64,000 nucleotides of DNA from Gammaproteobacteria bacterium (GTDB taxonomy: Bacteria > Gemmatimonadota > Gemmatimonadetes > Longimicrobiales > Gaopeijiaceae). The notes beneath the pieces were generated by a model. It made no database searches. It was not told where the DNA came from and saw nothing but the letters and a program-made list of their open reading frames with translations. How positions within the stretch are numbered: position 1 is the stretch's first letter; each line of letters begins with the position of its first letter. Shown here one piece after another: positions 1 to 64,000 of the stretch. The position numbers were made by a program, and so were the translations under genes. The stretch spans positions 67,365-131,364 of the forward strand of contig JAPPHB010000063.1 in the NCBI GenBank assembly GCA_028821195.1, written 5' to 3'.

Positions 1-7
1 TGTGGTG

Positions 8-1030
8 TTACTCGCGGGGATCGGTGCCCAGGAAGCGGATCAGCTCCGCGTTGACGATGTCCGGCGCCTCCTCGTGGGGGTTGTGGCCGATGTTCGGGAT
101 GAGAAAGACCCCCCCGTTGGGCAGGATCTCGGCGGCCCGGCGGGCGTTGGCGGGAAAGTCCGGTCCGTCGATCTCGCCGCCGAGGATCAGCGCCTTGGTC
201 CTGATGTGCGGCCAGTCGTCCACGATGGTGTCCATCGAGCGCAGGTTGCCGCCGAGCCGGCGCACGTACGCGAGCCGGGGCCAGTCCCCGCTCAGCCGCT
301 GGCCGTGCCGGATGCGCAGATGGTCCAGGAACTCCGGCTTCCACTCCACGTAGCGGCGCGTGTCGGTCCGCACGTCCGCCTCGTAGGCGCGCTGGAGGTC
401 CGGGTCGGCGTCGATCTCGCCATCGAATGGACGAAACCCGCGCCCGGCGCGGTTGTCGGTCAGACCGATCTGGTTGATGGTGACCAGATGCGTCGTCTTC
501 TCCGGATACAGGAAGGCGAAACGGGTCGCCATCTGCCCGCCCATGGAGTGTCCGATGACAGCCGCCTCGGAGATGCCGAGGTGTTCCATAAGCCTGGCCG
601 TGTTCGAGGCGTGCAGGCTCATGCTGTACGGCAGAATCGGCTTGGACGATTTCCCCCAGCCGAGCCGGTCCTTCACAACGACGCGGTACCCCTCGTTGGC
701 GAGGGCCTCGATCTGGCTCTTCCAGTACCACCCGTAGTAGCTGCCTCCATGGAGGAAGACCGCGGCGCGACCGTTCGCGGGCCCGACCGGAGCGATGTCC
801 ATGTAGGCGATCCGCACATCCTGGTCGTAGACGCGCAGGTTCATGAACTCGACCGGATGCGGGTACTCGAACTCCTCCAGGTTGATCGAGATCGGCCCCC
901 ACTCGGCGGGCGGCTCGGCGGGCGGGCTATGGGACTGCGCCGCGCCCGGATGCGGTGGGGCGAGGGCCAGCGGCGCGGCGAGTGACAGCGCGGCGCACAG
1001 GTGCGTCGTGGGGCATACGGTGGTGGTCAT
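8..1030 (-). CDS. secreted alpha/beta hydrolase
   Basis: A 340-residue alpha/beta-hydrolase-fold protein, probably an esterase or lipase-like enzyme exported to the periplasm. The first 32 residues are hydrophobic and end in GAAQ, like a signal peptide. An HGG oxyanion motif lies near residue 94, the nucleophile elbow GHSMGG puts the serine near 162, and the catalytic His is in GHNPHEE near 316. I chose the ATG at 1030 because AAGGAG lies 8 bases upstream; an in-frame start at 1057 would put a basic stretch before the signal peptide. It is the last gene of the long minus-strand run. The substrate cannot be read from the sequence. Confidence 0.9.
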   Translation of the reverse strand: MTTTVCPTTHLCAALSLAAPLALAPPHPGAAQSHSPPAEPPAEWGPISINLEEFEYPHPVEFMNLRVYDQDVRIAYMDIAPVGPANGRAAVFLHGGSYYGWYWKSQIEALANEGYRVVVKDRLGWGKSSKPILPYSMSLHASNTARLMEHLGISEAAVIGHSMGGQMATRFAFLYPEKTTHLVTINQIGLTDNRAGRGFRPFDGEIDADPDLQRAYEADVRTDTRRYVEWKPEFLDHLRIRHGQRLSGDWPRLAYVRRLGGNLRSMDTIVDDWPHIRTKALILGGEIDGPDFPANARRAAEILPNGGVFLIPNIGHNPHEEAPDIVNAELIRFLGTDPRE

Positions 1031-1096
1031 TGGTCTTCTCCTTCGCTGCATGTCCACTGCCGGGGTCGGTTGGGGCGAATCTCGTCCATTGTACGT

Positions 1097-2161
1097 CTAT
1101 CCCGGGTTGCCGAGCACCTCGAACGGGTCCCCGGCTTCCCCGGTCCCCGCCTTGATCGCCGCGATGGCCGAGCCCAGATCACCGTCGTGTTCATCGAGCA
1201 GCGCCTGGAAGTCGGGCAGGCGGTGGTAGTAGCGCATGCGCGCGAGCAGCGTGGCGTTGTTGAGCGGAGTGTCCACGAAGCCCGCGTAGGTGCTGGCTTC
1301 GAAGGTCGGCTGCACTTCGGCGGTGAAGTGCTCGAGAGCCTCGGTGAAGATCCGTTCACGCGCCGACAGGCGTTCCTCGCGGGTGAGCGCGGCATCGCCG
1401 TAGACGCGCTCCAGGTCCGCCACCAGGCCGTCCAGGAAGACCGAGAACTTCATCGCATCGCCCCACCGCTGCCGCGCGCGCGTGCACCGCACGGTCGGGA
1501 TCTCGCCCGAGTCGGCGCAGAAGAACGCGGCCGCGCCGGCGTCGCCCACGAAGGTTGCGAAGCTCTCGTTGAAGCGGACGCTTCCCGGCACCCAGAGGTG
1601 GGCGTGCGAGACTTCGTGCAGGATCGTCTGCACCACCCCGATCTCGTCCTGCCGCAGCACCGTGGACATCAGCGGGTCCGAAAACCACCCCAGGGTGCTG
1701 AAGGCGGAGGTGGGGCGCAGCCAGGTGTCGAATCCCTCCTCTTCCAGCTTGCGCTGTTCGCCGAGGGCGTCGTCCAGGTCGAAGAATCCCCGGTAGGGAA
1801 CCCGGCCCACCACCGGAAACCACCAGGTCCTCGCCGCCAGGCGGTCCTTCTCGGCCGCGGAAAGCACCATCGCCAGGGTGTCGCGGTCGAGGTGGGTGTA
1901 CGTGGTGTACGAATCGCCGACATCCAGCCCCAGCTCGTCGATGGCGAACGCGCGCGCCAGGCGGGCAAAGGTGAGCTTGCCGCGCGTGCGGTCGTCGGTG
2001 TCGGGGTCGACAATGACGTCCTCGATCGGCCGGCGGGCCGTGAGGATGCGCGCCTCCTCCCATCCCGCGCGCAGAACGTACAGGGGTGAGCACGACGTCG
2101 CCGCAGCCACCAGCCCGGAGGCCGCGACCCCCAACAGCAGCAGGCGCCTTCCCCTTCCCAT
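1097..2161 (-). CDS. lipoprotein metalloprotease, putative aminopeptidase family (PF10023-like)
   Basis: A 354-residue predicted zinc peptidase anchored as a lipoprotein. The N-terminus is a short basic and hydrophobic signal ending in a lipobox with Cys24. The family signature follows at once (YVLRAGWEEARIL), and the zinc motif HEVSH spans residues 182-186, with NESFATF about 13 residues later supplying a possible third ligand. Length and motif order match the putative aminopeptidase family of Gram-negative bacteria, whose natural substrates are poorly known. It lies 25 bases after the SPFH gene and probably shares its transcript. I see no clear ribosome-binding site at the ATG. Confidence 0.88.
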   Translation of the reverse strand: MGRGRRLLLLGVAASGLVAAATSCSPLYVLRAGWEEARILTARRPIEDVIVDPDTDDRTRGKLTFARLARAFAIDELGLDVGDSYTTYTHLDRDTLAMVLSAAEKDRLAARTWWFPVVGRVPYRGFFDLDDALGEQRKLEEEGFDTWLRPTSAFSTLGWFSDPLMSTVLRQDEIGVVQTILHEVSHAHLWVPGSVRFNESFATFVGDAGAAAFFCADSGEIPTVRCTRARQRWGDAMKFSVFLDGLVADLERVYGDAALTREERLSARERIFTEALEHFTAEVQPTFEASTYAGFVDTPLNNATLLARMRYYHRLPDFQALLDEHDGDLGSAIAAIKAGTGEAGDPFEVLGNPG

Positions 2162-2186
2162 CGGATGCGTAACGGTCCGCGGGCCG

Positions 2187-3080
2187 CTAGTTGCCGCCTC
2201 CGAGCGAGCGCATCAGCGGGATCCCGCCCTCGGTGGGCACGTACACCACGGAGCCCGCTGGCAGTTCGCCCAGCTTCTCGATGTAGTGGAAGGTCAGGTA
2301 CTCGGGGGTCAGGCCCTGGGAGATGATCCGCTGGGCCTCGGCAATGCCTCTCGCCTCCTCGATCTGCTGGCGGGCGCGCTCCTGGATGATCTCCGTCTGG
2401 AAGCGCTCCTGAGCGACCTGCTGTTCGCGCTGCTGGCGTTCCTCGATGGCCTGGCGTACGCCGTCGGGGGCCTGGATGTCGCGCACGAACGCCTGCACCA
2501 CGTTGATGCGGTCCTCGGCGCTGGCCTGGATGGCGGCCTCGATGTTGTCGGACAGCTCGGCCCGGTCCGGGGAGAAGATCTCGTTGATGGAGCGCGTCGC
2601 GACCGCGTCGCGGACTCCGTTGCGCACGGAGTTGAGGACGATGGCCGCAGTGATCTGCCGCTCGGTCCCCAGCTCCTGAAAGAGCGTGGGAGTCCGGCTG
2701 GGCTCGATCTGATAGAGAACCGACACCTCCAGCGTCACGTTCAGCTGCTCGCTGGTCTGGGCCTCGATGCGCTCGACCGTCCCTCCCTGCGGGAAGCTCT
2801 GCTCGCGCACCGACATCTTTTCGATGTTCGCCAGGGGATTCACGACGTGAACGCCCTGCGCGTGCGGGCGCTGGTTGACGCGCCCCAGAAAGTGTTCCAC
2901 CCCGACCTCGCCGACATCGATCAGGATGACGGAGTTCATCGCCAGCAGCGCGACGCCCGCCGCCATCACCCCGTAGGAGATGAGCCTGGTCATGCCGGGA
3001 TTGCGGCCGGTGGTGGTGGAAAACAGGCGGATGAGCCCGCCGGCGATGATGGTGAATACGGCAACCAATGCGGACGTCAT
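2187..3080 (-). CDS. SPFH/prohibitin-family membrane protein
   Basis: A 297-residue protein of the SPFH (stomatin/prohibitin/flotillin/HflK) group. Two hydrophobic segments lie near residues 5-20 and 30-50, followed by the band-7 domain (VGVEHFLGRVNQ to about residue 215) and a Glu/Gln/Arg-rich coiled coil (EERQQREQQVAQERF, IIQERARQQIEEARG). Such proteins form ring-like membrane scaffolds that often bind proteases. The ATG overlaps the hisIE stop in an ATGA, with AAGGAGGA about 8 bases upstream, so it is translationally coupled to the histidine operon. I infer no role in histidine synthesis. Confidence 0.93.
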   Translation of the reverse strand: MTSALVAVFTIIAGGLIRLFSTTTGRNPGMTRLISYGVMAAGVALLAMNSVILIDVGEVGVEHFLGRVNQRPHAQGVHVVNPLANIEKMSVREQSFPQGGTVERIEAQTSEQLNVTLEVSVLYQIEPSRTPTLFQELGTERQITAAIVLNSVRNGVRDAVATRSINEIFSPDRAELSDNIEAAIQASAEDRINVVQAFVRDIQAPDGVRQAIEERQQREQQVAQERFQTEIIQERARQQIEEARGIAEAQRIISQGLTPEYLTFHYIEKLGELPAGSVVYVPTEGGIPLMRSLGGGN

Positions 3081-3841
3081 GGGTCATTCCTCCTTCCAGG
3101 TGGATCTTCGCCCGCGCGGCGGGCGAGTTCGGCGCCGACGGAGTGGAGCGAGACGCCCGCGCCCAGCAGCGCGACCATCAGGTGGTACAGCAGGTCGGCG
3201 GCTTCCCCGGTGATCGCCGCGGGGTCGCGCCGGGTCAGCGCGACGGTCAGCTCCACCAGCTCCTCGCCCAGCTTCTTGAGGCGGAGATTCCTGTCCGCGA
3301 GCAGGCGCGCGGTGTTACTTCCGGGCGGCATTTCCGCGGCACGGGAGCGAAGGGTGATCCAGAGATTGTCCAGCACTTCGCCTCCCCGGAAGGTGGGTCC
3401 TCCCTCCGAGTCGTCCTCCTCGGGCGCGGCGGCGGTCGGTTCCGGTTCGTGCTTCCCCGGGTCGACGAAGCAGGTCCGCGTCCCCGTGTGGCATACCGGC
3501 CCGGCCGGGCGCACCTTCGCCAGCACCGCGTCCGCATCGCAGTCCACATGCAGCGATACCAGCGACAGCACGTTCCCGGAGGTCGCGCCCTTGCGCCAGA
3601 TCTCCTTTCTTGATCGGGACCAGAAGTACATCTGGCCCGTATCCAGGGTCAGGGCGAGAGAGGTGCGGCTGGCATACGCCAACATGAGCATTTCGCCGGT
3701 CCTGGCGTCCTGCGCGATCGCGGGAACGAGGCCATCGGAGTCGAAGCTGACGTAGGACAGGTCGCGCGTATGCTGAATGCGCCGGCCGGGAAGAGTGGCC
3801 GGCGGCCCGTTTCGGGTCCGTGCATCCGGTGGGACGGTCAT
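3077..3841 (-). CDS. hisIE: bifunctional phosphoribosyl-AMP cyclohydrolase / phosphoribosyl-ATP pyrophosphatase
   Basis: Catalyses the second and third steps of histidine synthesis: removal of pyrophosphate from PR-ATP, then hydrolytic ring opening of PR-AMP. Residues 25-130 are the HisI domain, with [17 protein letters not shown] and zinc-binding cysteines 101 (DCDAD), 117 (CHTG) and 124 (TCF). After an acidic linker, residues 160-240 are the HisE domain ([18 protein letters not shown], then [10 protein letters not shown]). At 254 residues it is a normal fused HisIE. Its start overlaps the hisF stop and its stop overlaps the next start, both as ATGA. Confidence 0.97.
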
Positions 3842-4623
3842 CTCTGGCTGCTCCTTTCAACGCCGTTCGATGCGCGCATCGACATACCGCGCGCCGTGAG
3901 GGCGGACTTTATGTTGGTCACGGTGGTCACACCGTCGTGGAGGATGCCGGCCAGCAGCGCGGCCGAGGCTCCTCCCGAGGTGAGCACCTCCAGCACGTCC
4001 TCTGCCGAGCCGCCGCCGCCGGAGGCCACCACCGGGACCGATACCCGCGACGCGACCTGCCGTGTCAGCTCCAGGTCGTACCCGATGCGCGAGCCGTCCC
4101 GGTCGATGCTGGTGAGCAGGATCTCGCCCGCCCCCCGGCGCGCGCACTCTGCAGCCCACTCGACCGCGTCCAGGTCCCTGGGCAACCTGCCCCCGTGCGT
4201 GTACACACGCCATCCATCCCCCTCGCGGGCCGCGTCGACGCTGGCGACAAGGCACTGGCTGCCGTAGCGCGCCGCGGCCTCGGCGGCGAGTTCCGGCTCG
4301 CGGGCGAGGGCGGAGTTAACGCTCACCTTGTCGGCGCCGGCCCGCAACAGCGCGCCCACATCGTCCACGGTTCCCACCCCGCCCCCGACCGTCAGCGGGA
4401 TAAAGAGGGCCTCCGCCGTCCTGCGCACCGTGTCGAGCAGCGTGGCGCGACCCTCGTGGGACGCGGTGATGTCCAGGAAGACCACCTCGTCGGCCCCGTC
4501 GGCCTCGTAGCGGCCGGCCAGCTCCACCGGATCGCCCACGTCGCGCAGGTTCACGAAGCGGGTTCCCTTCACCACCCGTCCGTCGCGGACGTCCAGGCAG
4601 ACCACGATGCGCGGGCGGAGCAT
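3838..4623 (-). CDS. hisF: imidazole glycerol phosphate synthase cyclase subunit
   Basis: The TIM-barrel synthase subunit that joins PRFAR with ammonia from HisH to form imidazole glycerol phosphate and AICAR. Landmarks are [12 protein letters not shown] with the catalytic Asp near residue 11, the phosphate loop [11 protein letters not shown], the second barrel Asp in SVDAAREG, and the late phosphate site ASGGGGS. The 261 residues match the family. The DNA reading supports a plain HisF rather than a second HisA, which is separately present. It overlaps hisIE by four bases and follows hisB by seven. Confidence 0.97.
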
Positions 4624-4630
4624 GCCGGAC

Positions 4631-5182
4631 CTAGTTGTCGGGAGCGGGATCGCGGGTGACCCGCACCGCGCCCTTGGTGCTGAAGACGCTGTCGCCCTCC
4701 TCGAGCGCCTGGCGCAGGGCGAACCCTGTCGCCTTCACCGCGGCCTCGATCACGTGATGGCGGTTGCGGCCCCGGACGACGCGGATGTGCAGGGTCGCGG
4801 CGAGATGCGTTGACAGGCTCTGGAAGAAGTGATCGGCGAGGCTCGTGGGCAGATCGCCGACGTAATACGCGCGCCCGCCGGTGTCGATCGCGGCCTCGAC
4901 CAGCGCCTCGTCCATCGGGACCAGGGCCCAGCCGTAGCGCGCCGCGTGCTCGGGGACGATGTCGGCCAGCGCCATTCCCAGCGCGATCGCCACGTCCTCC
5001 ACGAGATGGTGGTGCAGGTCGCCGCGCGCCTCGACCTCGAGCTCCAGCCCGGCGTAGCGGGCGAACGTCACGAGCATGTGATCGAGAAAGCCGTCCCCGG
5101 TGTCGATGCGGGGAGGGCGGTCTCCGCGGTCCACCGCGACGCGGACCCGCGTCTCGCCGGTCTCGCGCAGGATCTGGGCCAT
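4631..5182 (-). CDS. hisB: imidazoleglycerol-phosphate dehydratase
   Basis: Dehydrates imidazole glycerol phosphate to imidazole acetol phosphate, the sixth step of histidine synthesis. The manganese-binding repeats are clear: [11 protein letters not shown], then [14 protein letters not shown], and at the end [21 protein letters not shown] chose the ATG at 5182 (183 residues, beginning [11 protein letters not shown]) because AAGGAG lies 8 bases upstream and the typical RxTxET start follows; the longer start at 5227 would overlap hisA by 17 bases. It is the monofunctional form without a fused histidinol-phosphatase domain, which matters because no separate phosphatase gene is in the operon. 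Confidence 0.96.
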
Positions 5183-5210
5183 CGTCACCGCTCCTTGCCT
5201 TTCGATTGCC

Positions 5211-5924
5211 TCATCCGCCGAAGTCACGCGCTACCGCCTCGACGGGCAGGGTACCGTCGTAGAGGGCCATACCCAGGACCGCTCCGGCGGCTCCCATCCC
5301 GCCCAGACGCCGCAACTCTTCCACGGAACTGATACCCCCGGACATCCATACGGGATGCGGCGACGTCCGGATGACGGTCCCGGCTCGACGCAGGTCGCTG
5401 CCCTGCACGCGGCCCTCGCGCGCCACGTCCGTGCACAGTACGCCCGCCAGCGGAAGATCGTCCAACGCCGCCAGAAAGTCCCCGATGGCGGTTTCGCTGC
5501 TGCGGGTCCAGCCCCGGCGCAGCACCATCCCGTCACGCATGTCGGCCGCGACCACGACCTGGTCGGGGAAAGCTGCCGCTGCGCGGGCGAGCCACGGGGA
5601 ATCCTCGACGGCCCGGGTGCCCACGATGACCCGGTCGGCGCCGGCCGCGAGCGCCTGCTCGATGCCCTCGCGGTCGCGCACCCCGCCCCCGAACTGGGTG
5701 ACCGCCTCCGTGCCGGCGATCAGTTCGCGCACCAGGGCGCGGTTGTCGCCCCTGCCCAGCGCGGCGTCCAGATCCACGACGTGCAGGGTGCTGAAGCCCT
5801 TGCGCCACCAGCGCGCGGCGACCGCCGCCGGGTCGGGGAGGGAGACCTGCTCGGTTTCCGGAAGCCCGCCCACCCACTGGACGCAGCGACCGCCGCTGAG
5901 ATCGACGGCGGGGACGGCGATCAC
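5211..5924 (-). CDS. hisA: ProFAR isomerase
   Basis: Isomerises ProFAR to PRFAR (fourth step), a half-barrel-duplicated TIM barrel related to HisF. Visible features are AVDLSGGRCVQ with the first catalytic Asp near residue 8, FGGGVRD (phosphate loop), AADMRDG in the second-strand catalytic region, TDVAREG, and SGGISSVEEL. The protein is 237 residues, normal for HisA. The catalytic Asp loop reads ADMRDG instead of the common LDARDG, but the key Asp is kept. A gap of 55 bases separates it from hisH, the largest gap within the his genes. Confidence 0.95.
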   Translation of the reverse strand: MIAVPAVDLSGGRCVQWVGGLPETEQVSLPDPAAVAARWWRKGFSTLHVVDLDAALGRGDNRALVRELIAGTEAVTQFGGGVRDREGIEQALAAGADRVIVGTRAVEDSPWLARAAAAFPDQVVVAADMRDGMVLRRGWTRSSETAIGDFLAALDDLPLAGVLCTDVAREGRVQGSDLRRAGTVIRTSPHPVWMSGGISSVEELRRLGGMGAAGAVLGMALYDGTLPVEAVARDFGG

Positions 5925-5979
5925 GGCGGGGACCCGGCTGTCGTTTCGAGCCGCCGGTTGCGCCGGGCCGATCTCCCGG

Positions 5980-6582
5980 TCACCGCGCCGCCTCCTTCAG
6001 GAAGTTGGCGATGATGCGCAGCCCGGGCCGGGAGCTCTTCTCCGGGTGGAACTGGGTCCCCCAGCAGCGCCCGCGCCGCACGGCGGCCGCGAAACGGTCG
6101 TCCTCGTACTCGGACCAGGCCGTCACCGAGTCCTCGTCCCGGGGACGGCAGACGTAGCTGTTGGCGTAGTAGGCGATGAGGTCCGGCGTGTCCGCGAAGA
6201 GCGGATCGCCGCCCGTGGCCACGTCGTTCCATCCCATGTGGGGCACGATCTCTCCCTGCAGCCGCTCCACCCGTCCCCGCAGAAAGCCGATTCCCGGGCC
6301 GCCGCCCTCGTCGCTCTCCTCGAACAGGATCTGCATGCCGAGGCAGATCCCCAGGCACGGCAGGCCATCCTCCAGCGCCTCCCGCATCTCGTCTCCCGCG
6401 CCGGAGAGCGCCCGCGCGGCGGTTGCGAAGGAACCCACCCCGGGAAGAACCAGCGCGTCGGCCGAGAGCGCCTCTCGGCAGTCGGTGAAGATCTGCGTGG
6501 ACGCACCCGAGACCTCGATCGCCTTGACCAGGGAATGCAGGTTGCCCGCGCCGTAGTCGAAGACGCCGACGCGCAGCGTCAT
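5980..6582 (-). CDS. hisH: imidazole glycerol phosphate synthase glutaminase subunit
   Basis: Class I glutamine amidotransferase that supplies ammonia to HisF. The 200-residue protein starts MTLRVGVFDYGAGN, has the nucleophile elbow GICLGMQ with the catalytic Cys near residue 78, and ends with the His-Glu pair in GTQFHPEKS. Length and motif order are textbook HisH. The ATG at 6582 overlaps the hisC stop as ATGA, which settles the start; the reading frame stays open further upstream but only as an out-of-frame shadow of hisC. Confidence 0.97.
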   Translation of the reverse strand: MTLRVGVFDYGAGNLHSLVKAIEVSGASTQIFTDCREALSADALVLPGVGSFATAARALSGAGDEMREALEDGLPCLGICLGMQILFEESDEGGGPGIGFLRGRVERLQGEIVPHMGWNDVATGGDPLFADTPDLIAYYANSYVCRPRDEDSVTAWSEYEDDRFAAAVRRGRCWGTQFHPEKSSRPGLRIIANFLKEAAR

Positions 6583-7706
6583 CCGGCGGCCTCGGCTGCG
6601 ACGGCTTCCTGGCCGGCATTCCCGGCGACCGGGCGGCAGATATCCACCCACGCCTCGATGAACCGCTCGATGACCGGCGGGGGCCCCACCGTCACGCGCA
6701 GCGCCTCGCCCACCCCGGGCACATTGGGGAAGGGGCGCACGGCGATGCCCCGGGCGATCATCTCCCGCGTCACCTCGACCGCGGGAGCCGGCACCGGCAG
6801 CATGACGAAGTTCGCGGAAGAGGGCAGCGGGTCGCCGCCGCGCCGGCGCAGTTCGGCCACCAGCCGTTCGCGGCACGCGACGATCTCGCGTACGGTGGGC
6901 TCGAGCCAGCCCGACCGGTCACACAGCGCCGCCGCCGCCGCCCGCTCCGCGAGCAGACCGACCTTGAAGGGACCGCGGGCCTTCTCGACTTCGCCCAGCA
7001 GATCCGGGTGGGCGATGCCGAACCCTGCGCGCAGCCCGGCGAGACCGTACGCCTTCGAGAAGGTCCGCGCGATCATGATGCGCGGAACCGCGAGCGCGCG
7101 TTCCACGAGCGATGTGTCGCCCGGGTCGTAGCCGGGGGATGCCACGTTGAACTCGTAGTACGCCTCGTCCAGGATGACCACCGGACCAGTAGTTCCCACG
7201 CCGTCCAGAAGCTCTTCGATCCAGGCCCGGGAGAGGGCTGTTCCGGTGGGGTTGTTGGGGGTGCAGACGTAGATCAGGTCCGCGCCGGCATCGAGCAACT
7301 GCCGGGGCGAGGGCGGCCGGCGCGCGTCTCCCAGCGGAACCCCCTGCAGGCTGTTGACGACCAGCAGGTGCGGGATCATCAGGAATGTGGGGTTGGGAAA
7401 CGCCACCCGCGCACCCGGATCGCACACCGCCCGGAAGGTCGAGTCCAGAACATCGTCAGAGCCGCATCCGGTGATGACGCACTCGGCGGGGACGTCGAAC
7501 GTGTCGGCGACGGCGTCGCGCAGATCGCTCGAGTAGGCCTGCGGATAGTTGGAGATGTCGCCCGAGGCGGCGTCGCGCATCACCGCAAGAGCGTCGGGAT
7601 GGCAACCCCAGAGATTGGTGTTGTCGGAGAGCTCGATTTCGACCGGGTCCTCGATCGGGGTGTAGCGCCTGAGAGCGCGAAAGCCTTCGCGGGGAAACGG
7701 GGTCAT
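6579..7706 (-). CDS. hisC: histidinol-phosphate aminotransferase
   Basis: PLP-dependent transaminase that forms histidinol phosphate from imidazole acetol phosphate and glutamate. It has 375 residues. Motifs in order are LSDNTNLWG, NYPQAYSSDLRDAVA, TGCGSDDVLD, CTPNNPTGT, DEAYYEF, and the PLP lysine in ARTFSKAYGLAGLRAGF. The ATG at 7706 overlaps the hisD stop as ATGA. Other class I/II aminotransferases share this fold, but the sequence motifs and operon position make HisC the clear choice. Confidence 0.96.
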   Translation of the reverse strand: MTPFPREGFRALRRYTPIEDPVEIELSDNTNLWGCHPDALAVMRDAASGDISNYPQAYSSDLRDAVADTFDVPAECVITGCGSDDVLDSTFRAVCDPGARVAFPNPTFLMIPHLLVVNSLQGVPLGDARRPPSPRQLLDAGADLIYVCTPNNPTGTALSRAWIEELLDGVGTTGPVVILDEAYYEFNVASPGYDPGDTSLVERALAVPRIMIARTFSKAYGLAGLRAGFGIAHPDLLGEVEKARGPFKVGLLAERAAAAALCDRSGWLEPTVREIVACRERLVAELRRRGGDPLPSSANFVMLPVPAPAVEVTREMIARGIAVRPFPNVPGVGEALRVTVGPPPVIERFIEAWVDICRPVAGNAGQEAVAAEAAG

Positions 7707-8995
7707 GGGGTGATCCTTGCAAGAGCGGTCTCGGCGTGTCCGGGGAGTCCTTCCAGCCGGGCGAGGCGAGCCACCGGCGGCGCCAGCGACGCGGCCGCCT
7801 CGGGTAGAATGCGCTGCCAGGTAAACGAGCGCACGAAGTGGTCGGCCGACAGGCCCGAATACGACCGCGACAGGCCCCCGGTGGGAAGGACGTGGTTGGC
7901 GCCGGTCATGTAGTCTCCGAAGGCGACCGAGCTGGCAGGGCCCAGGAAGACCGTGCCTGCGGTGGGCACCTGCTCCATGGCCGCGTCCGGGTCGGCGACG
8001 TAGAGGGCGAGGTGTTCGGGCGCGTACTCGCGGGCGAAGCCGGTGGCCTCGTCCAGCGAGCGCGTCAGGACGATCGCGCCGCGGGCTGCCAGCGCCTCGC
8101 CGACCACCTGCCGCCGCGCCGACTCCGCCACGACCGCCATGAGCTCTCGCCGCGCCGCGGATGCGAGGCGGGCGCTGGGCGTGATCAGCACGGCCGATGC
8201 GTCGGGGTCGTGCTCGGCCTGGGCGGCCATCTCGAGCGCAACCAGTCGGGCGGGTGCGGTGCCGTCCGCCACCACGGCGATCTCGGAGGGCCCGGCGGGC
8301 GCATCGATGACCACGTCGCCCGCCACCTGCCGCTTGGCCTCGGTGACCCAGCGGTTTCCCGGCCCCACCACCGCGTCGACCGCGGGTACCGACTCGGTGC
8401 CGTATGCCATGGCCGCCACCGCGCCCGCCCCCCCCACTGCGAACAGCCGGGACGCGCCCGCCAGCGCGCACGCCGCCAGGACGGCCCCGGGGGGTTCGCC
8501 GTCCGGCCCGGGCGGGGAGCACACCGCCACCTCTCCGACCCCGGCCTCGCGGGCGGGGATCACCCCCATCAGGACGCTGGACGGGTAGGCGGCCAGGCCG
8601 CCCGGCGCGTACACCCCGGCGGCGGCCAGCGGCACCCGGCGGCGCCCGACCACCACGCCCGGCTCGGTCTCCATCTCCCAGTCGACAGGCAGTTGCGCAC
8701 GGTGGAAGGCGGCGATGTTGGCGGCTGCGCGCTCGAGCGCTGCGGTCACGTCTGCGGAGAGCCGGCGCGCCGCCTCCCGCCACCGGGCGCGCGGAACCTC
8801 AAGGGCGTCCAGTTCGACCCGGTCGTGCTCGCGCGCCAGTTCGCGCAGGGCGCCGTCGCCGCGCGCGCGCACGTCGGCGACGATCGCGGCCACCGCCTCG
8901 CGCACGCCCGCCTCTTCCGGAGGGCGCCGCTCCAGCAGCAGGCGGCGTTCATCCGCGCTCATCGCCTCCAGGGGCGCATCGAAGGCCAGCTTCAA
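7703..8995 (-). CDS. hisD: histidinol dehydrogenase (TTG start)
   Basis: Zinc enzyme that oxidises histidinol to histidine in two NAD-dependent steps. The signature GPGNRWVTEAKRQVAGDVVIDAPAGPSE is split by short matches I can trace as GPGNRWVTEAKRQ and IDAPAGPSEIAVVAD. AQAEHDPDA, APEHLAL and TGANHVLPTGG supply the catalytic and zinc residues. I set the start at a TTG (8995) whose last bases form the hisG stop (TTGA), with GAGAGG about 8 bases upstream. That gives 430 residues, the usual size; the next ATG (8962) would also be possible, while longer starts run into hisG. Confidence 0.94.
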   Translation of the reverse strand: MKLAFDAPLEAMSADERRLLLERRPPEEAGVREAVAAIVADVRARGDGALRELAREHDRVELDALEVPRARWREAARRLSADVTAALERAAANIAAFHRAQLPVDWEMETEPGVVVGRRRVPLAAAGVYAPGGLAAYPSSVLMGVIPAREAGVGEVAVCSPPGPDGEPPGAVLAACALAGASRLFAVGGAGAVAAMAYGTESVPAVDAVVGPGNRWVTEAKRQVAGDVVIDAPAGPSEIAVVADGTAPARLVALEMAAQAEHDPDASAVLITPSARLASAARRELMAVVAESARRQVVGEALAARGAIVLTRSLDEATGFAREYAPEHLALYVADPDAAMEQVPTAGTVFLGPASSVAFGDYMTGANHVLPTGGLSRSYSGLSADHFVRSFTWQRILPEAAASLAPPVARLARLEGLPGHAETALARITP

Positions 8996-9861
8996 GGCAT
9001 CAGCCTCTCGATCGCGGTGACCAGGATGCCCTCCGCCCCGAGCTTCTTCAGTCGCGGAATCGTGCTGGAAAGGCAATCCGCGTCGACCACCGCGTGCGCC
9101 GCGACCCAGGGCCCGCCTCCCATCACCTCGACGATGGTCGGTCCGGAAATGCCGGGAATCACCTGCCTGACCTCATCCAGCCGGTCACGGGGCACGTTCG
9201 CCATCAGGTATCGCTTCTCGCGCGCGAGACGGACCGATTCGAGCGCCAGACAGAGTTCGGAGATCCTGTCGGCGAAGTCGGCCTGGTCCAGCACCGCTTC
9301 GCCCGCGATCAGGCGGGCGGTGGACTCCAGGATGGTTTCCACCTCCCGCATCCCGTTCACGCGCAGCGTGGAGCCCGTCGCCGTGAGGTCCGCGATGATC
9401 TCGGCCACCCCCAGATGGGGCGCGATTTCGGCGGCCCCGGACACGGTCGCGATATCGACCGCGATGCCGAACCTCTCGAAATACGATCGCGTCAGCCGGG
9501 GAAACGCGGTGGCCACGCGCGTGCCCGCGGGGATGTCGGCGATGCCGCGGATGTCGCTCTCATCCTGCACCGCGACCACCAGCCGACATCGGCCGAACTC
9601 CAGATCCGCCAGTTCCCGCACCTCGCAGCCGCTCTCGGCGACCAGGTCCGCGCCCGTGACGCCCACCTCCGCCGCTCCGTCCGCCACCAGCTCCGGGATG
9701 TCGGCCGCCCGCAGGAAGATGGCCTGATGATCGTTGCCGAGAGGCGCCGTGAGCGAACGGTCGCTGCGCATGCGGGCGCGCAGCCCGGCCTTGCGCAGGA
9801 GCGCCAGGGCGCTCTTCGAAAGGCGGCCCTTGTTGGGCAGCGCGATTCTCAGGGACGGCAC
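8992..9861 (-). CDS. hisG: ATP phosphoribosyltransferase, long form
   Basis: Commits ATP and PRPP to histidine synthesis and is the usual feedback point. The protein has 289 residues: a two-lobed catalytic region (RIALPNKGRL, then VGVTGADLVAE, and EIIADLTATGSTLRVNG) followed from about residue 215 by the ACT-like regulatory domain (ANVPRDRLDEV to PWVAAHAVVD). This is therefore the long, histidine-inhibited form that needs no HisZ partner. It lies 33 bases after the STAS gene, so transcription may start well upstream rather than at hisG. I found no attenuator-like His-rich leader in that gap. Confidence 0.96.
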   Translation of the reverse strand: MPSLRIALPNKGRLSKSALALLRKAGLRARMRSDRSLTAPLGNDHQAIFLRAADIPELVADGAAEVGVTGADLVAESGCEVRELADLEFGRCRLVVAVQDESDIRGIADIPAGTRVATAFPRLTRSYFERFGIAVDIATVSGAAEIAPHLGVAEIIADLTATGSTLRVNGMREVETILESTARLIAGEAVLDQADFADRISELCLALESVRLAREKRYLMANVPRDRLDEVRQVIPGISGPTIVEVMGGGPWVAAHAVVDADCLSSTIPRLKKLGAEGILVTAIERLMP

Positions 9862-9894
9862 GCGATTCTCCCCGTTCAGGTCCGGGAATGGCTG

Positions 9895-10233
9895 CTAGCG
9901 GGGAAGGGTGACGAGGGCGTCGGCGCGGGAGGTCGCGACCGGGATGATCCTGTCGAAGCCGCTGATCTGGAAGACTTCGGAAATCATGGGGGACAGCGAG
10001 CATACTACGAAGGGGACGTGCTTCTGGTCGAGATGCCGGGTGACCCGGAGCAGGACGCGCAGCCCGGCGCTGCTCACGTAGCTGAGCTGCTCGCAGTCCA
10101 GGATCACGCCCCTGCCTCCCTTGTCGAGGAGGCCGTCCATCCCGGACTGGAAGTCGCGCGCGTTGCCGGAATCGATTCGGCCGCTCACGCTCACGACGAG
10201 TGCCCGGTCCTGATGTTCGCTCCGGATTTTCAT
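9895..10233 (-). CDS. STAS-domain anti-anti-sigma-like protein
   Basis: A 112-residue single STAS domain like SpoIIAA/RsbV, which in known systems binds an anti-sigma kinase unless phosphorylated. Visible are the opening strands (ALVVSVSGRIDSGNA), the DCEQLSYVSSAGLRVLL helix-start motif with the usual phosphoserine position in VSSAG, and a C-terminal helix. Its ATG overlaps the dioxygenase stop as ATGA, and hisG follows 33 bases later. No sigma factor or stand-alone anti-sigma kinase is in the window, so its partner is unknown. Confidence 0.92.
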   Translation of the reverse strand: MKIRSEHQDRALVVSVSGRIDSGNARDFQSGMDGLLDKGGRGVILDCEQLSYVSSAGLRVLLRVTRHLDQKHVPFVVCSLSPMISEVFQISGFDRIIPVATSRADALVTLPR

Positions 10234-11054
10234 TCTGGCTTCTCTCCCTGGATGGTTACGCGGTATCCCGACCGGGTTGCGGGCCAGTAATCCCAGATCG
10301 CGTGATGCTGCGTGCACCGATTGTCCCACATGGCCACCGAATTGGGCCGCCAGTGGAAGCGGCACTGAAAGTGAGGACGGCTGACATGGTCGAACAGGAA
10401 GTCGAGAAGGGCCCGGCTCTCGCCGGTGGGAAGGCCGATGATGCACTGCGTGAACAGCTTGTTGACGAAGAGCGCCTTGCGGCCGGTCACGGGATGGATG
10501 CGGATGACGGGGTGCTCCGCCCGCGGGTAGGTGCGCCCTCGGTGGTCGCGGTCGAGCAGCCGATTCACGCGCTGGTAGTAGGGCGCGCCGTCGTGCACCG
10601 CCCGCAGCCCGTCGAGCAGAGCCCGCATCCGCTCGGAGAGGGCCGCGTACGCGGCGTACATGCAGGCGAACAGGGTGTCTCCGCCGGTGTCAGGGACGGT
10701 GTGCATGCGCACGATCGAGCCCATGGGCGGCAGCGGGTCGCACGACACGTCGGAGTGCCATTCTTCGCCGGTCGCACGCACCGAGTTCTCGTCCGCGTGA
10801 ATCGGCATGACCTCGGGATGGCCGTCCACCCCCGGGTCGTTGGGATGCGCGACCAGCTTGCCGAAGCGCTGTCCCAGCAGCTTCTGGCTCTCGATGGAGA
10901 TGTCCTGGTCGCGGAAGAAGAGCGCTCCGTGGTCCATGAGGCCGTCATACAGAACGGCGAACTCGGAGTCAGACAGATTGCCGAGGTCGATCCCGTCGAC
11001 GTTGGCGCCGATTACGGGGGTCACCGGCGTGAAGGTGATGGCGTTTCGACTCAT
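10230..11054 (-). CDS. TauD/TfdA-family Fe(II)/2-oxoglutarate dioxygenase
   Basis: A 274-residue predicted oxygenase that would couple 2-oxoglutarate decarboxylation to substrate hydroxylation. The metal triad is visible: His100 and Asp102 in EEWHSDVS, and the distal His in TQHHAIWDY near 250. The 2-oxoglutarate-binding Arg is in SGYRVTI near 265. The N-terminal strand pattern (ITFTPVTPVIGANVDGIDL) is typical of the taurine and 2,4-D dioxygenase family. The ATG at 11054 starts the conserved part; the frame upstream is open but shows no family similarity. The substrate is unknown. It heads the run that continues into STAS and his genes. Confidence 0.93.
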   Translation of the reverse strand: MSRNAITFTPVTPVIGANVDGIDLGNLSDSEFAVLYDGLMDHGALFFRDQDISIESQKLLGQRFGKLVAHPNDPGVDGHPEVMPIHADENSVRATGEEWHSDVSCDPLPPMGSIVRMHTVPDTGGDTLFACMYAAYAALSERMRALLDGLRAVHDGAPYYQRVNRLLDRDHRGRTYPRAEHPVIRIHPVTGRKALFVNKLFTQCIIGLPTGESRALLDFLFDHVSRPHFQCRFHWRPNSVAMWDNRCTQHHAIWDYWPATRSGYRVTIQGEKPE

Positions 11055-11294
11055 GGTGGGAATCCGGTGTCGACGACGGTCTGATCCGGCGCACAACGTG
11101 GTTTGTCCCGCCCAACGGGCGGTGTCACGGTCTCCGAAGTATGCCGGAATCGGGATCAGGTTCCGGCTCCGGCCCGCACGGGCGGGACCGGACACGCCGG
11201 AATGCGGAAACACGTTGGCACGAAAGGTGTTCGCGAGCAACCAATCGACCCGGGGGCGGGTGCTTCGGTCGGGCCCTGGGAGCCCGGCGAATCC

Positions 11295-12176
11295 TCAGAG
11301 ATCGTACCTGAGGCTGAGGATCATCGTGAACGCGCTCGCGTCGCGGGTGTCGACCGTGTACAGGATGCGTGAGCCACGCCCGACCGATGAATCGTGGCTG
11401 CGGAGCTGGTCCCACTCCCGCGGTTCGCTCACGAATGCCCCGAGGCCCGTCGCGTAGCGGATCCTGTTGCCGATCGTGAGCCCGTCGGCGACGCGGTAGT
11501 CCACGCCCCCCAGGATCTGGACGCTGAATATGGTGTCGTCGAGCGCCGCCGCGCCGAGGGTCGTGGTGCCGGCCAGTTTCGCCCGCAGCGCGGCGTCCTC
11601 GAAGGTCGCGATCCGGGCCGGGTCGGGGTTGCGCTTCCACAGGCTGAGATAGTCGATGGCCACGCGCTGCACGCCTGCGCCCACGCCGAGGTAGGTGTTG
11701 AGCCGCTGCCGGGCCCCGCCGAGATCGACCGCCAGGTTGGTGAAGAGGCCGTGCATGGTTACGTCTCGGCCGCCACCGACCGCCCTCTCCAGCTCCTGGT
11801 CGGCCTTCTGGGCCGTCACGACGTCGCCGATCTGCGTCGGCGCGAAGTCGTTGTGGGATGTGGCGCGATACCGGTACTCGACCTCGGCGCGGAAGCGGCC
11901 GAACCGGTAACCGGCTGCGAGCCCCGCCGCGATCCCCTGCCCGGAACCTGATTCGTTGGTCCATTCCGTCGGTGGAGGCGGCGTGTCGCATTCCGTACCG
12001 GTCTCCAGCCCGTTCGGGTTGATGAGCAGATCGCAGCGCGTCCCCCAGTCGTTGTCCGTGGCCACGAGCCGCAGGTTCGGCACCAGCGAGAACCCCAGCT
12101 CGGACCCCAGGTATGGTTGTGCGGTCGCGTCACTGGCAGCCAGCGCGAGCCCCGCCACCCAGATCCATCGTATCAT
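11295..12176 (-). CDS. predicted outer-membrane beta-barrel protein
   Basis: A 293-residue secreted protein with a signal peptide (IRWIWVAGLALAASDATAQ) and alternating polar/hydrophobic strands rich in Gly and aromatic residues (YLGSELGFSLVPN, GLAAGYRFGRFRAEVEYRYRA, TYLGVGAGVQRVAIDY, DYRVADGLTIGNRIRYATG, FTMILSLRYDL). This pattern fits a small eight-strand barrel of the surface-antigen or OmpW/OmpA type. Two Cys at about residues 48 and 63 could form a loop disulfide. GGGAG sits 4-8 bases before the ATG. It follows the sensor-regulator gene on the same strand by 105 bases, so it could be a target or co-transcribed partner, which is only inference. Confidence 0.8.
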   Translation of the reverse strand: MIRWIWVAGLALAASDATAQPYLGSELGFSLVPNLRLVATDNDWGTRCDLLINPNGLETGTECDTPPPPTEWTNESGSGQGIAAGLAAGYRFGRFRAEVEYRYRATSHNDFAPTQIGDVVTAQKADQELERAVGGGRDVTMHGLFTNLAVDLGGARQRLNTYLGVGAGVQRVAIDYLSLWKRNPDPARIATFEDAALRAKLAGTTTLGAAALDDTIFSVQILGGVDYRVADGLTIGNRIRYATGLGAFVSEPREWDQLRSHDSSVGRGSRILYTVDTRDASAFTMILSLRYDL

Positions 12177-12281
12177 GGCTCTCCCTCAAGTCGATGTCCG
12201 TTCCTGCATGCGCCGGTACACGGTGGCCCTGGCCGGAGTGCCGGCGTTTTCGGCAGCAACAAGATACCGAGGGGACTTCCT

Positions 12282-14645
12282 TCAGCGAGAACCCGCGGGC
12301 ATGAAGTAGCCAACGCCGCGCTCATTGCGGATGTAGGCCGGGTTGGCCGCGTTGTCGCCCAGCTTGCGCCGCAGCCGCTTCACGACGGCCCGCACCAGTT
12401 TGGGGTCGGGCGGGCGCCGATCGCCTCGTGGCCACGCCTGGCGCAGCAGCGACTCGTGTGTCAGCACCCGTCCCGCGTTGACCGACAGCACGCGCAGCAG
12501 CTCGTACTCGGTGGGGGTCAGTTGCACGGACCGGCCGGCGACGGCGACGCGCCTTTGGTCGTACCGGATGGTCAGTTCCTCCAGGACGAAAGGCTCGGGC
12601 CCCGCTACCCGTCGAAGCGCGGCCCGCACCCTGGCCGTCAACTCGGATGGAGAGAACGGCTTGACGATGTAGTCGGCCGCGCCCGCGTCCAGCGCCCGGA
12701 CGGTGGCCTCGTCCCGTCCGTAGGCGGAGATGAAGATGACGGGCAGGTCGCTCAGCTCCGGTACCCGCTCCATCAACGCGATTCCGTCGGTCCCGGGCAG
12801 CAGCAGGTCCAGCAGAACCAGCCCGGGCTTGTGCGCCGCGATGAGGCTGGCCACTTCCTCGGGGTCCCCGGTCACGACCGGGGCGTAGCCCGCCCCGGTG
12901 AGCGCGTCCCGGAGGTACCGAAGCATCCGGGGGTCGTCGTCGACCACCAGGATGCGCGTCTCCTCATGGTCTTCCACCGCCGTGGGCCGGCTGGCGCGTG
13001 CCGGCCCCGGGGCGGCGGTGACGGGCTCCTCGGCCACCGGCACCGTGAAGGTGAACCGCGTGCCCTGTCCCACGCCGCCGCTCTCGGCCCAGATCCGGCC
13101 CCCGTGCGCCTCCACCAGGCCTTTGCAGATGCTCAGGCCGAGGCCGGCCCCCGCCACGCCCCTCTCCCGGTCTCCGCCGGTCGGCGCCGCGTACTTGCGG
13201 AACAGATGCGACAGTCGGTCCGGCGGCACGCCGCGGCCCCCGTCGCTCACGGAAATCGCGACATGCACGCCTTCCCGTTTGGCGTCGATCCGGATGGGCG
13301 ACGATTCGGGAGAGTACTTCGCAGCGTTCGACAGGAGGTTGCCCAGGACCTGGACGATGCGCGTCCGGTCGGCCAGCACCCGAGGCAGGTCTTCGGGCAG
13401 ATCGATCTCGAGCGCGTGCCGACCTGTGCCGCTCACGAACGCGCTCCGCGCCGGGTCTATCAGGGAGACGACCTCCACCGGTTCGGGCGACACCGACAGT
13501 GTGCCCGTCACGATGCGCCCGTGGTCGAGCAGCTCGCCGATCAGGCCGCGCATGCGGTCGGCCTGGTCGTCGATGACCCGGAAGAACTGCAGCATTTCCG
13601 CCGGATCCGGCGCCGGCGATGCGCCCAGAACGGTTGCCGTGGAGCCCTTGATCGAGATCAGCGGCGTGCGCAACTCGTGGCTAACGATGCCAAGGAATTC
13701 GGCGCGCATGCGCTCCAGTTCCTCCAGCGGCTCCAGATCCTGCAGCGTGACCACGACCCTCAGGACCGTGCCGTCCTCCTCCTGGATCGGCGTCGAGTTG
13801 ACCAGGGTGGTCACGCTCCGGCCATCGGGGACCGACAGCGTCATCTCCTCGGCGCGCACCGTCTCGGCAGTGCCCAACAACTGCGCGAGCGAAAACTCGG
13901 CCAGGGCGACCTCTCTTCCATCCGCGCGGCGACATGTGATCGTCTTCAGTAGCTGCGCCGGAGTCGACCCGGGGTGATTCAGCGCGTCGACGATCCGGCG
14001 CGCTTCCCGGTTGAACGACACCGGGGCGCCGGTTGGCCCGTCGAATACCACCACTCCTACCGGCGAGGTCTCGATAAGCGTCTCCAGATCCGCGCGCGCC
14101 CTGCGCTCGTCGCGGTGCGCGCGCGCGTTGGCGATCGCGGTCGCCGCCTGGGCCGCGAACAGCGTCAGTACTTCCTCGTCGGCGTCGGTGAATTCGCGCC
14201 CACCTTCCTTCTCGCCGAGAAAGAAGTTGCCGACGTTCGTGTCGCGATGTCGTAGCGGCGTGCCCAGCATCGTCTTCGATGGCATCACGTCATCCGAGAA
14301 GCCCAGCGCCCGGACATAGGCCGGCAGGTCCCCTAAACGAATCGGCGCGGCAAGACTCTTGAGCTGTTCGAAGAGCTGCGGGCCGTCCGCCCAGGCGACC
14401 AGCGCGTCCTGCTCTCCCGGATCGAAGCCGGACATTACCCACTCTTCGGCCTGTCCGGTGCCGCCGACGGTGACGATCACGCCAAAGCGCGCCCCGGTCA
14501 GGACGCGCGCGCTGTCGACGACCTCCTGCAGCACGGTGTCGAGGTCCAGGCTGGCGCTCGCTCGCAGCACGGCCGTGCTCAGCCTGGACACCCGTTCCCG
14601 GAGCGCCTCGATCTCCATCCTCAATCCGCCCGAATCGCCCGCCAT
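12282..14645 (-). CDS. histidine kinase fused to a DNA-binding response regulator
   Basis: A complete two-component system in one 787-residue chain with no membrane segment. In order: GAF-like sensor (about 33-175), PAS-like domain (190-305), HisKA with the phospho-His in VSHELRTPL (about 323), HATPase (about 425-545, NLLSNAAKYSP, DGGRGVP, GAGLGLSICKG), receiver (565-680, phospho-Asp in VLLDLLLPG near 613, KPF lysine), and an OmpR-type winged helix (686-785, LTPTEYELLRVL, VVKRLRRKLG, ERGVGYF). I chose the ATG at 14645, with GGAAGG about 7 bases upstream; a GTG at 14726 adds 27 residues without a visible ribosome site. Signal and target genes are unknown; uvrA is divergent. Confidence 0.92.
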   Translation of the reverse strand: MAGDSGGLRMEIEALRERVSRLSTAVLRASASLDLDTVLQEVVDSARVLTGARFGVIVTVGGTGQAEEWVMSGFDPGEQDALVAWADGPQLFEQLKSLAAPIRLGDLPAYVRALGFSDDVMPSKTMLGTPLRHRDTNVGNFFLGEKEGGREFTDADEEVLTLFAAQAATAIANARAHRDERRARADLETLIETSPVGVVVFDGPTGAPVSFNREARRIVDALNHPGSTPAQLLKTITCRRADGREVALAEFSLAQLLGTAETVRAEEMTLSVPDGRSVTTLVNSTPIQEEDGTVLRVVVTLQDLEPLEELERMRAEFLGIVSHELRTPLISIKGSTATVLGASPAPDPAEMLQFFRVIDDQADRMRGLIGELLDHGRIVTGTLSVSPEPVEVVSLIDPARSAFVSGTGRHALEIDLPEDLPRVLADRTRIVQVLGNLLSNAAKYSPESSPIRIDAKREGVHVAISVSDGGRGVPPDRLSHLFRKYAAPTGGDRERGVAGAGLGLSICKGLVEAHGGRIWAESGGVGQGTRFTFTVPVAEEPVTAAPGPARASRPTAVEDHEETRILVVDDDPRMLRYLRDALTGAGYAPVVTGDPEEVASLIAAHKPGLVLLDLLLPGTDGIALMERVPELSDLPVIFISAYGRDEATVRALDAGAADYIVKPFSPSELTARVRAALRRVAGPEPFVLEELTIRYDQRRVAVAGRSVQLTPTEYELLRVLSVNAGRVLTHESLLRQAWPRGDRRPPDPKLVRAVVKRLRRKLGDNAANPAYIRNERGVGYFMPAGSR

Positions 14646-14789
14646 TCTCTCATCCCTTCCGAGCCGCCCGATCGCGCACGGCGCATGCGCCCCGGACGGC
14701 TCGCCCGTTGCTCGCGTGTCGCTCACTTGTCACGAAGATATATCCGATTTATCGCGCGACAAGCGGCAGCACATCCAGATTGCTTCTTC

Positions 14790-14817
14790 TTGGCCGACGC
14801 CCCCCGACCGGTAGTAT
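14790..14817 (+). promoter_or_regulatory. candidate uvrA promoter
   Basis: TTGGCC (14790-14795) and TAGTAT (14812-14817) are separated by 16 bases and look like a sigma-70 type -35/-10 pair. The -10 box ends only eight bases before the uvrA ATG at 14826, and no ribosome-binding site precedes that ATG, so a transcript from here would be leaderless or nearly so. No LexA-like palindrome is evident to me. Confidence 0.4.
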
Positions 14818-14825
14818 GTTTTCCC

Positions 14826-17665
<2,840 letters not shown>

Positions 17666-17669
<4 letters not shown>

Positions 17670-19048
17670 ACAAAAAGCGAGACGGTGCCGCGGTTCCATC
17701 CGGGCCGTCCGTCCTGGCATGCATCGCGCTGATCTGGGCCGCCGGGGCCGGGCCGGCGCACGCCCAGGCGTTCGAACTGCCCCCGATCCCCATCGACACC
17801 TTCTCGCTCGACAACGGGCTGCGCGTGATCGTGAGCGAGGACCACTCGGCGCCGGTGGTGGCGGTCAACATGTGGTACCACGTCGGCAGCGCGCACGAAG
17901 TCCCGGGAAGGACCGGCTTCGCGCACTTCTTCGAGCACCTGGTGTTCGAGGAGACCGAAAACCTGGGCAACGGCGACTTCGCCCGGCTGGTCAACAACGC
18001 CGGCGGAACGTTCAACGGCACCACCTCGACCGACCGCACGGCGTATTTCGAGACCCTCCCCTCCAATCGGGTCAACCTGTCCTTCTGGCTGCACGCGGAG
18101 CGGATGGCCCGCCTGGTGGTGAGCGAACGCGGCTTCGAGAACCAGCGCGAAGTGGTGAAGGAGGAGCGCCGCCTGCGCATCGACAACGTGGCGTACGCGC
18201 AGGCGAACATCGTCCTGGATTCGCTTTCCACCGACTACGAGCCCTACCGGCATACGCCGATCGGCTCGATGGAGGATCTCGACGCGGCCACCACGGATGA
18301 CGTCAAGGACTTCTACGAGCGCTACTACGTGCCCAACAACGCCACCCTGGCGGTGGCCGGTGCGGTGACCACCGAGCAGATCCGGGCGCTGGCGGAAGAG
18401 TATTTCAGCTCGATTCCCCGCGGGGAGGACGTGCCTCCGCTTCCCGACCCGCCGGTCACGCCCCGCGCCGACGGGGAGCGCACGGCTTCGGTCAGCGACG
18501 AACACGCCCGGCTGCCGTTCCTCTACATGGGGTACAACGTCCCGGAGGCCGGCCACCCGGATGTCTACCCGCTCGCCGTGCTTTCCCAGGTTTTCAGCGC
18601 GGGCGAGAGCAGCCGCCTGCACCAGCGTCTGGTCAAGCAGGACGAGCTGGCTCCGGTGGTCATCTCGGGGTTGCAGCAGCGGCTCGGATCCGGGCTCTTG
18701 CTGTTCGGAAGCCTGCCCCACGCCGGCGGCAACATCGAAGAGATCCGCGCCGTCATCGAGGAGGAGATCGAGAAGCTGAAGGCCGACGGCATCACCGGGC
18801 GCGAGTTGGAGAAGGCGCTCAACCAGCAGCGCGCCGCCCAGGTCGCGAGCCGCATGACCGTCAGCGCCAAGGCCGGCACCCTGCAGTCCTTCGCGCTCAC
18901 CTACGGCGATCCCTTCGAGGTCAACAACGTGCTTTCCCGCTACGAGGCGGTGACCCTCGATGACGTTCTGAACGTCGCCCGCAAGTACCTCGTTCCCGAG
19001 AACCGAACCGTTGTCGTCGCCCGGCCCACCGGAGGAGTGATCCCATGA
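17666..19048 (+). CDS. secreted M16 zinc peptidase, catalytic subunit
   Basis: A 460-residue pitrilysin-family peptidase with a signal peptide ending GPAHAQA near residue 35. The inverted zinc motif HFFEH spans 87-91, and the third ligand Glu lies in VVKEERR near 167, so it should be active. The C-terminal half is the usual inactive M16 domain (FLYMGYNVPEAGHPD, then SGLQQRLGSGLL). The start is a GTG (17666) sharing bases with the uvrA stop. Its stop overlaps the next gene, an M16 protein that lacks the zinc motif, so the two probably assemble as an active/inactive heterodimer in the periplasm. Confidence 0.94.
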
Positions 19049-21156
19049 TCGTGCCGCGCAGAACCCCGGGCCGCGCCCCGCTCGCCGCGCTGGTCCTGGC
19101 CGCAGTCGCGCTCGCGAGGCCGGCAATCGCCGCCGCGCAGGATGGCCCTCCCGAGCCCCTGCCGCTCGACGACATCCCGTTTCCGGCCTTCGAGGAGCGT
19201 CTGCTGTCCAACGGCGCCGACCTGATCGTGGTGCCCCACGACGAGCAGCCGTACGTCACGGTGAACCTCGTCGTGCGGGCGGGCAACGCCGCCGACCCCC
19301 GCAACCGCGCGGGCGTGGCCGCGATGGTGGCCAGCCTGCTCAACAAGGGCACGGACAACCGCACCGCGCTGGAAATCGCCGATGCCACCGACCACATCGG
19401 TGCGACCTTGTCCGCGGTCGCGGGCGACGACTGGACGAGCGTGGTGCTCGGCGTCGTGACCTCCCAGCTCGACGCCGGCCTCGAGCTCCTGGGCGACATC
19501 GTCGTCAACCCCGGGTTCCCCGACGAAGAGATCGACCAATACCGCCAGCAGACGGTCACGGGCCTCCAGGTGCAGCTCGGCTCGCCCGGATTCCTGGCCA
19601 GCCGGGAATTCCAGCAGGCGGTGTACGGACGCCATCCCTACGGGCTTGTCCCCACGCCCGAGAGCATCGAGCGCATCCGGCGTTCCGACCTGATCGCCTA
19701 CCACCTGCGCCACTACAAGCCCACCAACGCGCTCGTGGTCGTCGCGGGCGACGTGACAGTGGACGACATCGAAGCCCGCCTCAACCAGGCGCTGGCCGAC
19801 TGGGAGCCCGGTCCCTCGCGGCCCCCCACCTACTTCGACATTCCCGCCCGCGAAGAGAAGGAGATCATCCTGGTGCACCGGCCGGAATCGGTGCAGTCGA
19901 CCATCCTGGTCGGACAGTCCGCCATGAAGGGCGACCACGAGGACTGGATGCCGCTCAACCTGGGCAGCCGCATACTGGGCGGCTCCAGCACGGGCCGTCT
20001 CTTCCAGGTGCTGCGCGAGGACAAGGGGTGGACCTACGGATCGTCCACGTCCGCCGTGCGCAAGCGCGATCTGGGCTATTTCCTCGCCAACGCCGAGGTG
20101 CGCAGCGAGGTCACCGACAGCGCCCTCGCCGAGCTGCTCAACCAGGTCGAGATCATCCGCTCCGAGCCGGTTCCCGGCGACGAGCTGTCGGACGTGCAGG
20201 ACTATCTCATCGGATCGTTCCCGCGGACCATCGAGACTCCCCAGGCGATCGCCAGCCAGGTCATGACCTATCGCCTGCGGGGCCGCTCCACCGAGGAGCT
20301 GGTTTCGTACCGCGACCGGGTCGCGGCAGTGGCGCCCGAGGACATCCAGGGCGCGCTGGTGGAGCACTTCGATCCGGAGCGCGCGGTGGTTGTGGTCGTC
20401 GGCGACGCGACTCGGATCCGCTCGAACCTCACCCCCTTCGGCCGCGTGCGCATGGTCGACGCCGAAGGCAACCAGCTCACCATCGACGATGTCGAGGTCA
20501 GGGATTCCGACATCGCCTACGACCCCTCGGTGCTCGAGCCCGGCATCTGGCGCTACCGGCTGATGGTGCAGGGTCGGCAGGTCGCGGACATGGAGCGCGT
20601 ACTGGGGTTCGCCACCCGTGACGACGAGCGCGCCATGTCCCTGACCAGCACGATACGGGTCAACAACCTCACCCAGGTGTCGGAGGTGTTCTTCTCGCCG
20701 CGCAGCTTCCGCCCCATCGCCAACTCCTTCCGGCTCGTCACCGCCGAGGGGCAGGCGAACTGGGAGCTGGAGATCGACGGTGAACGCGTCACCGGCCGGG
20801 CCACGGCTACGGGCCGCGACGAAACGGAGATCGAACGGGAAGTGGTGCGCGGGGCGCTGCTGGGCGAGATGGATGAGCTGGTGGCGTGGATTTCGGAGCT
20901 GGAGGAAGGGCAGGAGTTGCGCTATCCTGTCGTCCAGGCCCAGAGCGGCCGCGCGCGCACGGTGACGCTGAGGGTTCGCGGCAACACGGAGATCACGGTT
21001 CCGGCGGGGACGTTCGAGGTCGTCGAGGTGCGCTTCAGCGGCGGGGAAGGCAGCCAGCGCGCGTACTTCACAGTCGAGCGGCCGCGTGTGCTGGTTCGCG
21101 CCGAATCCACCGGATCCCCGGTGACCGTCGAGCTGGTGGAGATACCCGGCGGGTAG
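19045..21156 (+). CDS. M16-family protein without zinc motif, with C-terminal extension
   Basis: A 703-residue secreted M16 homologue. A signal peptide ends near AIAAAQ (residue 32). Where the partner has HFFEH, this protein reads AGVAAMVASLLNKGT, so it cannot bind catalytic zinc. It keeps the second M16 domain features (GRHPYGLVPTPESI, RILGGSSTGRLFQVLREDKGWTYG). From about residue 500 an extra beta-rich region of some 200 residues follows (PSVLEPGIWRYRLMVQGRQVADMERVLG to the end), which I cannot assign; it may bind substrate or lipid. The ATG overlaps the preceding stop as ATGA. Likely the non-catalytic half of a heterodimer. Confidence 0.92.
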   Translation: MIVPRRTPGRAPLAALVLAAVALARPAIAAAQDGPPEPLPLDDIPFPAFEERLLSNGADLIVVPHDEQPYVTVNLVVRAGNAADPRNRAGVAAMVASLLNKGTDNRTALEIADATDHIGATLSAVAGDDWTSVVLGVVTSQLDAGLELLGDIVVNPGFPDEEIDQYRQQTVTGLQVQLGSPGFLASREFQQAVYGRHPYGLVPTPESIERIRRSDLIAYHLRHYKPTNALVVVAGDVTVDDIEARLNQALADWEPGPSRPPTYFDIPAREEKEIILVHRPESVQSTILVGQSAMKGDHEDWMPLNLGSRILGGSSTGRLFQVLREDKGWTYGSSTSAVRKRDLGYFLANAEVRSEVTDSALAELLNQVEIIRSEPVPGDELSDVQDYLIGSFPRTIETPQAIASQVMTYRLRGRSTEELVSYRDRVAAVAPEDIQGALVEHFDPERAVVVVVGDATRIRSNLTPFGRVRMVDAEGNQLTIDDVEVRDSDIAYDPSVLEPGIWRYRLMVQGRQVADMERVLGFATRDDERAMSLTSTIRVNNLTQVSEVFFSPRSFRPIANSFRLVTAEGQANWELEIDGERVTGRATATGRDETEIEREVVRGALLGEMDELVAWISELEEGQELRYPVVQAQSGRARTVTLRVRGNTEITVPAGTFEVVEVRFSGGEGSQRAYFTVERPRVLVRAESTGSPVTVELVEIPGG

Positions 21157-21198
21157 CCGCGGACGGACCCCGGAGAACGCAGGCTCGCCGAGGCCCGC

Positions 21199-21221
21199 AA
21201 ACGTAGCTCTGCCCTACGTTT
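21199..21221 (+). terminator. intrinsic terminator after the M16 pair
   Basis: AAACGTAG (21199-21206) pairs with CTACGTTT (21214-21221) across a seven-base loop, and TTCCGTTAGTTTC follows. The eight-base stem with a T-rich 3' side, 43 bases after the M16 stop codon, fits a rho-independent terminator. Confidence 0.7.
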
Positions 21222-21297
21222 TCCGTTAGTTTCAACAGGTTCCGCAATACCGCCGATTCGTCGGCTCCCAATGCGTTCATTTCACGAGGAGAAGGGG

Positions 21298-21654
21298 ATG
21301 AGGAACGTTCTCGCCATTCTCGCTCTCTCCGGAGTCCTTGCGGCTTGCGCCGGCGTGCAGTTGCCTCCCAAGGCGGGTCCGGAAGAAGTCGAAGTCATCG
21401 TTCCCGCGATGGGTCAGGCCGCCCGCGAAGGCTATCGCACCATCGGTCCGGTTACGGCCCGCGCGCCCCTGGGCACATCCAACGAGGACATGCTGCTCAT
21501 GCTCCGGACCGAAGCCGCGGCGCTCGGCGCGGATGCGATCATCTTCGAGCGCATCGAAGACACCACGCGCAGCCAGGCGACCGCCGACATCGGCCGCAAC
21601 CAGGGACTCATCGGCCACGCGCTCGCCATCTACTATCCGGCACCGGGCACCTGA
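21298..21654 (+). CDS. small lipoprotein
   Basis: A 118-residue lipoprotein: signal MRNVLAILALSGVLAAC gives a lipobox with Cys17. The mature part has one compact alpha/beta domain (VEVIVPAMGQAAREGYRTIGPVTARA, then EDMLLMLRTEAAALGADAIIFERIEDTT). The GADAIIFERI pattern resembles the DUF4156/YbjQ-like group of small cell-envelope proteins; the function is unknown. GAGGAGAAGGGG precedes the ATG, which fixes the start. It is flanked by a terminator upstream and a hairpin downstream and so is probably transcribed alone. Confidence 0.85.
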   Translation: MRNVLAILALSGVLAACAGVQLPPKAGPEEVEVIVPAMGQAAREGYRTIGPVTARAPLGTSNEDMLLMLRTEAAALGADAIIFERIEDTTRSQATADIGRNQGLIGHALAIYYPAPGT

Positions 21655-21675
21655 AGCCCATCACGAGCGTTTCGT

Positions 21676-21702
21676 CCCGTCTTCGTCTCGGATGAAGACG
21701 GG
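21676..21702 (+). terminator. hairpin between lipoprotein gene and gyrA
   Basis: CCCGTCTTC (21676-21684) is exactly complementary to GAAGACGGG (21694-21702) across a nine-base loop. It begins 22 bases after the lipoprotein stop codon. No T tract follows, so it may be a weak terminator, an mRNA-stabilising stem or part of the gyrA leader. Confidence 0.5.
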
Positions 21703-21751
21703 GTCTGCCGGCAGCGTGCTCCCGCGCGCGTAAACCCCACGAGGCACCTGC

Positions 21752-24280
21752 ATGGATTCCGCCCCCGGAGAACGGATACTCGCGCGCCTGCTTGAAGACG
21801 AAATGCGGGAGTCGTTCATCGACTATTCGATGAGCGTCATCGTCCGCCGCGCGCTCCCCGATGTCCGCGACGGCCTGAAGCCCGTGCACCGTCGCATCCT
21901 CTACGCCATGAGCGAGCTGGGGCTCGGCCCCGGCCGCCCCTACAAGAAGAGCGCGACCGTCGTCGGCGAGGTGCTGGGCAAGTACCATCCGCACGGCGAT
22001 TCGGCGGTCTACGACTCCATGGCGCGCATGGTGCAGGACTTCTCGCTGCGCTACCCGCTGGTCGATGGCCAGGGCAACTTCGGTTCCATCGACGGGGACT
22101 CGCCCGCGGCCTACCGCTACACCGAGGCGCGGCTCACCCCGCTGGCGACCCAGCTGCTCACCGACATCGACGAGGAAACCGTCGACTTCATCCCCAACTT
22201 CGACGGGCGCATCGACGAGCCCACGGTGCTCCCCGCGCGCGCGCCCAACCTGCTGGTCAACGGCAGCTCGGGGATCGCGGTGGGAATGGCCACCAACATC
22301 CCGCCCCACAACCTGCGCGAGGTGGTCGACGCGACCATCGCGCTGATCGAGAACCCGGACCTCCCCCAGGAGGTGCTGGAGACCATCGTCACCGGGCCCG
22401 ACTTCCCCACCGGCGCCTTCATCTGCGGCCGCCGCGGCATCCGCGACGCCTACCGCACCGGCCGCGGCCGCATCGTGATGCGCGCCCACACCGACGTGGA
22501 GGATGCGGGCAAGCGGACCAACGCCCGCATCGTGGTGCGCGCGATCCCGTTCATGGTCAACAAGACCCGCCTGATCGAGCAGATCGCCCAGCTGGTGCGC
22601 GAGAAGAAGCTCACCCAGGTGTCGGCGCTGCGCGACGAGTCCGACCGCGACGGCATGCGCATCGTGATCGAGCTGAAGCGCGGCACCGTGCCCCAGGTGG
22701 TGCTGAACCTGCTCTACAAGCACACCCAGATGCAGGCGACCTTCGGCACCATCCTGCTCGCGCTGGTGAACGGCGTGCCCCGCGTGATGGGACTGCGCGA
22801 GATCCTCTTCCACTTCGTGGATCACCGGCACGACGTGGTGGTGCGCCGGAGCGAGTTCCGCCTGGCGAAGGCGCGGGAGCGCGAACACATTCTCGAGGGC
22901 CTCAAGATCGCCGTCGACAACATCGACCGGGTGATCGCCATCATCCGCTCCTCGTCCGATACCGCCACCGCCAGGGCGCGGCTGCGGGCGGAGCCGTTCT
23001 CGTCCCCCCTCACCGAGCGGCAGGCCGAGGCCATCCTCAACATGCGCCTCGCCCGCCTCACCGGACTCGAGATCGACAAGCTGGAGCGGGAGCTGGCCGA
23101 CGTGCGCGCCGTCATCGCGGAGCTGGACGAAATCCTCTCCAGCCGACCGCGGCGCATGCAGATCATCGTCGACGAGCTCCGCGAGGTCGCGAAGCGGTTC
23201 GGCGACGACCGGCGGACCGAGATCCTCACCGGCGTGGCCGACCTGGAGATGGAGGACCTCATCAAGGATGAGGAGGTCGTGCTCACCGTCAGCCGGCAGG
23301 GCTACCTGAAGCGCATCCCGCTGACCACCTACCGCGCGCAGCGGCGCGGGGGGCGCGGGCTGAAGGGCATGGCCACGAAGGACGAGGACGAGGTCGGGCA
23401 CCTGTTCGTGGCCTCCACCCACGACTACCTGATGATCTTCACCCGGTCGGGGAAGTGCCACTGGATCAAGGTCTGGGAGGCGCCCGACGCGGGGCGCTAC
23501 TCGCGCGGGAAGCCGGTGGTGAACCTGCGCGACATCGACCCGAAGGACGAAGTCGCCGCGTTCGTGCCGGTGCGCACCTTCGCGCCGGACTGCTACCTGC
23601 TGTTCTGCACCCGCAAGGGCATCGTCAAGAAGACGCCGCTGTCGGCGTACGGCAACGTCCGCATGGTGGGCATCCACGGCATCCGGGTGGATGAGGACGA
23701 CGAGCTGATCGACGTTCAGATCACGGACGGTGCCAGCGACGTGATCCTGGCCACGCGCGACGGCAAGGCGATCCGTTTCCGCGAATCGGATGTGCGTTCC
23801 GTGGGACGAATCGCGCGCGGAGTGCACGGCATTCGCCTGCGGGAAGGCGACCAGGTGGTGGGCATGATGGTCCCCTCCGAGGACTCGTCGATCCTGGTGG
23901 CCACCCGCGGCGGCATGGGCAAGCGCTCCGCCGTCGATGACTACCGGCTGCAGCGGCGCGGCGGGTTCGGGGTGATCAACATGAAGACGACAGGGAAGAC
24001 GGGCCCGGTAGTGGCGGTGAAGGCCGTGCACCCGTCCGACGAACTCATGCTGGTGACGCGCAACGGCGTGGTGAACCGGCAGCGCGTGGACGAGATCCGC
24101 GTGATCGGCCGGCTGACCCAGGGAGTGCGCCTGGTGAACCTGGACGAGAACGACGAACTGGTCGATCTGGCGCGCGTGATGGGCGACAACGGGGACGAGG
24201 CCGGCCCCGAGGCTGACGACGGCGGCCTGCAAGGTGGCCGGGAGGCGGTTTCCGGCGCCGGCCGGGAGAGTGCCGGGTGA
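21752..24280 (+). CDS. gyrA: DNA gyrase subunit A
   Basis: The cleavage and DNA-wrapping subunit of gyrase, 842 residues. The winged-helix catalytic region has [10 protein letters not shown] with the active-site Tyr near 123. The quinolone region reads [11 protein letters not shown], with Ser84 and Asp88 in their sensitive-type states. The C-terminal domain is a six-bladed pinwheel with the GyrA box QRRGGRG at about 530, which separates it from ParC. The last 30 residues are acidic and Gly-rich ([13 protein letters not shown]). Its stop overlaps the next gene as GTGA. gyrB is not in the window. Confidence 0.95.
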
Positions 24281-25245
24281 CGGTTCCGTCGCTCGAAAGC
24301 GTACGTGCGGCGGCGGCGCGCCTGGAGGGCGTGGCGGTACGCACCCCGCTGCTCTGGTCCCCCGATCTTTCCGATGAGGTGGGCGCGAGCGTGCGCCTGA
24401 AGTGCGAGTCGCTCCAGCGTTGCGGCGCCTTCAAGCTCCGCGGGAGCTACAACTTCATCTCCCGGCTCTCCGATGAGGATGTGGCGCGCGGGGTGATCAC
24501 CTACTCCTCGGGCAACCACGCCCAGGGGGTGGCGCTGGCCGCCCGCATCCGCGGGGTGCGCGCGGTGGTGGTCATGCCGACCACGGCGCCGGCCGTGAAG
24601 CACCGCGGCGCGGCCCGGCTGGGGGCCGAGGTCGTGTTCGAGGGCACCACCTCGGTGGAGCGCCGCGCGCGGGCGGAGGAGATCGCCGCCGCCGAGGGGC
24701 TCGCGATCGTCCCGCCCTTCGACCATCCGGACATCATCTCCGGCCAGGGCACGGTGGGCCTGGAGGTCGCCGCGGACTGGCCCGAGGTGGACACCGCGAT
24801 CGTTCCCATCGGCGGCGGCGGGCTGGCGGCGGGCACCGCGGTGGCTCTGCGGGCCCTGTGCCCCGGCATGCGCATCATCGGGGTGGAGCCCGAGGGGGCC
24901 GCGTCCATGCGGGCCGCGCTGGACGCGGGCCGGGTGGTGCGCATCGACGGCATCGACACCATCGCGGACGGGCTCGCGCCGGTGCAGGTGGGCGACCTCA
25001 CCTACGCGCTCGTGCGCGACCTGGTGGATGAGGTGGTGCTTGTGTCCGACGACGCCATCCGCGACGCGGCCGTCTTCCTGCTCGAGCGCGCAAAGCTGGT
25101 GGCCGAGTTCTCGGGAGCGGCCACGGTGGCGGCGCTCCGGTCGGGGGCCGCGGGCCTCGGCGACCGGGTCGCGGCCGTGATCAGCGGCGGCAACGCGGAT
25201 GTGGCCGCGCTGGTGGCGAGCGCGGCTTCGTCGGCGGAATCGTGA
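24277..25245 (+). CDS. PLP-dependent threonine/serine dehydratase
   Basis: A 322-residue fold-type II PLP enzyme that would deaminate threonine or serine to a 2-oxo acid; serine racemase is a related alternative. The PLP lysine is in [11 protein letters not shown] near residue 53, the asparagine loop is SSGNHAQG, the phosphate-binding loop is IGGGGLAAG, and the end has ISGGNAD. There is no C-terminal ACT regulatory domain, so it is the short, biodegradative-like form rather than a feedback-controlled IlvA. The GTG start shares bases with the gyrA stop, and the HAD gene overlaps its own stop. Confidence 0.92.
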
Positions 25246-25961
25246 AGCGCCTCATCCTTTTCGATATCGACGGCACCCTGGTGTGGGGCGGTCCCGCCAA
25301 GGAGGCGTTCACCGTCGCGCTGGCGCGGGTCTTCGGCGCCACTCCTCCCGTGAACCTGACGCTCGATCGGGTCGTCGAACTGGCGCCCAAGGTCGTCTTC
25401 GCGGGTCGGACCGATCCGCAGATAGCGCGCGAGCTCCTGCGCAAGGCGGGGCTCGACGATGGCCGCATCGACGAGGGATTGCCCCGGCTGTGGACGCTCT
25501 ACCCGCGCGAACTCGAGCGGCGCCTGCCCGCGAAGCCCGTTACCGCCCTGGCTGGCGTGCCCGAACTGCTGGCGGCGCTGGGCGACCGCGAAGACGTGGC
25601 GATGGGTCTGGTCACCGGCAACATCCGGGAGGGCGCGCGCCTGAAGCTGGGGTCGGCCGGGCTGGTGTCGGCCGCCTTTCCGGCGGGCGGCTTCGGCTGC
25701 GACCGGGAAAGCCGCAACCACCTGCCCGCCGTCGCCGTCGGCCGGGCGGAGCAGATATGGGGGGTGCGCTTCCCGCCGGAGTCGGTGGTGGTCGTGGGGG
25801 ACACCCCGCTCGACGTGGAGTGCGGCCGCCACTTCGGGGCGCGCACAGTCGCCGTGGCCACCGGGCACTTCGGCGCGGCCGAACTGGAAGCCACCGGCGC
25901 CGACCACGTCGCGCCCGACCTGACCCGCACCCGGGAAGTGGTCGACGTGCTGATGGCGTAG
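25242..25961 (+). CDS. HAD-superfamily phosphatase
   Basis: A 239-residue haloacid-dehalogenase-fold hydrolase, probably acting on a small phosphorylated metabolite. Motif I is FDIDGTL with the nucleophile Asp at residue 8, motif II is VTGN, and motif IV is VGDTPLDVEC. The helical cap between about 16 and 85 makes it a C1-type (phosphoglycolate phosphatase-like) enzyme. GTG start overlapping the dehydratase stop. A HAD enzyme could supply the histidinol-phosphate phosphatase missing from the his operon, but the cap type and distance give no direct support. Confidence 0.9.
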   Translation: MKRLILFDIDGTLVWGGPAKEAFTVALARVFGATPPVNLTLDRVVELAPKVVFAGRTDPQIARELLRKAGLDDGRIDEGLPRLWTLYPRELERRLPAKPVTALAGVPELLAALGDREDVAMGLVTGNIREGARLKLGSAGLVSAAFPAGGFGCDRESRNHLPAVAVGRAEQIWGVRFPPESVVVVGDTPLDVECGRHFGARTVAVATGHFGAAELEATGADHVAPDLTRTREVVDVLMA

Positions 25962-26131
25962 GCCGGGAAGGCGCGCCGGGCCGGGGTGGGGCGTCCATCT
26001 TGTGCGCGGGTTCGCCGACGCGCCAAGTTAACCTGCGGCCGGAGGTGCGGGTCGCACATCGCGCCCGCCACCCCATCACGCGATCACAGGCGCGTGGTTT
26101 ATCGACAACGACCGGCGACGGAGCAGCGGAG

Positions 26132-26878
26132 ATGTCCAGCAGAGCACGGCAGCGAAAGGAAATGAGGCAGAAGCCCACCGGCGGCGGCGTCAAGCGCCTT
26201 TACTTCATCCTCGGTGGGGTGGTGCTCATCGGCGTGGTGGCGGCGGTCTATACGACCGGATCGACGGTGTTCAGCAACGCCGTCACCGAGCCGGTGGACC
26301 TGGGCGACCTCTCCGACGAGGAGCTCGTCAACCTGGCGTACGGGGCCGAACTGGGTGACCCCGACGCGCCCATCTCGGTCGTGGAGTTTGGAGACTATCA
26401 GTGTCCGGCCTGCGCCATGTTCGCCTCTGGGATCAAGCCGCTCATCGAACTGAACCTGGTCGGCACTGGACGAGCGAAGTTCGTCTTTTACGACCTCCCT
26501 CTGATGGGACTTCACTCCAACTCTTTCCTGGCGTCGAGGGCTTCCCACTGCGCCGGCGACCAGGATCGGTACTGGGAGTACCACACCGCGCTCTTCGACA
26601 ACCAGTTCTCCTGGGCTTCATCCGGGGATCCGGTCGGTAACTTCGTCGGATACGCCCGTGCCCTCGGGCTCGACGACGGCGCGTTTCGCGACTGCCTCAA
26701 CTCGGACCAGCACGCCGACCGGGTGTCGGCGAACCTCCGACTGGCCAGCGCCCTCAATCTGACCAGCACCCCGAGCGTTCTGGTCAGCCGCGGGAGCGGA
26801 GCGGCGAGGCGGCTCCCGGACAACACCTACCCTACCATCGAGGACGCGGTCGAGCAGTTGACGGAAGGACAGCCATGA
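26132..26878 (+). CDS. membrane-anchored DsbA-like thiol oxidoreductase
   Basis: A 248-residue thioredoxin-fold protein held in the membrane by a segment at about 23-41 (LYFILGGVVLIGVVAAVY), with the catalytic domain outside the cytoplasm. The active site is CPAC (91-94) inside YQCPACAMF, the cis-proline loop is TSTPSVLV, and the inserted helical domain lies between. It belongs to the DSBA-like thioredoxin_4 group that makes or shuffles disulfides. The ATG at 26132 has GGAG upstream. A 170-base gap separates it from the HAD gene; I see no clear regulatory site there. Its stop overlaps the next small gene. Confidence 0.9.
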   Translation: MSSRARQRKEMRQKPTGGGVKRLYFILGGVVLIGVVAAVYTTGSTVFSNAVTEPVDLGDLSDEELVNLAYGAELGDPDAPISVVEFGDYQCPACAMFASGIKPLIELNLVGTGRAKFVFYDLPLMGLHSNSFLASRASHCAGDQDRYWEYHTALFDNQFSWASSGDPVGNFVGYARALGLDDGAFRDCLNSDQHADRVSANLRLASALNLTSTPSVLVSRGSGAARRLPDNTYPTIEDAVEQLTEGQP

Positions 26879-27084
26879 GCGGAGGCGAGACCGCCACGGT
26901 GCGCCTGGTCTTCGTCGACAGAGGGGTCTATCACCACGAGGACGTCCGGCTGCCCAGCGCCGGTCTGAACTCCAGCGAGCGCCTCATCGACTGCCTCCGC
27001 GAAGATCCGCACGTGCTCGGGGATCTCTACGTGGACCTCAAGCGGCTCTGTGCCGCATACCGGGTGGAGGACGGGGAAGAGTAG
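26875..27084 (+). CDS. small unknown protein coupled to the DsbA-like gene
   Basis: A 69-residue soluble acidic protein (starting MSGGETATVRLVFVDRGVYHHEDVRL). The ATG overlaps the stop of the DsbA-like gene as ATGA, which is the main reason to call it real. It shows an N-terminal beta hairpin-like stretch and a helical part (SSERLIDCLREDPHVLGDLYVDLKRLC). Two Cys near residues 41 and 59 could relate to the thiol partner, but nothing else points that way. No family recognised. Confidence 0.7.
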   Translation: MSGGETATVRLVFVDRGVYHHEDVRLPSAGLNSSERLIDCLREDPHVLGDLYVDLKRLCAAYRVEDGEE

Positions 27085-27133
27085 GAGAACGAACGCGAGT
27101 TCCCGGCGTCCGACCGGGGGCGGTGAAGGTGGT

Positions 27134-27700
27134 TCAATCCGGGTCGTCGATGTCGTTCAGCACCCCGAGTGCCCGTTCCCGCGTCCATTCGTGCACAACG
27201 GGAGGAGGCCACGCGCCGGCGTGCGCGCGCTCCAGGATCCTCTCCGCTTCCTCTCGGGCGCGCCGCGCCGTCGGTGCCTCCAGCGCGCCCGCGTTCAGCG
27301 CGTCCCGAAGTTCGTCCTCGTCGAGGAGCCTCGGCGCCTTTCCCGGCTTCATCCACACATCGAGAAAGACATCGGTGGTGTGCCAGATGTTTCCGGGCAG
27401 GATCTCCACGGGCGTGAGCAGGTTGGCGTAGAAGCCGGTGAACGCGCCCCGGGCGTCGTGGAAACGGCCGATGTCGTGCCAGAGGCCCGGAAAGGTGAAC
27501 CAGACGATGTCCGACCCGGTCTCGAGCACGACCTCCCCGTCCAGTTCCATCGGCGAGGGGACGCGGATGCTGCGCGAGAAGGTGACGATCACCTGCGGGT
27601 TCTGATGGATGATGGGCTGGCGGAAGGTCTGGAGGTGATCCGGGGGCCGCAGATAGTGGATGGTGACGTGGGGAAGAGAGCGGCCCGGCTCCGGGCTCAT
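27134..27700 (-). CDS. DUF402-family protein
   Basis: A 188-residue protein with a DUF402 domain: FTFPGLWHDIGRFHDARG, FTGFYANLLTPVEI, and TDVFLDVWMKPGKAPRLLDEDEL give the characteristic barrel strands and acidic metal-site residues. Some family members hydrolyse nucleoside phosphates, others act in RNA metabolism; which applies here is open. The C-terminal helix is Arg/Glu-rich (ARRAREEAERILERA). The ATG at 27700 overlaps the stop of the XdhC piece as ATGA, placing it last in the molybdenum-related cluster. Confidence 0.88.
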   Translation of the reverse strand: MSPEPGRSLPHVTIHYLRPPDHLQTFRQPIIHQNPQVIVTFSRSIRVPSPMELDGEVVLETGSDIVWFTFPGLWHDIGRFHDARGAFTGFYANLLTPVEILPGNIWHTTDVFLDVWMKPGKAPRLLDEDELRDALNAGALEAPTARRAREEAERILERAHAGAWPPPVVHEWTRERALGVLNDIDDPD

Positions 27701-28020
27701 ACCCGCTCCACGAAGATGTCCATGATGCCGCCGCATACCGCCGGGCTCCACCCCAGCAGGTCCTCGGTGAGGTCGACCTTCACCAGGCGCGGGACGCCGT
27801 CCTCGATCACCTCGTGCGCCGCCTCGATGACCTCCGCCTCCCCGCACCCGCCGCCGACCGTGCCCACCAGCCCGGTCTCAGGGTCCACCAGCATGCGCGA
27901 GCCGGCCTTGCGCGGCGTCGAGCCCCGCGTGGAGACGATGGTCGCGAGCGCCGCCGGCCGGCCGGCCCGCACCGTCGCGAGAACGGCCTCGTAGACGTCC
28001 TGGTCGCCCGGTGCACTCAT
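27697..28020 (-). CDS. XdhC/CoxI N-terminal-domain protein
   Basis: A 107-residue stand-alone version of the XdhC N-terminal domain (PF02625): VRAGRPAALATIVSTRGSTPRKAGSRMLV, then GLVGTVGGGCGEAEVIEAA, and SPAVCGGIMDIFVERV. XdhC proteins bind molybdenum cofactor and load it into xanthine dehydrogenase-like enzymes. The two halves are normally fused, but here the Rossmann half is the upstream neighbour, which also carries an N-terminal XdhC-like part. It overlaps both neighbours by four bases (ATGA). Confidence 0.92.
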   Translation of the reverse strand: MSAPGDQDVYEAVLATVRAGRPAALATIVSTRGSTPRKAGSRMLVDPETGLVGTVGGGCGEAEVIEAAHEVIEDGVPRLVKVDLTEDLLGWSPAVCGGIMDIFVERV

Positions 28021-28943
28021 TTCACACTCCCTGTAGGCGGTTTCTTCGCCAGAAAGCGCTCGACGATGCGCTCCCGGGTTCGCAGCGGCGCGCCCGTCCC
28101 GCCGCGCCGCTCGAGGATCATCTCTCCCAGGACGCTGATCGCGATCTCGGCCGGTGTCTGCGCACCGATGTCCAGGCCCACCGGAGCGCGCACGCGGGCG
28201 ATCACCTCGTGAGGGATTCCCTCCGCTTCGAGCTGTATGAAGGTGGCGCGCACGCGGCGGCGGCTGCCGATCATGCCGATGTACGCCGGCTGGGCGTCGC
28301 CGTGACGGGCCAGCAGCCGGCGCAGGCACTCGTAGTCGTACTTGTGCCCGCGCGTCACCAGCACGAAATGGCACCCGGCGTGGACGTCGATGCCGGAGAG
28401 GGGATCGGCGAAATCGATGGTGCGCACTGCGGCGGCCTCCGGGAACCGTTCGCGGGTGGCGAACTCGGGACGGTCGTCCAGCACGGTGACCTCGAAATCC
28501 AGCAGCGTGCCCAGGGTGGCGAGGGGCTGGGCGATGTGTCCCGCGCCCACCACGATGAGTTCCTGGCGGGGACGGTGGCCTTCCGCGTACACCTGCAGAC
28601 GCCGGCCCGCCGGCGTCTGCAGGTTGTGGAGGGACCCGCCGTGCCCGCGCGCCAGCCGCTCGCGGCTGGCGGCGGCCAGCGCGGCCGCGTTCAGTTCGGG
28701 ATCCCCGAGCGATCCCTCGACCGCATCCGGGCGCACCAGCATGCGGGCACCGGCCGCGCGCCCTTCGCTGTCCGAGACCACCAGCAGCTCGACCGTGCCC
28801 CGCGACCCCCGCAGCGACTCCAGGATGCGGGCGGCCGCCGCAGCCGCGTCGGGGCCGGCGAGATCGTCCGGTACGTCGGTGGGCGGGTCTGCCGCATCGG
28901 ACTCGCGCACCTCGGCCGCGTCTGACCCCGGCAGCTCGGCCAT
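28017..28943 (-). CDS. XdhC-family protein with C-terminal Rossmann domain
   Basis: A 308-residue XdhC-type molybdoenzyme maturation factor. Residues 1-120 are acidic, then a divergent N-terminal domain (GTVELLVVSDSEGRAAGARMLV, GSLGDPELNAAAL). From about 128 comes the XdhC C-terminal Rossmann domain: LIVVGAGHIAQPLA, VTVLDDRPEFA, FVLVTRGHKYDYECLRRLL, AYIGMIGSRRRV, RAPVGLDIGAQTPAEIAISVLGEM. The N-terminal half lacks the Gly-Gly-Gly-Cys motif seen in the shorter neighbour, so the two may work together. A two-base gap separates it from the MobA-like gene. Confidence 0.92.
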   Translation of the reverse strand: MAELPGSDAAEVRESDAADPPTDVPDDLAGPDAAAAAARILESLRGSRGTVELLVVSDSEGRAAGARMLVRPDAVEGSLGDPELNAAALAAASRERLARGHGGSLHNLQTPAGRRLQVYAEGHRPRQELIVVGAGHIAQPLATLGTLLDFEVTVLDDRPEFATRERFPEAAAVRTIDFADPLSGIDVHAGCHFVLVTRGHKYDYECLRRLLARHGDAQPAYIGMIGSRRRVRATFIQLEAEGIPHEVIARVRAPVGLDIGAQTPAEIAISVLGEMILERRGGTGAPLRTRERIVERFLAKKPPTGSVK

Positions 28944-28945
28944 GG

Positions 28946-29545
28946 TCACGCCACCTGGAAGTGGCGGCGGTACTCGGCCGGCGTGTCGATGTCGGCGACC
29001 ACGCCGGGGTCCTCCACCGGACACTCGTGGACGCGGGAGGGGCGCCGCCGCACGACCGTGCGGGCTCCCTCGGGAAGGGCGGGATCGAGAAGTTCGGGGA
29101 ACACGCGGCGATGGAAGATGGCCGGGTGGCCGCGCCGGCCGCGCCAGGTCGGAAGCACGATGTCGGCCGACACCTCCCCGAAGCACGCCGCCAGCGACCG
29201 CACGGTGGCGTCCGTCACCAGCGGGTGATCGACCGGGCAGATGGCGCATCCGTCCATCCCGCCGCCCCACCCCGCCAGCGCCAGCCGGATGGACGAAATG
29301 GGTCCCTCGTCGGGGTCGGGGTTGGCCGCCGCCACGGCGCCGGCAGCTTCCGCTTCCCGCGCCACGGCGCCGTCCGCCTCCCTCGCCACCACGACCACCG
29401 GGTCGCATCCGCCCGCCGCGAGGGCGGACACGACCCGCACCAGAAAGGACTGTCCACCCGCATCGAGAAGCGCCTTGGCGCTTCCCATGCGGGTCGACAG
29501 TCCGCAGGCGGGCACTACGCCCAGCAGCTTCGGTGGACGGTCCAC
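28946..29545 (-). CDS. MobA-like nucleotidyltransferase
   Basis: A 199-residue NTP-transferase-3 protein, similar to the MobA/MocA enzymes that attach CMP or GMP to molybdenum cofactor. The nucleotide loop is PACGLSTRMGSAKALL (Arg and Lys of the LxxRMG..K signature), with ICPVDHPLV as the metal-site strand and RRGHPAIFHR near the C-terminus. The GTG start at 29545 begins the conserved strand. Together with the XdhC genes it suggests maturation of a xanthine-dehydrogenase-family enzyme, whose subunits are not in the window. Confidence 0.9.
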   Translation of the reverse strand: MDRPPKLLGVVPACGLSTRMGSAKALLDAGGQSFLVRVVSALAAGGCDPVVVVAREADGAVAREAEAAGAVAAANPDPDEGPISSIRLALAGWGGGMDGCAICPVDHPLVTDATVRSLAACFGEVSADIVLPTWRGRRGHPAIFHRRVFPELLDPALPEGARTVVRRRPSRVHECPVEDPGVVADIDTPAEYRRHFQVA

Positions 29546-29594
29546 GAGGCCGGGTCCCGGCCCGGGTGACCGGGCGGGCGCCCGTCCGGTCCGG

Positions 29595-30362
29595 TCAGAG
29601 GATGGGCCGAACCTGTGCGTTGCTCTCGTCGAGCGTGAAGGTCACAGGCTCACCTTCCACCGTCAGCGGGACGTTCCAGTAGAGCTCGTCGAAGGAGCGC
29701 TCCCAGCGCGCGTACACCCAGTACTGTCCGGCGGGCGCCGCCGTGAGCACGCTACCAGAGGCGTCGGTGGTGTCCACCACCGGGTCGAGGCCGCTCACGT
29801 CGATCAGGAACTGGGCGACCGTGCCGTAGTCGGCGAACGCGTCGTCGCCCCACATCTCGCGGAGCATCCTGACCTGGTCGGCCTGCTCGATCATGGATCC
29901 CTGGATGGAAGTGAACTCCTCGAAGGCGGCGTCGCGTTGGCGCTCCACCTGGGCGAGTCGCTGCTCCTTCTCGTCGAACTCCATGAACAGCACCCGGTAC
30001 TGGGCTTCGGCGGGATTGAGCCGCTCCATTTCCGTGCTGAGACCGAGCAGGTCCTCCCTCAGCAGCGACCACTCGCTCTCCCGGCTCTGCCATTCCGCCT
30101 GTGCCGCGGCGACCTGGTTCTGGGCCTCGAGCAGATCCGGTGGAATCTCCGGCTCGGGGGTGCCGGCTTCGCGCGCCAGCGAGTCGAAGATCGCGTCGCG
30201 GTCGAAGGGAAGGAGCTGGATTTCCATGTCGGCCAGCGGCCTCACCTCCGTTCCCTCGGCGCCGGCAACCTCCATCTGCGCGTTGATCGTGACGTCGGTC
30301 GGCCCGCATGCGGCGGAGGCGATGGTGCCGGCGAAAGCGAGGAAAAGGATTGCGTTCCTCAT
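29595..30362 (-). CDS. coiled-coil lipoprotein
   Basis: A 255-residue lipoprotein of unknown function. The signal MRNAILFLAFAGTIASAAC ends in a lipobox Cys at residue 19. An N-terminal beta-like part (VTINAQMEVAG to IQLLPFDRDAIFD) is followed by a long charged coiled coil (about 75-165: NQVAAAQAEWQSRESEWSLLRE, FDEKEQRLAQVERQRDAAFEEF). The C-terminal part (GSVLTAAPAGQYWVYARWERSFDELYWNVPLTV) looks like a small beta-sandwich of the carboxypeptidase-regulatory kind. The ATG has GGAG about 10 bases upstream. It follows the degenerate M16 pair by 113 bases. Confidence 0.82.
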   Translation of the reverse strand: MRNAILFLAFAGTIASAACGPTDVTINAQMEVAGAEGTEVRPLADMEIQLLPFDRDAIFDSLAREAGTPEPEIPPDLLEAQNQVAAAQAEWQSRESEWSLLREDLLGLSTEMERLNPAEAQYRVLFMEFDEKEQRLAQVERQRDAAFEEFTSIQGSMIEQADQVRMLREMWGDDAFADYGTVAQFLIDVSGLDPVVDTTDASGSVLTAAPAGQYWVYARWERSFDELYWNVPLTVEGEPVTFTLDESNAQVRPIL

Positions 30363-30475
30363 GGTGCAGTTACTCCAGGCTATCACGTTGAAACTTCCGA
30401 GCTGGCTCCTTCCGGCTCGCAGGCGATGCTTCGACGGAATTCGGGCCGCAAGATAACTGCCCCCATACCGATGCA

Positions 30476-31774
30476 TCAAGACGGCGGCCCCCCCGGTCCG
30501 TAGACCAGCACGCGTGGCTCGCCGAGGCCGGCTGCCGCCCGCTGGACCTCCTCGGAAGACAGACCCTCCATGGGCGCGCGCAGTTCCCCCGGCCCGCCGT
30601 CCGACTCCGCTTCGATGAGCAGTCGGCGGCCCTCGCGCTCGGGATCCGCCATTGCGAGCGCCCGTGCCGACCGGAACCTCCGGTACTGCCGGTTCAGGTC
30701 GTCCGGGGGATGGTTGCCGGCGGACAGATGATCCACGATGTCCACGATGCGCTGCTCCCAGGCCCGCACGGTCGGCCACTGGGCGGCGATCGTCACCTGC
30801 AGCACGGGCCCGCCGGGCAGCTCGCGCACCTCGACCCGGCGGCTGATCAGTCCCGGAGCGGGAGGGTTGATCCCCAGTTGCTCCCCGATCACGTGCGCGA
30901 GGAATTCCATTGGCCGTCGCGGTGTCCTTCCCTCAAACGGGTAGGCGGCCCGGATCCAGTTGTTCGTGATGTCGTCGGCCACCGAGGTCCGGCCGCCCGT
31001 CTCCCACGCCCACCCCGGGGTGCGCGGCGGCAGCGGTGCGCCCTCCACCACCCAGGCCTGCTCCCCGCGCCGCGCCATCGTACGGTGCGCGCCGACGATG
31101 GAGGCTGCCTCGGCCGGTTCGACCGCGCCCACCACGGCCAGCCGCGCCTCGTCCATTCGGTAGATGCGCGCCCGCGTCGCCTCCAGTGCCTCGACCGTCA
31201 TGCCGTTCACGCTTGACGGAGTGCCCATGGGGGGCCGGGCGCGCTCCGCCCCGAGGAGCGTGCGGCGCGCCTCCAGTTCGAACGCGCGCACGGGCGCGTC
31301 ACGCTGGAAGAACACCTGGCCCGACAACTCGGAGCGCGTCTCCGCGGCCAGCGCCGCATCGAGCGGGTCGGCGAACAGCGTGCGCGTGAGGGTGCCGTAC
31401 GCCGCCGCCCAGTCGTCCGACGTTGTCAGCAGCGTAACCCAGGTGCGGTCGCCCTCCACTTCGATGGCCGCGACCGCGCCCGTTTCCGCCAGGCTGGCGG
31501 AAACGGCTCGCTCGAGCACCCTGCCCAGGAGCCAGGCGGTTCCCTCGGCGCCGGGCGGGTCGTCGCCGTATCCGCCTGCGAAGGAGAGGGTGACGGCGAC
31601 GGCGGACGTCCACGGCCGCTCGCTCACCACCACCAGCTGCAGCGTATCAGGGACCGCGGCCAGACCGCTCGCGGGCCGGACGCCCGCCGCCGCCACCGCG
31701 GGAGCGGCGAGCGACAGGATCGCCCACAGCGACGTCCACGTGAGCCGCGGCCTCCGAGGGGGCGACTTGAGCAT
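30476..31774 (-). CDS. degenerate M16-like secreted protein (second of pair)
   Basis: A 432-residue secreted protein with a signal-like segment (LTWTSLWAILSLAAPAVAAAG). The layout recalls M16 peptidases: LQLVVVSERPWTSAVAVTLSFAGGYGDDPPGAEGTAWLLGRVL occupies the first-domain start, but where HxxEH is expected there is AWLLGRVLERAV, so no zinc site. It continues with MGTPSSVNGMTVEALEATRARIYRMDEARLAVVG, typical of the NP/V-G strand region of M16. Likely a structural or binding protein. Its ATG touches the previous stop (TGATG). Confidence 0.75.
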   Translation of the reverse strand: MLKSPPRRPRLTWTSLWAILSLAAPAVAAAGVRPASGLAAVPDTLQLVVVSERPWTSAVAVTLSFAGGYGDDPPGAEGTAWLLGRVLERAVSASLAETGAVAAIEVEGDRTWVTLLTTSDDWAAAYGTLTRTLFADPLDAALAAETRSELSGQVFFQRDAPVRAFELEARRTLLGAERARPPMGTPSSVNGMTVEALEATRARIYRMDEARLAVVGAVEPAEAASIVGAHRTMARRGEQAWVVEGAPLPPRTPGWAWETGGRTSVADDITNNWIRAAYPFEGRTPRRPMEFLAHVIGEQLGINPPAPGLISRRVEVRELPGGPVLQVTIAAQWPTVRAWEQRIVDIVDHLSAGNHPPDDLNRQYRRFRSARALAMADPEREGRRLLIEAESDGGPGELRAPMEGLSSEEVQRAAAGLGEPRVLVYGPGGPPS

Positions 31775-32961
31775 CAGTTCGCCACCTCGGCGGAAATTGC
31801 CTCGGCCGCGGCGACCTCGTCGAGGAAGGCGGCCATGACTTCGAAATCGACCTCCTCCAGGCGGCGCAGATAGTCCGCCGCCGCGTCGGCATCGCCCGTG
31901 GCGTCCAGATGTCGGCCGATGACCTCCGCCAGCCCGCCGGGCGAGCGCCCCTCCAGGATCAGCTCCGAGCGGAGCGAAGACTTCGCGTTGCGCACGATGG
32001 TCGGGCTCAGCGCCGCCCGCAGGTCGCGGATGTAGTCTCGAACGCGGACGCGCATCGCCGTCGCGTTTCGCGAGAAGGCCGCCGCTGTCAGCACCAGCCA
32101 CGACCGTTCTCCGAGCTCCCACCGCTCGAGTTGGGGCTCGAACTCGCCGCCCAACTCCCGGAGGCGGTTGTTCGCGATGCGCGCGAGCAGCGCGGAGCGC
32201 GGATCCCGCGCGTTTCCGGATGGATATGCCTCCCCGTACCAGACCCGGATGCGTTCGGGTCTGATGGCCGGGAACCTTCTTGCAGCCGCCTCCGGGAGCC
32301 GATCCGTCTCCGGCGCCGGCCCGGCCTCCCCCAGCTCTGCCAGAGCCGAGAACGCGGCCTCCAGCGGCAGGTCGGCCACCACGACCACGGAGAGGTTGCC
32401 CCGGCGGTGCGATTCCCGCCAGCGCTCCACCAGGCGGGCCGGGTGCAGCGCCGCCAGCGACTCGAGGGTTCCCGTCACCGGCGGAATCGGTGAAGCCATG
32501 CGCGAGCGAAGCCGGAGGCGCAGCGCGCCCCGGGCGGTTTCCCGCTCTTGCCGGTTCATGCCTTCGAGGCGCGTTCGGGCCGCCACGAAGCCGGGCGATG
32601 CCGGGCGGGCCAGCAGCTCCCGCGCAACGCCGGCAAGATGGTCGAAGTCCGCGACCGCGCCGTTCAGGCGATAGACGAGTCCGAGCGAGGTGCGGTGCGC
32701 CAGGACTTCGATGCCCAGCGTCTCCCGGAGTCTCCGGACGCGTTCCAGCGCCATCAGCTGAATGAGGTAACCGGCTCCGGCGCCGGACTCGGACTCGACG
32801 AAGGGAACCGTGATGCGGATCGCCGCCGCCGGTGAACCGGTGGCTTCGACGAAGGCGATGGTCGGGCCGTCAGGCGGGCGGAGAACCGTGTCCGGACGGA
32901 GCGCCTCGGGGTCGGAGATGGCGCTCAGGAGGGCGACCCCGGCGAGGAAAGCGGCCGTCAC
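31774..32961 (-). CDS. degenerate M16-like secreted protein (first of pair)
   Basis: A 395-residue protein with a short hydrophobic start (MTAAFLAGVALLSAIS; GTG codon). M16-like elements: IRITVPFVESESGAGAGYLIQLMALERV, an LVYRLNGAVADFDHLAGVARELL strand-helix, and a later LHPARLVERWRESHRRGNLSVVVVADLPL that matches the Asn/Val strand after the linker helix. No HxxEH motif is present. It may partner with the next gene, which is equally degenerate. Function not inferable; assignment to M16 is by pattern only. Confidence 0.72.
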   Translation of the reverse strand: MTAAFLAGVALLSAISDPEALRPDTVLRPPDGPTIAFVEATGSPAAAIRITVPFVESESGAGAGYLIQLMALERVRRLRETLGIEVLAHRTSLGLVYRLNGAVADFDHLAGVARELLARPASPGFVAARTRLEGMNRQERETARGALRLRLRSRMASPIPPVTGTLESLAALHPARLVERWRESHRRGNLSVVVVADLPLEAAFSALAELGEAGPAPETDRLPEAAARRFPAIRPERIRVWYGEAYPSGNARDPRSALLARIANNRLRELGGEFEPQLERWELGERSWLVLTAAAFSRNATAMRVRVRDYIRDLRAALSPTIVRNAKSSLRSELILEGRSPGGLAEVIGRHLDATGDADAAADYLRRLEEVDFEVMAAFLDEVAAAEAISAEVAN

Positions 32962-32976
32962 CTGCTCTGGGCCGGA

Positions 32977-33915
32977 TCAGGGAATGACGTCGATTACGAA
33001 CCGGTGCGGATCGATCGGCCGTCCGTTCTGACGCACCTCATAGTGGACATGCGGAGCCGTCGTGATCCCTGTGCTGCCCACCAGCGCGATGACGTCGCCG
33101 CGCTCCACTTCCTGACCCATCCGCACCAGAATCTGGCTCGCGTGGCCGTACAGCGTCTCGTACCCGAAGCCGTGTTCGACGAGCACGGTCAGGCCGTACC
33201 CGCTCCGGCTGCCGGTGGAGGTCACCGTCCCCTTGGCGGTAGCCACGATGGGCGAGCCCGCGGGGGCCGAGATGTCCATGCCCTCGTGCGGGAGCGGCCG
33301 GTGGTGTATCGGATGCATGCGGGAGGAGGAGAAGCGGCTGGAGATGAAGCCGCGGGCCGGAAGGATGGAAGGAAACGACTCCAGCCATTCTCGATGCCGG
33401 TTCAGCGAATCCGCAGCCTCGGTAAGGCTGGTGCCGAGCAACTGAACCCGACGCTGGAGCGCCTTCAGATCGAAGGAGGTCGCGAAGGCGTCCTTGGAAT
33501 ACAGCGAGTCGAGGCCCCACAGAGGGTGCGAGCGAGGCGTGGTGGTTCCGGGGCCACCCACACCCGCCTGGAGCACCTCGGCGTCGATGGACTCCAGCCC
33601 GGCCAGAGCACGGGCCTGCGCATTCTGTTCCGACAGGCCTTCGACCGCGCCCTCAAGGCCCGCCAGCTGCTGTCGGATGCCGGTCAGCTCCTCGCCCATG
33701 GCCTGGTTTTTCGCGGCCAGCTGCCGTGCCTCCATCCGGTGCGCGCCACCGGAGAAGACGAAGAAGGCGGCCCCCAGGAGGAGGACCATGACGCCGGCCC
33801 AGGAGAGGAGCAGCCGGGGCGAGACTTCGAACTGCCGGTGCCGCCCGCCGCCGGACGGCACGACCAGGATCGAAAACCTGGTCTTCAGCTTGGCGCCGAA
33901 TGATTTGTTTGGCAT
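32977..33915 (-). CDS. M23-family (LytM-like) peptidase with coiled coil
   Basis: A 312-residue inner-membrane-anchored murein-associated protein. One membrane helix lies at about 35-55 (LSWAGVMVLLLGAAFFVF), then a coiled coil (60-105), a linker, and the LytM domain (about 200-300). Zinc ligands are visible: the His of RMHPIHHR, the HEGMD motif (HxxxD), and HVHYE (HxH). All key residues are kept, so endopeptidase activity on peptidoglycan cross-links is plausible; related proteins can also act as activators of amidases. It sits just upstream of the M16-like pair on the same strand. Confidence 0.93.
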   Translation of the reverse strand: MPNKSFGAKLKTRFSILVVPSGGGRHRQFEVSPRLLLSWAGVMVLLLGAAFFVFSGGAHRMEARQLAAKNQAMGEELTGIRQQLAGLEGAVEGLSEQNAQARALAGLESIDAEVLQAGVGGPGTTTPRSHPLWGLDSLYSKDAFATSFDLKALQRRVQLLGTSLTEAADSLNRHREWLESFPSILPARGFISSRFSSSRMHPIHHRPLPHEGMDISAPAGSPIVATAKGTVTSTGSRSGYGLTVLVEHGFGYETLYGHASQILVRMGQEVERGDVIALVGSTGITTAPHVHYEVRQNGRPIDPHRFVIDVIP

Positions 33916-33990
33916 GCCTCAGGAGTGATCGAGGGCAGGGAGCGACAAACACAGCAGGGGCTTCAACCTATCCGTGCCGGCCGAAGCCAG

Positions 33991-35535
33991 TCAAGCCGAG
34001 GGCAGCCGTACCCGCGGGAAGAGAGGTTTGCCCCGCGTGACGGCTCGTCCCGCCAGTGGAGCGTCGAGTGCCCGGTCCAGGGTGGGAACCCGGGCAAGCC
34101 CCAAGGTTCCCGCCAGCACGCCCATCTTCGCCGGCATGACCGGCTCCAGCAGTGCGGCGAGCACCGTAAGGCAACGCGCGAGCGAGGCCAGCGTTTCGTC
34201 GAGGTCCGGTGCTCTCTCCGGATCCCTCGCCTGGGCCCACGGCTCCCGCTCCTCCACGTATCGGTTCGCGTGCCGCGCGAGATCCATCGCCGCGCCCAGC
34301 GCGCGATGCAGGCGAAGGCCGTTCATGAAGTCCCGGTAGCGGCCAAGGGCCTCTCCGGTCTCGGTCGCCAGGCCCTGCCCCGCGGAATCCGGTAGGGCGC
34401 CGTCCCGGTAGCGCGCGATCATCGACGTCACCCGGCTGGCGAGGTTCCCAAGCACGTTGGAGAGCTCGTCGTATCGGGTGAGGAAGCGCTCGGGCGTGTA
34501 CGACGCGTCGCTGCCGGTGGGCATCTCGCGCACCAGATACCAGCGCACCGCGTCGACTCCGTGCGTCGCGATCAGGGCGAGGGGGTCCACCACGTTCTGC
34601 AGCGACTTGGACATCTTGGTTTCGCCCACGAGCCACCATCCGTGGGCGAGGATATGCCGCGGCAACTCCAGTTCGCACGCCATCAGGATGGTGGGCCAGT
34701 ACACCGCGTGGGTGGTGAGGATGTCCTTGCCCATGACGTGCAGGTCGGCGGGCCACCACGACTCGATGGGGGCGCCGAATCCCTGCTCGTCCGGGGCGGC
34801 CTCGGGGTCGATGGCGCCCGATGCGGTCACGTAGTTGATGAGGGCGTCCACCCACACGTAGCAGACGTGTTCAGGGTCGAAGGGGAGGGGAACGCCCCAG
34901 CTCACGCGGCTCTGCGGACGGGAGATCGAGAGGTCCTCGAGCGGCTGCTGCAGGAACCCGAGCACTTCGTTCCGCCGCACGGCCGGAATGATCCAGTCGG
35001 GGTTGGCCTCGATGTGGCCCACCAGCCGTTCCTGGAAGGTGCTCATGCGGAAGAAGTAGTTGACCTCCTCGATCTGGCGTACGGGCCGGCGGCAGTCCGG
35101 ACAGGTTTCCCCCGGCCCCAGGTCCTTCTCGGTCCAGTAGCGCTCCTCGTGGATGCAGTACCATCCGAGGTAGCGGTCCTTGTAGATGTGTCCCTTGTCG
35201 TGGAGCCGTTGCAGGAAGGCGGTGACGACGGCGATGTGATCCGCCTCGGTAGTGCGGATGAAGCGGTCGAAGGAAATGTCGAGTTCATCCCACGCCTCGC
35301 GGAAGCGGCCCGCCATGCGGTCGCACAGCTCGATCGGGGTCAGGCCGCGCCGGGCAGCCTCCTCGGCGATCTTGGGACCGTGTTCGTCGGTGCCGGTGAG
35401 GAATCTCGTTTCGGCGCCGGTCTGGCGATGAAAACGGGCCAGCACGTCGGTGAGAATCGTGGTGTAGGCGTGCCCGATGTGGGGCTCGCCCGACGCGTAG
35501 TAGATCGGCGTCGTGAGATAGCGTCGTCGGCTCAT
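33991..35535 (-). CDS. metG: methionyl-tRNA synthetase
   Basis: Charges initiator and elongator tRNA-Met. The 514-residue enzyme has the class I signatures PHIGH (residues 18-22) and KMSKS (about 300). The connective insert keeps a single CPDC knuckle (ETCPDCRRP), as in the short, one-knuckle forms. A helical anticodon-binding domain follows, and there is no C-terminal tRNA-binding (EMAP) extension. The conserved ATG at 35535 begins MSRRRYLTTPIYYASG. The ricT gene is seven bases upstream, as is often seen in other bacteria. Confidence 0.96.
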   Translation of the reverse strand: MSRRRYLTTPIYYASGEPHIGHAYTTILTDVLARFHRQTGAETRFLTGTDEHGPKIAEEAARRGLTPIELCDRMAGRFREAWDELDISFDRFIRTTEADHIAVVTAFLQRLHDKGHIYKDRYLGWYCIHEERYWTEKDLGPGETCPDCRRPVRQIEEVNYFFRMSTFQERLVGHIEANPDWIIPAVRRNEVLGFLQQPLEDLSISRPQSRVSWGVPLPFDPEHVCYVWVDALINYVTASGAIDPEAAPDEQGFGAPIESWWPADLHVMGKDILTTHAVYWPTILMACELELPRHILAHGWWLVGETKMSKSLQNVVDPLALIATHGVDAVRWYLVREMPTGSDASYTPERFLTRYDELSNVLGNLASRVTSMIARYRDGALPDSAGQGLATETGEALGRYRDFMNGLRLHRALGAAMDLARHANRYVEEREPWAQARDPERAPDLDETLASLARCLTVLAALLEPVMPAKMGVLAGTLGLARVPTLDRALDAPLAGRAVTRGKPLFPRVRLPSA

Positions 35536-35542
35536 GTCCGGG

Positions 35543-36391
35543 TCAGTCTGAGCGTTTCCCCCGGGGAACCCCGGACACCTCTTTCTTGAGTTCCTTCAGC
35601 GTCACCTTGCGGCGGGCTCCGTCGCCGGCCAGAAGGGTGACCGTCTCGCTCCAGATGTCCACCGCGACCACCTTCTGCCGCCCCAGCGAAGTGTTCACCG
35701 ACCTTCCCTCGCGCGGGAACCGCCGACGCGCCCGAACATACGCGTCGTGCTCGTACTTGAGGCAGCACATGAGACGGCCGCAGCAACCGGAGATCTGCGA
35801 CGGATTCAGGGAGAGGCGCTGGTCCTTGGCCAGTTGAAGGCTCACCGGACGCAGGGAGGGGAGCCAGGTCGAGCAGCACAGTTCGCGCCCGCAGCGGCCG
35901 ACTCCTCCGAGCATCGCGGCTTCATCGCGCACGCCGATCTGGCGCAACTCGATGCGGGTGCGGAAGGTGCGGGCCAGATCGCGGACCAGGGCCCGGAAGT
36001 CGACCCGCCGCTCGGCCGTGAAGTAGATGATCAGCTTCTTGCGGTCGAACTGCCACTCCGCCTCGGTGACCTTCATCTTCAGCCTGTGGGCGGCCACCTT
36101 GTCGCGCGCCATCGCGCGCACGCGATCCTCGTCGGTGCGAAGCTGGCTCACGTGCCGGATCTCGTCGGCGAGAGCCTGCCGCAGGATCTTCCGGGACGGT
36201 TCCGGCGTTGCGCATCCGCCGGATGAGGAGCACTTGCGTTCGGCGATGGCGCCCAGGGCGGTCACGCGGCCGAGATCGCGGCCGCGCTCGGCCTCGACCA
36301 TCACCCAGCTACCCGGCTGAAGCGCGCCGGGCTGGCAGGCGAAGTAGTCCTTGCGTGTTCCCTTGAACCGGACTTCCGCGAACTCTGGCAT
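35543..36391 (-). CDS. ricT: PSP1-domain protein RicT (YaaT)
   Basis: A 282-residue PSP1 protein, the RicT/YaaT family that in Bacillus joins RicA and RicF in an iron-sulfur complex controlling RNase Y and mRNA maturation. The cluster-binding cysteines are evident in GRCGRELCC and SGCCGRLMCCLKYE, plus KCSSSGGC earlier. The N-terminus (AEVRFKGTRKDYFACQPGALQPG) is typical. Placement next to metG is common. No RicA or RicF gene is in the window. Confidence 0.93.
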   Translation of the reverse strand: MPEFAEVRFKGTRKDYFACQPGALQPGSWVMVEAERGRDLGRVTALGAIAERKCSSSGGCATPEPSRKILRQALADEIRHVSQLRTDEDRVRAMARDKVAAHRLKMKVTEAEWQFDRKKLIIYFTAERRVDFRALVRDLARTFRTRIELRQIGVRDEAAMLGGVGRCGRELCCSTWLPSLRPVSLQLAKDQRLSLNPSQISGCCGRLMCCLKYEHDAYVRARRRFPREGRSVNTSLGRQKVVAVDIWSETVTLLAGDGARRKVTLKELKKEVSGVPRGKRSD

Positions 36392-36420
36392 CTACTCTCG
36401 AACCCGGGTGGGGTACGTCC

Positions 36421-37455
36421 TCAGCCGCCGGCTCTCATGCTTCTGCCGCCCTCCGCATCGAGGCGCGGGCCCGTGAGTCCGGATTCCTCGATCGCCTTCC
36501 CGGCCCAGTCCCCGATCGCCTCGTACTTGCGCCAGCGCCGTGCCAGCAGTTCGTCGGTGTCGAGCGCGGTCAACTCGGCCAGTTGCCGCCTGAGAGCGAC
36601 GGACACGCTCCTTGAGGCGGCTTCCCAGTCGGAGTGGGCGCCCCCGACCGGCTCGCCGATGATGTCGTCCGCGACGCCCAGCCTGAGCAGATCGGCCGAG
36701 GTCAGGCGCAGCGCCTCGGCGGCCTTCTCGCGGTGGTCCCGCGATCGCCAGAGGATGGCGGCGCACCCTTCCGGGGAGATCACCGAATACACGGCGTGTT
36801 CCAGCATGAGGATGCGGTCGGTCACCCCGATGCCGAGCGCGCCGCCGGACATGCCCTCGCCGATGACGACGGAGACGGTCGGAACCCGCAGCGCCGCCAT
36901 CTCGCGAAGGTTGCGGGCGATGGCCTCGCCGATGCCGCGCTCCTCGGAGCCGAGTCCGGGGTAGGCCCCGGGGGTGTCGATGACGGTCACGACCGGACGC
37001 CCGAACTTCTCCGCCATCTTCATCAGGCGCAGCGCCTTGCGGTATCCCTCCGGATGAGGCATGCCGAAGTTGCGGCGCAGATTCTCCTTCATGGCCCGGC
37101 CCTTCTGCTGGCCGATGACCATGAGGGACTGTCCGTCCAGGCACGCCCAGCCCGCCACGATGGCCTGGTCGTCCCGATAGCTCCGGTCGCCGTGGAGTTC
37201 GATCCAGTCGGTGAAGATGCGCTCCACGTAGTCGAGCATGTACGGGCGGTTGGGATGACGCGCCACCTGCACGCGCTCCATGGGGGCGAGGTTGCGGTAG
37301 GTCTCTTCGGTCATGGCCGCGAGACGGCTGCGAAGGACTTCGATTTCGCGCACCACGTCGATGCCCTTCTCGTCCGCCAGCGCGCGAAGGCCGTCAATCT
37401 GCCGCTGCAGTTCGGCGATGTCGCGCTCAAACCTGAGATGTGTGGTCCCTGCCAA
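36421..37455 (-). CDS. accA: acetyl-CoA carboxylase carboxyltransferase subunit alpha
   Basis: One half of the carboxyltransferase that makes malonyl-CoA for fatty-acid synthesis, partner of AccD. The 344-residue chain starts with the helical ERDIAELQRQIDGLRAL, then ARHPNRPYMLDYVERIF, FGMPHPEGYRKALRLM, IDTPGAYPGLGSEERGIGEAIARNL, IGEGMSGGALGIG and SPEGCAAILW, all standard. The start is a TTG at 37455 with GGAG seven bases upstream; no in-frame ATG fits better. accD is elsewhere. Confidence 0.96.
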   Translation of the reverse strand: MAGTTHLRFERDIAELQRQIDGLRALADEKGIDVVREIEVLRSRLAAMTEETYRNLAPMERVQVARHPNRPYMLDYVERIFTDWIELHGDRSYRDDQAIVAGWACLDGQSLMVIGQQKGRAMKENLRRNFGMPHPEGYRKALRLMKMAEKFGRPVVTVIDTPGAYPGLGSEERGIGEAIARNLREMAALRVPTVSVVIGEGMSGGALGIGVTDRILMLEHAVYSVISPEGCAAILWRSRDHREKAAEALRLTSADLLRLGVADDIIGEPVGGAHSDWEAASRSVSVALRRQLAELTALDTDELLARRWRKYEAIGDWAGKAIEESGLTGPRLDAEGGRSMRAGG

Positions 37456-37570
37456 GAGCCGTCTCCATTCATTTCATGTTGGGCTTCTGGTGGGTAGGCG
37501 GAAACTGCCATGGTCGCGCATCGGGGCCGCGAATACAAGTGTTTACAGCTTCGATCCCGATGGGGGCCCG

Positions 37571-39343
37571 TCAGTTGCCGCCCGTCTGCATGAGCAGATA
37601 GTCGTCCGGGTCGAGGGTCGTGCCGGAAGGCGCGGCCTCGAGCGGGATGCGGAACGTCTGTTCCCTCCCGGTGACCTCGACGCGGCTGCGTTCAGCGTTG
37701 CCGCCCACCTCGAACTCGATGTCGAGGGGGAGCCGGAAGGCGGGCCAGTCGGCTTGCTGCGTCTGCCGGATGGTGACCACCGCCTCGCCGGCATCCGCAT
37801 CCCATGCGGTTTCGGAGGTGACCACCGGATAACCGGGCCGGTAGAGCCACTGCTCGAAGAACCAGCCCAGGTCGGACCCGGACGCCTCCTCCATGACGGC
37901 GCGGAAGTCGGAGGTGCTCGCCACGCTGTCGCGGAAGCGCGCGTAGTAGCTGCGGATGCCGGCGAAGAACGCCTCGTCGCCCAGCATGCCGCGCAGCATG
38001 TGCAGCACCCATCCGCCCTTCGGGTAGTTGTTGGCGTTGAGCAGGTTGAACAGGTTCGTCTCCTCGCGGTCGACCACGGGACGGTTGACGTCGTTCGAGG
38101 CGAGCACGCGCTGCCGGCTTCCTTCCATCCTTCCGCGGAAGTCCCCGGGTCCGTCGGCCTCTTCGAAGAAAAGCGCCCCGAAGTAGGTGGCGAAGCCCTC
38201 GGAGAGCCACAGGTCGTACCACTCCGACTCCGTGACGCTGTCGCCGAACCACTGGTGCGCGATCTCGTGCGAGACCGTGCCCTCCATGTTGCGGCCCTGG
38301 GCGATGCCCTGCTCGGTGTAGAAAATGGCCGAGGAGTTTTCCATGCCGCCGAAGCGGGTGGCGCTCTGCACGTTGGCCAGCTTCTCGTAGGGGTAGGGGC
38401 CGATGAGGTCGGTGAAGAAGTCGACCATCTCCGCCGCGCGCCCGAAGATGCGGGCGCCGTTGTCGACGTCCTGGGGATAGACCCAGTAGGTCACGCGGGT
38501 GCAGCCGTCGCTGCGCGGTGAAACCGGGGAGTCGTCGCAGGCGGCGAGCCCCACCTGGCGCACGGCGAGGTCGGCGCCGCCCACGACCATGGTGTAGCTG
38601 GGGATGGGCACCGAGGTGGTCCAGCGCCAGGTGCGGCGGCCTTCCGCGCCACCCAGGGCGTCGTCGTCGGTTGGGGCAGGCGGCGCCGCGATGGTGCCGT
38701 TGGCGATCACCTGCCAGGCGGCGGGCGCGTGGATGGTGTACTCCACCGTCGCCTTGTCGCTCGGGTGGTCGACCGACGGGAACCAGAAGCGCGCCCGGTT
38801 GGGCCAGTTGTCGGCGAAGGCCGCCGGGTCGCCGTGCACGTTGTCGCGCAGGATCAGGCCGTCGTCGGGGGTGCCGCCGTAAGCCACGGCCACTTCCACC
38901 GGGCCGGCGGCGTTCGGGGGCGCGAAGATGCGCAGCTTGCCGTCGGAGTACTCGAACGGCGTGCGGACGCCGTCGACCTCGATGGCGTGAATGGCCAGCC
39001 CCACCAGGTCGAACTCCATCGGCGTTTCGGGGTCGGCGGGGGGCGCGACCAGAATGCGCGCGCGAGCGTCAAAATCGCTCCGGTCCAGGTGGAGCGACAA
39101 CTCCAGGTCGTAGTGGAGGACGTCGAAGGCGCCCGCGTACTCGCCGGGGAGAGGGGCTCGCCCGGCCTCCACGGGATCCGGCTCGGGGATGCTCATCACG
39201 GCCCCGGGCTCGAGCGGAACGTCCGGGGCGAGCTCGGGGGCCGGGGTGCTGGCCGAGGGTGGGGTGGCGGGGGCGCAGGCCACGAAGCCGAGGCCGGCCA
39301 GGGCGAGTGCAATCGAGGTGCCGGCGAACCGTCTGGAATACAC
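37571..39343 (-). CDS. M1-family aminopeptidase, lipoprotein
   Basis: A 590-residue zinc aminopeptidase exported as a lipoprotein. The GTG start at 39343 has GGAGG eight bases upstream, and the signal (YSRRFAGTSIALALAGLGFVAC) ends in a lipobox Cys. An N-terminal beta-sandwich leads to the catalytic domain with the exopeptidase motif FGGMENSSAIFY, the zinc motif HEIAHQWFGD, and the third ligand Glu in LWLSEGFATYF 18 residues later. The acidic/Pro-rich stretch after the lipobox (ATPPSASTPAPE) is a likely linker. The gene is divergent from the next, across 193 bases that probably hold both promoters. Confidence 0.94.
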   Translation of the reverse strand: MYSRRFAGTSIALALAGLGFVACAPATPPSASTPAPELAPDVPLEPGAVMSIPEPDPVEAGRAPLPGEYAGAFDVLHYDLELSLHLDRSDFDARARILVAPPADPETPMEFDLVGLAIHAIEVDGVRTPFEYSDGKLRIFAPPNAAGPVEVAVAYGGTPDDGLILRDNVHGDPAAFADNWPNRARFWFPSVDHPSDKATVEYTIHAPAAWQVIANGTIAAPPAPTDDDALGGAEGRRTWRWTTSVPIPSYTMVVGGADLAVRQVGLAACDDSPVSPRSDGCTRVTYWVYPQDVDNGARIFGRAAEMVDFFTDLIGPYPYEKLANVQSATRFGGMENSSAIFYTEQGIAQGRNMEGTVSHEIAHQWFGDSVTESEWYDLWLSEGFATYFGALFFEEADGPGDFRGRMEGSRQRVLASNDVNRPVVDREETNLFNLLNANNYPKGGWVLHMLRGMLGDEAFFAGIRSYYARFRDSVASTSDFRAVMEEASGSDLGWFFEQWLYRPGYPVVTSETAWDADAGEAVVTIRQTQQADWPAFRLPLDIEFEVGGNAERSRVEVTGREQTFRIPLEAAPSGTTLDPDDYLLMQTGGN

Positions 39344-39536
39344 GCTGATGTCCTCCGGGGCGGCGAGGAAAGCCGATGACCGCCGCGTGATTTGCGGGCA
39401 TGATCCGTAGCGGTCCAATATCACGGTGTCGTTGTCCGTCGCCAACCGGAGCGCATTGGGCCGCTTGCCGTGCCCTCGCCCCGCAGCTTCGGCGGATGCG
39501 TCTGTTGCCCGCCATCCTCCGAAAGGATCCGCCGAC

Positions 39537-40868
39537 ATGGTCCGCTCCTGCCGCTCCACCCGTCGTCTGCCGAAGCTCACGACCGCGTTGTTGCTCTCGC
39601 TGGCGACGTTTGCGGGGCACCTGGCGGTCCCGGCCCTCGCGACGCCCGCCCCGGCCGCGGCCCGGGCGCAGGAACTTCCGCGCGTCGCACCCGCCGAGGC
39701 CGGGTTCGCGCCCGGCCGTCTGGAACGCGTCGGCGCAATGCTCGACGACTACGTCGCTGACGGCCGCCTCCCGGGCGCGGTCGTTGCCGTTCTCCGCGAC
39801 GGCGCCGTGGTCTACGAGCACGCCACCGGGTTCGCCGATCTCGAGGCGCGCACGCCGCTGGCAACGGATGCGATCTTCCGCATCGCCTCACAGACCAAGG
39901 CCATCGTGAGCGTGGCCGTGATGATCCTGCAGGAGGACGGCGCGCTGCTGATCTCCGATCCGGTCGGGCGGCACCTGCCGGCCTTCGCGGAGACCACCGT
40001 GGCCGAACCGCTGCCGGACGGCGGTTACGACGTGGTGGCGGCCGGGCGGCCGATCACGGTTCGCGACCTGCTTACCCACACGGCGGGGATCGCGTACGGC
40101 ATGGGCGGGCCGGGAGCGGACCGCTGGAGGGAGGCGGAGATCACCGGGTGGTATTTTGCCCACCGCGAGGAGCCCGTGCGCGCGACCGTCGACCGCATGG
40201 GGTCGCTGCCCTTCCAGGCCCAGCCCGGGGAGCGCTTCGTCTACGGCTACAACACCGACATCCTGGGGGCGCTGGTCGAGGCCGTCTCGGGACAGACCCT
40301 CGAGGCCTTCCTGCACTCGCGCATCTTCGAACCCCTGGACATGCGCGACACCCACTTCTACCTGCCGCCGGAGAAGCGGGACCGGCTTGCCACGGTCTAC
40401 AACCGCAGGACTCCGGGGGCGCTGGTGCGGGCCCGCGACGGCGAGGGCATGGACGCACAGGGGCAGTACGTCGACGGGCCGCGGACGAGCTTCTCGGGCG
40501 GAGCCGGGCTGCTCTCCACGGCGCGCGACTACGCCCGTTTTCTGCAGATGATGCTCGACGGCGGCACCCTCGGCGACGCGCGCATCCTGTCTCCCGCGAG
40601 CGTGGCGCTGATGACCAGCAACCACGTGGGCGACCTCTTCGCGCCGGGGATGGGATTCGGGCTGGGCTTCAGCGTGCGTCTCGACCTGGGGGAAGCCGGT
40701 GAGCCGGGCTCGCTCGGGGACTACGGCTGGGGCGGCGCCTACCACACCACGTACTGGGTGGACCCGCTGGAGCGGCTGGTGATGGTCTACTTCACCCAGG
40801 TCATTCCCGCCGCCGGCCTGGACGACCACCGGAAGCTGCGGGTGCTGGTGTACGGGGCGCTCCACTAG
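39537..40868 (+). CDS. secreted beta-lactamase-fold serine hydrolase
   Basis: A 443-residue class C beta-lactamase/EstB-like protein, more likely an esterase or D-peptidase than an antibiotic-resistance enzyme. The signal peptide covers about residues 1-44. Active-site motifs are SQTK (SxxK, in RIASQTKAIVS) and YGYN (YxN), with a third motif near GGAYHTTYW instead of the KTG or HTG of true lactamases. The ATG at 39537 has AAAGGA nine bases upstream. Its last 68 bases overlap the convergent gene on the other strand. Confidence 0.92.
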   Translation: MVRSCRSTRRLPKLTTALLLSLATFAGHLAVPALATPAPAAARAQELPRVAPAEAGFAPGRLERVGAMLDDYVADGRLPGAVVAVLRDGAVVYEHATGFADLEARTPLATDAIFRIASQTKAIVSVAVMILQEDGALLISDPVGRHLPAFAETTVAEPLPDGGYDVVAAGRPITVRDLLTHTAGIAYGMGGPGADRWREAEITGWYFAHREEPVRATVDRMGSLPFQAQPGERFVYGYNTDILGALVEAVSGQTLEAFLHSRIFEPLDMRDTHFYLPPEKRDRLATVYNRRTPGALVRARDGEGMDAQGQYVDGPRTSFSGGAGLLSTARDYARFLQMMLDGGTLGDARILSPASVALMTSNHVGDLFAPGMGFGLGFSVRLDLGEAGEPGSLGDYGWGGAYHTTYWVDPLERLVMVYFTQVIPAAGLDDHRKLRVLVYGALH

Positions 40869-41223
40869 CCTCGGTTTGCCGCCGGTAGTGCAGCATGCGC
40901 GCCGCGTGCGCGAAACCGTAGAAGTACTTTCGCAAGCCTTCCGCCGACCCGGGGGGCACGTCGGGATCGAAGAAGAGGCGGCAGAATTCCTCGCGCGCCC
41001 TGAGAATCTCCTGACAGCGGTGACCGTGCCAGCGCGGGTCGCTGGCGGTCAGGTCGAAGAGCTCCAGCGCTCGCTCAAGGGCACCTTCGAACCGGCTCCG
41101 CTTGCCAGCCTTGTGGAACCGGATGGCGCGCTCCACCTCGCTCCCCACGTTCCCGAGCTGCTCTACGAGTTCCAGGCGGTTCCAGGCGCCCGCGGCGGCC
41201 CTTTTGTGGAGCGTTCGGGCCAT
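40801..41223 (-). CDS. conserved all-helical protein of unknown function
   Basis: A 140-residue protein rich in helices, from MARTLHKRAAAGAWNRLELVEQL to YRRQTEASG. The segments WNRLELVEQLGNVGSEVERAIRFH, FEGALERALELFDLT, ILRAREEFCRLFFDP and SAEGLRKYFYGFAHAAR resemble a small-protein family I know only as uncharacterised. It looks cytoplasmic, with a basic N-terminal end and a Pro/Arg tail. The stop lies within the neighbouring hydrolase gene (68-base tail-to-tail overlap). The ATG at 41223 starts the conserved part; the start site has no good ribosome-binding site. Confidence 0.72.
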   Translation of the reverse strand: MARTLHKRAAAGAWNRLELVEQLGNVGSEVERAIRFHKAGKRSRFEGALERALELFDLTASDPRWHGHRCQEILRAREEFCRLFFDPDVPPGSAEGLRKYFYGFAHAARMLHYRRQTEASGAPRTPAPAASGGRPGRRRE

Positions 41224-41488
41224 GTCCGGCAGATCACTCTGCTCTCCGCGGGAGATGGGGGTCGAGACCACCCGTCCGGTAGTCAGCTCATCGATTCCTG
41301 GTTGCCGGGGTAGCCGGTGCCCGCCTGGTGTTCCGGATGCGGCGAAGCATGGAACATAAGTCAATCGCCGGTAACCGTGCGCGGCGACGATTCCGGTTGC
41401 CTCACAAAACAGGTGGTGCAAACCTTTGGGCCATTCCACCCCTCGGGCCTGCGGTATTCTCTTCCCCCCGACCCCTGCGAGCGCGATC

Positions 41489-44400
41489 ATGTCCCAAGGT
41501 ACTCGGAGAACCACCATGGCTGCGGCCTTCGTGGCTGCCTGCCTGACCCTTACCGCCCCGCCCGCGGTCCACGCCCAGGAGCAACCCGCCGGCGCTCCCG
41601 ACTCCCTCGCCACCGAGTCGCTTCCGCTGGAGCCCACTCGCGAGGTCCGCTTCCGCACCGAGGAGGGCTCGTGGATGTCGGTCGACGTGAGCCCGGACGG
41701 CAACACGCTCGTCCTCGACCTGCTCGGCGACCTCTACACCCTTCCCATCGAGGGCGGGACGGCAACGCCGCTCCTGACGGGCCCCGCGTTCGAGAGTCAG
41801 CCGCGCTTCAGCCCGGACGGCACCGAGATCGTGTTCGTCTCGGACCGGAGCGGGGGACAGAACCTGTGGGTGCTCGCAGCGAACGGCTCCGACACCACGC
41901 AGATCACGCGCGACAACGACAACCTGTACACGTCGCCCGAGTGGTCGCCGGACGGGGACTACCTGGTGGCGTCGCGCACCTTCAGCCCACTGGGCGGGGC
42001 CGCCAAGCCGTGGCTCTTCCACCGCGACGGCGGGAGCGGGATCGCCCTGATCGACGAGCCCGAGCAGCTCAAGGCCATCGGTGCCGCCTTCGACCCTGGC
42101 GGGCGCTACATCTACCTGGCGCAGGGGACGCGCGACTGGACCTATGACGCGGCCTTCCCCAAGTACCAGCTCATCCGCTACGACCGCGAGACGGGACGGC
42201 AGGCCACGGTGACCGGCCGCTACGGATCGGGGTTCCGCCCGGCGGTGTCGCCGGATGGCGGGACGCTGGTATACGGTTCCCGCCACGAGGACGCCACCGG
42301 GCTGCGCGCCCGCGACCTGGCCACCGGCGACGAGCGCTGGCTGGTCTACCCGGTGCAGCGCGACGACATGGAAAGCCGCGCGACCCTCGATCTGCTTCCG
42401 GGCTACGCCTTCACGCCCGACGGCTCGTCGCTCGTCGCCTCCTATGGCGGGCGGCTCTGGCGGGTGCCGCTGGACGGGAGCGAGCCCGCCGCGATCCCCT
42501 TCACGGCCGATGTGGTGGTCCACGCGGGGCCCCGCCTGGACTTCGACTACCCGGTCGAGGACACGCCAACCTTCCGCGTGCGCCAGATCCGCGACGTCGT
42601 GCTCTCGCCGGACGGAAGCGAGGTGGCCTTCACCGCGCTGGGGCGGCTGTATGTCATGGACGCGGATGGGGGCGCGCCGCGGCGCATCGGGGCGGACATC
42701 GAAGGCGCCCTGTTCCACCCGGCCTGGTCGCCCGACGGCGAGACCATCGCGGCGGTAAGCTGGCTGGAGCCCGGCGGCGGGCACCTGTGGACGGTGCCGG
42801 CCGATGACGGCGACGCCCGCCGGCTCTCGCAGGCGCCGCACTACGTGCAAGCCCCCGTGTGGTCGCCCGACGGCAACCGGATCGTGGTCCTGCGGGCCGC
42901 GGTGCGCAGCCGCCTGCCCGGAGCGGGGGGCGGCAGCCAGACCGACGTCGTCTGGTACGGATCCGGCGCGACCGGCGCACCCACCGTCGTGGCCGAAGCC
43001 CTGGGCCGCTCGCAGCCGCACTTCCGCGCCGACCAGCCCGACCGCATCTACATGCACGCGGGCGCGCGCGGGCTGGTTTCCCTGCGCTGGGACGGCACCG
43101 ACGAGAAGGAGCACCTCAAGGTGACCGGTTTTTCGGCCAACCGGGGCGGCCCGCCCGCCAACGCGTCCTCGATCCGCATGTCCCCAGCCGGGGGCCGCGC
43201 GCTGGCCAGGGTGGGCAACGACCTCTACCTGTTAACCGTGCCGCAGGTGGGCGGCGAGGCGCCGACGATATCGGTCCGCAATCCCTCTGGCGCGCCCGTG
43301 CCCGTCACCCGGATCACCGACTTCGGCGGCGAGTTCCCGTCGTGGAGCCGCGACGGCCAGATCGTCGTGTGGGCGCTGGGCAACGCGTATTTCCGATACG
43401 ACCCGGCAGCGGCGGAGGCGTTCGCGGACAGCGTCGAGGCGGCCGGCGACGACCCTGAGACGGAGGAACCCGCCGGCGATCCGGCCGCGGACGAGCCCGC
43501 CGCCGCCGACGCGCGCTACCAACCCGTCGAAGTGCGCGTCGCCCTCGACGCGCCCCGCGATCTTCCGACGGGACGACTGCTCCTCAGCGGCGCGCGCCTG
43601 ATCACCATGCGGGACGACGAAGTCATCGAACGGGGCGACATCCTGGTCGAGAACAACCGCATCGCCGCGCTGGGGCCGACCGGGTCGCTGGACATCCCCG
43701 AAGGCACCGAAGTCCACGACGTCACCGGCATGACCATCACACCCGGCTTCGTGGACACCCACGCCCACCTCCGTCCGCCGGCCGGCGTACACACCACGCA
43801 GCCGTGGGGCTACCTCGCCAACCTGGCCTTCGGCGTCACCACCACGCGCGACCCTCAGACCGGCGTCTCGGACGTTCTCACCTACGCCGACCGGGTGCGC
43901 TCGGGCGACATCCTGGGGCCGCGCATCTACTCCACCGGGCCGGGGGTCTTCGGCAACTACCAGGCACGCGAGGGGATCCGCGACCTCGACCACGCGCGCG
44001 ACATCCTCAAGCGGTACTCGGAGTACTATGATACCAAGACGTTCAAGATGTACCTCGCGGGCAACCGCCAGCAGCGGCAGTGGCTGGTCATGGCGGCGCG
44101 CGAACTGGAACTCATGCCCACGACCGAGGCCGGCCTGGACTTCCAGCTCGACCTCACGCACGCTATCGACGGCTACCCGGGCATCGAGCACAACCTGCCC
44201 GTCTATCCCCTCTATAGGGATGTCGTGCGGCTCTTCTCCGAGACGAAGGTCGTGAACACGCCGACGCTCATCGTCTCCTTCGGCGGTCCCATGGGCGAGA
44301 TCTACTGGTTCACGCGTGGAGGCGTCCACGACAACGAGCGCCTGGCCCGCTTCACCCCGCACGAGACCCTCGATGCGCGCACGCGCCGCCGCGCCGGGGC

Positions 44401-44845
44401 CGCGGGGGCAGTGGCCTGGGCCATGGACGAGGAGTACGTCTTCGAGGACCATGCCCGCTTCCTCGCCGATGTCGTGGCCGACGGCGGTCTCGCGGGGGTG
44501 GGGAGCCACGGCCAGTTGCAGGGCCTGGGCTTCCACTGGGAGCTCTGGATGGTGGGTTCAGGCGGAATGTCGAACCACGACGCCCTCAGGTCCGCGACCA
44601 TCTTCGGCGCCCATGGCATAGGGCTCGAGAGGGAGCTCGGGTCGCTCGAGCCCGGAAAGCTGGCCGACCTGGCGATCCTGTCGCGCAATCCGCTCGACGA
44701 CCTGCGCAACTCCTTGTCGGTCGAGCAGGTGATGATCAACGGGCGGCTCTTCGAGGCCGAGACCCTGGACGAGGTCTGGCCGCGGCAGCGCCCGCTGGGC
44801 TATCGGGGCTTCGTGGAGGATGAGCCGGGCGGTGGCGAGCGATGA
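41489..44845 (+). CDS. TolB-like propeller fused to amidohydrolase
   Basis: A 1118-residue exported protein. After a signal peptide (RRTTMAAAFVAACLTLTAPPAVHAQ), residues about 50-650 form TolB/PD40-like propeller blades, recognised by repeats such as DVSPDGNTLVL, RFSPDGTEIVFVS, AWSPDGETIAAVS and VWSPDGNRIVVL. An acidic linker (DDPETEEPAGDPAADEPA) leads to a metal-dependent amidohydrolase domain, with ITPGFVDTHAHL (HxH) and the later ligand-rich stretches VGSHGQLQGLGFHWELW and GLERELGSLEPGKLADLAIL. I use the ATG at 41489; the ATG at 41516 has a better ribosome site (GGAG) but loses the basic signal n-region. The substrate is unknown, perhaps a cyclic amide or dipeptide. Confidence 0.93.
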   Translation: MSQGTRRTTMAAAFVAACLTLTAPPAVHAQEQPAGAPDSLATESLPLEPTREVRFRTEEGSWMSVDVSPDGNTLVLDLLGDLYTLPIEGGTATPLLTGPAFESQPRFSPDGTEIVFVSDRSGGQNLWVLAANGSDTTQITRDNDNLYTSPEWSPDGDYLVASRTFSPLGGAAKPWLFHRDGGSGIALIDEPEQLKAIGAAFDPGGRYIYLAQGTRDWTYDAAFPKYQLIRYDRETGRQATVTGRYGSGFRPAVSPDGGTLVYGSRHEDATGLRARDLATGDERWLVYPVQRDDMESRATLDLLPGYAFTPDGSSLVASYGGRLWRVPLDGSEPAAIPFTADVVVHAGPRLDFDYPVEDTPTFRVRQIRDVVLSPDGSEVAFTALGRLYVMDADGGAPRRIGADIEGALFHPAWSPDGETIAAVSWLEPGGGHLWTVPADDGDARRLSQAPHYVQAPVWSPDGNRIVVLRAAVRSRLPGAGGGSQTDVVWYGSGATGAPTVVAEALGRSQPHFRADQPDRIYMHAGARGLVSLRWDGTDEKEHLKVTGFSANRGGPPANASSIRMSPAGGRALARVGNDLYLLTVPQVGGEAPTISVRNPSGAPVPVTRITDFGGEFPSWSRDGQIVVWALGNAYFRYDPAAAEAFADSVEAAGDDPETEEPAGDPAADEPAAADARYQPVEVRVALDAPRDLPTGRLLLSGARLITMRDDEVIERGDILVENNRIAALGPTGSLDIPEGTEVHDVTGMTITPGFVDTHAHLRPPAGVHTTQPWGYLANLAFGVTTTRDPQTGVSDVLTYADRVRSGDILGPRIYSTGPGVFGNYQAREGIRDLDHARDILKRYSEYYDTKTFKMYLAGNRQQRQWLVMAARELELMPTTEAGLDFQLDLTHAIDGYPGIEHNLPVYPLYRDVVRLFSETKVVNTPTLIVSFGGPMGEIYWFTRGGVHDNERLARFTPHETLDARTRRRAGAAGAVAWAMDEEYVFEDHARFLADVVADGGLAGVGSHGQLQGLGFHWELWMVGSGGMSNHDALRSATIFGAHGIGLERELGSLEPGKLADLAILSRNPLDDLRNSLSVEQVMINGRLFEAETLDEVWPRQRPLGYRGFVEDEPGGGER

Positions 44846-44888
44846 CTGCCGGCCGTAGCTCGCGGGGGAGCGCCGACAATGTTCCTCA

Positions 44889-45311
44889 TCACCCGTCGGG
44901 CATCCGAACCGGCACGGGTTGGCGCCCGCTCCGCCGATAGATCCGGAAATCACCGTCCAGCGTAAGGACCACGCTGCCCGGGTGTTGCTGCGACATGCGG
45001 ACGATGCACGCATCCGCCAGCGACATGGGGACGTCGTGATACTTGTCCATCATACGCCGGACCGTACCGGCTTCATCGTCCAGCCGAAACGACACGTCGA
45101 GGACGCCGCGCTCGATCAGCGAGACCACCGCCGCCTGCGCTCCGGTGGCGAGGCGATATGCAAGAAAACAGGCCTCGGCGATGACTGCTTCACAGGTCAG
45201 GAACGGAGGGCTTGCCCGGGTCCACTGCTCGCGGGCCCAGCGGTGATACCTGTCCCGGGGATTCAGGAACGCGATCAATGGGCCCGTATCGAGGATGACC
45301 TCCGGTTTCAA
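44889..45311 (-). CDS. vapC: VapC-type PIN-domain ribonuclease toxin
   Basis: A 140-residue PIN-domain protein, probably a tRNA or rRNA-cleaving toxin paired with the upstream antitoxin. The acidic metal site is visible: Asp8 in VILDTGPL, Glu in CEAVIAEAC, Asp in SLADACIVRMS, and Asp in LTLDGDFRIYR. It starts at a TTG (45311) that shares bases with the antitoxin stop (TTGA). Co-transcribed from the promoter at 45578-45605. Confidence 0.92.
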   Translation of the reverse strand: MKPEVILDTGPLIAFLNPRDRYHRWAREQWTRASPPFLTCEAVIAEACFLAYRLATGAQAAVVSLIERGVLDVSFRLDDEAGTVRRMMDKYHDVPMSLADACIVRMSQQHPGSVVLTLDGDFRIYRRSGRQPVPVRMPDG

Positions 45312-45547
45312 CGACCGAACCCGCGCATGTAGTCCGGGTTCACCGACAGGTCTTCCGGTCCGGGGAAGGCGCCAGCGAGGTCTGCCGCCTGGGACAGAGC
45401 CGATTCATGCTGCGTGGACCTCTCCGAGCGCAGAAACGCCTCGAGGATCTCGCGAATCAGCGCGGATCTGCTGACGCCACGGCGACGCGCGGCCTCGGTG
45501 ACCTCCCGGGCCAGTTGCCTCGGCATCTTCAACGATATGGGCGTCAT
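45308..45547 (-). CDS. vapB: VapB-type ribbon-helix-helix antitoxin
   Basis: A 79-residue antitoxin. Residues 1-45 are a ribbon-helix-helix DNA-binding domain (MTPISLKMPRQLAREVTEAARRRGVSRSALIREILEAFL), and the acidic tail (GPEDLSVNPDYMRGFGR) would block the toxin. I chose the ATG at 45547, with AAGGAG about 11 bases upstream, since a TTG further up adds residues without similarity. Such antitoxins usually repress their own operon, and a promoter inside an inverted repeat lies just upstream. Confidence 0.9.
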   Translation of the reverse strand: MTPISLKMPRQLAREVTEAARRRGVSRSALIREILEAFLRSERSTQHESALSQAADLAGAFPGPEDLSVNPDYMRGFGR

Positions 45548-45577
45548 CCGCAGTGGATCTCCTTGCAAGGTATAACG

Positions 45578-45605
45578 ATTATGGGGAATAACGTAGTACC
45601 GTCAA
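45578..45605 (-). promoter_or_regulatory. vapBC promoter within an inverted repeat
   Basis: On the minus strand TTGACG (45600-45605) and CATAAT (45578-45583) are 16 bases apart, a good -35/-10 pair. The region is AT-rich against its GC-rich surroundings. An imperfect inverted repeat, GGGGAATA (45583-45590) and TATTACCCC (45609-45617), straddles the promoter and is a fitting operator for the VapB ribbon-helix-helix domain, which is inference. Confidence 0.6.
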
Positions 45606-45669
45606 CAGTATTACCCCGTGGCGTCCGGGGTCAACCCGGGTTCTGGAATGGCTCGGGGCGTAGAGCGCC

Positions 45670-46872
45670 TCACTCCCGCTCCGGCTCGGGCAGCCTGGCC
45701 CACACCATCCATCCCATGCACAGCACCGCGACCGCCCCGATGACGGTGTTGCCGCCGAATCCCAGGTTCGCATAGGAGTACCCCGCCAACATCGCGCCCA
45801 GCGCGAATCCCACCTGCCCGAGCGCAACCGTCAGGCTCATGAGAGAACCGCGCCGGTTGGCGGGCACGAGGGCCGTCAGGAGCGCCGAGTAAGGGCTCGT
45901 GCGCATCGCGATCAGCATCATCATCAAGGCGTAGAGCGGATACGCGACCCAGAGGCTGGTGATGAGCGGCACCGTCGCGAGCATGACCACCGAGAGGCCC
46001 AGGCAGGAGGAGATCACCATCACCTTGCGGCCCACCCGGTCGGACAGTCTCCCGGCCTGGGGGCCCGCGATGACGTTGGCCACCCCGGCCACCAGGAACA
46101 GCGATGCGATCTGCCCGGAGGTGGCGTCGAGGGAGGCTTCCAGCCAGGTGGGGAAGTAGACCACGAAAAGCGCGACGCCGAGCGACACGGTGAAGAAGGC
46201 GAGCGCGGCAAAGGCGATCTCCGGGCGGCGCAGCATGACGGCGTAGCCCGCGATCGCGCGGTTGACCGTCAACCGCGAGCGCCGGCGCTTCACGGGGGGC
46301 TGCGGCAGCCGCGTGTACACCAGCAGGAAGGTCAGCGCCATCATGACGCCGAAGAAGTAGAAGGGGCTGCGGAAGCCGAATTCACCCGCCAGCAGGACGC
46401 CCACGGGGATGCCGATGATGAGGCCGACGGCCGACCCGCTCATGACCCAGCCGGTCGCCCATCCGCGCCGCCTGTAGGGGAAATAGTCGCCGACGTAGGA
46501 CACGGCCGCGCCGGAGAGCACGCCGCCCGCGGCGCCCGCGAGCATGCGCACCACGAGGAACTCCGGAAAGGAATCCACGAAGGTGTGCAGGGCCAGGGCG
46601 CAGGTCATCGCCCCCGCTCCCAGCAGCAGGATGCGGCGCCGGCCGATGCGGTCGGAGATCGGGCCGGAGATCACGGCCATGATCCCCACCATCAGGCTAT
46701 AGACCGTGACCAGGGTGCCCAGAAGGGCATCGGCGATGCCCAGCTCTTCGCGGATCAGGGGCAGGATCGGGGCGATCACCATGGTCTGACTGCTCGCCGA
46801 GAACACGAGCAGCCAGAGGGCGAAAACGACGAGGTAGGGGTGGGCCGGTGCGGTATGCGCCTTCACGAGCAT
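45670..46872 (-). CDS. MFS transporter
   Basis: A 400-residue major facilitator permease with about 12 membrane helices. The A-motif-like loop after helix 2 reads GPISDRIGRRRI, and a second copy in the C-half reads GRLSDRVGRKVM, typical of drug-exporter-like or sugar MFS proteins. I chose the ATG at 46872. The substrate cannot be told. It is the nearest gene to the vapBC promoter and transcribed in the same direction, ending 65 bases from the inverted repeat. Confidence 0.9.
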   Translation of the reverse strand: MLVKAHTAPAHPYLVVFALWLLVFSASSQTMVIAPILPLIREELGIADALLGTLVTVYSLMVGIMAVISGPISDRIGRRRILLLGAGAMTCALALHTFVDSFPEFLVVRMLAGAAGGVLSGAAVSYVGDYFPYRRRGWATGWVMSGSAVGLIIGIPVGVLLAGEFGFRSPFYFFGVMMALTFLLVYTRLPQPPVKRRRSRLTVNRAIAGYAVMLRRPEIAFAALAFFTVSLGVALFVVYFPTWLEASLDATSGQIASLFLVAGVANVIAGPQAGRLSDRVGRKVMVISSCLGLSVVMLATVPLITSLWVAYPLYALMMMLIAMRTSPYSALLTALVPANRRGSLMSLTVALGQVGFALGAMLAGYSYANLGFGGNTVIGAVAVLCMGWMVWARLPEPERE

Positions 46873-46939
46873 GGTCCGGGTTGTCCCGCGCAACGCATCC
46901 CGGACCGCTTCGGCCGCTCCTGCCGGAGGAGTGCCGCCG

Positions 46940-48673
46940 TCAGCTGCCCGACGGTGCCGCCGCCCCTCCGTCCGGGCTGCGCGGGTCGGGCGCGCCGATG
47001 AACTCGCCGGTCTCCGGATCGACCCCGATCGAGCTGGCCCGCCCCTGGCTGCCCCTCACCTGGACCTCATGGCCCATCGCCTCCAGCGCCGCGAGGTCCC
47101 TGTCCGAAATGCCGCCTTCCTCGATGCGCACGTTGTTCGGGAGCCACTGGTGATGGATCCGGGGCGCGGCCACCGCCTCCTCGATGGTCATGCCGTGGTC
47201 GACGATGTTGAGCACCAATTGCATCACGGTATTGATGATGGTGCGCCCGCCCGGAGTGCCGATGACCGCCACCAGCTCGCCGTCACGCGACAGCACCGAC
47301 GGGCTCATGCTCGACAGCATGCGCTGCTCGGGCCGGGCCAGGTTGGCTTCAGTGCCGATCAGTCCGCGGTCGTTGGTGAGGCCCGGCTTGCCGTTGAAGT
47401 CGCCCATCTCGTTGTTGAGGAGGAAGCCCGCGCCGGGCACCGTGATCTTCGAGCCGTAGCCCTGCTCCAGCGTGTAGGTGACCGAGACCGCCATCCCGTC
47501 GCGGTCCACCACCGAATAGTGGGTGGTCTCGGTGCTCTCCTCCGCCATGGCCAGTTGGGACGGCTCGGAGTGGCCGGCCTGGTCGGCGTGGATCCTGTCC
47601 CGCAGTTCGTCCGCGTAGTCCTTGCTGGTAAGCCGCTCCAGCGGCACGTCGACGAAATCGGTGTCGGCCAGATGCTGGGCCCGGTCGCGGTAGGCGAGGC
47701 GCATCGCCTCGGTGAGATGATGGACGTAGGCGGCGGAATTGTGCCCCAGCGCCGTCAGGTCGAAGCCTTCCAGGATGTTGAGCATCTGGACGATGGCCGT
47801 GCCTCCGCTCGAGGGGGGCGGCATCGAGACGAGGTCATACCCGCGGTAGGTCCCGTGGATGGGAGTTCGCTCCTGCGCCTGGTAGCGGGCCAGGTCCTCC
47901 TCCGTGATCATGCCGCCGCCGCGCACCATCTCCTCGGCCAGCAGGCGCGCGGTCTCGCCGCTGTAGAAGCCGTCGTGGCCCTGGTCGCGGATGCGCGCCA
48001 GCGTGCGCGCCAGATCCGGCTGCCGGAAGAGCTCTCCCTCCTCGTAGGGAACGCCGTCCTTCGAGAACTGCGCGACGCTTGCGGGATAAGGCTCCATGCG
48101 CGGGAGGACGTTGGCCAGTGAACGCGCCAGCGCAGGGCTGAGGGTGAAGCCGTCGCCGGCCAGCCCGACCGCGGGCTCCACGAGATCCGCCCAGGGCGTT
48201 GCGCTGCCGTAACGCTCGTGGGCGAGGGCGAAGCCCGCCACCGTGCCCGGAACGCCGACGGCGAAATAGCTGGTGTGATGGATGTCGAAGGAGTACTCGC
48301 CGTCCTCGTCGGTGAACATCTCGGGATGGGCCGCGAGCGGCGCCTTCTCGCGGAAGTCGATGGCCGTTGCGCTGCCGTCCGGGCTGCGGATGACCATGAA
48401 GCCCCCGCCCCCGATGTTCCCCGCGGTCGGGTGGACCACCGCCAGGGCGAGGCCGGTGGCGATGGCGGCGTCCACCGCGTTTCCTCCGCGGGCCAGCACC
48501 TCGGCGCCCACCTCGCTGGCGATCAGGTTGGCGGACGACACCATCCCGTGCTGTGAGCGCAGGCCCGGCGTCGGGGGGGCGCCATCCTCCGCCCGGGGGG
48601 GCACTTCGCCTCCCTGGCAGGCGGTCACGGCAACGAGCAGCGGGACGATCCAGCGCGACGTCGAATTCATCAT
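46940..48673 (-). CDS. ggt: gamma-glutamyltransferase, lipoprotein
   Basis: A 577-residue N-terminal-nucleophile enzyme that splits gamma-glutamyl bonds of glutathione and related peptides in the periplasm. The signal MMNSTSRWIVPLLVAVTAC has a lipobox Cys19. Substrate-site residues include NIGGGGFMVI and AIDFREKAP. The autocleavage site is TETTHYSVVD, where the second Thr becomes the nucleophile of the small subunit; NNEMGDF and GTPGGRTI follow. All are present, so it should mature and be active. GGT precursors of this length are normal. Confidence 0.95.
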   Translation of the reverse strand: MMNSTSRWIVPLLVAVTACQGGEVPPRAEDGAPPTPGLRSQHGMVSSANLIASEVGAEVLARGGNAVDAAIATGLALAVVHPTAGNIGGGGFMVIRSPDGSATAIDFREKAPLAAHPEMFTDEDGEYSFDIHHTSYFAVGVPGTVAGFALAHERYGSATPWADLVEPAVGLAGDGFTLSPALARSLANVLPRMEPYPASVAQFSKDGVPYEEGELFRQPDLARTLARIRDQGHDGFYSGETARLLAEEMVRGGGMITEEDLARYQAQERTPIHGTYRGYDLVSMPPPSSGGTAIVQMLNILEGFDLTALGHNSAAYVHHLTEAMRLAYRDRAQHLADTDFVDVPLERLTSKDYADELRDRIHADQAGHSEPSQLAMAEESTETTHYSVVDRDGMAVSVTYTLEQGYGSKITVPGAGFLLNNEMGDFNGKPGLTNDRGLIGTEANLARPEQRMLSSMSPSVLSRDGELVAVIGTPGGRTIINTVMQLVLNIVDHGMTIEEAVAAPRIHHQWLPNNVRIEEGGISDRDLAALEAMGHEVQVRGSQGRASSIGVDPETGEFIGAPDPRSPDGGAAAPSGS

Positions 48674-48875
48674 CCGGTTCTCCAGTCTCGATTCGGATTA
48701 CGAACCCGGAATATGCACGGGTGCGCCGCCGAATCACCAGACCCGGCGCGCGAATCCCGGAACCAGCCGCGCCGGGCGCTGGTACTGATGGCGCGGGCGC
48801 GGCTCCATGGCAGCCAGCCCATGCCGCTCCGCCTCCAACCCCTCACGAGACCGCGGACGGAAGGGCCGGCCCGAG

Positions 48876-49631
48876 ATGACACCGTGGGTACGAAGACTGA
48901 TCACCGCCAACGTGGTGGTCTTTCTGCTTTTTGCGGTCGCGGGGCCGCGGTCCGACGGCTTCTGGGTCCTCACCCTGGTGCCGCAGTTGGCCTATCTGCG
49001 GCCGTGGACGCTCCTCACCTACATGTTCCTCCATGCGGGCTTCTGGCATCTCGCCCTCAACATGCTGGGGCTCTACTTCTTCGGTCCCCGGCTGGAGCTG
49101 CGCATGGGGTCCGCGCATTTCCTCAGGCTCTACCTGTTCGGCGGCCTTGGAGGCGCGCTTTTCTCGTTCCTGCCTCCCATGGCGCCGGTCGTCGGGGCCT
49201 CGGGCGCGGTGTTCGCGGTTCTGCTGGGTTTCGCCCGCTACTGGCCCCGCGAGCCGGTCTACATCTGGGGTATCCTGCCGATTCGCGCGCGATGGCTGAT
49301 CCTGTTTCTTGCGGGCTTCAGCCTCTTCGCGGGCATCACTCAGTTAGACGATGGCGTGGCGCACTTCGCGCACCTGGGCGGCTTCGCCGGCGCGCTGGTC
49401 TATCTCTGGGCCCGGCAGCGCCGCCGGCGGATGGTGCGGCGGCGCATGCAGGGAGTGGTCAAGGCCCGGCCCGAAGCGGAGATGCGGCGCAAGTGGGACC
49501 TCATCCCCGTGGACGAGCTGCACGAACTCAACCGCGCCGAGGTCGTCGCGCTGCTCCGCAAGGTGCAGGCGTTCGGCGTCCGCAGCCTCACGGTGGATGA
49601 GCGCGCGTTTCTGGACCGCATGGCGCCCTGA
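48876..49631 (+). CDS. rhomboid-family intramembrane serine protease
   Basis: A 251-residue polytopic protein. Catalytic Ser109 is in GASGAVF and His166 in AHLGGF, with the HLALNM loop giving the third conserved site. Six membrane segments span about 8-175, then a cytoplasmic basic tail with KARPEAEMRRKWDL, ending in helices (about 185-251). The ATG at 48876 has AAGGG upstream; earlier in-frame starts add Arg-rich residues that look like non-coding shadow. Substrates are unknown; it lies divergent from ggt. Confidence 0.93.
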   Translation: MTPWVRRLITANVVVFLLFAVAGPRSDGFWVLTLVPQLAYLRPWTLLTYMFLHAGFWHLALNMLGLYFFGPRLELRMGSAHFLRLYLFGGLGGALFSFLPPMAPVVGASGAVFAVLLGFARYWPREPVYIWGILPIRARWLILFLAGFSLFAGITQLDDGVAHFAHLGGFAGALVYLWARQRRRRMVRRRMQGVVKARPEAEMRRKWDLIPVDELHELNRAEVVALLRKVQAFGVRSLTVDERAFLDRMAP

Positions 49632-49657
49632 AGCCTCCATCCTTGCCTGGAGTTCCA

Positions 49658-51391
49658 ATGAGCAAGCTGTCCCTGGTTGTTCCGCTCACGCGATCGGCGC
49701 TCCTCGCCGGGGTCTTGATCGCCGCCTGCGAGCCGGGTCCCGCCGAGTACGCGGATCTGGTGCTGACGGGCGGCAAGGTGGTGACCGTGGACGACGCCCT
49801 GCCGGAGGCGGAGGCGCTCGCCGTGACCGGGTACACCATCACGGCGGTGGGAACGAACGAGGAGATCGCCGGCCATGTCGGGCCCTCGACCGAGGTCGTC
49901 GAACTCGACGGCCGGCTGGTGATCCCCGGCTTTATTGAGGGTCACGGCCACTACATGAGCCTGGGCCGCTCGAAGATGATCCTCGACCTCACCACCGCTA
50001 CCAGTTGGGACGACATCGTGCAGATGGTGGGGGAAGCGTCCAGCCGGGCGGCTCCGGGCGAGTGGGTGACCGGGCGCGGCTGGCACCAGGAGAAGTGGAC
50101 CTCGACGCCTGAGCCCAATGTCGACGGCGTGCCGCTGCACACCGAGCTTTCGGCTGCGAGCCCGGAGAACCCGGTCAGTCTGGGGCACGCCAGCGGCCAC
50201 GCCTCCTTCGCCAACGCCCTCGCGATGCAGCTCGCCGGGATCGACGACAACACTCCCGACCCGATGGGCGGCACCATCGTGCGGGACGCCTCGGGCGCCG
50301 CCACCGGCCTGATGCGCGAGACCGCCCAGCTCCTGGTGAGCGAAGCCGTCGCACGCTCGGGTGAGGGACGCTCCAGCGAGGACGTGGACGCCGAGTTCGT
50401 GCGCGCGGTCGAGCTGGCCGGTGCGGAAGCCCTGGCCTACGGGGTGACCAGCTTCCAGGACGCGGGCACCGACTTCGGCACCATCGACCGGTTGCGCGCG
50501 TTGGCGGCTGAGCGCGCGCTCCCGGTGCGCCTCTACGTGATGGTGCGCCGCGAGTCCAACGAGGTCATGGACGCAAAGCTCCCGGACTATCGCATTATCC
50601 CCGAGGGCAACGACTTCCTGGCGGTGCGCTCCATCAAGCGCCAGATCGACGGGGCCCTGGGGTCGCACGGGGCGTGGCTGCTCGAGAACTACATCGACAT
50701 CGACAACCCGGGACTGGTGCTCGAGACCGTGGAAGACATCACCGGCACCGCCGAGGTCGCCATCCGGCACGGCTACCAGGTCAACACCCACGCCATCGGC
50801 GACCGCGCCAACCGCGAGGTGCTCGACATCTACGAGAAGGTCTTCGCGGCCAATCCCGACCGCACCGATCTGCGCTGGCGCATCGAGCACGCCCAGCACC
50901 TCAACCCGGCCGACGTCGGGCGTTTCGCCGAACTGGATATCATCGCGTCGATGCAGGGCGTGCACGCCACCTCCGACGGACCCTGGCTGGCGGACCGCCT
51001 GGGGCGGGAGCGGATGATCCAGACGTCCTACGTGTGGCGGGACATCCTCGATGCCGGGGTCATGATCGCGAACGGCACGGACGTGCCTGTGGAGCATATT
51101 TCGCCGATCGCGAGCTTCTACTCATCGGTGAGCCGGCGCATGAACAATGGCGAGGTTCTCTCGGGCGAGCATCGCATGACGCGCGAAGAGGCGCTCGAGA
51201 GCTACACCATCAACAACGCCTACGCCGCCTTCGAGGAGCACCTGAAGGGCTCGCTCACTCCCGGCAAGCTGGCCGACATCGTCGTCCTCTCGCAGGACAT
51301 CATGACGATCCCCGAGGAGGAGATTCCCGCCACCGAGGTCGCGTACACGATCGTCGGCGGCGAGGTGAGGTACTCGGGCCCGGAGGGCTGA
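49658..51391 (+). CDS. YtcJ-like metal-dependent amidohydrolase, lipoprotein
   Basis: A 577-residue amidohydrolase-3 family enzyme exported as a lipoprotein: SKLSLVVPLTRSALLAGVLIAAC ends in a lipobox Cys near 24. A beta-sandwich with YADLVLTGGKVVTVDD and RLVIPGFIEGHGHY (HxH metal motif), then QVNTHAIGDRANREVL, RIEHAQHL and NGTDVPVEHISP supply further ligands and the Asp. Related YtcJ proteins act on N-acyl or amide substrates, but none is shown here. The ATG at 49658 has GGAG five bases upstream; the rhomboid stop is 26 bases away. Confidence 0.93.
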   Translation: MSKLSLVVPLTRSALLAGVLIAACEPGPAEYADLVLTGGKVVTVDDALPEAEALAVTGYTITAVGTNEEIAGHVGPSTEVVELDGRLVIPGFIEGHGHYMSLGRSKMILDLTTATSWDDIVQMVGEASSRAAPGEWVTGRGWHQEKWTSTPEPNVDGVPLHTELSAASPENPVSLGHASGHASFANALAMQLAGIDDNTPDPMGGTIVRDASGAATGLMRETAQLLVSEAVARSGEGRSSEDVDAEFVRAVELAGAEALAYGVTSFQDAGTDFGTIDRLRALAAERALPVRLYVMVRRESNEVMDAKLPDYRIIPEGNDFLAVRSIKRQIDGALGSHGAWLLENYIDIDNPGLVLETVEDITGTAEVAIRHGYQVNTHAIGDRANREVLDIYEKVFAANPDRTDLRWRIEHAQHLNPADVGRFAELDIIASMQGVHATSDGPWLADRLGRERMIQTSYVWRDILDAGVMIANGTDVPVEHISPIASFYSSVSRRMNNGEVLSGEHRMTREEALESYTINNAYAAFEEHLKGSLTPGKLADIVVLSQDIMTIPEEEIPATEVAYTIVGGEVRYSGPEG

Positions 51392-51410
51392 GGCGCGTTT
51401 GAGCCTCAGC
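51387..51410 (+). terminator. hairpin over the amidohydrolase stop codon
   Basis: GCTGAGGC (51387-51394) and GCCTCAGC (51403-51410) form an exact eight-base stem with an eight-base loop. The stop codon lies in the left arm (51389-51391). No T run follows, so termination is uncertain, but it separates the amidohydrolase from the repeat array. Confidence 0.45.
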
Positions 51411-51497
51411 GGGGCGGAGGTCCACCGCCCGCGCTCATGCCCGCCTCGTGGTTCACCCCCCCCGCGCCCCGATCGCCCCGTGCTCTTTCTGTTTGAG

Positions 51498-51585
51498 TTC
51501 TCGTAATAAGAGCTTGGATTTTTCGTAATAGAGAGTCAGATTTCTCGTATCAAGGAGTAGGAGTTCTCGTAATAGCGCCACCTTT
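51498..51585 (+). repeat. four-copy direct repeat with a 22-bp period
   Basis: Cores at 51498-51508, 51520-51530, 51542-51552 and 51564-51574 read TTCTCGTAATA, TTTTCGTAATA, TTCTCGTATCA and TTCTCGTAATA. Starts are exactly 22 bases apart. Flanks between copies are related but looser (AGAGCTTGGAT, GAGAGTCAGAT, AGGAGTAGGAG). The array is AT-rich amid GC-rich DNA and ends 14-25 bases before the ATPase ATG at 51599, which suits an operator array or nucleation site. No matching array was seen elsewhere in the window. Confidence 0.85.
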
Positions 51586-51598
51586 CCCAAATCTGCCG

Positions 51599-52906
51599 AT
51601 GTACTCCAGACACCTCTATCCCGGCGTGCGCGACATGCTCGGCGAGTTCCGGATCGTCTACGTGACGGGTCCAAGGCAGTCCGGCAAGACCACCCTGGTG
51701 CGCGGCGTCGCCGCCGAGCTGGGCATGCGCTACCTGACGCTCGACGACCCCGCCGTGCAGGCGGCCGCGGCCTCCGACCCGTACGGTTTCGTGAGGTCCT
51801 TCCATAACGATTCGGTCGTGCTCGACGAGCTCCAGCAGGTTCCGGAGCTTGTGCCCGCCATCAAGGAGGCTTCGGACCGGTTCGCCAGTGCGCCGCCTGA
51901 CCGGCAAGGGCTCGCTCGCCCGCGCAAAGGGCTGTTCCTCCTCACCGGGTCGGCCGACATCTTCCGGTCCGCACGAGCCCAGGAAGCTCTGCCCGGCCAC
52001 ATGGCCCGCCTGGAGCTCCTGCCCCTGTCGGTTGCCGAGCTTCGGGGCAGCCGGCAGAACCTGATCGACTACCTCCTGGCAGGGGACTTTTCCCCTTCGC
52101 GCGCCGCGGTGCAAGACCATCAAGCCCCGACCCGGGAAGAGATCGCAAGGCTGATCCGCATGGGGGGTTATCCCGAGGTTCAGGGCATGAGCCGGCGGGC
52201 ACGCACCATCTGGTTCCGGTCCTATACGGAAGGGCGCTTCTTCAAGGACTTCGACACACTCTACAGCGCCCGCGGCGACTATCATTCCAGGCTTCGCGCA
52301 CTGGCCCCCTACCTGGCGGGGCTGAGCGGCAACCTGCTCAAGTACGCCAACCTCGCGAACGACCTCGAACTGAACGACAAGCTCGCCAAGAGCTACGCGG
52401 AGGTCCTCGAACTCATGTTCCTGATACGTCGCGTCCCCTCCTATCGGAAGAACCTGGCGCGGCGACTCACGGTGCGAATGCCGAAGCTGCACTTCGTGGA
52501 CACGGGTCTCGCCGCGCACCTCCTCGGCCTGCGCACGGAAGCCCGGCTCCTCACCAGCCCGCACTACGGGGCATTGCTGGAAACCCTCCTGTTCATGGAG
52601 TGCGCGAAGCACGCAGAGTGGGCCGAGGAGGAGGTTGGTCTGTACCACTTCCGGGACAAACGCAAGCGCGAGGTCGATATCGTGCTGGAACGGCCCGACG
52701 GCCGCATTGTCGGCGTGGAGGTCAAGGCTTCCGCCACGCTCCGGCGCCGGGACTTCGACGGTCTCGCGGCCCTGGCCGAATTCGCGGGGAACGCCTTTGA
52801 ACGCGGCGTGATAATGTACACCGGGCTGCAGGCACTTCCCTTCCACCGGGGGCCGGTGCGCCTGCACGCTCTCCCCCTTGCCCGAATCGCTCGCACGACG
52901 CCGTGA
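51599..52906 (+). CDS. AAA-type ATPase with DUF4143 C-terminal domain
   Basis: A 435-residue protein. The N-terminal P-loop is GPRQSGKTTLV, Walker B-like VVLDELQQVPEL, and sensor LTGSADIFRS. The C-terminal DUF4143 part includes LHFVDTGLAAHLLGL and, near the end, a restriction-endonuclease-like core with YHFRDKRKREVDIVLE and IVGVEVKAS, that is a D...ExK motif. Such proteins are widespread in bacteria and archaea without an agreed function; some are proposed to act in defence or as accessory stress genes. The ATG at 51599 directly follows the 22-bp repeat array, likely its regulatory region. Confidence 0.92.
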   Translation: MYSRHLYPGVRDMLGEFRIVYVTGPRQSGKTTLVRGVAAELGMRYLTLDDPAVQAAAASDPYGFVRSFHNDSVVLDELQQVPELVPAIKEASDRFASAPPDRQGLARPRKGLFLLTGSADIFRSARAQEALPGHMARLELLPLSVAELRGSRQNLIDYLLAGDFSPSRAAVQDHQAPTREEIARLIRMGGYPEVQGMSRRARTIWFRSYTEGRFFKDFDTLYSARGDYHSRLRALAPYLAGLSGNLLKYANLANDLELNDKLAKSYAEVLELMFLIRRVPSYRKNLARRLTVRMPKLHFVDTGLAAHLLGLRTEARLLTSPHYGALLETLLFMECAKHAEWAEEEVGLYHFRDKRKREVDIVLERPDGRIVGVEVKASATLRRRDFDGLAALAEFAGNAFERGVIMYTGLQALPFHRGPVRLHALPLARIARTTP

Positions 52907-52934
52907 ATCGGTCTCGCTCGGAGCTCCAGCGCGC

Positions 52935-55520
52935 TCAGGTTCCCGGCGCGGCCTCCTCCATGCGGGCGCGGTAGATGGCGCGGGCCTCGTCGAACTGGGC
53001 GTACACGTGCTCCTTTTCGGCGTCCGAGCGCCAGCCGGGCCACAGCTCGGCCATCGTCTGAAGCCTGTCGATCCAGCGCAGCGCGTAGTCGGCGGCGCTG
53101 CGGCTGCGCACGGGGGCCCCGCCCACCGTGACCCACACCGGGTTGGTGAGCGCGAGCGGGTAGGAGGTGTCGAGCGGGAAGCGGTCCTCGGGGTCTCCCT
53201 GGACGCGGACGTGGATCCAGCTGCTCCGGTCCACCCGCAGGGTGCGCTCCACTTCGAGCGAACGCCGGTCCCCCCCGAAGGGAATCTCCTCCACGACCTC
53301 GCCGTTCATCACGACGGTCGCCGTACGCATGGGCACGATCCCCCAGGCCCGGATCGCCACCGTCACCTCGCCCCCGCCGGCGGGCAGCGCCAGCTCTTCT
53401 CCGGGGATGCGGCCGTCGACCCTGACGTCGAGCAGGGGACCGCTGGAGACGAAGGCGTTGCCGGCGCGCATCCCGTCGAACCACCCCTCCATCGACAGCC
53501 TGCCGTCCGGCGTCCGCACGTAGGTCCGCATCGATCCCACCAGCGGGGTTGCCTGCAGATTGGAGATGGAGTCCTCGCCGCCGACCACCGCGGCACGTAT
53601 GTCGTTGCTCCAAACGGCATAGAGGGGCGGGTATCCGTCCTGCGGCGTGGACCACTCCACCGCGTCGGCGGCCTCCAGGGCGGCGTCGACGATGAACCCC
53701 TTGGCGCCACCCAGCGTCCCCTCCAGCGGATCCCCGTTGAAGAAGGAGTGCACGTAGCCGGTGATGGCGCCCTGCGCCTTCGCCTTTCTGAACATGTCGG
53801 TGTTGGAGGGATAGAGGCTCTCGATGGCCGTCTGCTCGTACCCGGTCACAAAGGGGGAGATGAGGTGGTCGGTCATGCCGAACATGAAGACGTGTCCGTA
53901 GAAGGGCGGACGGTATTCCTGGCCCACCACCACCACCATGTCGTCGCGCGAGAGGGGATGGGCGCCGCCCCCGGGCACGAAGAACTGGTGGTCCAGAATG
54001 CGGTTGTCCTTGTTGGCCACCTGCTCGGCCACCACGTCCTGGTCCTCGGCCTCCGACATCATCATGAGGTTCTCGAGGGTGTTGTGGAGGTTGCCGCCGT
54101 AGTTCATGTGCACATGGGTGGAGCCCGAGTACCAGCCCTCGTCGCTCAGGTCCGAGATCTCCTCCAGATGCACGCTGACGCGGTGGTTCTCGTCGGCCGC
54201 GATGTTCAGGTCGAACTCCTGCGGCACGTGCTCGAATCCACGCGTCACCAGCATGCGCGCGGGACCGGGAGGCAGTTCCACCTGGAACACGCCGGAGTGG
54301 TGGAAGATGCGGTCTCCGGCGCGGCTGACCCGTGAGTACTCGCCGGCGGGGGTGTAGTGCTTGCCGTCGGAGGCGGTGAGATGGACGCGGGCGCCCACGG
54401 GTTCCCCGTTGGCGCCCAGGGTCGTGACCGTGAGGGTGCCCATGGGCTCCATCCAGCGGCGCTCCCGGATGGTCACCGTGCGGAGCGCCCCGCCGTAGGT
54501 CTCGAGCAGGGTGAGCTGGGGCAGCCCGCCCTCGTTGCTGATGAACGCGATCCACTCGCCGTCCGGTGACCAGCGCGGGTGAAATGCGTCGTGCTCGAAG
54601 AAGGTGAGCTTGTAGGGCTCGCCGCCCGTCGTGGGCTGGACGTAGAGGTTGTTGAACTGGTCGGCCGCGCCCGCCGTGGACGAGTAGACGAAGCGGCGGC
54701 CGTCGAGCGATACGTCCGGCTGGGTGCGGTAGAGGCTCTGCTCCTGCAGCACCGCGACCCGCTCGTCGATGCCGTTCTCGCGCGCCGGAACGCGGTACAC
54801 GTTGCCGCTCCCCAGCGGCACGTCCCGGTTGGAGACGATGAGGAGTTCGTCGCCGGAGGGCAGCCATGCTGGCGAGATGTGCATGTCCCAGGCCCCGAAG
54901 TAGAGGCGGGGCCGTCCGAAGCTGTTGTCGTAGCTGACCGCGACCTCGTCGCCTGCCCAGGACCCGTCCGCGATCTCGCGGATGTAGACGTCGAAATAGC
55001 CGTTGGACTGGGTGGAGACGTAGGCGAGCCGGCTGCCGTCGGGCGAGAAGCGCGGGTCGACGTAGATCTGGTCGTCGTCGGTGAGCCGGCGGGTCTCGCC
55101 GGTGTGCGTGTCGAGGATCTCCAGCTGGATGGGGCCGCCCCCGGCGTCGGCGGTGTAGACCAGCCAGCGCCCGTCCGGCGACCAGTTGGGGGAGGAGAGA
55201 TAGTCCCCGGAACGGACCAGCTCGGTTGCGATCCCCGTCTCCGGGTCTACGCTCCAGATCGAGCCGCTCATGCCCACCGCGATCCGCTCGCCGTCCGGCG
55301 ACCACGCCGGATACCAGGGGGTGGAGCTGGGGGCGGGGGGAAAGTAGAAGTTGTGCATGTAGTTGCCCCCGTGCGCGGCCGCGGCGTACTGACGCTGGGC
55401 GCTGGCGGCCGAGGGCCCGGCCACGACCGCCAGCACGCCGAGGGCGGCGAGGGCGACGAACGCGGGGGAAGCGGTCGGGCGGGGGGCGGTGCGGCGATGC
55501 GGGAGGGGGGCCACGGACAT
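52935..55520 (-). CDS. TolB-like propeller fused to CehA/McbA-type PHP domain
   Basis: A 861-residue exported protein. A long signal-like N-terminus (about 1-42, ending SAASAQ) is followed by TolB/PD40 propeller repeats to about 370 (AWSPDGERIAVG, NWSPDGRWLVYT, RFSPDGSRLAYVS, RWSPDGEWIAFIS), a beta-sandwich, and from about 510 a PHP-superfamily metal domain (YSGSTHVHMNYGG with HxH, then LYPSNTDMFRKAKAQGAITGYVH and GEDSISNL). CehA-type proteins hydrolyse aryl carbamates or phosphoesters, here only by family analogy. The ATG has AAGGAG seven bases upstream. It converges on the ATPase gene with a 28-base gap. Confidence 0.92.
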   Translation of the reverse strand: MSVAPLPHRRTAPRPTASPAFVALAALGVLAVVAGPSAASAQRQYAAAAHGGNYMHNFYFPPAPSSTPWYPAWSPDGERIAVGMSGSIWSVDPETGIATELVRSGDYLSSPNWSPDGRWLVYTADAGGGPIQLEILDTHTGETRRLTDDDQIYVDPRFSPDGSRLAYVSTQSNGYFDVYIREIADGSWAGDEVAVSYDNSFGRPRLYFGAWDMHISPAWLPSGDELLIVSNRDVPLGSGNVYRVPARENGIDERVAVLQEQSLYRTQPDVSLDGRRFVYSSTAGAADQFNNLYVQPTTGGEPYKLTFFEHDAFHPRWSPDGEWIAFISNEGGLPQLTLLETYGGALRTVTIRERRWMEPMGTLTVTTLGANGEPVGARVHLTASDGKHYTPAGEYSRVSRAGDRIFHHSGVFQVELPPGPARMLVTRGFEHVPQEFDLNIAADENHRVSVHLEEISDLSDEGWYSGSTHVHMNYGGNLHNTLENLMMMSEAEDQDVVAEQVANKDNRILDHQFFVPGGGAHPLSRDDMVVVVGQEYRPPFYGHVFMFGMTDHLISPFVTGYEQTAIESLYPSNTDMFRKAKAQGAITGYVHSFFNGDPLEGTLGGAKGFIVDAALEAADAVEWSTPQDGYPPLYAVWSNDIRAAVVGGEDSISNLQATPLVGSMRTYVRTPDGRLSMEGWFDGMRAGNAFVSSGPLLDVRVDGRIPGEELALPAGGGEVTVAIRAWGIVPMRTATVVMNGEVVEEIPFGGDRRSLEVERTLRVDRSSWIHVRVQGDPEDRFPLDTSYPLALTNPVWVTVGGAPVRSRSAADYALRWIDRLQTMAELWPGWRSDAEKEHVYAQFDEARAIYRARMEEAAPGT

Positions 55521-55731
55521 CGGGTTGCTCCTTGGGTTGTCGGTGGGTTTGCCGGGCGGCCGTGGATGGCTCGGTCGGGCGCGGCGTCCATGCCTCCGCC
55601 AGTGTAGGCCGCGGGCGCGCTGCGGGCTACCGGGCCGGCGTCGGGGGCGGTTGCGCCGGAGCCCCGCGCGGCAGACGGTGTACGGCGCAACGGGGAAGCG
55701 AGCCATGTCCACACCAGCGAGGTGACCGCCG

Positions 55732-57054
55732 GTGCCGCAATCAAGCGCGATGTGCCGAACGAGCCTGTTCCTGGCGGCCTCGCTGGCGGCATGGGCGGTC
55801 CGGGCCGCCCCGGCGGGAGCGCATCCGGTCGCGCCGGTGTCGGCAGAGGCCGCGGATCAGGAGCCGGTTCCTGAGGATCAGGGACTCCCGGAGCCGGCAC
55901 CCGGCTCCGATCTGCGCGTCTCGCTCATTACCGTCGGCGCCGGACCCGTGGTCTACGAGATGTTCGGCCACAACGCCATCCGCATCCAGGATCCGGCGCG
56001 CGGCCTGGATGTGTCGTACAACTGGGGCATGTTCAACACCGGCGAGGAGGGCTTCTTCTGGCGCTTCCTCCTGGGCGACTGGCAGTACTGGATGGCCGGC
56101 CTGTCCTCCGAGGGAATGATCGCGCATTACGTGGCCTCGGACCGCGGCGTGGTGGAGCAGGAGCTGGACCTGACCCCGGATCAGCGCCTGACGCTTCTCG
56201 GCATGGCCGAATTCAACGCGCGCCCGGAAAACGCCTGGTACCGGTACCAGTACTTCCTCGACAACTGCTCGACGCGCGTGCGCGACGCCCTGGATGTCGT
56301 CCTGGACGGACGCCTGCGCGAGGGGTTCGGCGAGGTCCCGGGCGAGACCTTCCGCTTCCACACCCGGAGGCTCACGGCAGACAACGCGCTGGTCTACGTG
56401 TCGCTCGACTTCTTCATGGGCGGCCGAGGCGATCGTCCCGTCACCGCCTGGGACGAGATGTTCATTCCCATGATGATGCGCGACTTCCTGCGCGACACCG
56501 ACCTGGTCACATCCGAAGCCGTATTGGACGACCCGGCCCGCGTCCCCCCCGCCGAACCCCCCCGGCACTTCCGGTCGTTCTACCTGACCGGCATTCTGCT
56601 CGCGTGGCTGGCCGGAGGCGCATTCGTCTCCTTCCCGCGACTGAGGACCGCCGGACCGACCCTGATGACGCTCCTCAAGGTGGAGTTCGTGCTGGTCGCC
56701 GGAATCTGGTCTCTCGTCGCGGGCCTGTCGGGGCTGGTGATGATCGTGTCGCACTTCACCGCCCACGAGTTCATGCACTGGAACGAGAACTTCCTGCAGG
56801 CGAACCCAGTGTCGCTGGTGCTGGCGGTTGCGCTCGGCCCGGCGGTCTTCGCCGACAGGTGGCGCCGGCTGGCGACCCGAACGGCGCAGGTGGCGGCCGG
56901 GGTGTCGGTCCTCGGCCTCGTGATGCAGGTTGTTCCCGGGATCGACCAGGTGAACGGGTACCACCTGGCGGTCGCGGTGCCGGTGCACCTGGCGATTGCG
57001 TGGGGCGTGCCGGCAATGGTGCGCGTCGACACGGAGCGGTCCGCGGCAAGCTGA
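55732..57054 (+). CDS. DUF4105 periplasmic domain with C-terminal membrane helices
   Basis: A 440-residue membrane protein. After an N-terminal signal region (about 7-30) comes the DUF4105 (Lnb N-terminal periplasmic) domain: YEMFGHNAIRIQDP near 85, YNWGMFNT, and YRYQYFLDNCSTRVRDALD near 185. The conserved His (FGH) and Cys (DNC) are kept and could be catalytic. Four hydrophobic helices follow from about 285 to the end, with HEFMHWNENFLQANP as an exposed loop. I use the GTG at 55732, with GAGG about nine bases upstream; the ATG at 55750 is an alternative. Function unknown. Confidence 0.88.
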   Translation: MPQSSAMCRTSLFLAASLAAWAVRAAPAGAHPVAPVSAEAADQEPVPEDQGLPEPAPGSDLRVSLITVGAGPVVYEMFGHNAIRIQDPARGLDVSYNWGMFNTGEEGFFWRFLLGDWQYWMAGLSSEGMIAHYVASDRGVVEQELDLTPDQRLTLLGMAEFNARPENAWYRYQYFLDNCSTRVRDALDVVLDGRLREGFGEVPGETFRFHTRRLTADNALVYVSLDFFMGGRGDRPVTAWDEMFIPMMMRDFLRDTDLVTSEAVLDDPARVPPAEPPRHFRSFYLTGILLAWLAGGAFVSFPRLRTAGPTLMTLLKVEFVLVAGIWSLVAGLSGLVMIVSHFTAHEFMHWNENFLQANPVSLVLAVALGPAVFADRWRRLATRTAQVAAGVSVLGLVMQVVPGIDQVNGYHLAVAVPVHLAIAWGVPAMVRVDTERSAAS

Positions 57055-57153
57055 TCGCGCGCCCCTGATCCCGCGCCACGATGCATACACCGTCACCAAC
57101 CGGGACCGACTCGATGGGGGAGTCCGCATGACACGTCGCAGCGAGGAAGCCCG

Positions 57154-58920
57154 GTGAGCCCGGGTGTCGACCGCCAGGACGTCCGCTACGAACCGGACGA
57201 ACGTCCTCCCCTGCCGATCACGGCCGGGCTGGGCATCCAGTACGCCATCCTGTGCATCGCGAGCGTCATCCTGACGCCCACCGTGATGATCACCGTCGCC
57301 GGCATGGGCGACGACTACCTGTCGTGGGCGGTGTGCGCCGCGCTGGTGATCAGCGGAGTGACGACGGCGATCCAGGCGCGCAAGGTGGGGCGCATCGGGG
57401 CCGGCTACATCCTCGTAATGGGGAGCACGAGCGCGTTCCTGGCGGTGAGCGTGACTGCCCTGCAACAGGGCGGGCCGGGCATGCTCGCGACCCTGATCAT
57501 CGCGTCCGCGCTGGTTCAGTTCGTCCTGGCGGCGAGAATGGCGCTTCTGCGGCGCATCTTCACGCCCACGGTGGCCGGCACCGTGCTGCTGCTCATCCCG
57601 GTGACCCTCTCGCCCCTCATCGTCAACAAGCTGGGCGACGTGCCCCCGGACGTTTCGCCTGCCGCGGGCCCGGTCATCGCGGGAGTGACGCTGCTGGTGA
57701 TGATCCTGGTACCGCTTCGCTCCTCCGGGGTGCTGCGCCTGTGGGCCCCGGCCATCGGCATCGTCGCGGGCTGCCTCACCGCCAGGCTGGGGTTCGGCAT
57801 GTACGACACGTCGTCGGTCGCGGACGCCGCCTGGATCGGGCTCCCGCAACTCGCCTATCCCGGGGTCGACCTGAGCTTCCGGCCGGAGTTCTGGGCTCTC
57901 CTGCCGTCCTTCATCATGGTGACGCTTGTGGGCGCGCTGGACACGCTCGGGGACGCCATCGCCATTCAGCGCGTCTCGTGGCGCAGGATGCGCGCGATCG
58001 ACTTTCGCTCCATCCAGGGCGCGATCTCGGCCGACGGCGTGGGCAATCTGCTGTCCGGCCTCGCGGGGACGGTTCCGAACACCACCTACGGCATGAGCAT
58101 CAGCGTCGCGGAACTCACCGGAGTCGCCGCCCGCCGGATCGGGATCTGCGTCGGCATCGTGTTCGTCTCGCTCGCGTTTCTGCCCAAGTTCATCAACCTG
58201 ATCATCGCGATCCCGGGGCCAGTCGTCGCGGCCTACTTCATCATCATCGTGGCCCTGATCTTCGTCTTCGGGATGAGGATTCTGCTCCAGGAGGGCCTGG
58301 ACTACCGCAAGGGCCTGGTGGTCGGCGTCGCATTCTGGATCGGGCTCGCGTTCCAGTTCGACTGGATCTACCCCGAGTACTTCCAGGGGATATGGGCCGA
58401 ACTGCTCGGCAACGGCATGACCGTCGGCGGCTTCACGGTGATCCTGCTGGCGATGTTCGAGGAGATCGTCGGAGGACGCCGCGCGCGCCTGAAGACAAGG
58501 CTTACGCCCGAGGCCTGGTCAGAGATCGACGACTTCATGGTGACGTTCGCCGCGCGCAAGGGCTGGAACGAGGACATGGAGCGGCGCCTGCGCGCCGTGG
58601 GCGAGGAGACCGCGCACATCCTCATGCGGGGAGCGGATGACGAGGATGAGGAGGCGGACGCATCGGAACGCCGCCTGCTTCTCATCGCCGGAAGCGACGG
58701 CGACGCAGCCGACCTCGAGTTCATCGCAACCACCGACGAGACCAACATCGAGGACCAGCTGGTGATGCTCAGCGAGGGGGCCCCGAGCGGCGGGTCGGAG
58801 ATCCCGCTGAGGCTTCTGCGCCACTACGCCTCGGCCATCCGTCACCAGCAGTACCACGACATCGACATCCTGTCGATTCGGGTGGAGAGCGCCGCGCAGC
58901 CGGGCGGGGGGATCGACTAG
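57154..58920 (+). CDS. NCS2-family xanthine/uracil permease with extra C-terminal domain
   Basis: A 588-residue nucleobase-cation symporter-2 homologue. Membrane helices span about 20-445, with PGVDLSFRPEFWALLPSFIMVTLVGALDTLGDAIAIQ carrying the family's Asp-Gly-Asp-like substrate-site region, and SADGVGNLLSGLAGTVPNTTYGMSISV. The last 135 residues are soluble: SEIDDFMVTFAARKGWNEDMERRLRAVGEETAHIL, then RRLLLIAG and HQQYHDIDILSIRVE, a pattern close to an HATPase_c_2 (RsbW-like) fold without its nucleotide motifs. The GTG start has GAGG seven bases upstream. The substrate is a purine or pyrimidine by family. Confidence 0.9.
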   Translation: MSPGVDRQDVRYEPDERPPLPITAGLGIQYAILCIASVILTPTVMITVAGMGDDYLSWAVCAALVISGVTTAIQARKVGRIGAGYILVMGSTSAFLAVSVTALQQGGPGMLATLIIASALVQFVLAARMALLRRIFTPTVAGTVLLLIPVTLSPLIVNKLGDVPPDVSPAAGPVIAGVTLLVMILVPLRSSGVLRLWAPAIGIVAGCLTARLGFGMYDTSSVADAAWIGLPQLAYPGVDLSFRPEFWALLPSFIMVTLVGALDTLGDAIAIQRVSWRRMRAIDFRSIQGAISADGVGNLLSGLAGTVPNTTYGMSISVAELTGVAARRIGICVGIVFVSLAFLPKFINLIIAIPGPVVAAYFIIIVALIFVFGMRILLQEGLDYRKGLVVGVAFWIGLAFQFDWIYPEYFQGIWAELLGNGMTVGGFTVILLAMFEEIVGGRRARLKTRLTPEAWSEIDDFMVTFAARKGWNEDMERRLRAVGEETAHILMRGADDEDEEADASERRLLLIAGSDGDAADLEFIATTDETNIEDQLVMLSEGAPSGGSEIPLRLLRHYASAIRHQQYHDIDILSIRVESAAQPGGGID

Positions 58921-58930
58921 GTGACGGCCC

Positions 58931-59761
58931 TCAGCCGGTAGCCGCCTTCCGCACAGGCTTCGCCGCCGCCCCCTCGCCTTCCGCGTCGCCCTCACCCGCG
59001 ATGCTCGCCTTCAGCGCCGCCATCAGGTCGATGATCTGGGCCTGGGGCTCGGCCGAGGGCGCCACCGTGATCTGTTCGCCGTCGATCTTCTGCTGGATCA
59101 GCTCGAGCTGGCGCTCGCGCACTTCGTCCTTGTAGTCGTCGGGCTGGAATTCCTCCGCGGTCCGCTGCTCGATCATCTGGACCGCCAGGTCGAGTTCCGC
59201 GGGGTTGATCTCGCCCTCCTCGACCGGGACTTCGTCCCATGACCGGACCTCGGTCTGGTAGCGCAACTGTTCGAGCATCAGGCCGTCCCTGTACGGGCGC
59301 ACCATCACCAGGTACTGCTTGCCGCGGGTGGCGAAGCGCGCGACCGCCACGCGTCCCGTCTGTTCCAGCCCGGCCGCCAGCAGGCGATAGGCCCGGGCGC
59401 CGCCCCGGTCCGGGCCCAGGTAGTAGGCCCGGTCGAAGTAGACCCGCTCGACCTGCTCGGCGGGGACGAACTCGGCAATCTCGATGGCGTCGGTCTTGGG
59501 CTGTTCCAGCACCTTGAGTTCATCGGGCTCGAAGACGACGAACTGGTTCTTCGCGAACTGGTATCCCTTGACCATGTCGTCCTTGGGCACGACTTGGTTG
59601 TTGTCGGGGTTGAAGTACTGCTGACGCACCCGGACGCCGGTCTTGCGGTCGATCCAGTTGAAGCTGACGCGCGCGCCCGACTTGCTGGTCGCGAACAGCT
59701 TGACCGGGATCGTGACGAGACCGAAGGAGATGCTGGAGGTTCCGATCGCTCGTGCGGCCAT
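58931..59761 (-). CDS. ku: Ku DNA-end-binding protein
   Basis: A 276-residue bacterial Ku homologue that binds double-strand ends as a homodimer and recruits LigD. The N-terminus is the standard MAARAIGTSSISFGLVTIPVKLFATS, followed by VRVRQQYFNPDNNQVVPKDDMVKGYQF and YYLGPDRGGARAYRLLAAGL. The C-terminal tail is extended and alternates acidic and basic residues (GEGDAEGEGAAAKPVRKAATG), typical of a DNA- or LigD-interacting tail. The gene is divergent from ligD with 79 bases between start codons. Confidence 0.96.
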   Translation of the reverse strand: MAARAIGTSSISFGLVTIPVKLFATSKSGARVSFNWIDRKTGVRVRQQYFNPDNNQVVPKDDMVKGYQFAKNQFVVFEPDELKVLEQPKTDAIEIAEFVPAEQVERVYFDRAYYLGPDRGGARAYRLLAAGLEQTGRVAVARFATRGKQYLVMVRPYRDGLMLEQLRYQTEVRSWDEVPVEEGEINPAELDLAVQMIEQRTAEEFQPDDYKDEVRERQLELIQQKIDGEQITVAPSAEPQAQIIDLMAALKASIAGEGDAEGEGAAAKPVRKAATG

Positions 59762-59840
59762 GATGTCCCCGGGGAATCGGTATCCGTAATCGGCGGGGGA
59801 GCTTACATGATGGTTGCGAGGGTCGGCAAAGGGAAGGCCG

Positions 59841-62366
59841 ATGCCTGATCGCGCGTCCCGCGACAAGCTCGCCGAGTATCGCGCCAAGCGGCAGGCGTCC
59901 CGCACCCCGGAGCCGTTCGGCGGCGCGGCGCTCGCCGGGAGCCGCCTGTTCGTGGTGCAGCAGCACGATGCCACGCGCCTGCACTGGGACTTCCGGCTGG
60001 AGCTGGACGGGGTGCTGCTCTCGTGGGCCGTTCCCAAAGGGCCGTCGCCCAACCCGCAGGACAAGCGCATGGCCGTCCACGTGGAGGACCATCCGCTGGA
60101 CTACGCGGAGTTCGAAGGCGTGATCCCGGAGGGCAACTACGGGGCCGGCTCGGTCATCCTCTGGGACAAGGGCGTGTGGGTGCCGGTCGAGGATCCGCGC
60201 GCGGGGCTCGAGAGCGGCAAGCTGCTCTTCGATCTGCGCGGCTTCAAGTTGAACGGCCGCTGGACGCTGGTGAAGACGCGCCAGTCCGAGAACTCGTGGC
60301 TCCTCATCAAGGAGTCCGACGCCTGGGTGGACGAGCGCGGCACCGGGGCGTACCCGGTCGAGTCGGTCTATTCGGGGCTCGCGGTCAATGAGGTCGCCCA
60401 CCCGGAGCGGCGCCAGGCCGCGGTGGAGGAGCGGGCCCGGGAGCTGGGTGCTCGCGAGGCCCGGGTCGAGTCCCGCACGGTGCGGCCGATGCTCGCGACC
60501 TCGCGGGACGCTCCGTTCACGCGCCCGGGATGGGTCTTCGAGATCAAGTACGACGGCTACCGCATCATCGGCGCCCGCGAGGGGGGCGAGGCGGTGCTCT
60601 GGTCGAGGAACGGAAACGATCTCACGGCGACCTTCCCGGAGATCGCCCGGGCCGTGCGCGGCCTCCCGTTCGGCCATGTGATCGTGGACGGCGAGGTGGT
60701 GGTCCACGACGCTGCCGGCCTGCCCAGCTTCGGCCGCCTGCAGAAGCGCGGCCGCCTGCAGAACCACGCCGACATCCAGCGCGCGGCGGTCGAGCTCCCC
60801 GCGCGCATGTACGTCTTCGACCTGTTGGCGGTGGGCGGCCTCGATCTGCGCGGCCTGCCGCTGCTGGCGCGCAAGCAGGTGCTGCGCGAAGTGCTGCCTC
60901 CCGCGGGGCCGCTCCACTACTGCGATCACATCGCGGAGACGGGCGACGTGATGTACGAACACGTCACGCAGATGCGGCTCGAGGGCGTGGTCGCCAAGAA
61001 GGCGGACAGCATCTACGTGTCGGCGCGTTCGGGCTCCTGGATGAAGATCCGGGCGGTGGAGACCGGGGACTTTGTCGTGGTCGGGTGGTCGGAGCCGCGG
61101 GACGAGCGACCAGGGCTGAGTTCGCTGCACCTGGCCCGCTACCAGGGCGACACGCTGGTGCACGCGGGCAGCGTCGGCACGGGGTTCACGGCCGAACAGC
61201 TCGGCGAGATCCGCGAGATGCTCCGGGAGATCGAGGTCGACGAGTGTCCGGCCACCGGAGAGGGAGTTTTCATGCCCGGCCGCGTGCAGCGCTGGGTCCG
61301 CCCGGAGCTGGTCGCGGAGGTGCGCTACAGGGAGTGGACCGAGGCGGGTCTGCTGCGCCATCCGTCGTTTGTCCGCTTCCGCGAGGACAAGCGGCCGCGC
61401 GAGTGCTTCCTCGAGGACGACGCGGCATACCGCGAGGCGCTGGCCGAGCCTCTGCCGGTGCGCGCCCCGAGCGTCGCGCGGGATGTGCATTTCACCAACC
61501 TGGACAAGGTGTTCTGGCCGGAGGAGCGCTACACCAAGGGCGACCTCATCGACTACTACCGGGCCATCTCACCCTGGCTGCTCCCGTATCTCGCGGACCG
61601 GGCCCTGGTCATGACCCGCTACCCGGACGGCATCGACGGCAAGTCGTTCTACCAGAAGGACGCGCCCGAATGGGCCCCGGACTGGCTGCGCACCGAGACC
61701 GTCTTCTCGGAGAGCTCCGGGCGCGATCTGAACTACTTCGTCGCCGATTCGCCGGAGGCCGTCCTCTACATCGCGAACATGGGCACCATCCCGCTGCACA
61801 TCTGGCACAGCCGCCTGGAGACGCCCTCCCGCCCGGACTGGTGCGTGCTGGACCTTGATCCCAAGGAGGCTTCGTTCAGCGATGTCATCCAGGTGGCCCG
61901 GTGCATCCGCAGGGTGTGCGATGAGGCGGGACTGCCCTGCTACGTGAAGACCAGCGGGTCATCCGGGCTGCATGTCATGATCCCGCTGGGGCGGCGCTGC
62001 ACCTACGAGCAGTCGCAGCTCTTCGGCGGGGTTATGAGCCGTGTGATCGCGGTCGAACTGCCGGAGATCGCCACGGTGGAGCGGCGGGTGAGCCGACGCG
62101 AGGGCAAGGTCTACCTGGACTACCTGCAGAACGGTCACGGCAAGCTGATCGCGGCGCCCTTCTGCGTGCGGCCCAGACCGGGCGCCCCTGTGTCCATGCC
62201 GCTCGAGTGGAGCGAGGTGAAGGACGGGCTCGCCATCGAGCACCACACCATCCGCACCGCGCCCGCGCGCATGACCGCGTTGGGAATGGACCCGCTCGCC
62301 GCGGTGCTGGAAGAGGAGCCCGACCTGGTGGCCGCGCTGGAGCGGTTGATGGGGGGATTGAGTTAG
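59841..62366 (+). CDS. ligD: ATP-dependent DNA ligase LigD
   Basis: A 841-residue multidomain end-joining enzyme, partner of Ku. Order of domains: 3'-phosphoesterase (about 38-180; QQHDATRLHWDFRLELDG), ATP-dependent ligase (215-525; adenylation Lys236 in EIKYDGYR, and EGVVAKKADS), and polymerase/primase (545-835; LDKVFWPEERYTKGDLIDYY, LDLDPKEASFSDV, SGSSGLHVMIPL). This PE-LIG-POL order is the usual Pseudomonas-like one. The ATG at 59841 has GGGAAGG upstream; the 79-base divergent region is shared with ku. Confidence 0.96.
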   Translation: MPDRASRDKLAEYRAKRQASRTPEPFGGAALAGSRLFVVQQHDATRLHWDFRLELDGVLLSWAVPKGPSPNPQDKRMAVHVEDHPLDYAEFEGVIPEGNYGAGSVILWDKGVWVPVEDPRAGLESGKLLFDLRGFKLNGRWTLVKTRQSENSWLLIKESDAWVDERGTGAYPVESVYSGLAVNEVAHPERRQAAVEERARELGAREARVESRTVRPMLATSRDAPFTRPGWVFEIKYDGYRIIGAREGGEAVLWSRNGNDLTATFPEIARAVRGLPFGHVIVDGEVVVHDAAGLPSFGRLQKRGRLQNHADIQRAAVELPARMYVFDLLAVGGLDLRGLPLLARKQVLREVLPPAGPLHYCDHIAETGDVMYEHVTQMRLEGVVAKKADSIYVSARSGSWMKIRAVETGDFVVVGWSEPRDERPGLSSLHLARYQGDTLVHAGSVGTGFTAEQLGEIREMLREIEVDECPATGEGVFMPGRVQRWVRPELVAEVRYREWTEAGLLRHPSFVRFREDKRPRECFLEDDAAYREALAEPLPVRAPSVARDVHFTNLDKVFWPEERYTKGDLIDYYRAISPWLLPYLADRALVMTRYPDGIDGKSFYQKDAPEWAPDWLRTETVFSESSGRDLNYFVADSPEAVLYIANMGTIPLHIWHSRLETPSRPDWCVLDLDPKEASFSDVIQVARCIRRVCDEAGLPCYVKTSGSSGLHVMIPLGRRCTYEQSQLFGGVMSRVIAVELPEIATVERRVSRREGKVYLDYLQNGHGKLIAAPFCVRPRPGAPVSMPLEWSEVKDGLAIEHHTIRTAPARMTALGMDPLAAVLEEEPDLVAALERLMGGLS

Positions 62367-62452
62367 CGGCCACGTCGTCGCCGAATCGCCGCTGCATTCG
62401 GCAAGTGACGGCGACGGACCGGGGGCATGTCAGCTGCGAGCGATGGACGCTT

Positions 62453-62496
62453 TGCCGCGACAGATACATCCCTCTGCCGCGACAGATACATCCCTC
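62453..62496 (+). repeat. two exact tandem copies of a 22-bp unit
   Basis: The unit begins TGCCGCGACAGATACATCCC and repeats without mismatch at 62453-62474 and 62475-62496. No third copy adjoins. The unit does not show an inverted repeat. Exactness suggests a recent duplication. Confidence 0.85.
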
Positions 62497-62516
62497 TCCA
62501 AGACGCTCTGCACGGT

Positions 62517-62570
62517 GTTGCATTTACAAAAAGGCAACAAATTGTTGCATTTACGGTTTTGCAACACACT
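62517..62570 (+). repeat. 27-bp tandem pair with paired GTTGC/GCAAC half-sites
   Basis: Two units (62517-62543 and 62544-62570) each start GTTGCATTTAC and contain GCAAC 12 bases after GTTGC, at 62517-62521/62534-62538 and 62544-62548/62561-62565. Where the units meet, GCAACAA and TTGTTGC (62534-62548) form a second, tight palindrome around one base. AT-rich against its surroundings. Looks like a cluster of protein-binding half-sites. Confidence 0.8.
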
Positions 62571-62650
62571 GGCGAGGGTTCGGTGGAGTTGGATGCTGGC
62601 CATGCGTCGGGTTATCAAGGGCCACCGCGACGGGATCCCCTTTGGCGCGC

Positions 62651-62719
62651 CCGGATCCACCCCGTCAGCGTGACCGGATCCACTCCGTCACCGCGCCCGG
62701 ATCCACCCCGCCACCGCAT
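62651..62719 (-). repeat. 23-bp tandem array (three copies) crossing a gene end
   Basis: Copies start at 62651, 62674 and 62697, each with CCGGATCCACYCCGYCA and then a variable tail. The right copy encodes the last residues of the neighbouring hydrolase (GWIRAR) and the middle copy contains its stop codon (62688-62690), so the array appears to have grown from the 3' end of that gene. A degenerate GGATCC copy may lie at about 62631. Confidence 0.8.
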
Positions 62720-63356
62720 CCGCCACCTCCGCCATCACTTCCGGGTGCGTGCGGCCGCTTCTCTTGAGCACCTTGAACGAGTGGTCCCCGCCCTCGACGA
62801 CGTGCAGCGTCGCGCGGGACCCCAGCCGCTCGACCACCGGACGCAGGAAATCCAGGTTGGCCAGCCGGTCGCGCGCGCCCTGGACGAACAGCAGGGGCAG
62901 CTCGACCTGGTGGAGATGTTCGCTCCGCTCGATGCCGGGCGGCTTGCCGATGCCGTGCAGGGGGAAGCCCAGGAAGGCGATCCCGCGCACGCCCGCGAGC
63001 GGGGCGTCCGCGGCCAGCGAGGTCATGCGGCCGCCCATGGACTTGCCCCCCGCGAACAGCGGCAGGTCGGGCGCAGCCTCGTGCGCCGCCGCCACCGCCC
63101 GCCGCACCGTGGCCGTCAGGATGCGCTGCGGGTTGGGGTACCGCCGACCCGCCTCCATGTAGGGGAACTGGTAGCGAAAGGTGGCGACCCCGCGGTCGGC
63201 CAGCAGGCCCGCGATCTCCTCCATGAAGACGTGGCGCATGCCGGCGCCGGCGCCGTGCCCGAGGACGAGCAGAGCGCTCGCGTCGGGGGGCCGCACCAGC
63301 AGCGCCGAGACGGCGGCGCCGGCGACCTCGAAGGAGAGCGCGCGACCCGAGGTCAT
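62688..63356 (-). CDS. alpha/beta hydrolase, Tex30/KANL3-like
   Basis: A 222-residue cytoplasmic alpha/beta hydrolase, of the dienelactone-hydrolase-like group. Motifs: LLVLGHGAGAGMRHVFM (oxyanion region), GGKSMGGRM with the Ser nucleophile near residue 104, the acid in QGARDRLA, and the catalytic His in GGDHSFKV. I chose the ATG at 63356; a GTG at 63401 adds 15 residues without similarity and its ribosome site abuts the codon. The C-terminal end lies inside a 23-bp repeat array. Substrate unknown. Confidence 0.9.
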   Translation of the reverse strand: MTSGRALSFEVAGAAVSALLVRPPDASALLVLGHGAGAGMRHVFMEEIAGLLADRGVATFRYQFPYMEAGRRYPNPQRILTATVRRAVAAAHEAAPDLPLFAGGKSMGGRMTSLAADAPLAGVRGIAFLGFPLHGIGKPPGIERSEHLHQVELPLLFVQGARDRLANLDFLRPVVERLGSRATLHVVEGGDHSFKVLKRSGRTHPEVMAEVADAVAGWIRAR

Positions 63357-63422
63357 GGCACCATAGCCGCCCGCGCCTGGCCGGGCCTGCCGCCGGTCCA
63401 CCTCCTCATCCCGTGAGCTTCC

Positions 63423-63764
63423 TCATCCGCCACTGATCGCGGGAAGCACGAAGATCTCGCTGCCCGCCCCGACCCGCGTCCCGAGGCCACCCGTGAAGCG
63501 GATGTTATCGCCGTCCACGAAGATGTTCACATGGGGCCGCAGCGCACCCTGTTCGGTCATCAGGCGGTCGTAGAGGCCGGGATGGGAAGCGCTCAACGCG
63601 CCCAGCACCCCGCCGACTGAATGCCGGGTATCGGCGACCGGGCCCGAAGCCCTATCGGCCGCGCCCGCGCCGCCCGCGCCCGCGCCGCCCGCGCCGACCC
63701 CCATCTCCACCACCGCCCGCCCGTCGGCCAGGTCGCGCAGCGCCTCCGGGAGCACGATCCTCAC
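63423..63764 (-). CDS. MoaD/ThiS-like ubiquitin-fold sulfur-carrier protein
   Basis: A 113-residue beta-grasp protein. The start VRIVLPEALRDLADGRAVVEM is typical of MoaD/ThiS. A Gly/Ala-rich insertion (GVGAGGAGAGGAGAADRASG) at about 23-42 interrupts the usual loop. The C-terminal half (NIFVDGDNIRFTGGLGTRVGAGSEIFVLPAISGG) ends in the Gly-Gly that is adenylated and thiolated. I chose the GTG at 63764 whose bases overlap the previous stop (GTGA), rather than the GTG at 63785 that overlaps by 25. It may serve molybdopterin synthesis, another sulfur pathway, or protein tagging; no MoaE or MoeB is nearby. Confidence 0.85.
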   Translation of the reverse strand: MRIVLPEALRDLADGRAVVEMGVGAGGAGAGGAGAADRASGPVADTRHSVGGVLGALSASHPGLYDRLMTEQGALRPHVNIFVDGDNIRFTGGLGTRVGAGSEIFVLPAISGG

Positions 63765-64000
63765 GCCACGCACGCCTTCACGCACACCACCGGCGGGAGC
63801 CCGTCGCGCACCAGTTCCCAGGAATCGCCGTCGTCGCGCGAGGCGTACACCTTGCCGCTGCGCGTTCCGAAGAACACCTGACCGGGCGCCAGCGTCGCGA
63901 GCGCATCGCGCAGCACCGTCTCGTACGCGTTCTCCTGCGGAAGCCCCTCGGTGAGCGGGTGCCAGCTCGCCCCGCCGTCGCGCGTCCGGTACACGCGCAG
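63761..64000 (-). CDS. BNR-repeat (sialidase-like propeller) protein, 3' part
   Basis: The C-terminal 79 residues of a protein that runs off the right edge of the window. Two Asp-box (BNR) repeats are evident, TRDGGASWHPL and SRDDGDSWELV, spaced by about 40 residues, each followed by a short strand, as in exo-sialidase or photosystem stability-factor-like propellers. The frame is open to position 64000 with no stop, so the gene begins beyond the window. Its stop overlaps the MoaD-like start as GTGA. Confidence 0.85.
   Translation of the reverse strand: MRVYRTRDGGASWHPLTEGLPQENAYETVLRDALATLAPGQVFFGTRSGKVYASRDDGDSWELVRDGLPPVVCVKACVA

Follow-up and report, generated by a model that had tools for sequence, protein, structure and literature searches.

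The array and the gene that follows it

We analysed a stretch of 64,000 nucleotides (here called the window), in which a phased direct-repeat array of four units with a period of 22 bp (51495 to 51577, forward strand) lies 5' of a gene on the same strand (51599 to 52906) encoding a 435-residue AAA_14-DUF4143 ATPase with a nuclease-like domain, assigned to the PDC-S01 family by its open reading frame, Pfam matches, and a PADLOC profile. The array was identified by core search, Tandem Repeats Finder, and comparison with shuffled sequences. Its cores, with the consensus TTYTCGTAATA, start at 51498, 51520, 51542, and 51564, which bears out the exact 22-bp spacing claimed in the original prediction; three of them are exact matches, namely, those of unit 1 (TTCTCGTAATA, 51498 to 51508), unit 2 (TTTTCGTAATA, 51520 to 51530), and unit 4 (TTCTCGTAATA, 51564 to 51574), and that of unit 3 (TTCTCGTATCA, 51542 to 51552) has two mismatches (all on the forward strand). 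Tandem Repeats Finder reported a period of 22 with 3.5 copies at 51498 to 51575 (score, 70), and the periodicity score of the region upstream of the gene (L015) was reached by none of 200 dinucleotide shuffles. The array had also been described as an AT-rich island running up to the start codon. The island is there (57.8% A+T in 51490 to 51598 versus 30.8% for the whole window), but the array stops short of the gene, the core of unit 4 ending at 51574 and the ATG lying at 51599, with 24 nt between them.

In the source genome (4.2 Mb), the exact core gave three matches, all within the window array, and the reversed control gave none. A wider regulon in this genome was rejected, since the exact core occurs nowhere outside the array. 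The window holds no further core between 51575 and 57409, and its gene is thus without a second array of the kind described below for some relatives.

Other short repeats lie at 62453 to 62560 and 62646 to 62717 of the window, behind a frame that by eye is ligase-like; they comprise a 22-bp sequence that is perfectly duplicated, TTGCATTTAC repeats, and three copies of a 23-bp unit. The three-copy unit, near 62.7 kb, adjoins a hydrolase-like frame, again judged by eye, and no DUF4143 match was found near these repeats.

Domains of the ATPase

The Pfam scores of the window protein were 73.2 bits for AAA_14 (cut-off, 27) and 138.4 bits for DUF4143 (cut-off, 28.1), and the PADLOC profile PDLC04790 (PDC-S01) matched it over nearly its full length (residues 1 to 430; E value, 1.5e-129), which places it in a candidate defence family. 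No NCBIfam match was obtained, and a sequence search of the PDB returned no relative better than an E value of 0.038. The AAA+ ATPase domain (residues 17 to 148; 51647 to 52042, forward strand) was located from the AAA_14 match and from invariant residues; we take G24-T32 to be Walker A and D76-E77 to be Walker B.

An AlphaFold2 model (mean pLDDT, 90.3; pTM, 0.91) contains the AAA+ module, a winged helix-turn-helix (residues 228 to 303; 52280 to 52507, forward strand), and a nuclease-like domain of the PD-(D/E)XK type (52565 to 52891, forward strand). The secondary structure of the middle part, with three helices (228 to 241, 249 to 255, and 260 to 272) followed by a two-strand wing (276 to 279 and 296 to 299), is that of a winged helix, and helix 260 to 272 is its putative recognition helix. 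The nuclease-like domain was assigned from invariant residues and weak fold matches. The D...ExK core that had been noticed at the C terminus proved to be conserved: D360, E374, and K376 are invariant across 39 aligned rows (the window protein and 38 relatives), and the motif sits at strands 358 to 364 and 370 to 375 in the beta core of the model.

The whole chain had SSO1545, PABY2304, RuvB, and ORC proteins as neighbours in Foldseek. The C-terminal fragment resembled McrC, Cas4-like ACE1, Card1, Can2, and EndoMS, none at an E value of 0.001 or below, and the winged-helix fragment gave weak matches to MarR-type repressors, all at E values above 0.01. The viral fold library gave no informative match. 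By Pfam, the two neighbours of the window gene encode an amidohydrolase and a PD40 propeller protein, neither of which is a known defence gene.

Upstream arrays across the family

A significant three-unit upstream array (one reached by at most 2 of 200 shuffles) was found in 73 of 175 distinct PDC-S01/DUF4143 proteins from four phyla and in 9 of 400 control regions, some of which overlap genes or second arrays. The period was 22 or 23 bp in 61 of the 73, 32 or 33 bp in 7, and other in 5. The presence of phased repeats upstream of homologous ATPase genes had been set beforehand as a test of the original prediction, and 61 of 175 with 22/23-bp arrays across four phyla is the outcome; the p values of the survey are only descriptive, because the scan, the threshold, and the upstream window were set while the family was being viewed, and related genes in it are not independent. 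Array-positive proteins numbered 48 of 90 in Gemmatimonadota (the phylum of the window) and 7 of 30, 9 of 28, and 9 of 27 in the phyla of a Prevotella, a Pelagibacter, and a Lachnospira genome, respectively, the surveyed genes coming mainly from the top of each match list. L049, L050, and L106 were dropped before counting (95 of 98 scored), as were 6 of 36 and 5 of 60 entries, and counts are given for distinct proteins because five scored rows of the Gemmatimonadota set repeat identical proteins. Among the controls, four had period 23; three of these are second arrays behind ATPase genes (L047, L051, and L109), and the fourth is the repeat near 62.7 kb of the window. By the scan, the array is absent in 107 of the 175 family members, a figure that includes irregular arrays, because the scan requires equal spacing.

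The array genes carried three (46 genes), four (21 genes), or five (1 gene) units, and the 5' arrays ended a median of 26 nt before the start codon, with some units touching it. Equal spacing is fixed by construction for the three units that build each matrix; outside those three, the 22/23 classes contained 21 extra units, of which 20 lay 22 to 24 bp from their neighbour and one lay at 46 bp, or two periods (hand count). On a FastTree tree of the 175 proteins, the 22/23 label needed 15 changes versus 50.5 for shuffled labels. The 22/23 array was present in 13 of 13 members of the window's subclade (all with period 22), 54 of 76 members of its larger clade, and 7 of 9 members of a remote clade, and in none of the members of clades of 35, 18, and 10. 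The array is a real, conserved cis-element of the ATPase family.

On viral contigs, 9 of 41 loci (7 of 37 when distinct proteins are counted) had an array, invariably of period 22 or 23. Of 15 loci on named plasmids, 8 had one, including those of Ruminococcus albus 7, Rhodoferax antarcticus, Mesorhizobium sp. AR02, and Agrobacterium fabrum Kin001; the three Thermus plasmid loci all failed the array test, and no archaeal plasmid was among the matches listed. The 32/33-bp period, which corresponds to three helical turns, was seen in the remote members L138, L140, L141, L115, L118, L199, and L202.

The window array in other genomes

A scan for two cores in phase, with one genome per species for 84,980 species, returned 10 loci. 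An ATPase orthologue lies directly after the array in four of them (L002, L003, L006, and L009), and no ATPase relative was found by tblastn in the fetched stretches of L001, L007, L008, and L010. L004 has a window-type array with an ATPase remnant (45% over 80 residues), and L005 has a five-unit window-type array with no detectable ATPase; a different AAA ATPase frame lies about 500 nt away from the latter on the opposite strand, as judged by eye. L007, from a Bacteroidaceae genome, holds a separate 22-bp repeat run with the core TCTTATCGTAATAGGATAGTAA.

We compared the neighbours of the array at these loci, using positions 45001 to 58000 of the window, frames of at least 110 residues, and an E value of 1e-10. 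L009 has the same gene context as the window. L002, L003, and L006 lie in other contexts, and the only gene that they have in common with the window locus is the ATPase; because it alone is shared, a linked regulator, which had been offered as an alternative binder of the array, is disfavoured; for the window's clade it was rejected by this comparison.

In seven sampled genomes whose window-clade ATPase has the exact core, 13 of 14 core matches were at the array (combined by hand). The family sample of 96 genomes had 64 exact core matches outside those seven genomes (counted by hand); the reversed pattern matched 34 times in the whole sample, which leaves the outside matches partly unaccounted for by this control.

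Overlap of arrays with promoters

We then examined the promoters of 76 array genes with non-identical upstream regions. A standout sigma-70-like promoter (one scoring above at least 96 of 100 shuffles) was present in 19 of the 76 genes and in 9 of 150 controls, and in 18 of the 19 it lay inside the array. The best promoter match lay inside the array in 57 of 76 genes and outside it in 19, and shuffles of local composition placed 52% inside. In R. albus 7 (L266), TTGACT and TATACT, 17 bp apart, occupy the same place of units 1 and 2, and similar relatives exist. The start-to-start distance of -35 and -10 boxes equals the 22- to 24-bp repeat. This spacing offers a second reason for the period, besides the two helical turns; the 32/33 class fits the helical reason only.

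A consensus promoter scan of the window's upstream region found no promoter, and its boxes are degenerate. From its clade and relatives, the -35-like position was placed at 51493 to 51498 (TTGAGT; TTGATT in relatives) and the -10-like position at 51515 to 51520 (TGGATT), both on the forward strand. Among 12 compared members of the window's clade, TTGATT or TTGAGT occurs in unit 1 of nine and ATATT in unit 2 of five (hand count). The suggestion that the locus is a self-regulated module is favoured because the arrays of relatives overlap promoter boxes, and it is weakened by the degenerate boxes of the window itself.

A strong inverted repeat (score of at least 10) was found in the start region of 27 of 107 arrayless loci, none of 66 loci with a 22/23 array, none of 7 with a 32/33 array, and 1 of 147 controls, where loci are counted with identical proteins included; 80 of the 107 arrayless loci had neither an array nor a strong inverted repeat. 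By a looser measure (a repeat that beats all 20 shuffles), an inverted repeat was present in 40 of 107 arrayless loci, in 4 of the 66 loci with a 22/23 array, in 2 of the 7 with a 32/33 array, and in 5 of the 147 controls. Going by the sequences, direct arrays and dyads seem to be alternative solutions to one task. L126, L135, L174, and other arrayless members have long inverted repeats, some of them across the start codon.

Proposed function of the array

We consider it moderately probable that the array consists of binding sites for the adjacent ATPase and that, on the 5' side, it is the operator-promoter of the ATPase's own gene and represses it. With a unit of two helical turns, the sites would lie on one face of the DNA, and AAA+ protomers could dock there as neighbours, each by its winged helix. 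Where a relative has a recognisable promoter, its -35 and -10 boxes lie in two adjacent units, so that occupancy would exclude RNA polymerase and hold a potentially harmful ATPase-nuclease at a low level. Loss of the bound protein, for instance through its recruitment to invading DNA or a change of nucleotide state, would relieve the repression. In this scheme we infer the binding by the ATPase's own winged helix, the oligomer geometry, repression rather than activation, and the role in defence. For the 5' arrays, self-repression by the ATPase, with the binding presumed, is the most parsimonious account. It leaves the second arrays behind some genes unexplained, unless these aid repression through DNA looping, and from those second arrays the earlier option of a DNA-anchored module of another purpose has gained weight.

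Arrays behind the gene and at loci without the ATPase

Six of 68 array genes (L035, L040, L044, L047, L048, and L109) have a second array of the same core 3' of the stop codon, with at least two units within 80 bp of it and in the same orientation; L051 is likewise arranged. The same end sequence thus lies on both sides of these 6 of 68 relatives and on one side only of the window gene. Behind the gene, cores occurred at a rate of 0.762 per kb on the same strand, compared with 0.048 on the opposite strand and 0.030 elsewhere in the loci. In the 255 bp behind the surveyed genes, an array was detected in 12 of 172 (three of the 175 were too short), 7 times with period 23. By Pfam, the next gene is a convergent peptidase gene at L035 and a convergent aminotransferase gene at L044, L047, L048, and L051, and because the next gene is convergent, the second array at L035, L044, L047, and L048 is no promoter.

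The aminotransferase locus was compared in eight genomes of the window's genus, six of which have the ATPase with units on both sides. The source genome has two units and no ATPase there (L273, G000:C119 near 162752), and the locus of G280 (L272), again with no ATPase, has five units that form two groups separated by about 100 bp. The far flank is kept at both ATPase-less loci (94% and 96% identity). In eleven more distant genomes, neither the ATPase nor units were found by the same scan in 1.5 kb of flank, and one further distant genome offered 72 bases of flank only. Loss of the ATPase by recombination between the arrays, as in solo long terminal repeats, would fit the aminotransferase locus. 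The unit sequences and flank junctions of the ATPase-less loci differ from those of the occupied loci.

L016 and L093 have a 23-bp array, TGCGGCTATGTGTCGGTTA, just 3' of the ATPase stop codon, and by eye its reverse complement resembles the upstream arrays of another clade (L101 and L105). Two viral contigs (L260 and L261) hold an orphan two-unit array, TTTCAATCGGTC, with a 22-bp period in a phage intergenic region, and the fetched stretch contains no relative of the ATPase; the array is a candidate decoy or relic. Two of the three patterns searched on viral contigs gave no match.

These observations bear on an alternative that we regard as possible but rather unlikely, in which the array is mainly an assembly place for the ATPase-nuclease, on one or both sides of the gene, and promoter control is secondary; in its variants, the protein is kept there in a held form or is part of a mobile or selfish cassette. 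Same-core arrays behind the stop codon, the convergent genes next to four of them, the six genus genomes with units on both sides of the ATPase, and the units seen at L273 and L272 all speak for such docking, as do the arrays without an intact ATPase in L004, L005, and the phage region of two contigs, and the AAA+/winged-helix fold matches to ORC proteins. Against it, the scan found no second array of at least two units in 62 of 68 array genes, and the 5' arrays stop close to the start codon (median distance, 26 nt) and in relatives coincide with promoter boxes; moreover, the ATPase-less loci, which may have lost the gene or may never have had it, differ in units and junctions from the occupied loci.

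A related and slightly more doubtful reading takes the PDC-S01 array to be an address. The ATPase-nuclease would assemble on arrays specific to its clade, flanking the gene on one side or both, in a held state that doubles as repression; array, gene, and array would form a cassette whose arrays remain once the gene is gone, and infection would free or divert the protein. If this were true, one array would couple sensing, expression, and nuclease release, and orphan arrays serving as decoys would be expected in phages, where one candidate was found.

Variation of the core and other possible readers

Self-repression by the ATPase would make the protein the reader of its own array, and we asked how core and protein vary together. 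The motifs of 61 genes fell into 17 clusters at one chosen cut-off, every cluster with period 22 or 23, so that the core differs between ATPase clades and the period is almost constant. The source genome has 11 DUF4143 matches, eight of which were scored for arrays; the window gene, L017, and L018 have 22/23 arrays, each with its own core, and the paralogue L014 also passed the scan, with period 18. The types of recognition helix broadly track the motif clusters (ELNDKLAKSY in the window's clade and mostly T in the middle in others), but not one to one, as L109 and L044 share a helix and differ in core. The partial rank correlation with motif distance was 0.185 for the recognition helix, 0.105 for the whole winged helix, 0.099 for the AAA domain, and 0.122 for the nuclease domain. 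The expected covariation of repeat and winged helix is thus visible by clade but weak beyond ancestry (0.185 versus 0.10 to 0.12 for other regions), and it is no more than suggestive of a recognition helix that reads the array core.

The near-constant period and the clade-specific core make the array a candidate specific DNA ligand for PDC-S01 members. They also suggest a way in which several paralogous ATPase-nucleases could coexist in one cell with no cross-talk, since every one of them would have an operator to itself.

Unrelated regulators, too, bind phased direct repeats, and a separate host regulator or nucleoid protein might read these; we consider this improbable, given that the cores differ by ATPase clade and even between the source-genome paralogues (the window gene, L017, and L018), that the window core occurs nowhere else in the source genome, and that no gene besides the ATPase is common to the window, L002, L003, and L006.

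A role of the repeats in the leader RNA, as an element of translational control or attenuation, is very improbable. The array does lie just 5' of the start codon, which some units touch, but the leader of the window gene showed no more stable folding than its shuffles (z, +0.9), no Rfam match was found in 51200 to 51800 of the window, the periods of 22, 23, 32, and 33 agree with helical turns of DNA, and the arrays of relatives contain promoter boxes. An RNA leader element was rejected on the lack of a fold above shuffles and of an Rfam match.

Iterons are repeats of about 17 to 22 bp read by winged-helix Rep proteins. An iteron-type origin or partition site of a small replicon would be comparable in repeat length and in its type of reader, and the approximately 22-bp spacing and autorepression are likewise shared, the reader and the autorepression being putative here. 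Even so, we give this origin still less credence than the RNA leader: the protein belongs to a different family, a replicon is not evident, the two genes adjoining the array (the only ones searched for this) encode an amidohydrolase and a PD40 propeller and are neither rep nor par, and the source genome has three different 22/23 arrays among eight scored of its 11 DUF4143 matches. That the array is a chance repeat or neutral minisatellite is scarcely credible, since other short repeats do exist in the window but the survey, in which one period recurs family-wide with different cores, contradicts it.

Relation to known systems

Archaeal Orc1/Cdc6 with ORB repeats and DnaA with DnaA boxes likewise combine an AAA+ module and a DNA-binding domain with repeats beside their own genes, and the archaeal ORC2 structure 1w5t is a fold match of the window model. 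Orc1/Cdc6 and DnaA are replication initiators, whereas here a nuclease-like domain is fused to the ATPase and a genome has many paralogues with different arrays. The ends of Tn7-type elements carry phased TnsB sites of about 22 bp that flank a gene set with AAA+ and PD-(D/E)XK parts. The likeness, in having sites on both sides, holds here only where a second array exists; in contrast to Tn7, the two arrays share one orientation, and no transposase came to notice.

The archaeal ATPases SSO1545 and PABY2304 (PDB 2fna and 2qen) were the first and fifth solved-fold matches of the window protein (E values, 5.4e-7 and 4.1e-5), with about 15% identity to it. IniR of mycobacteria, whose AAA+ domain is predicted to be SSO1545-like, binds a promoter; unlike the ATPase described here, it induces another operon and has other C-terminal domains, and no nuclease is named in the available part of that report (PMC5760070).

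PDC-S01, an ATPase fused to PD-(D/E)XK, has been ranked as the fourth most common defence across prokaryotes, with 9,986 counts in archaea and 29,494 in bacteria, and most PDCs still await experimental validation (PMC12988326). The available text of that paper does not mention a cis array. PDC-S01 is also among the most abundant systems in rumen genomes (PMC13356809). Within the literature that we could search, which excluded preprints and most subscription papers, we found no description of these arrays. The arrays offer a sequence handle for finding further members, their promoters, ATPase-less loci, and possible phage decoys. For one AAA_14-DUF4143 gene, TT_P0211 of Thermus, a change in expression has been reported: its RNA was up 6.6-fold with both plasmid and Argonaute present (PMC4406477).
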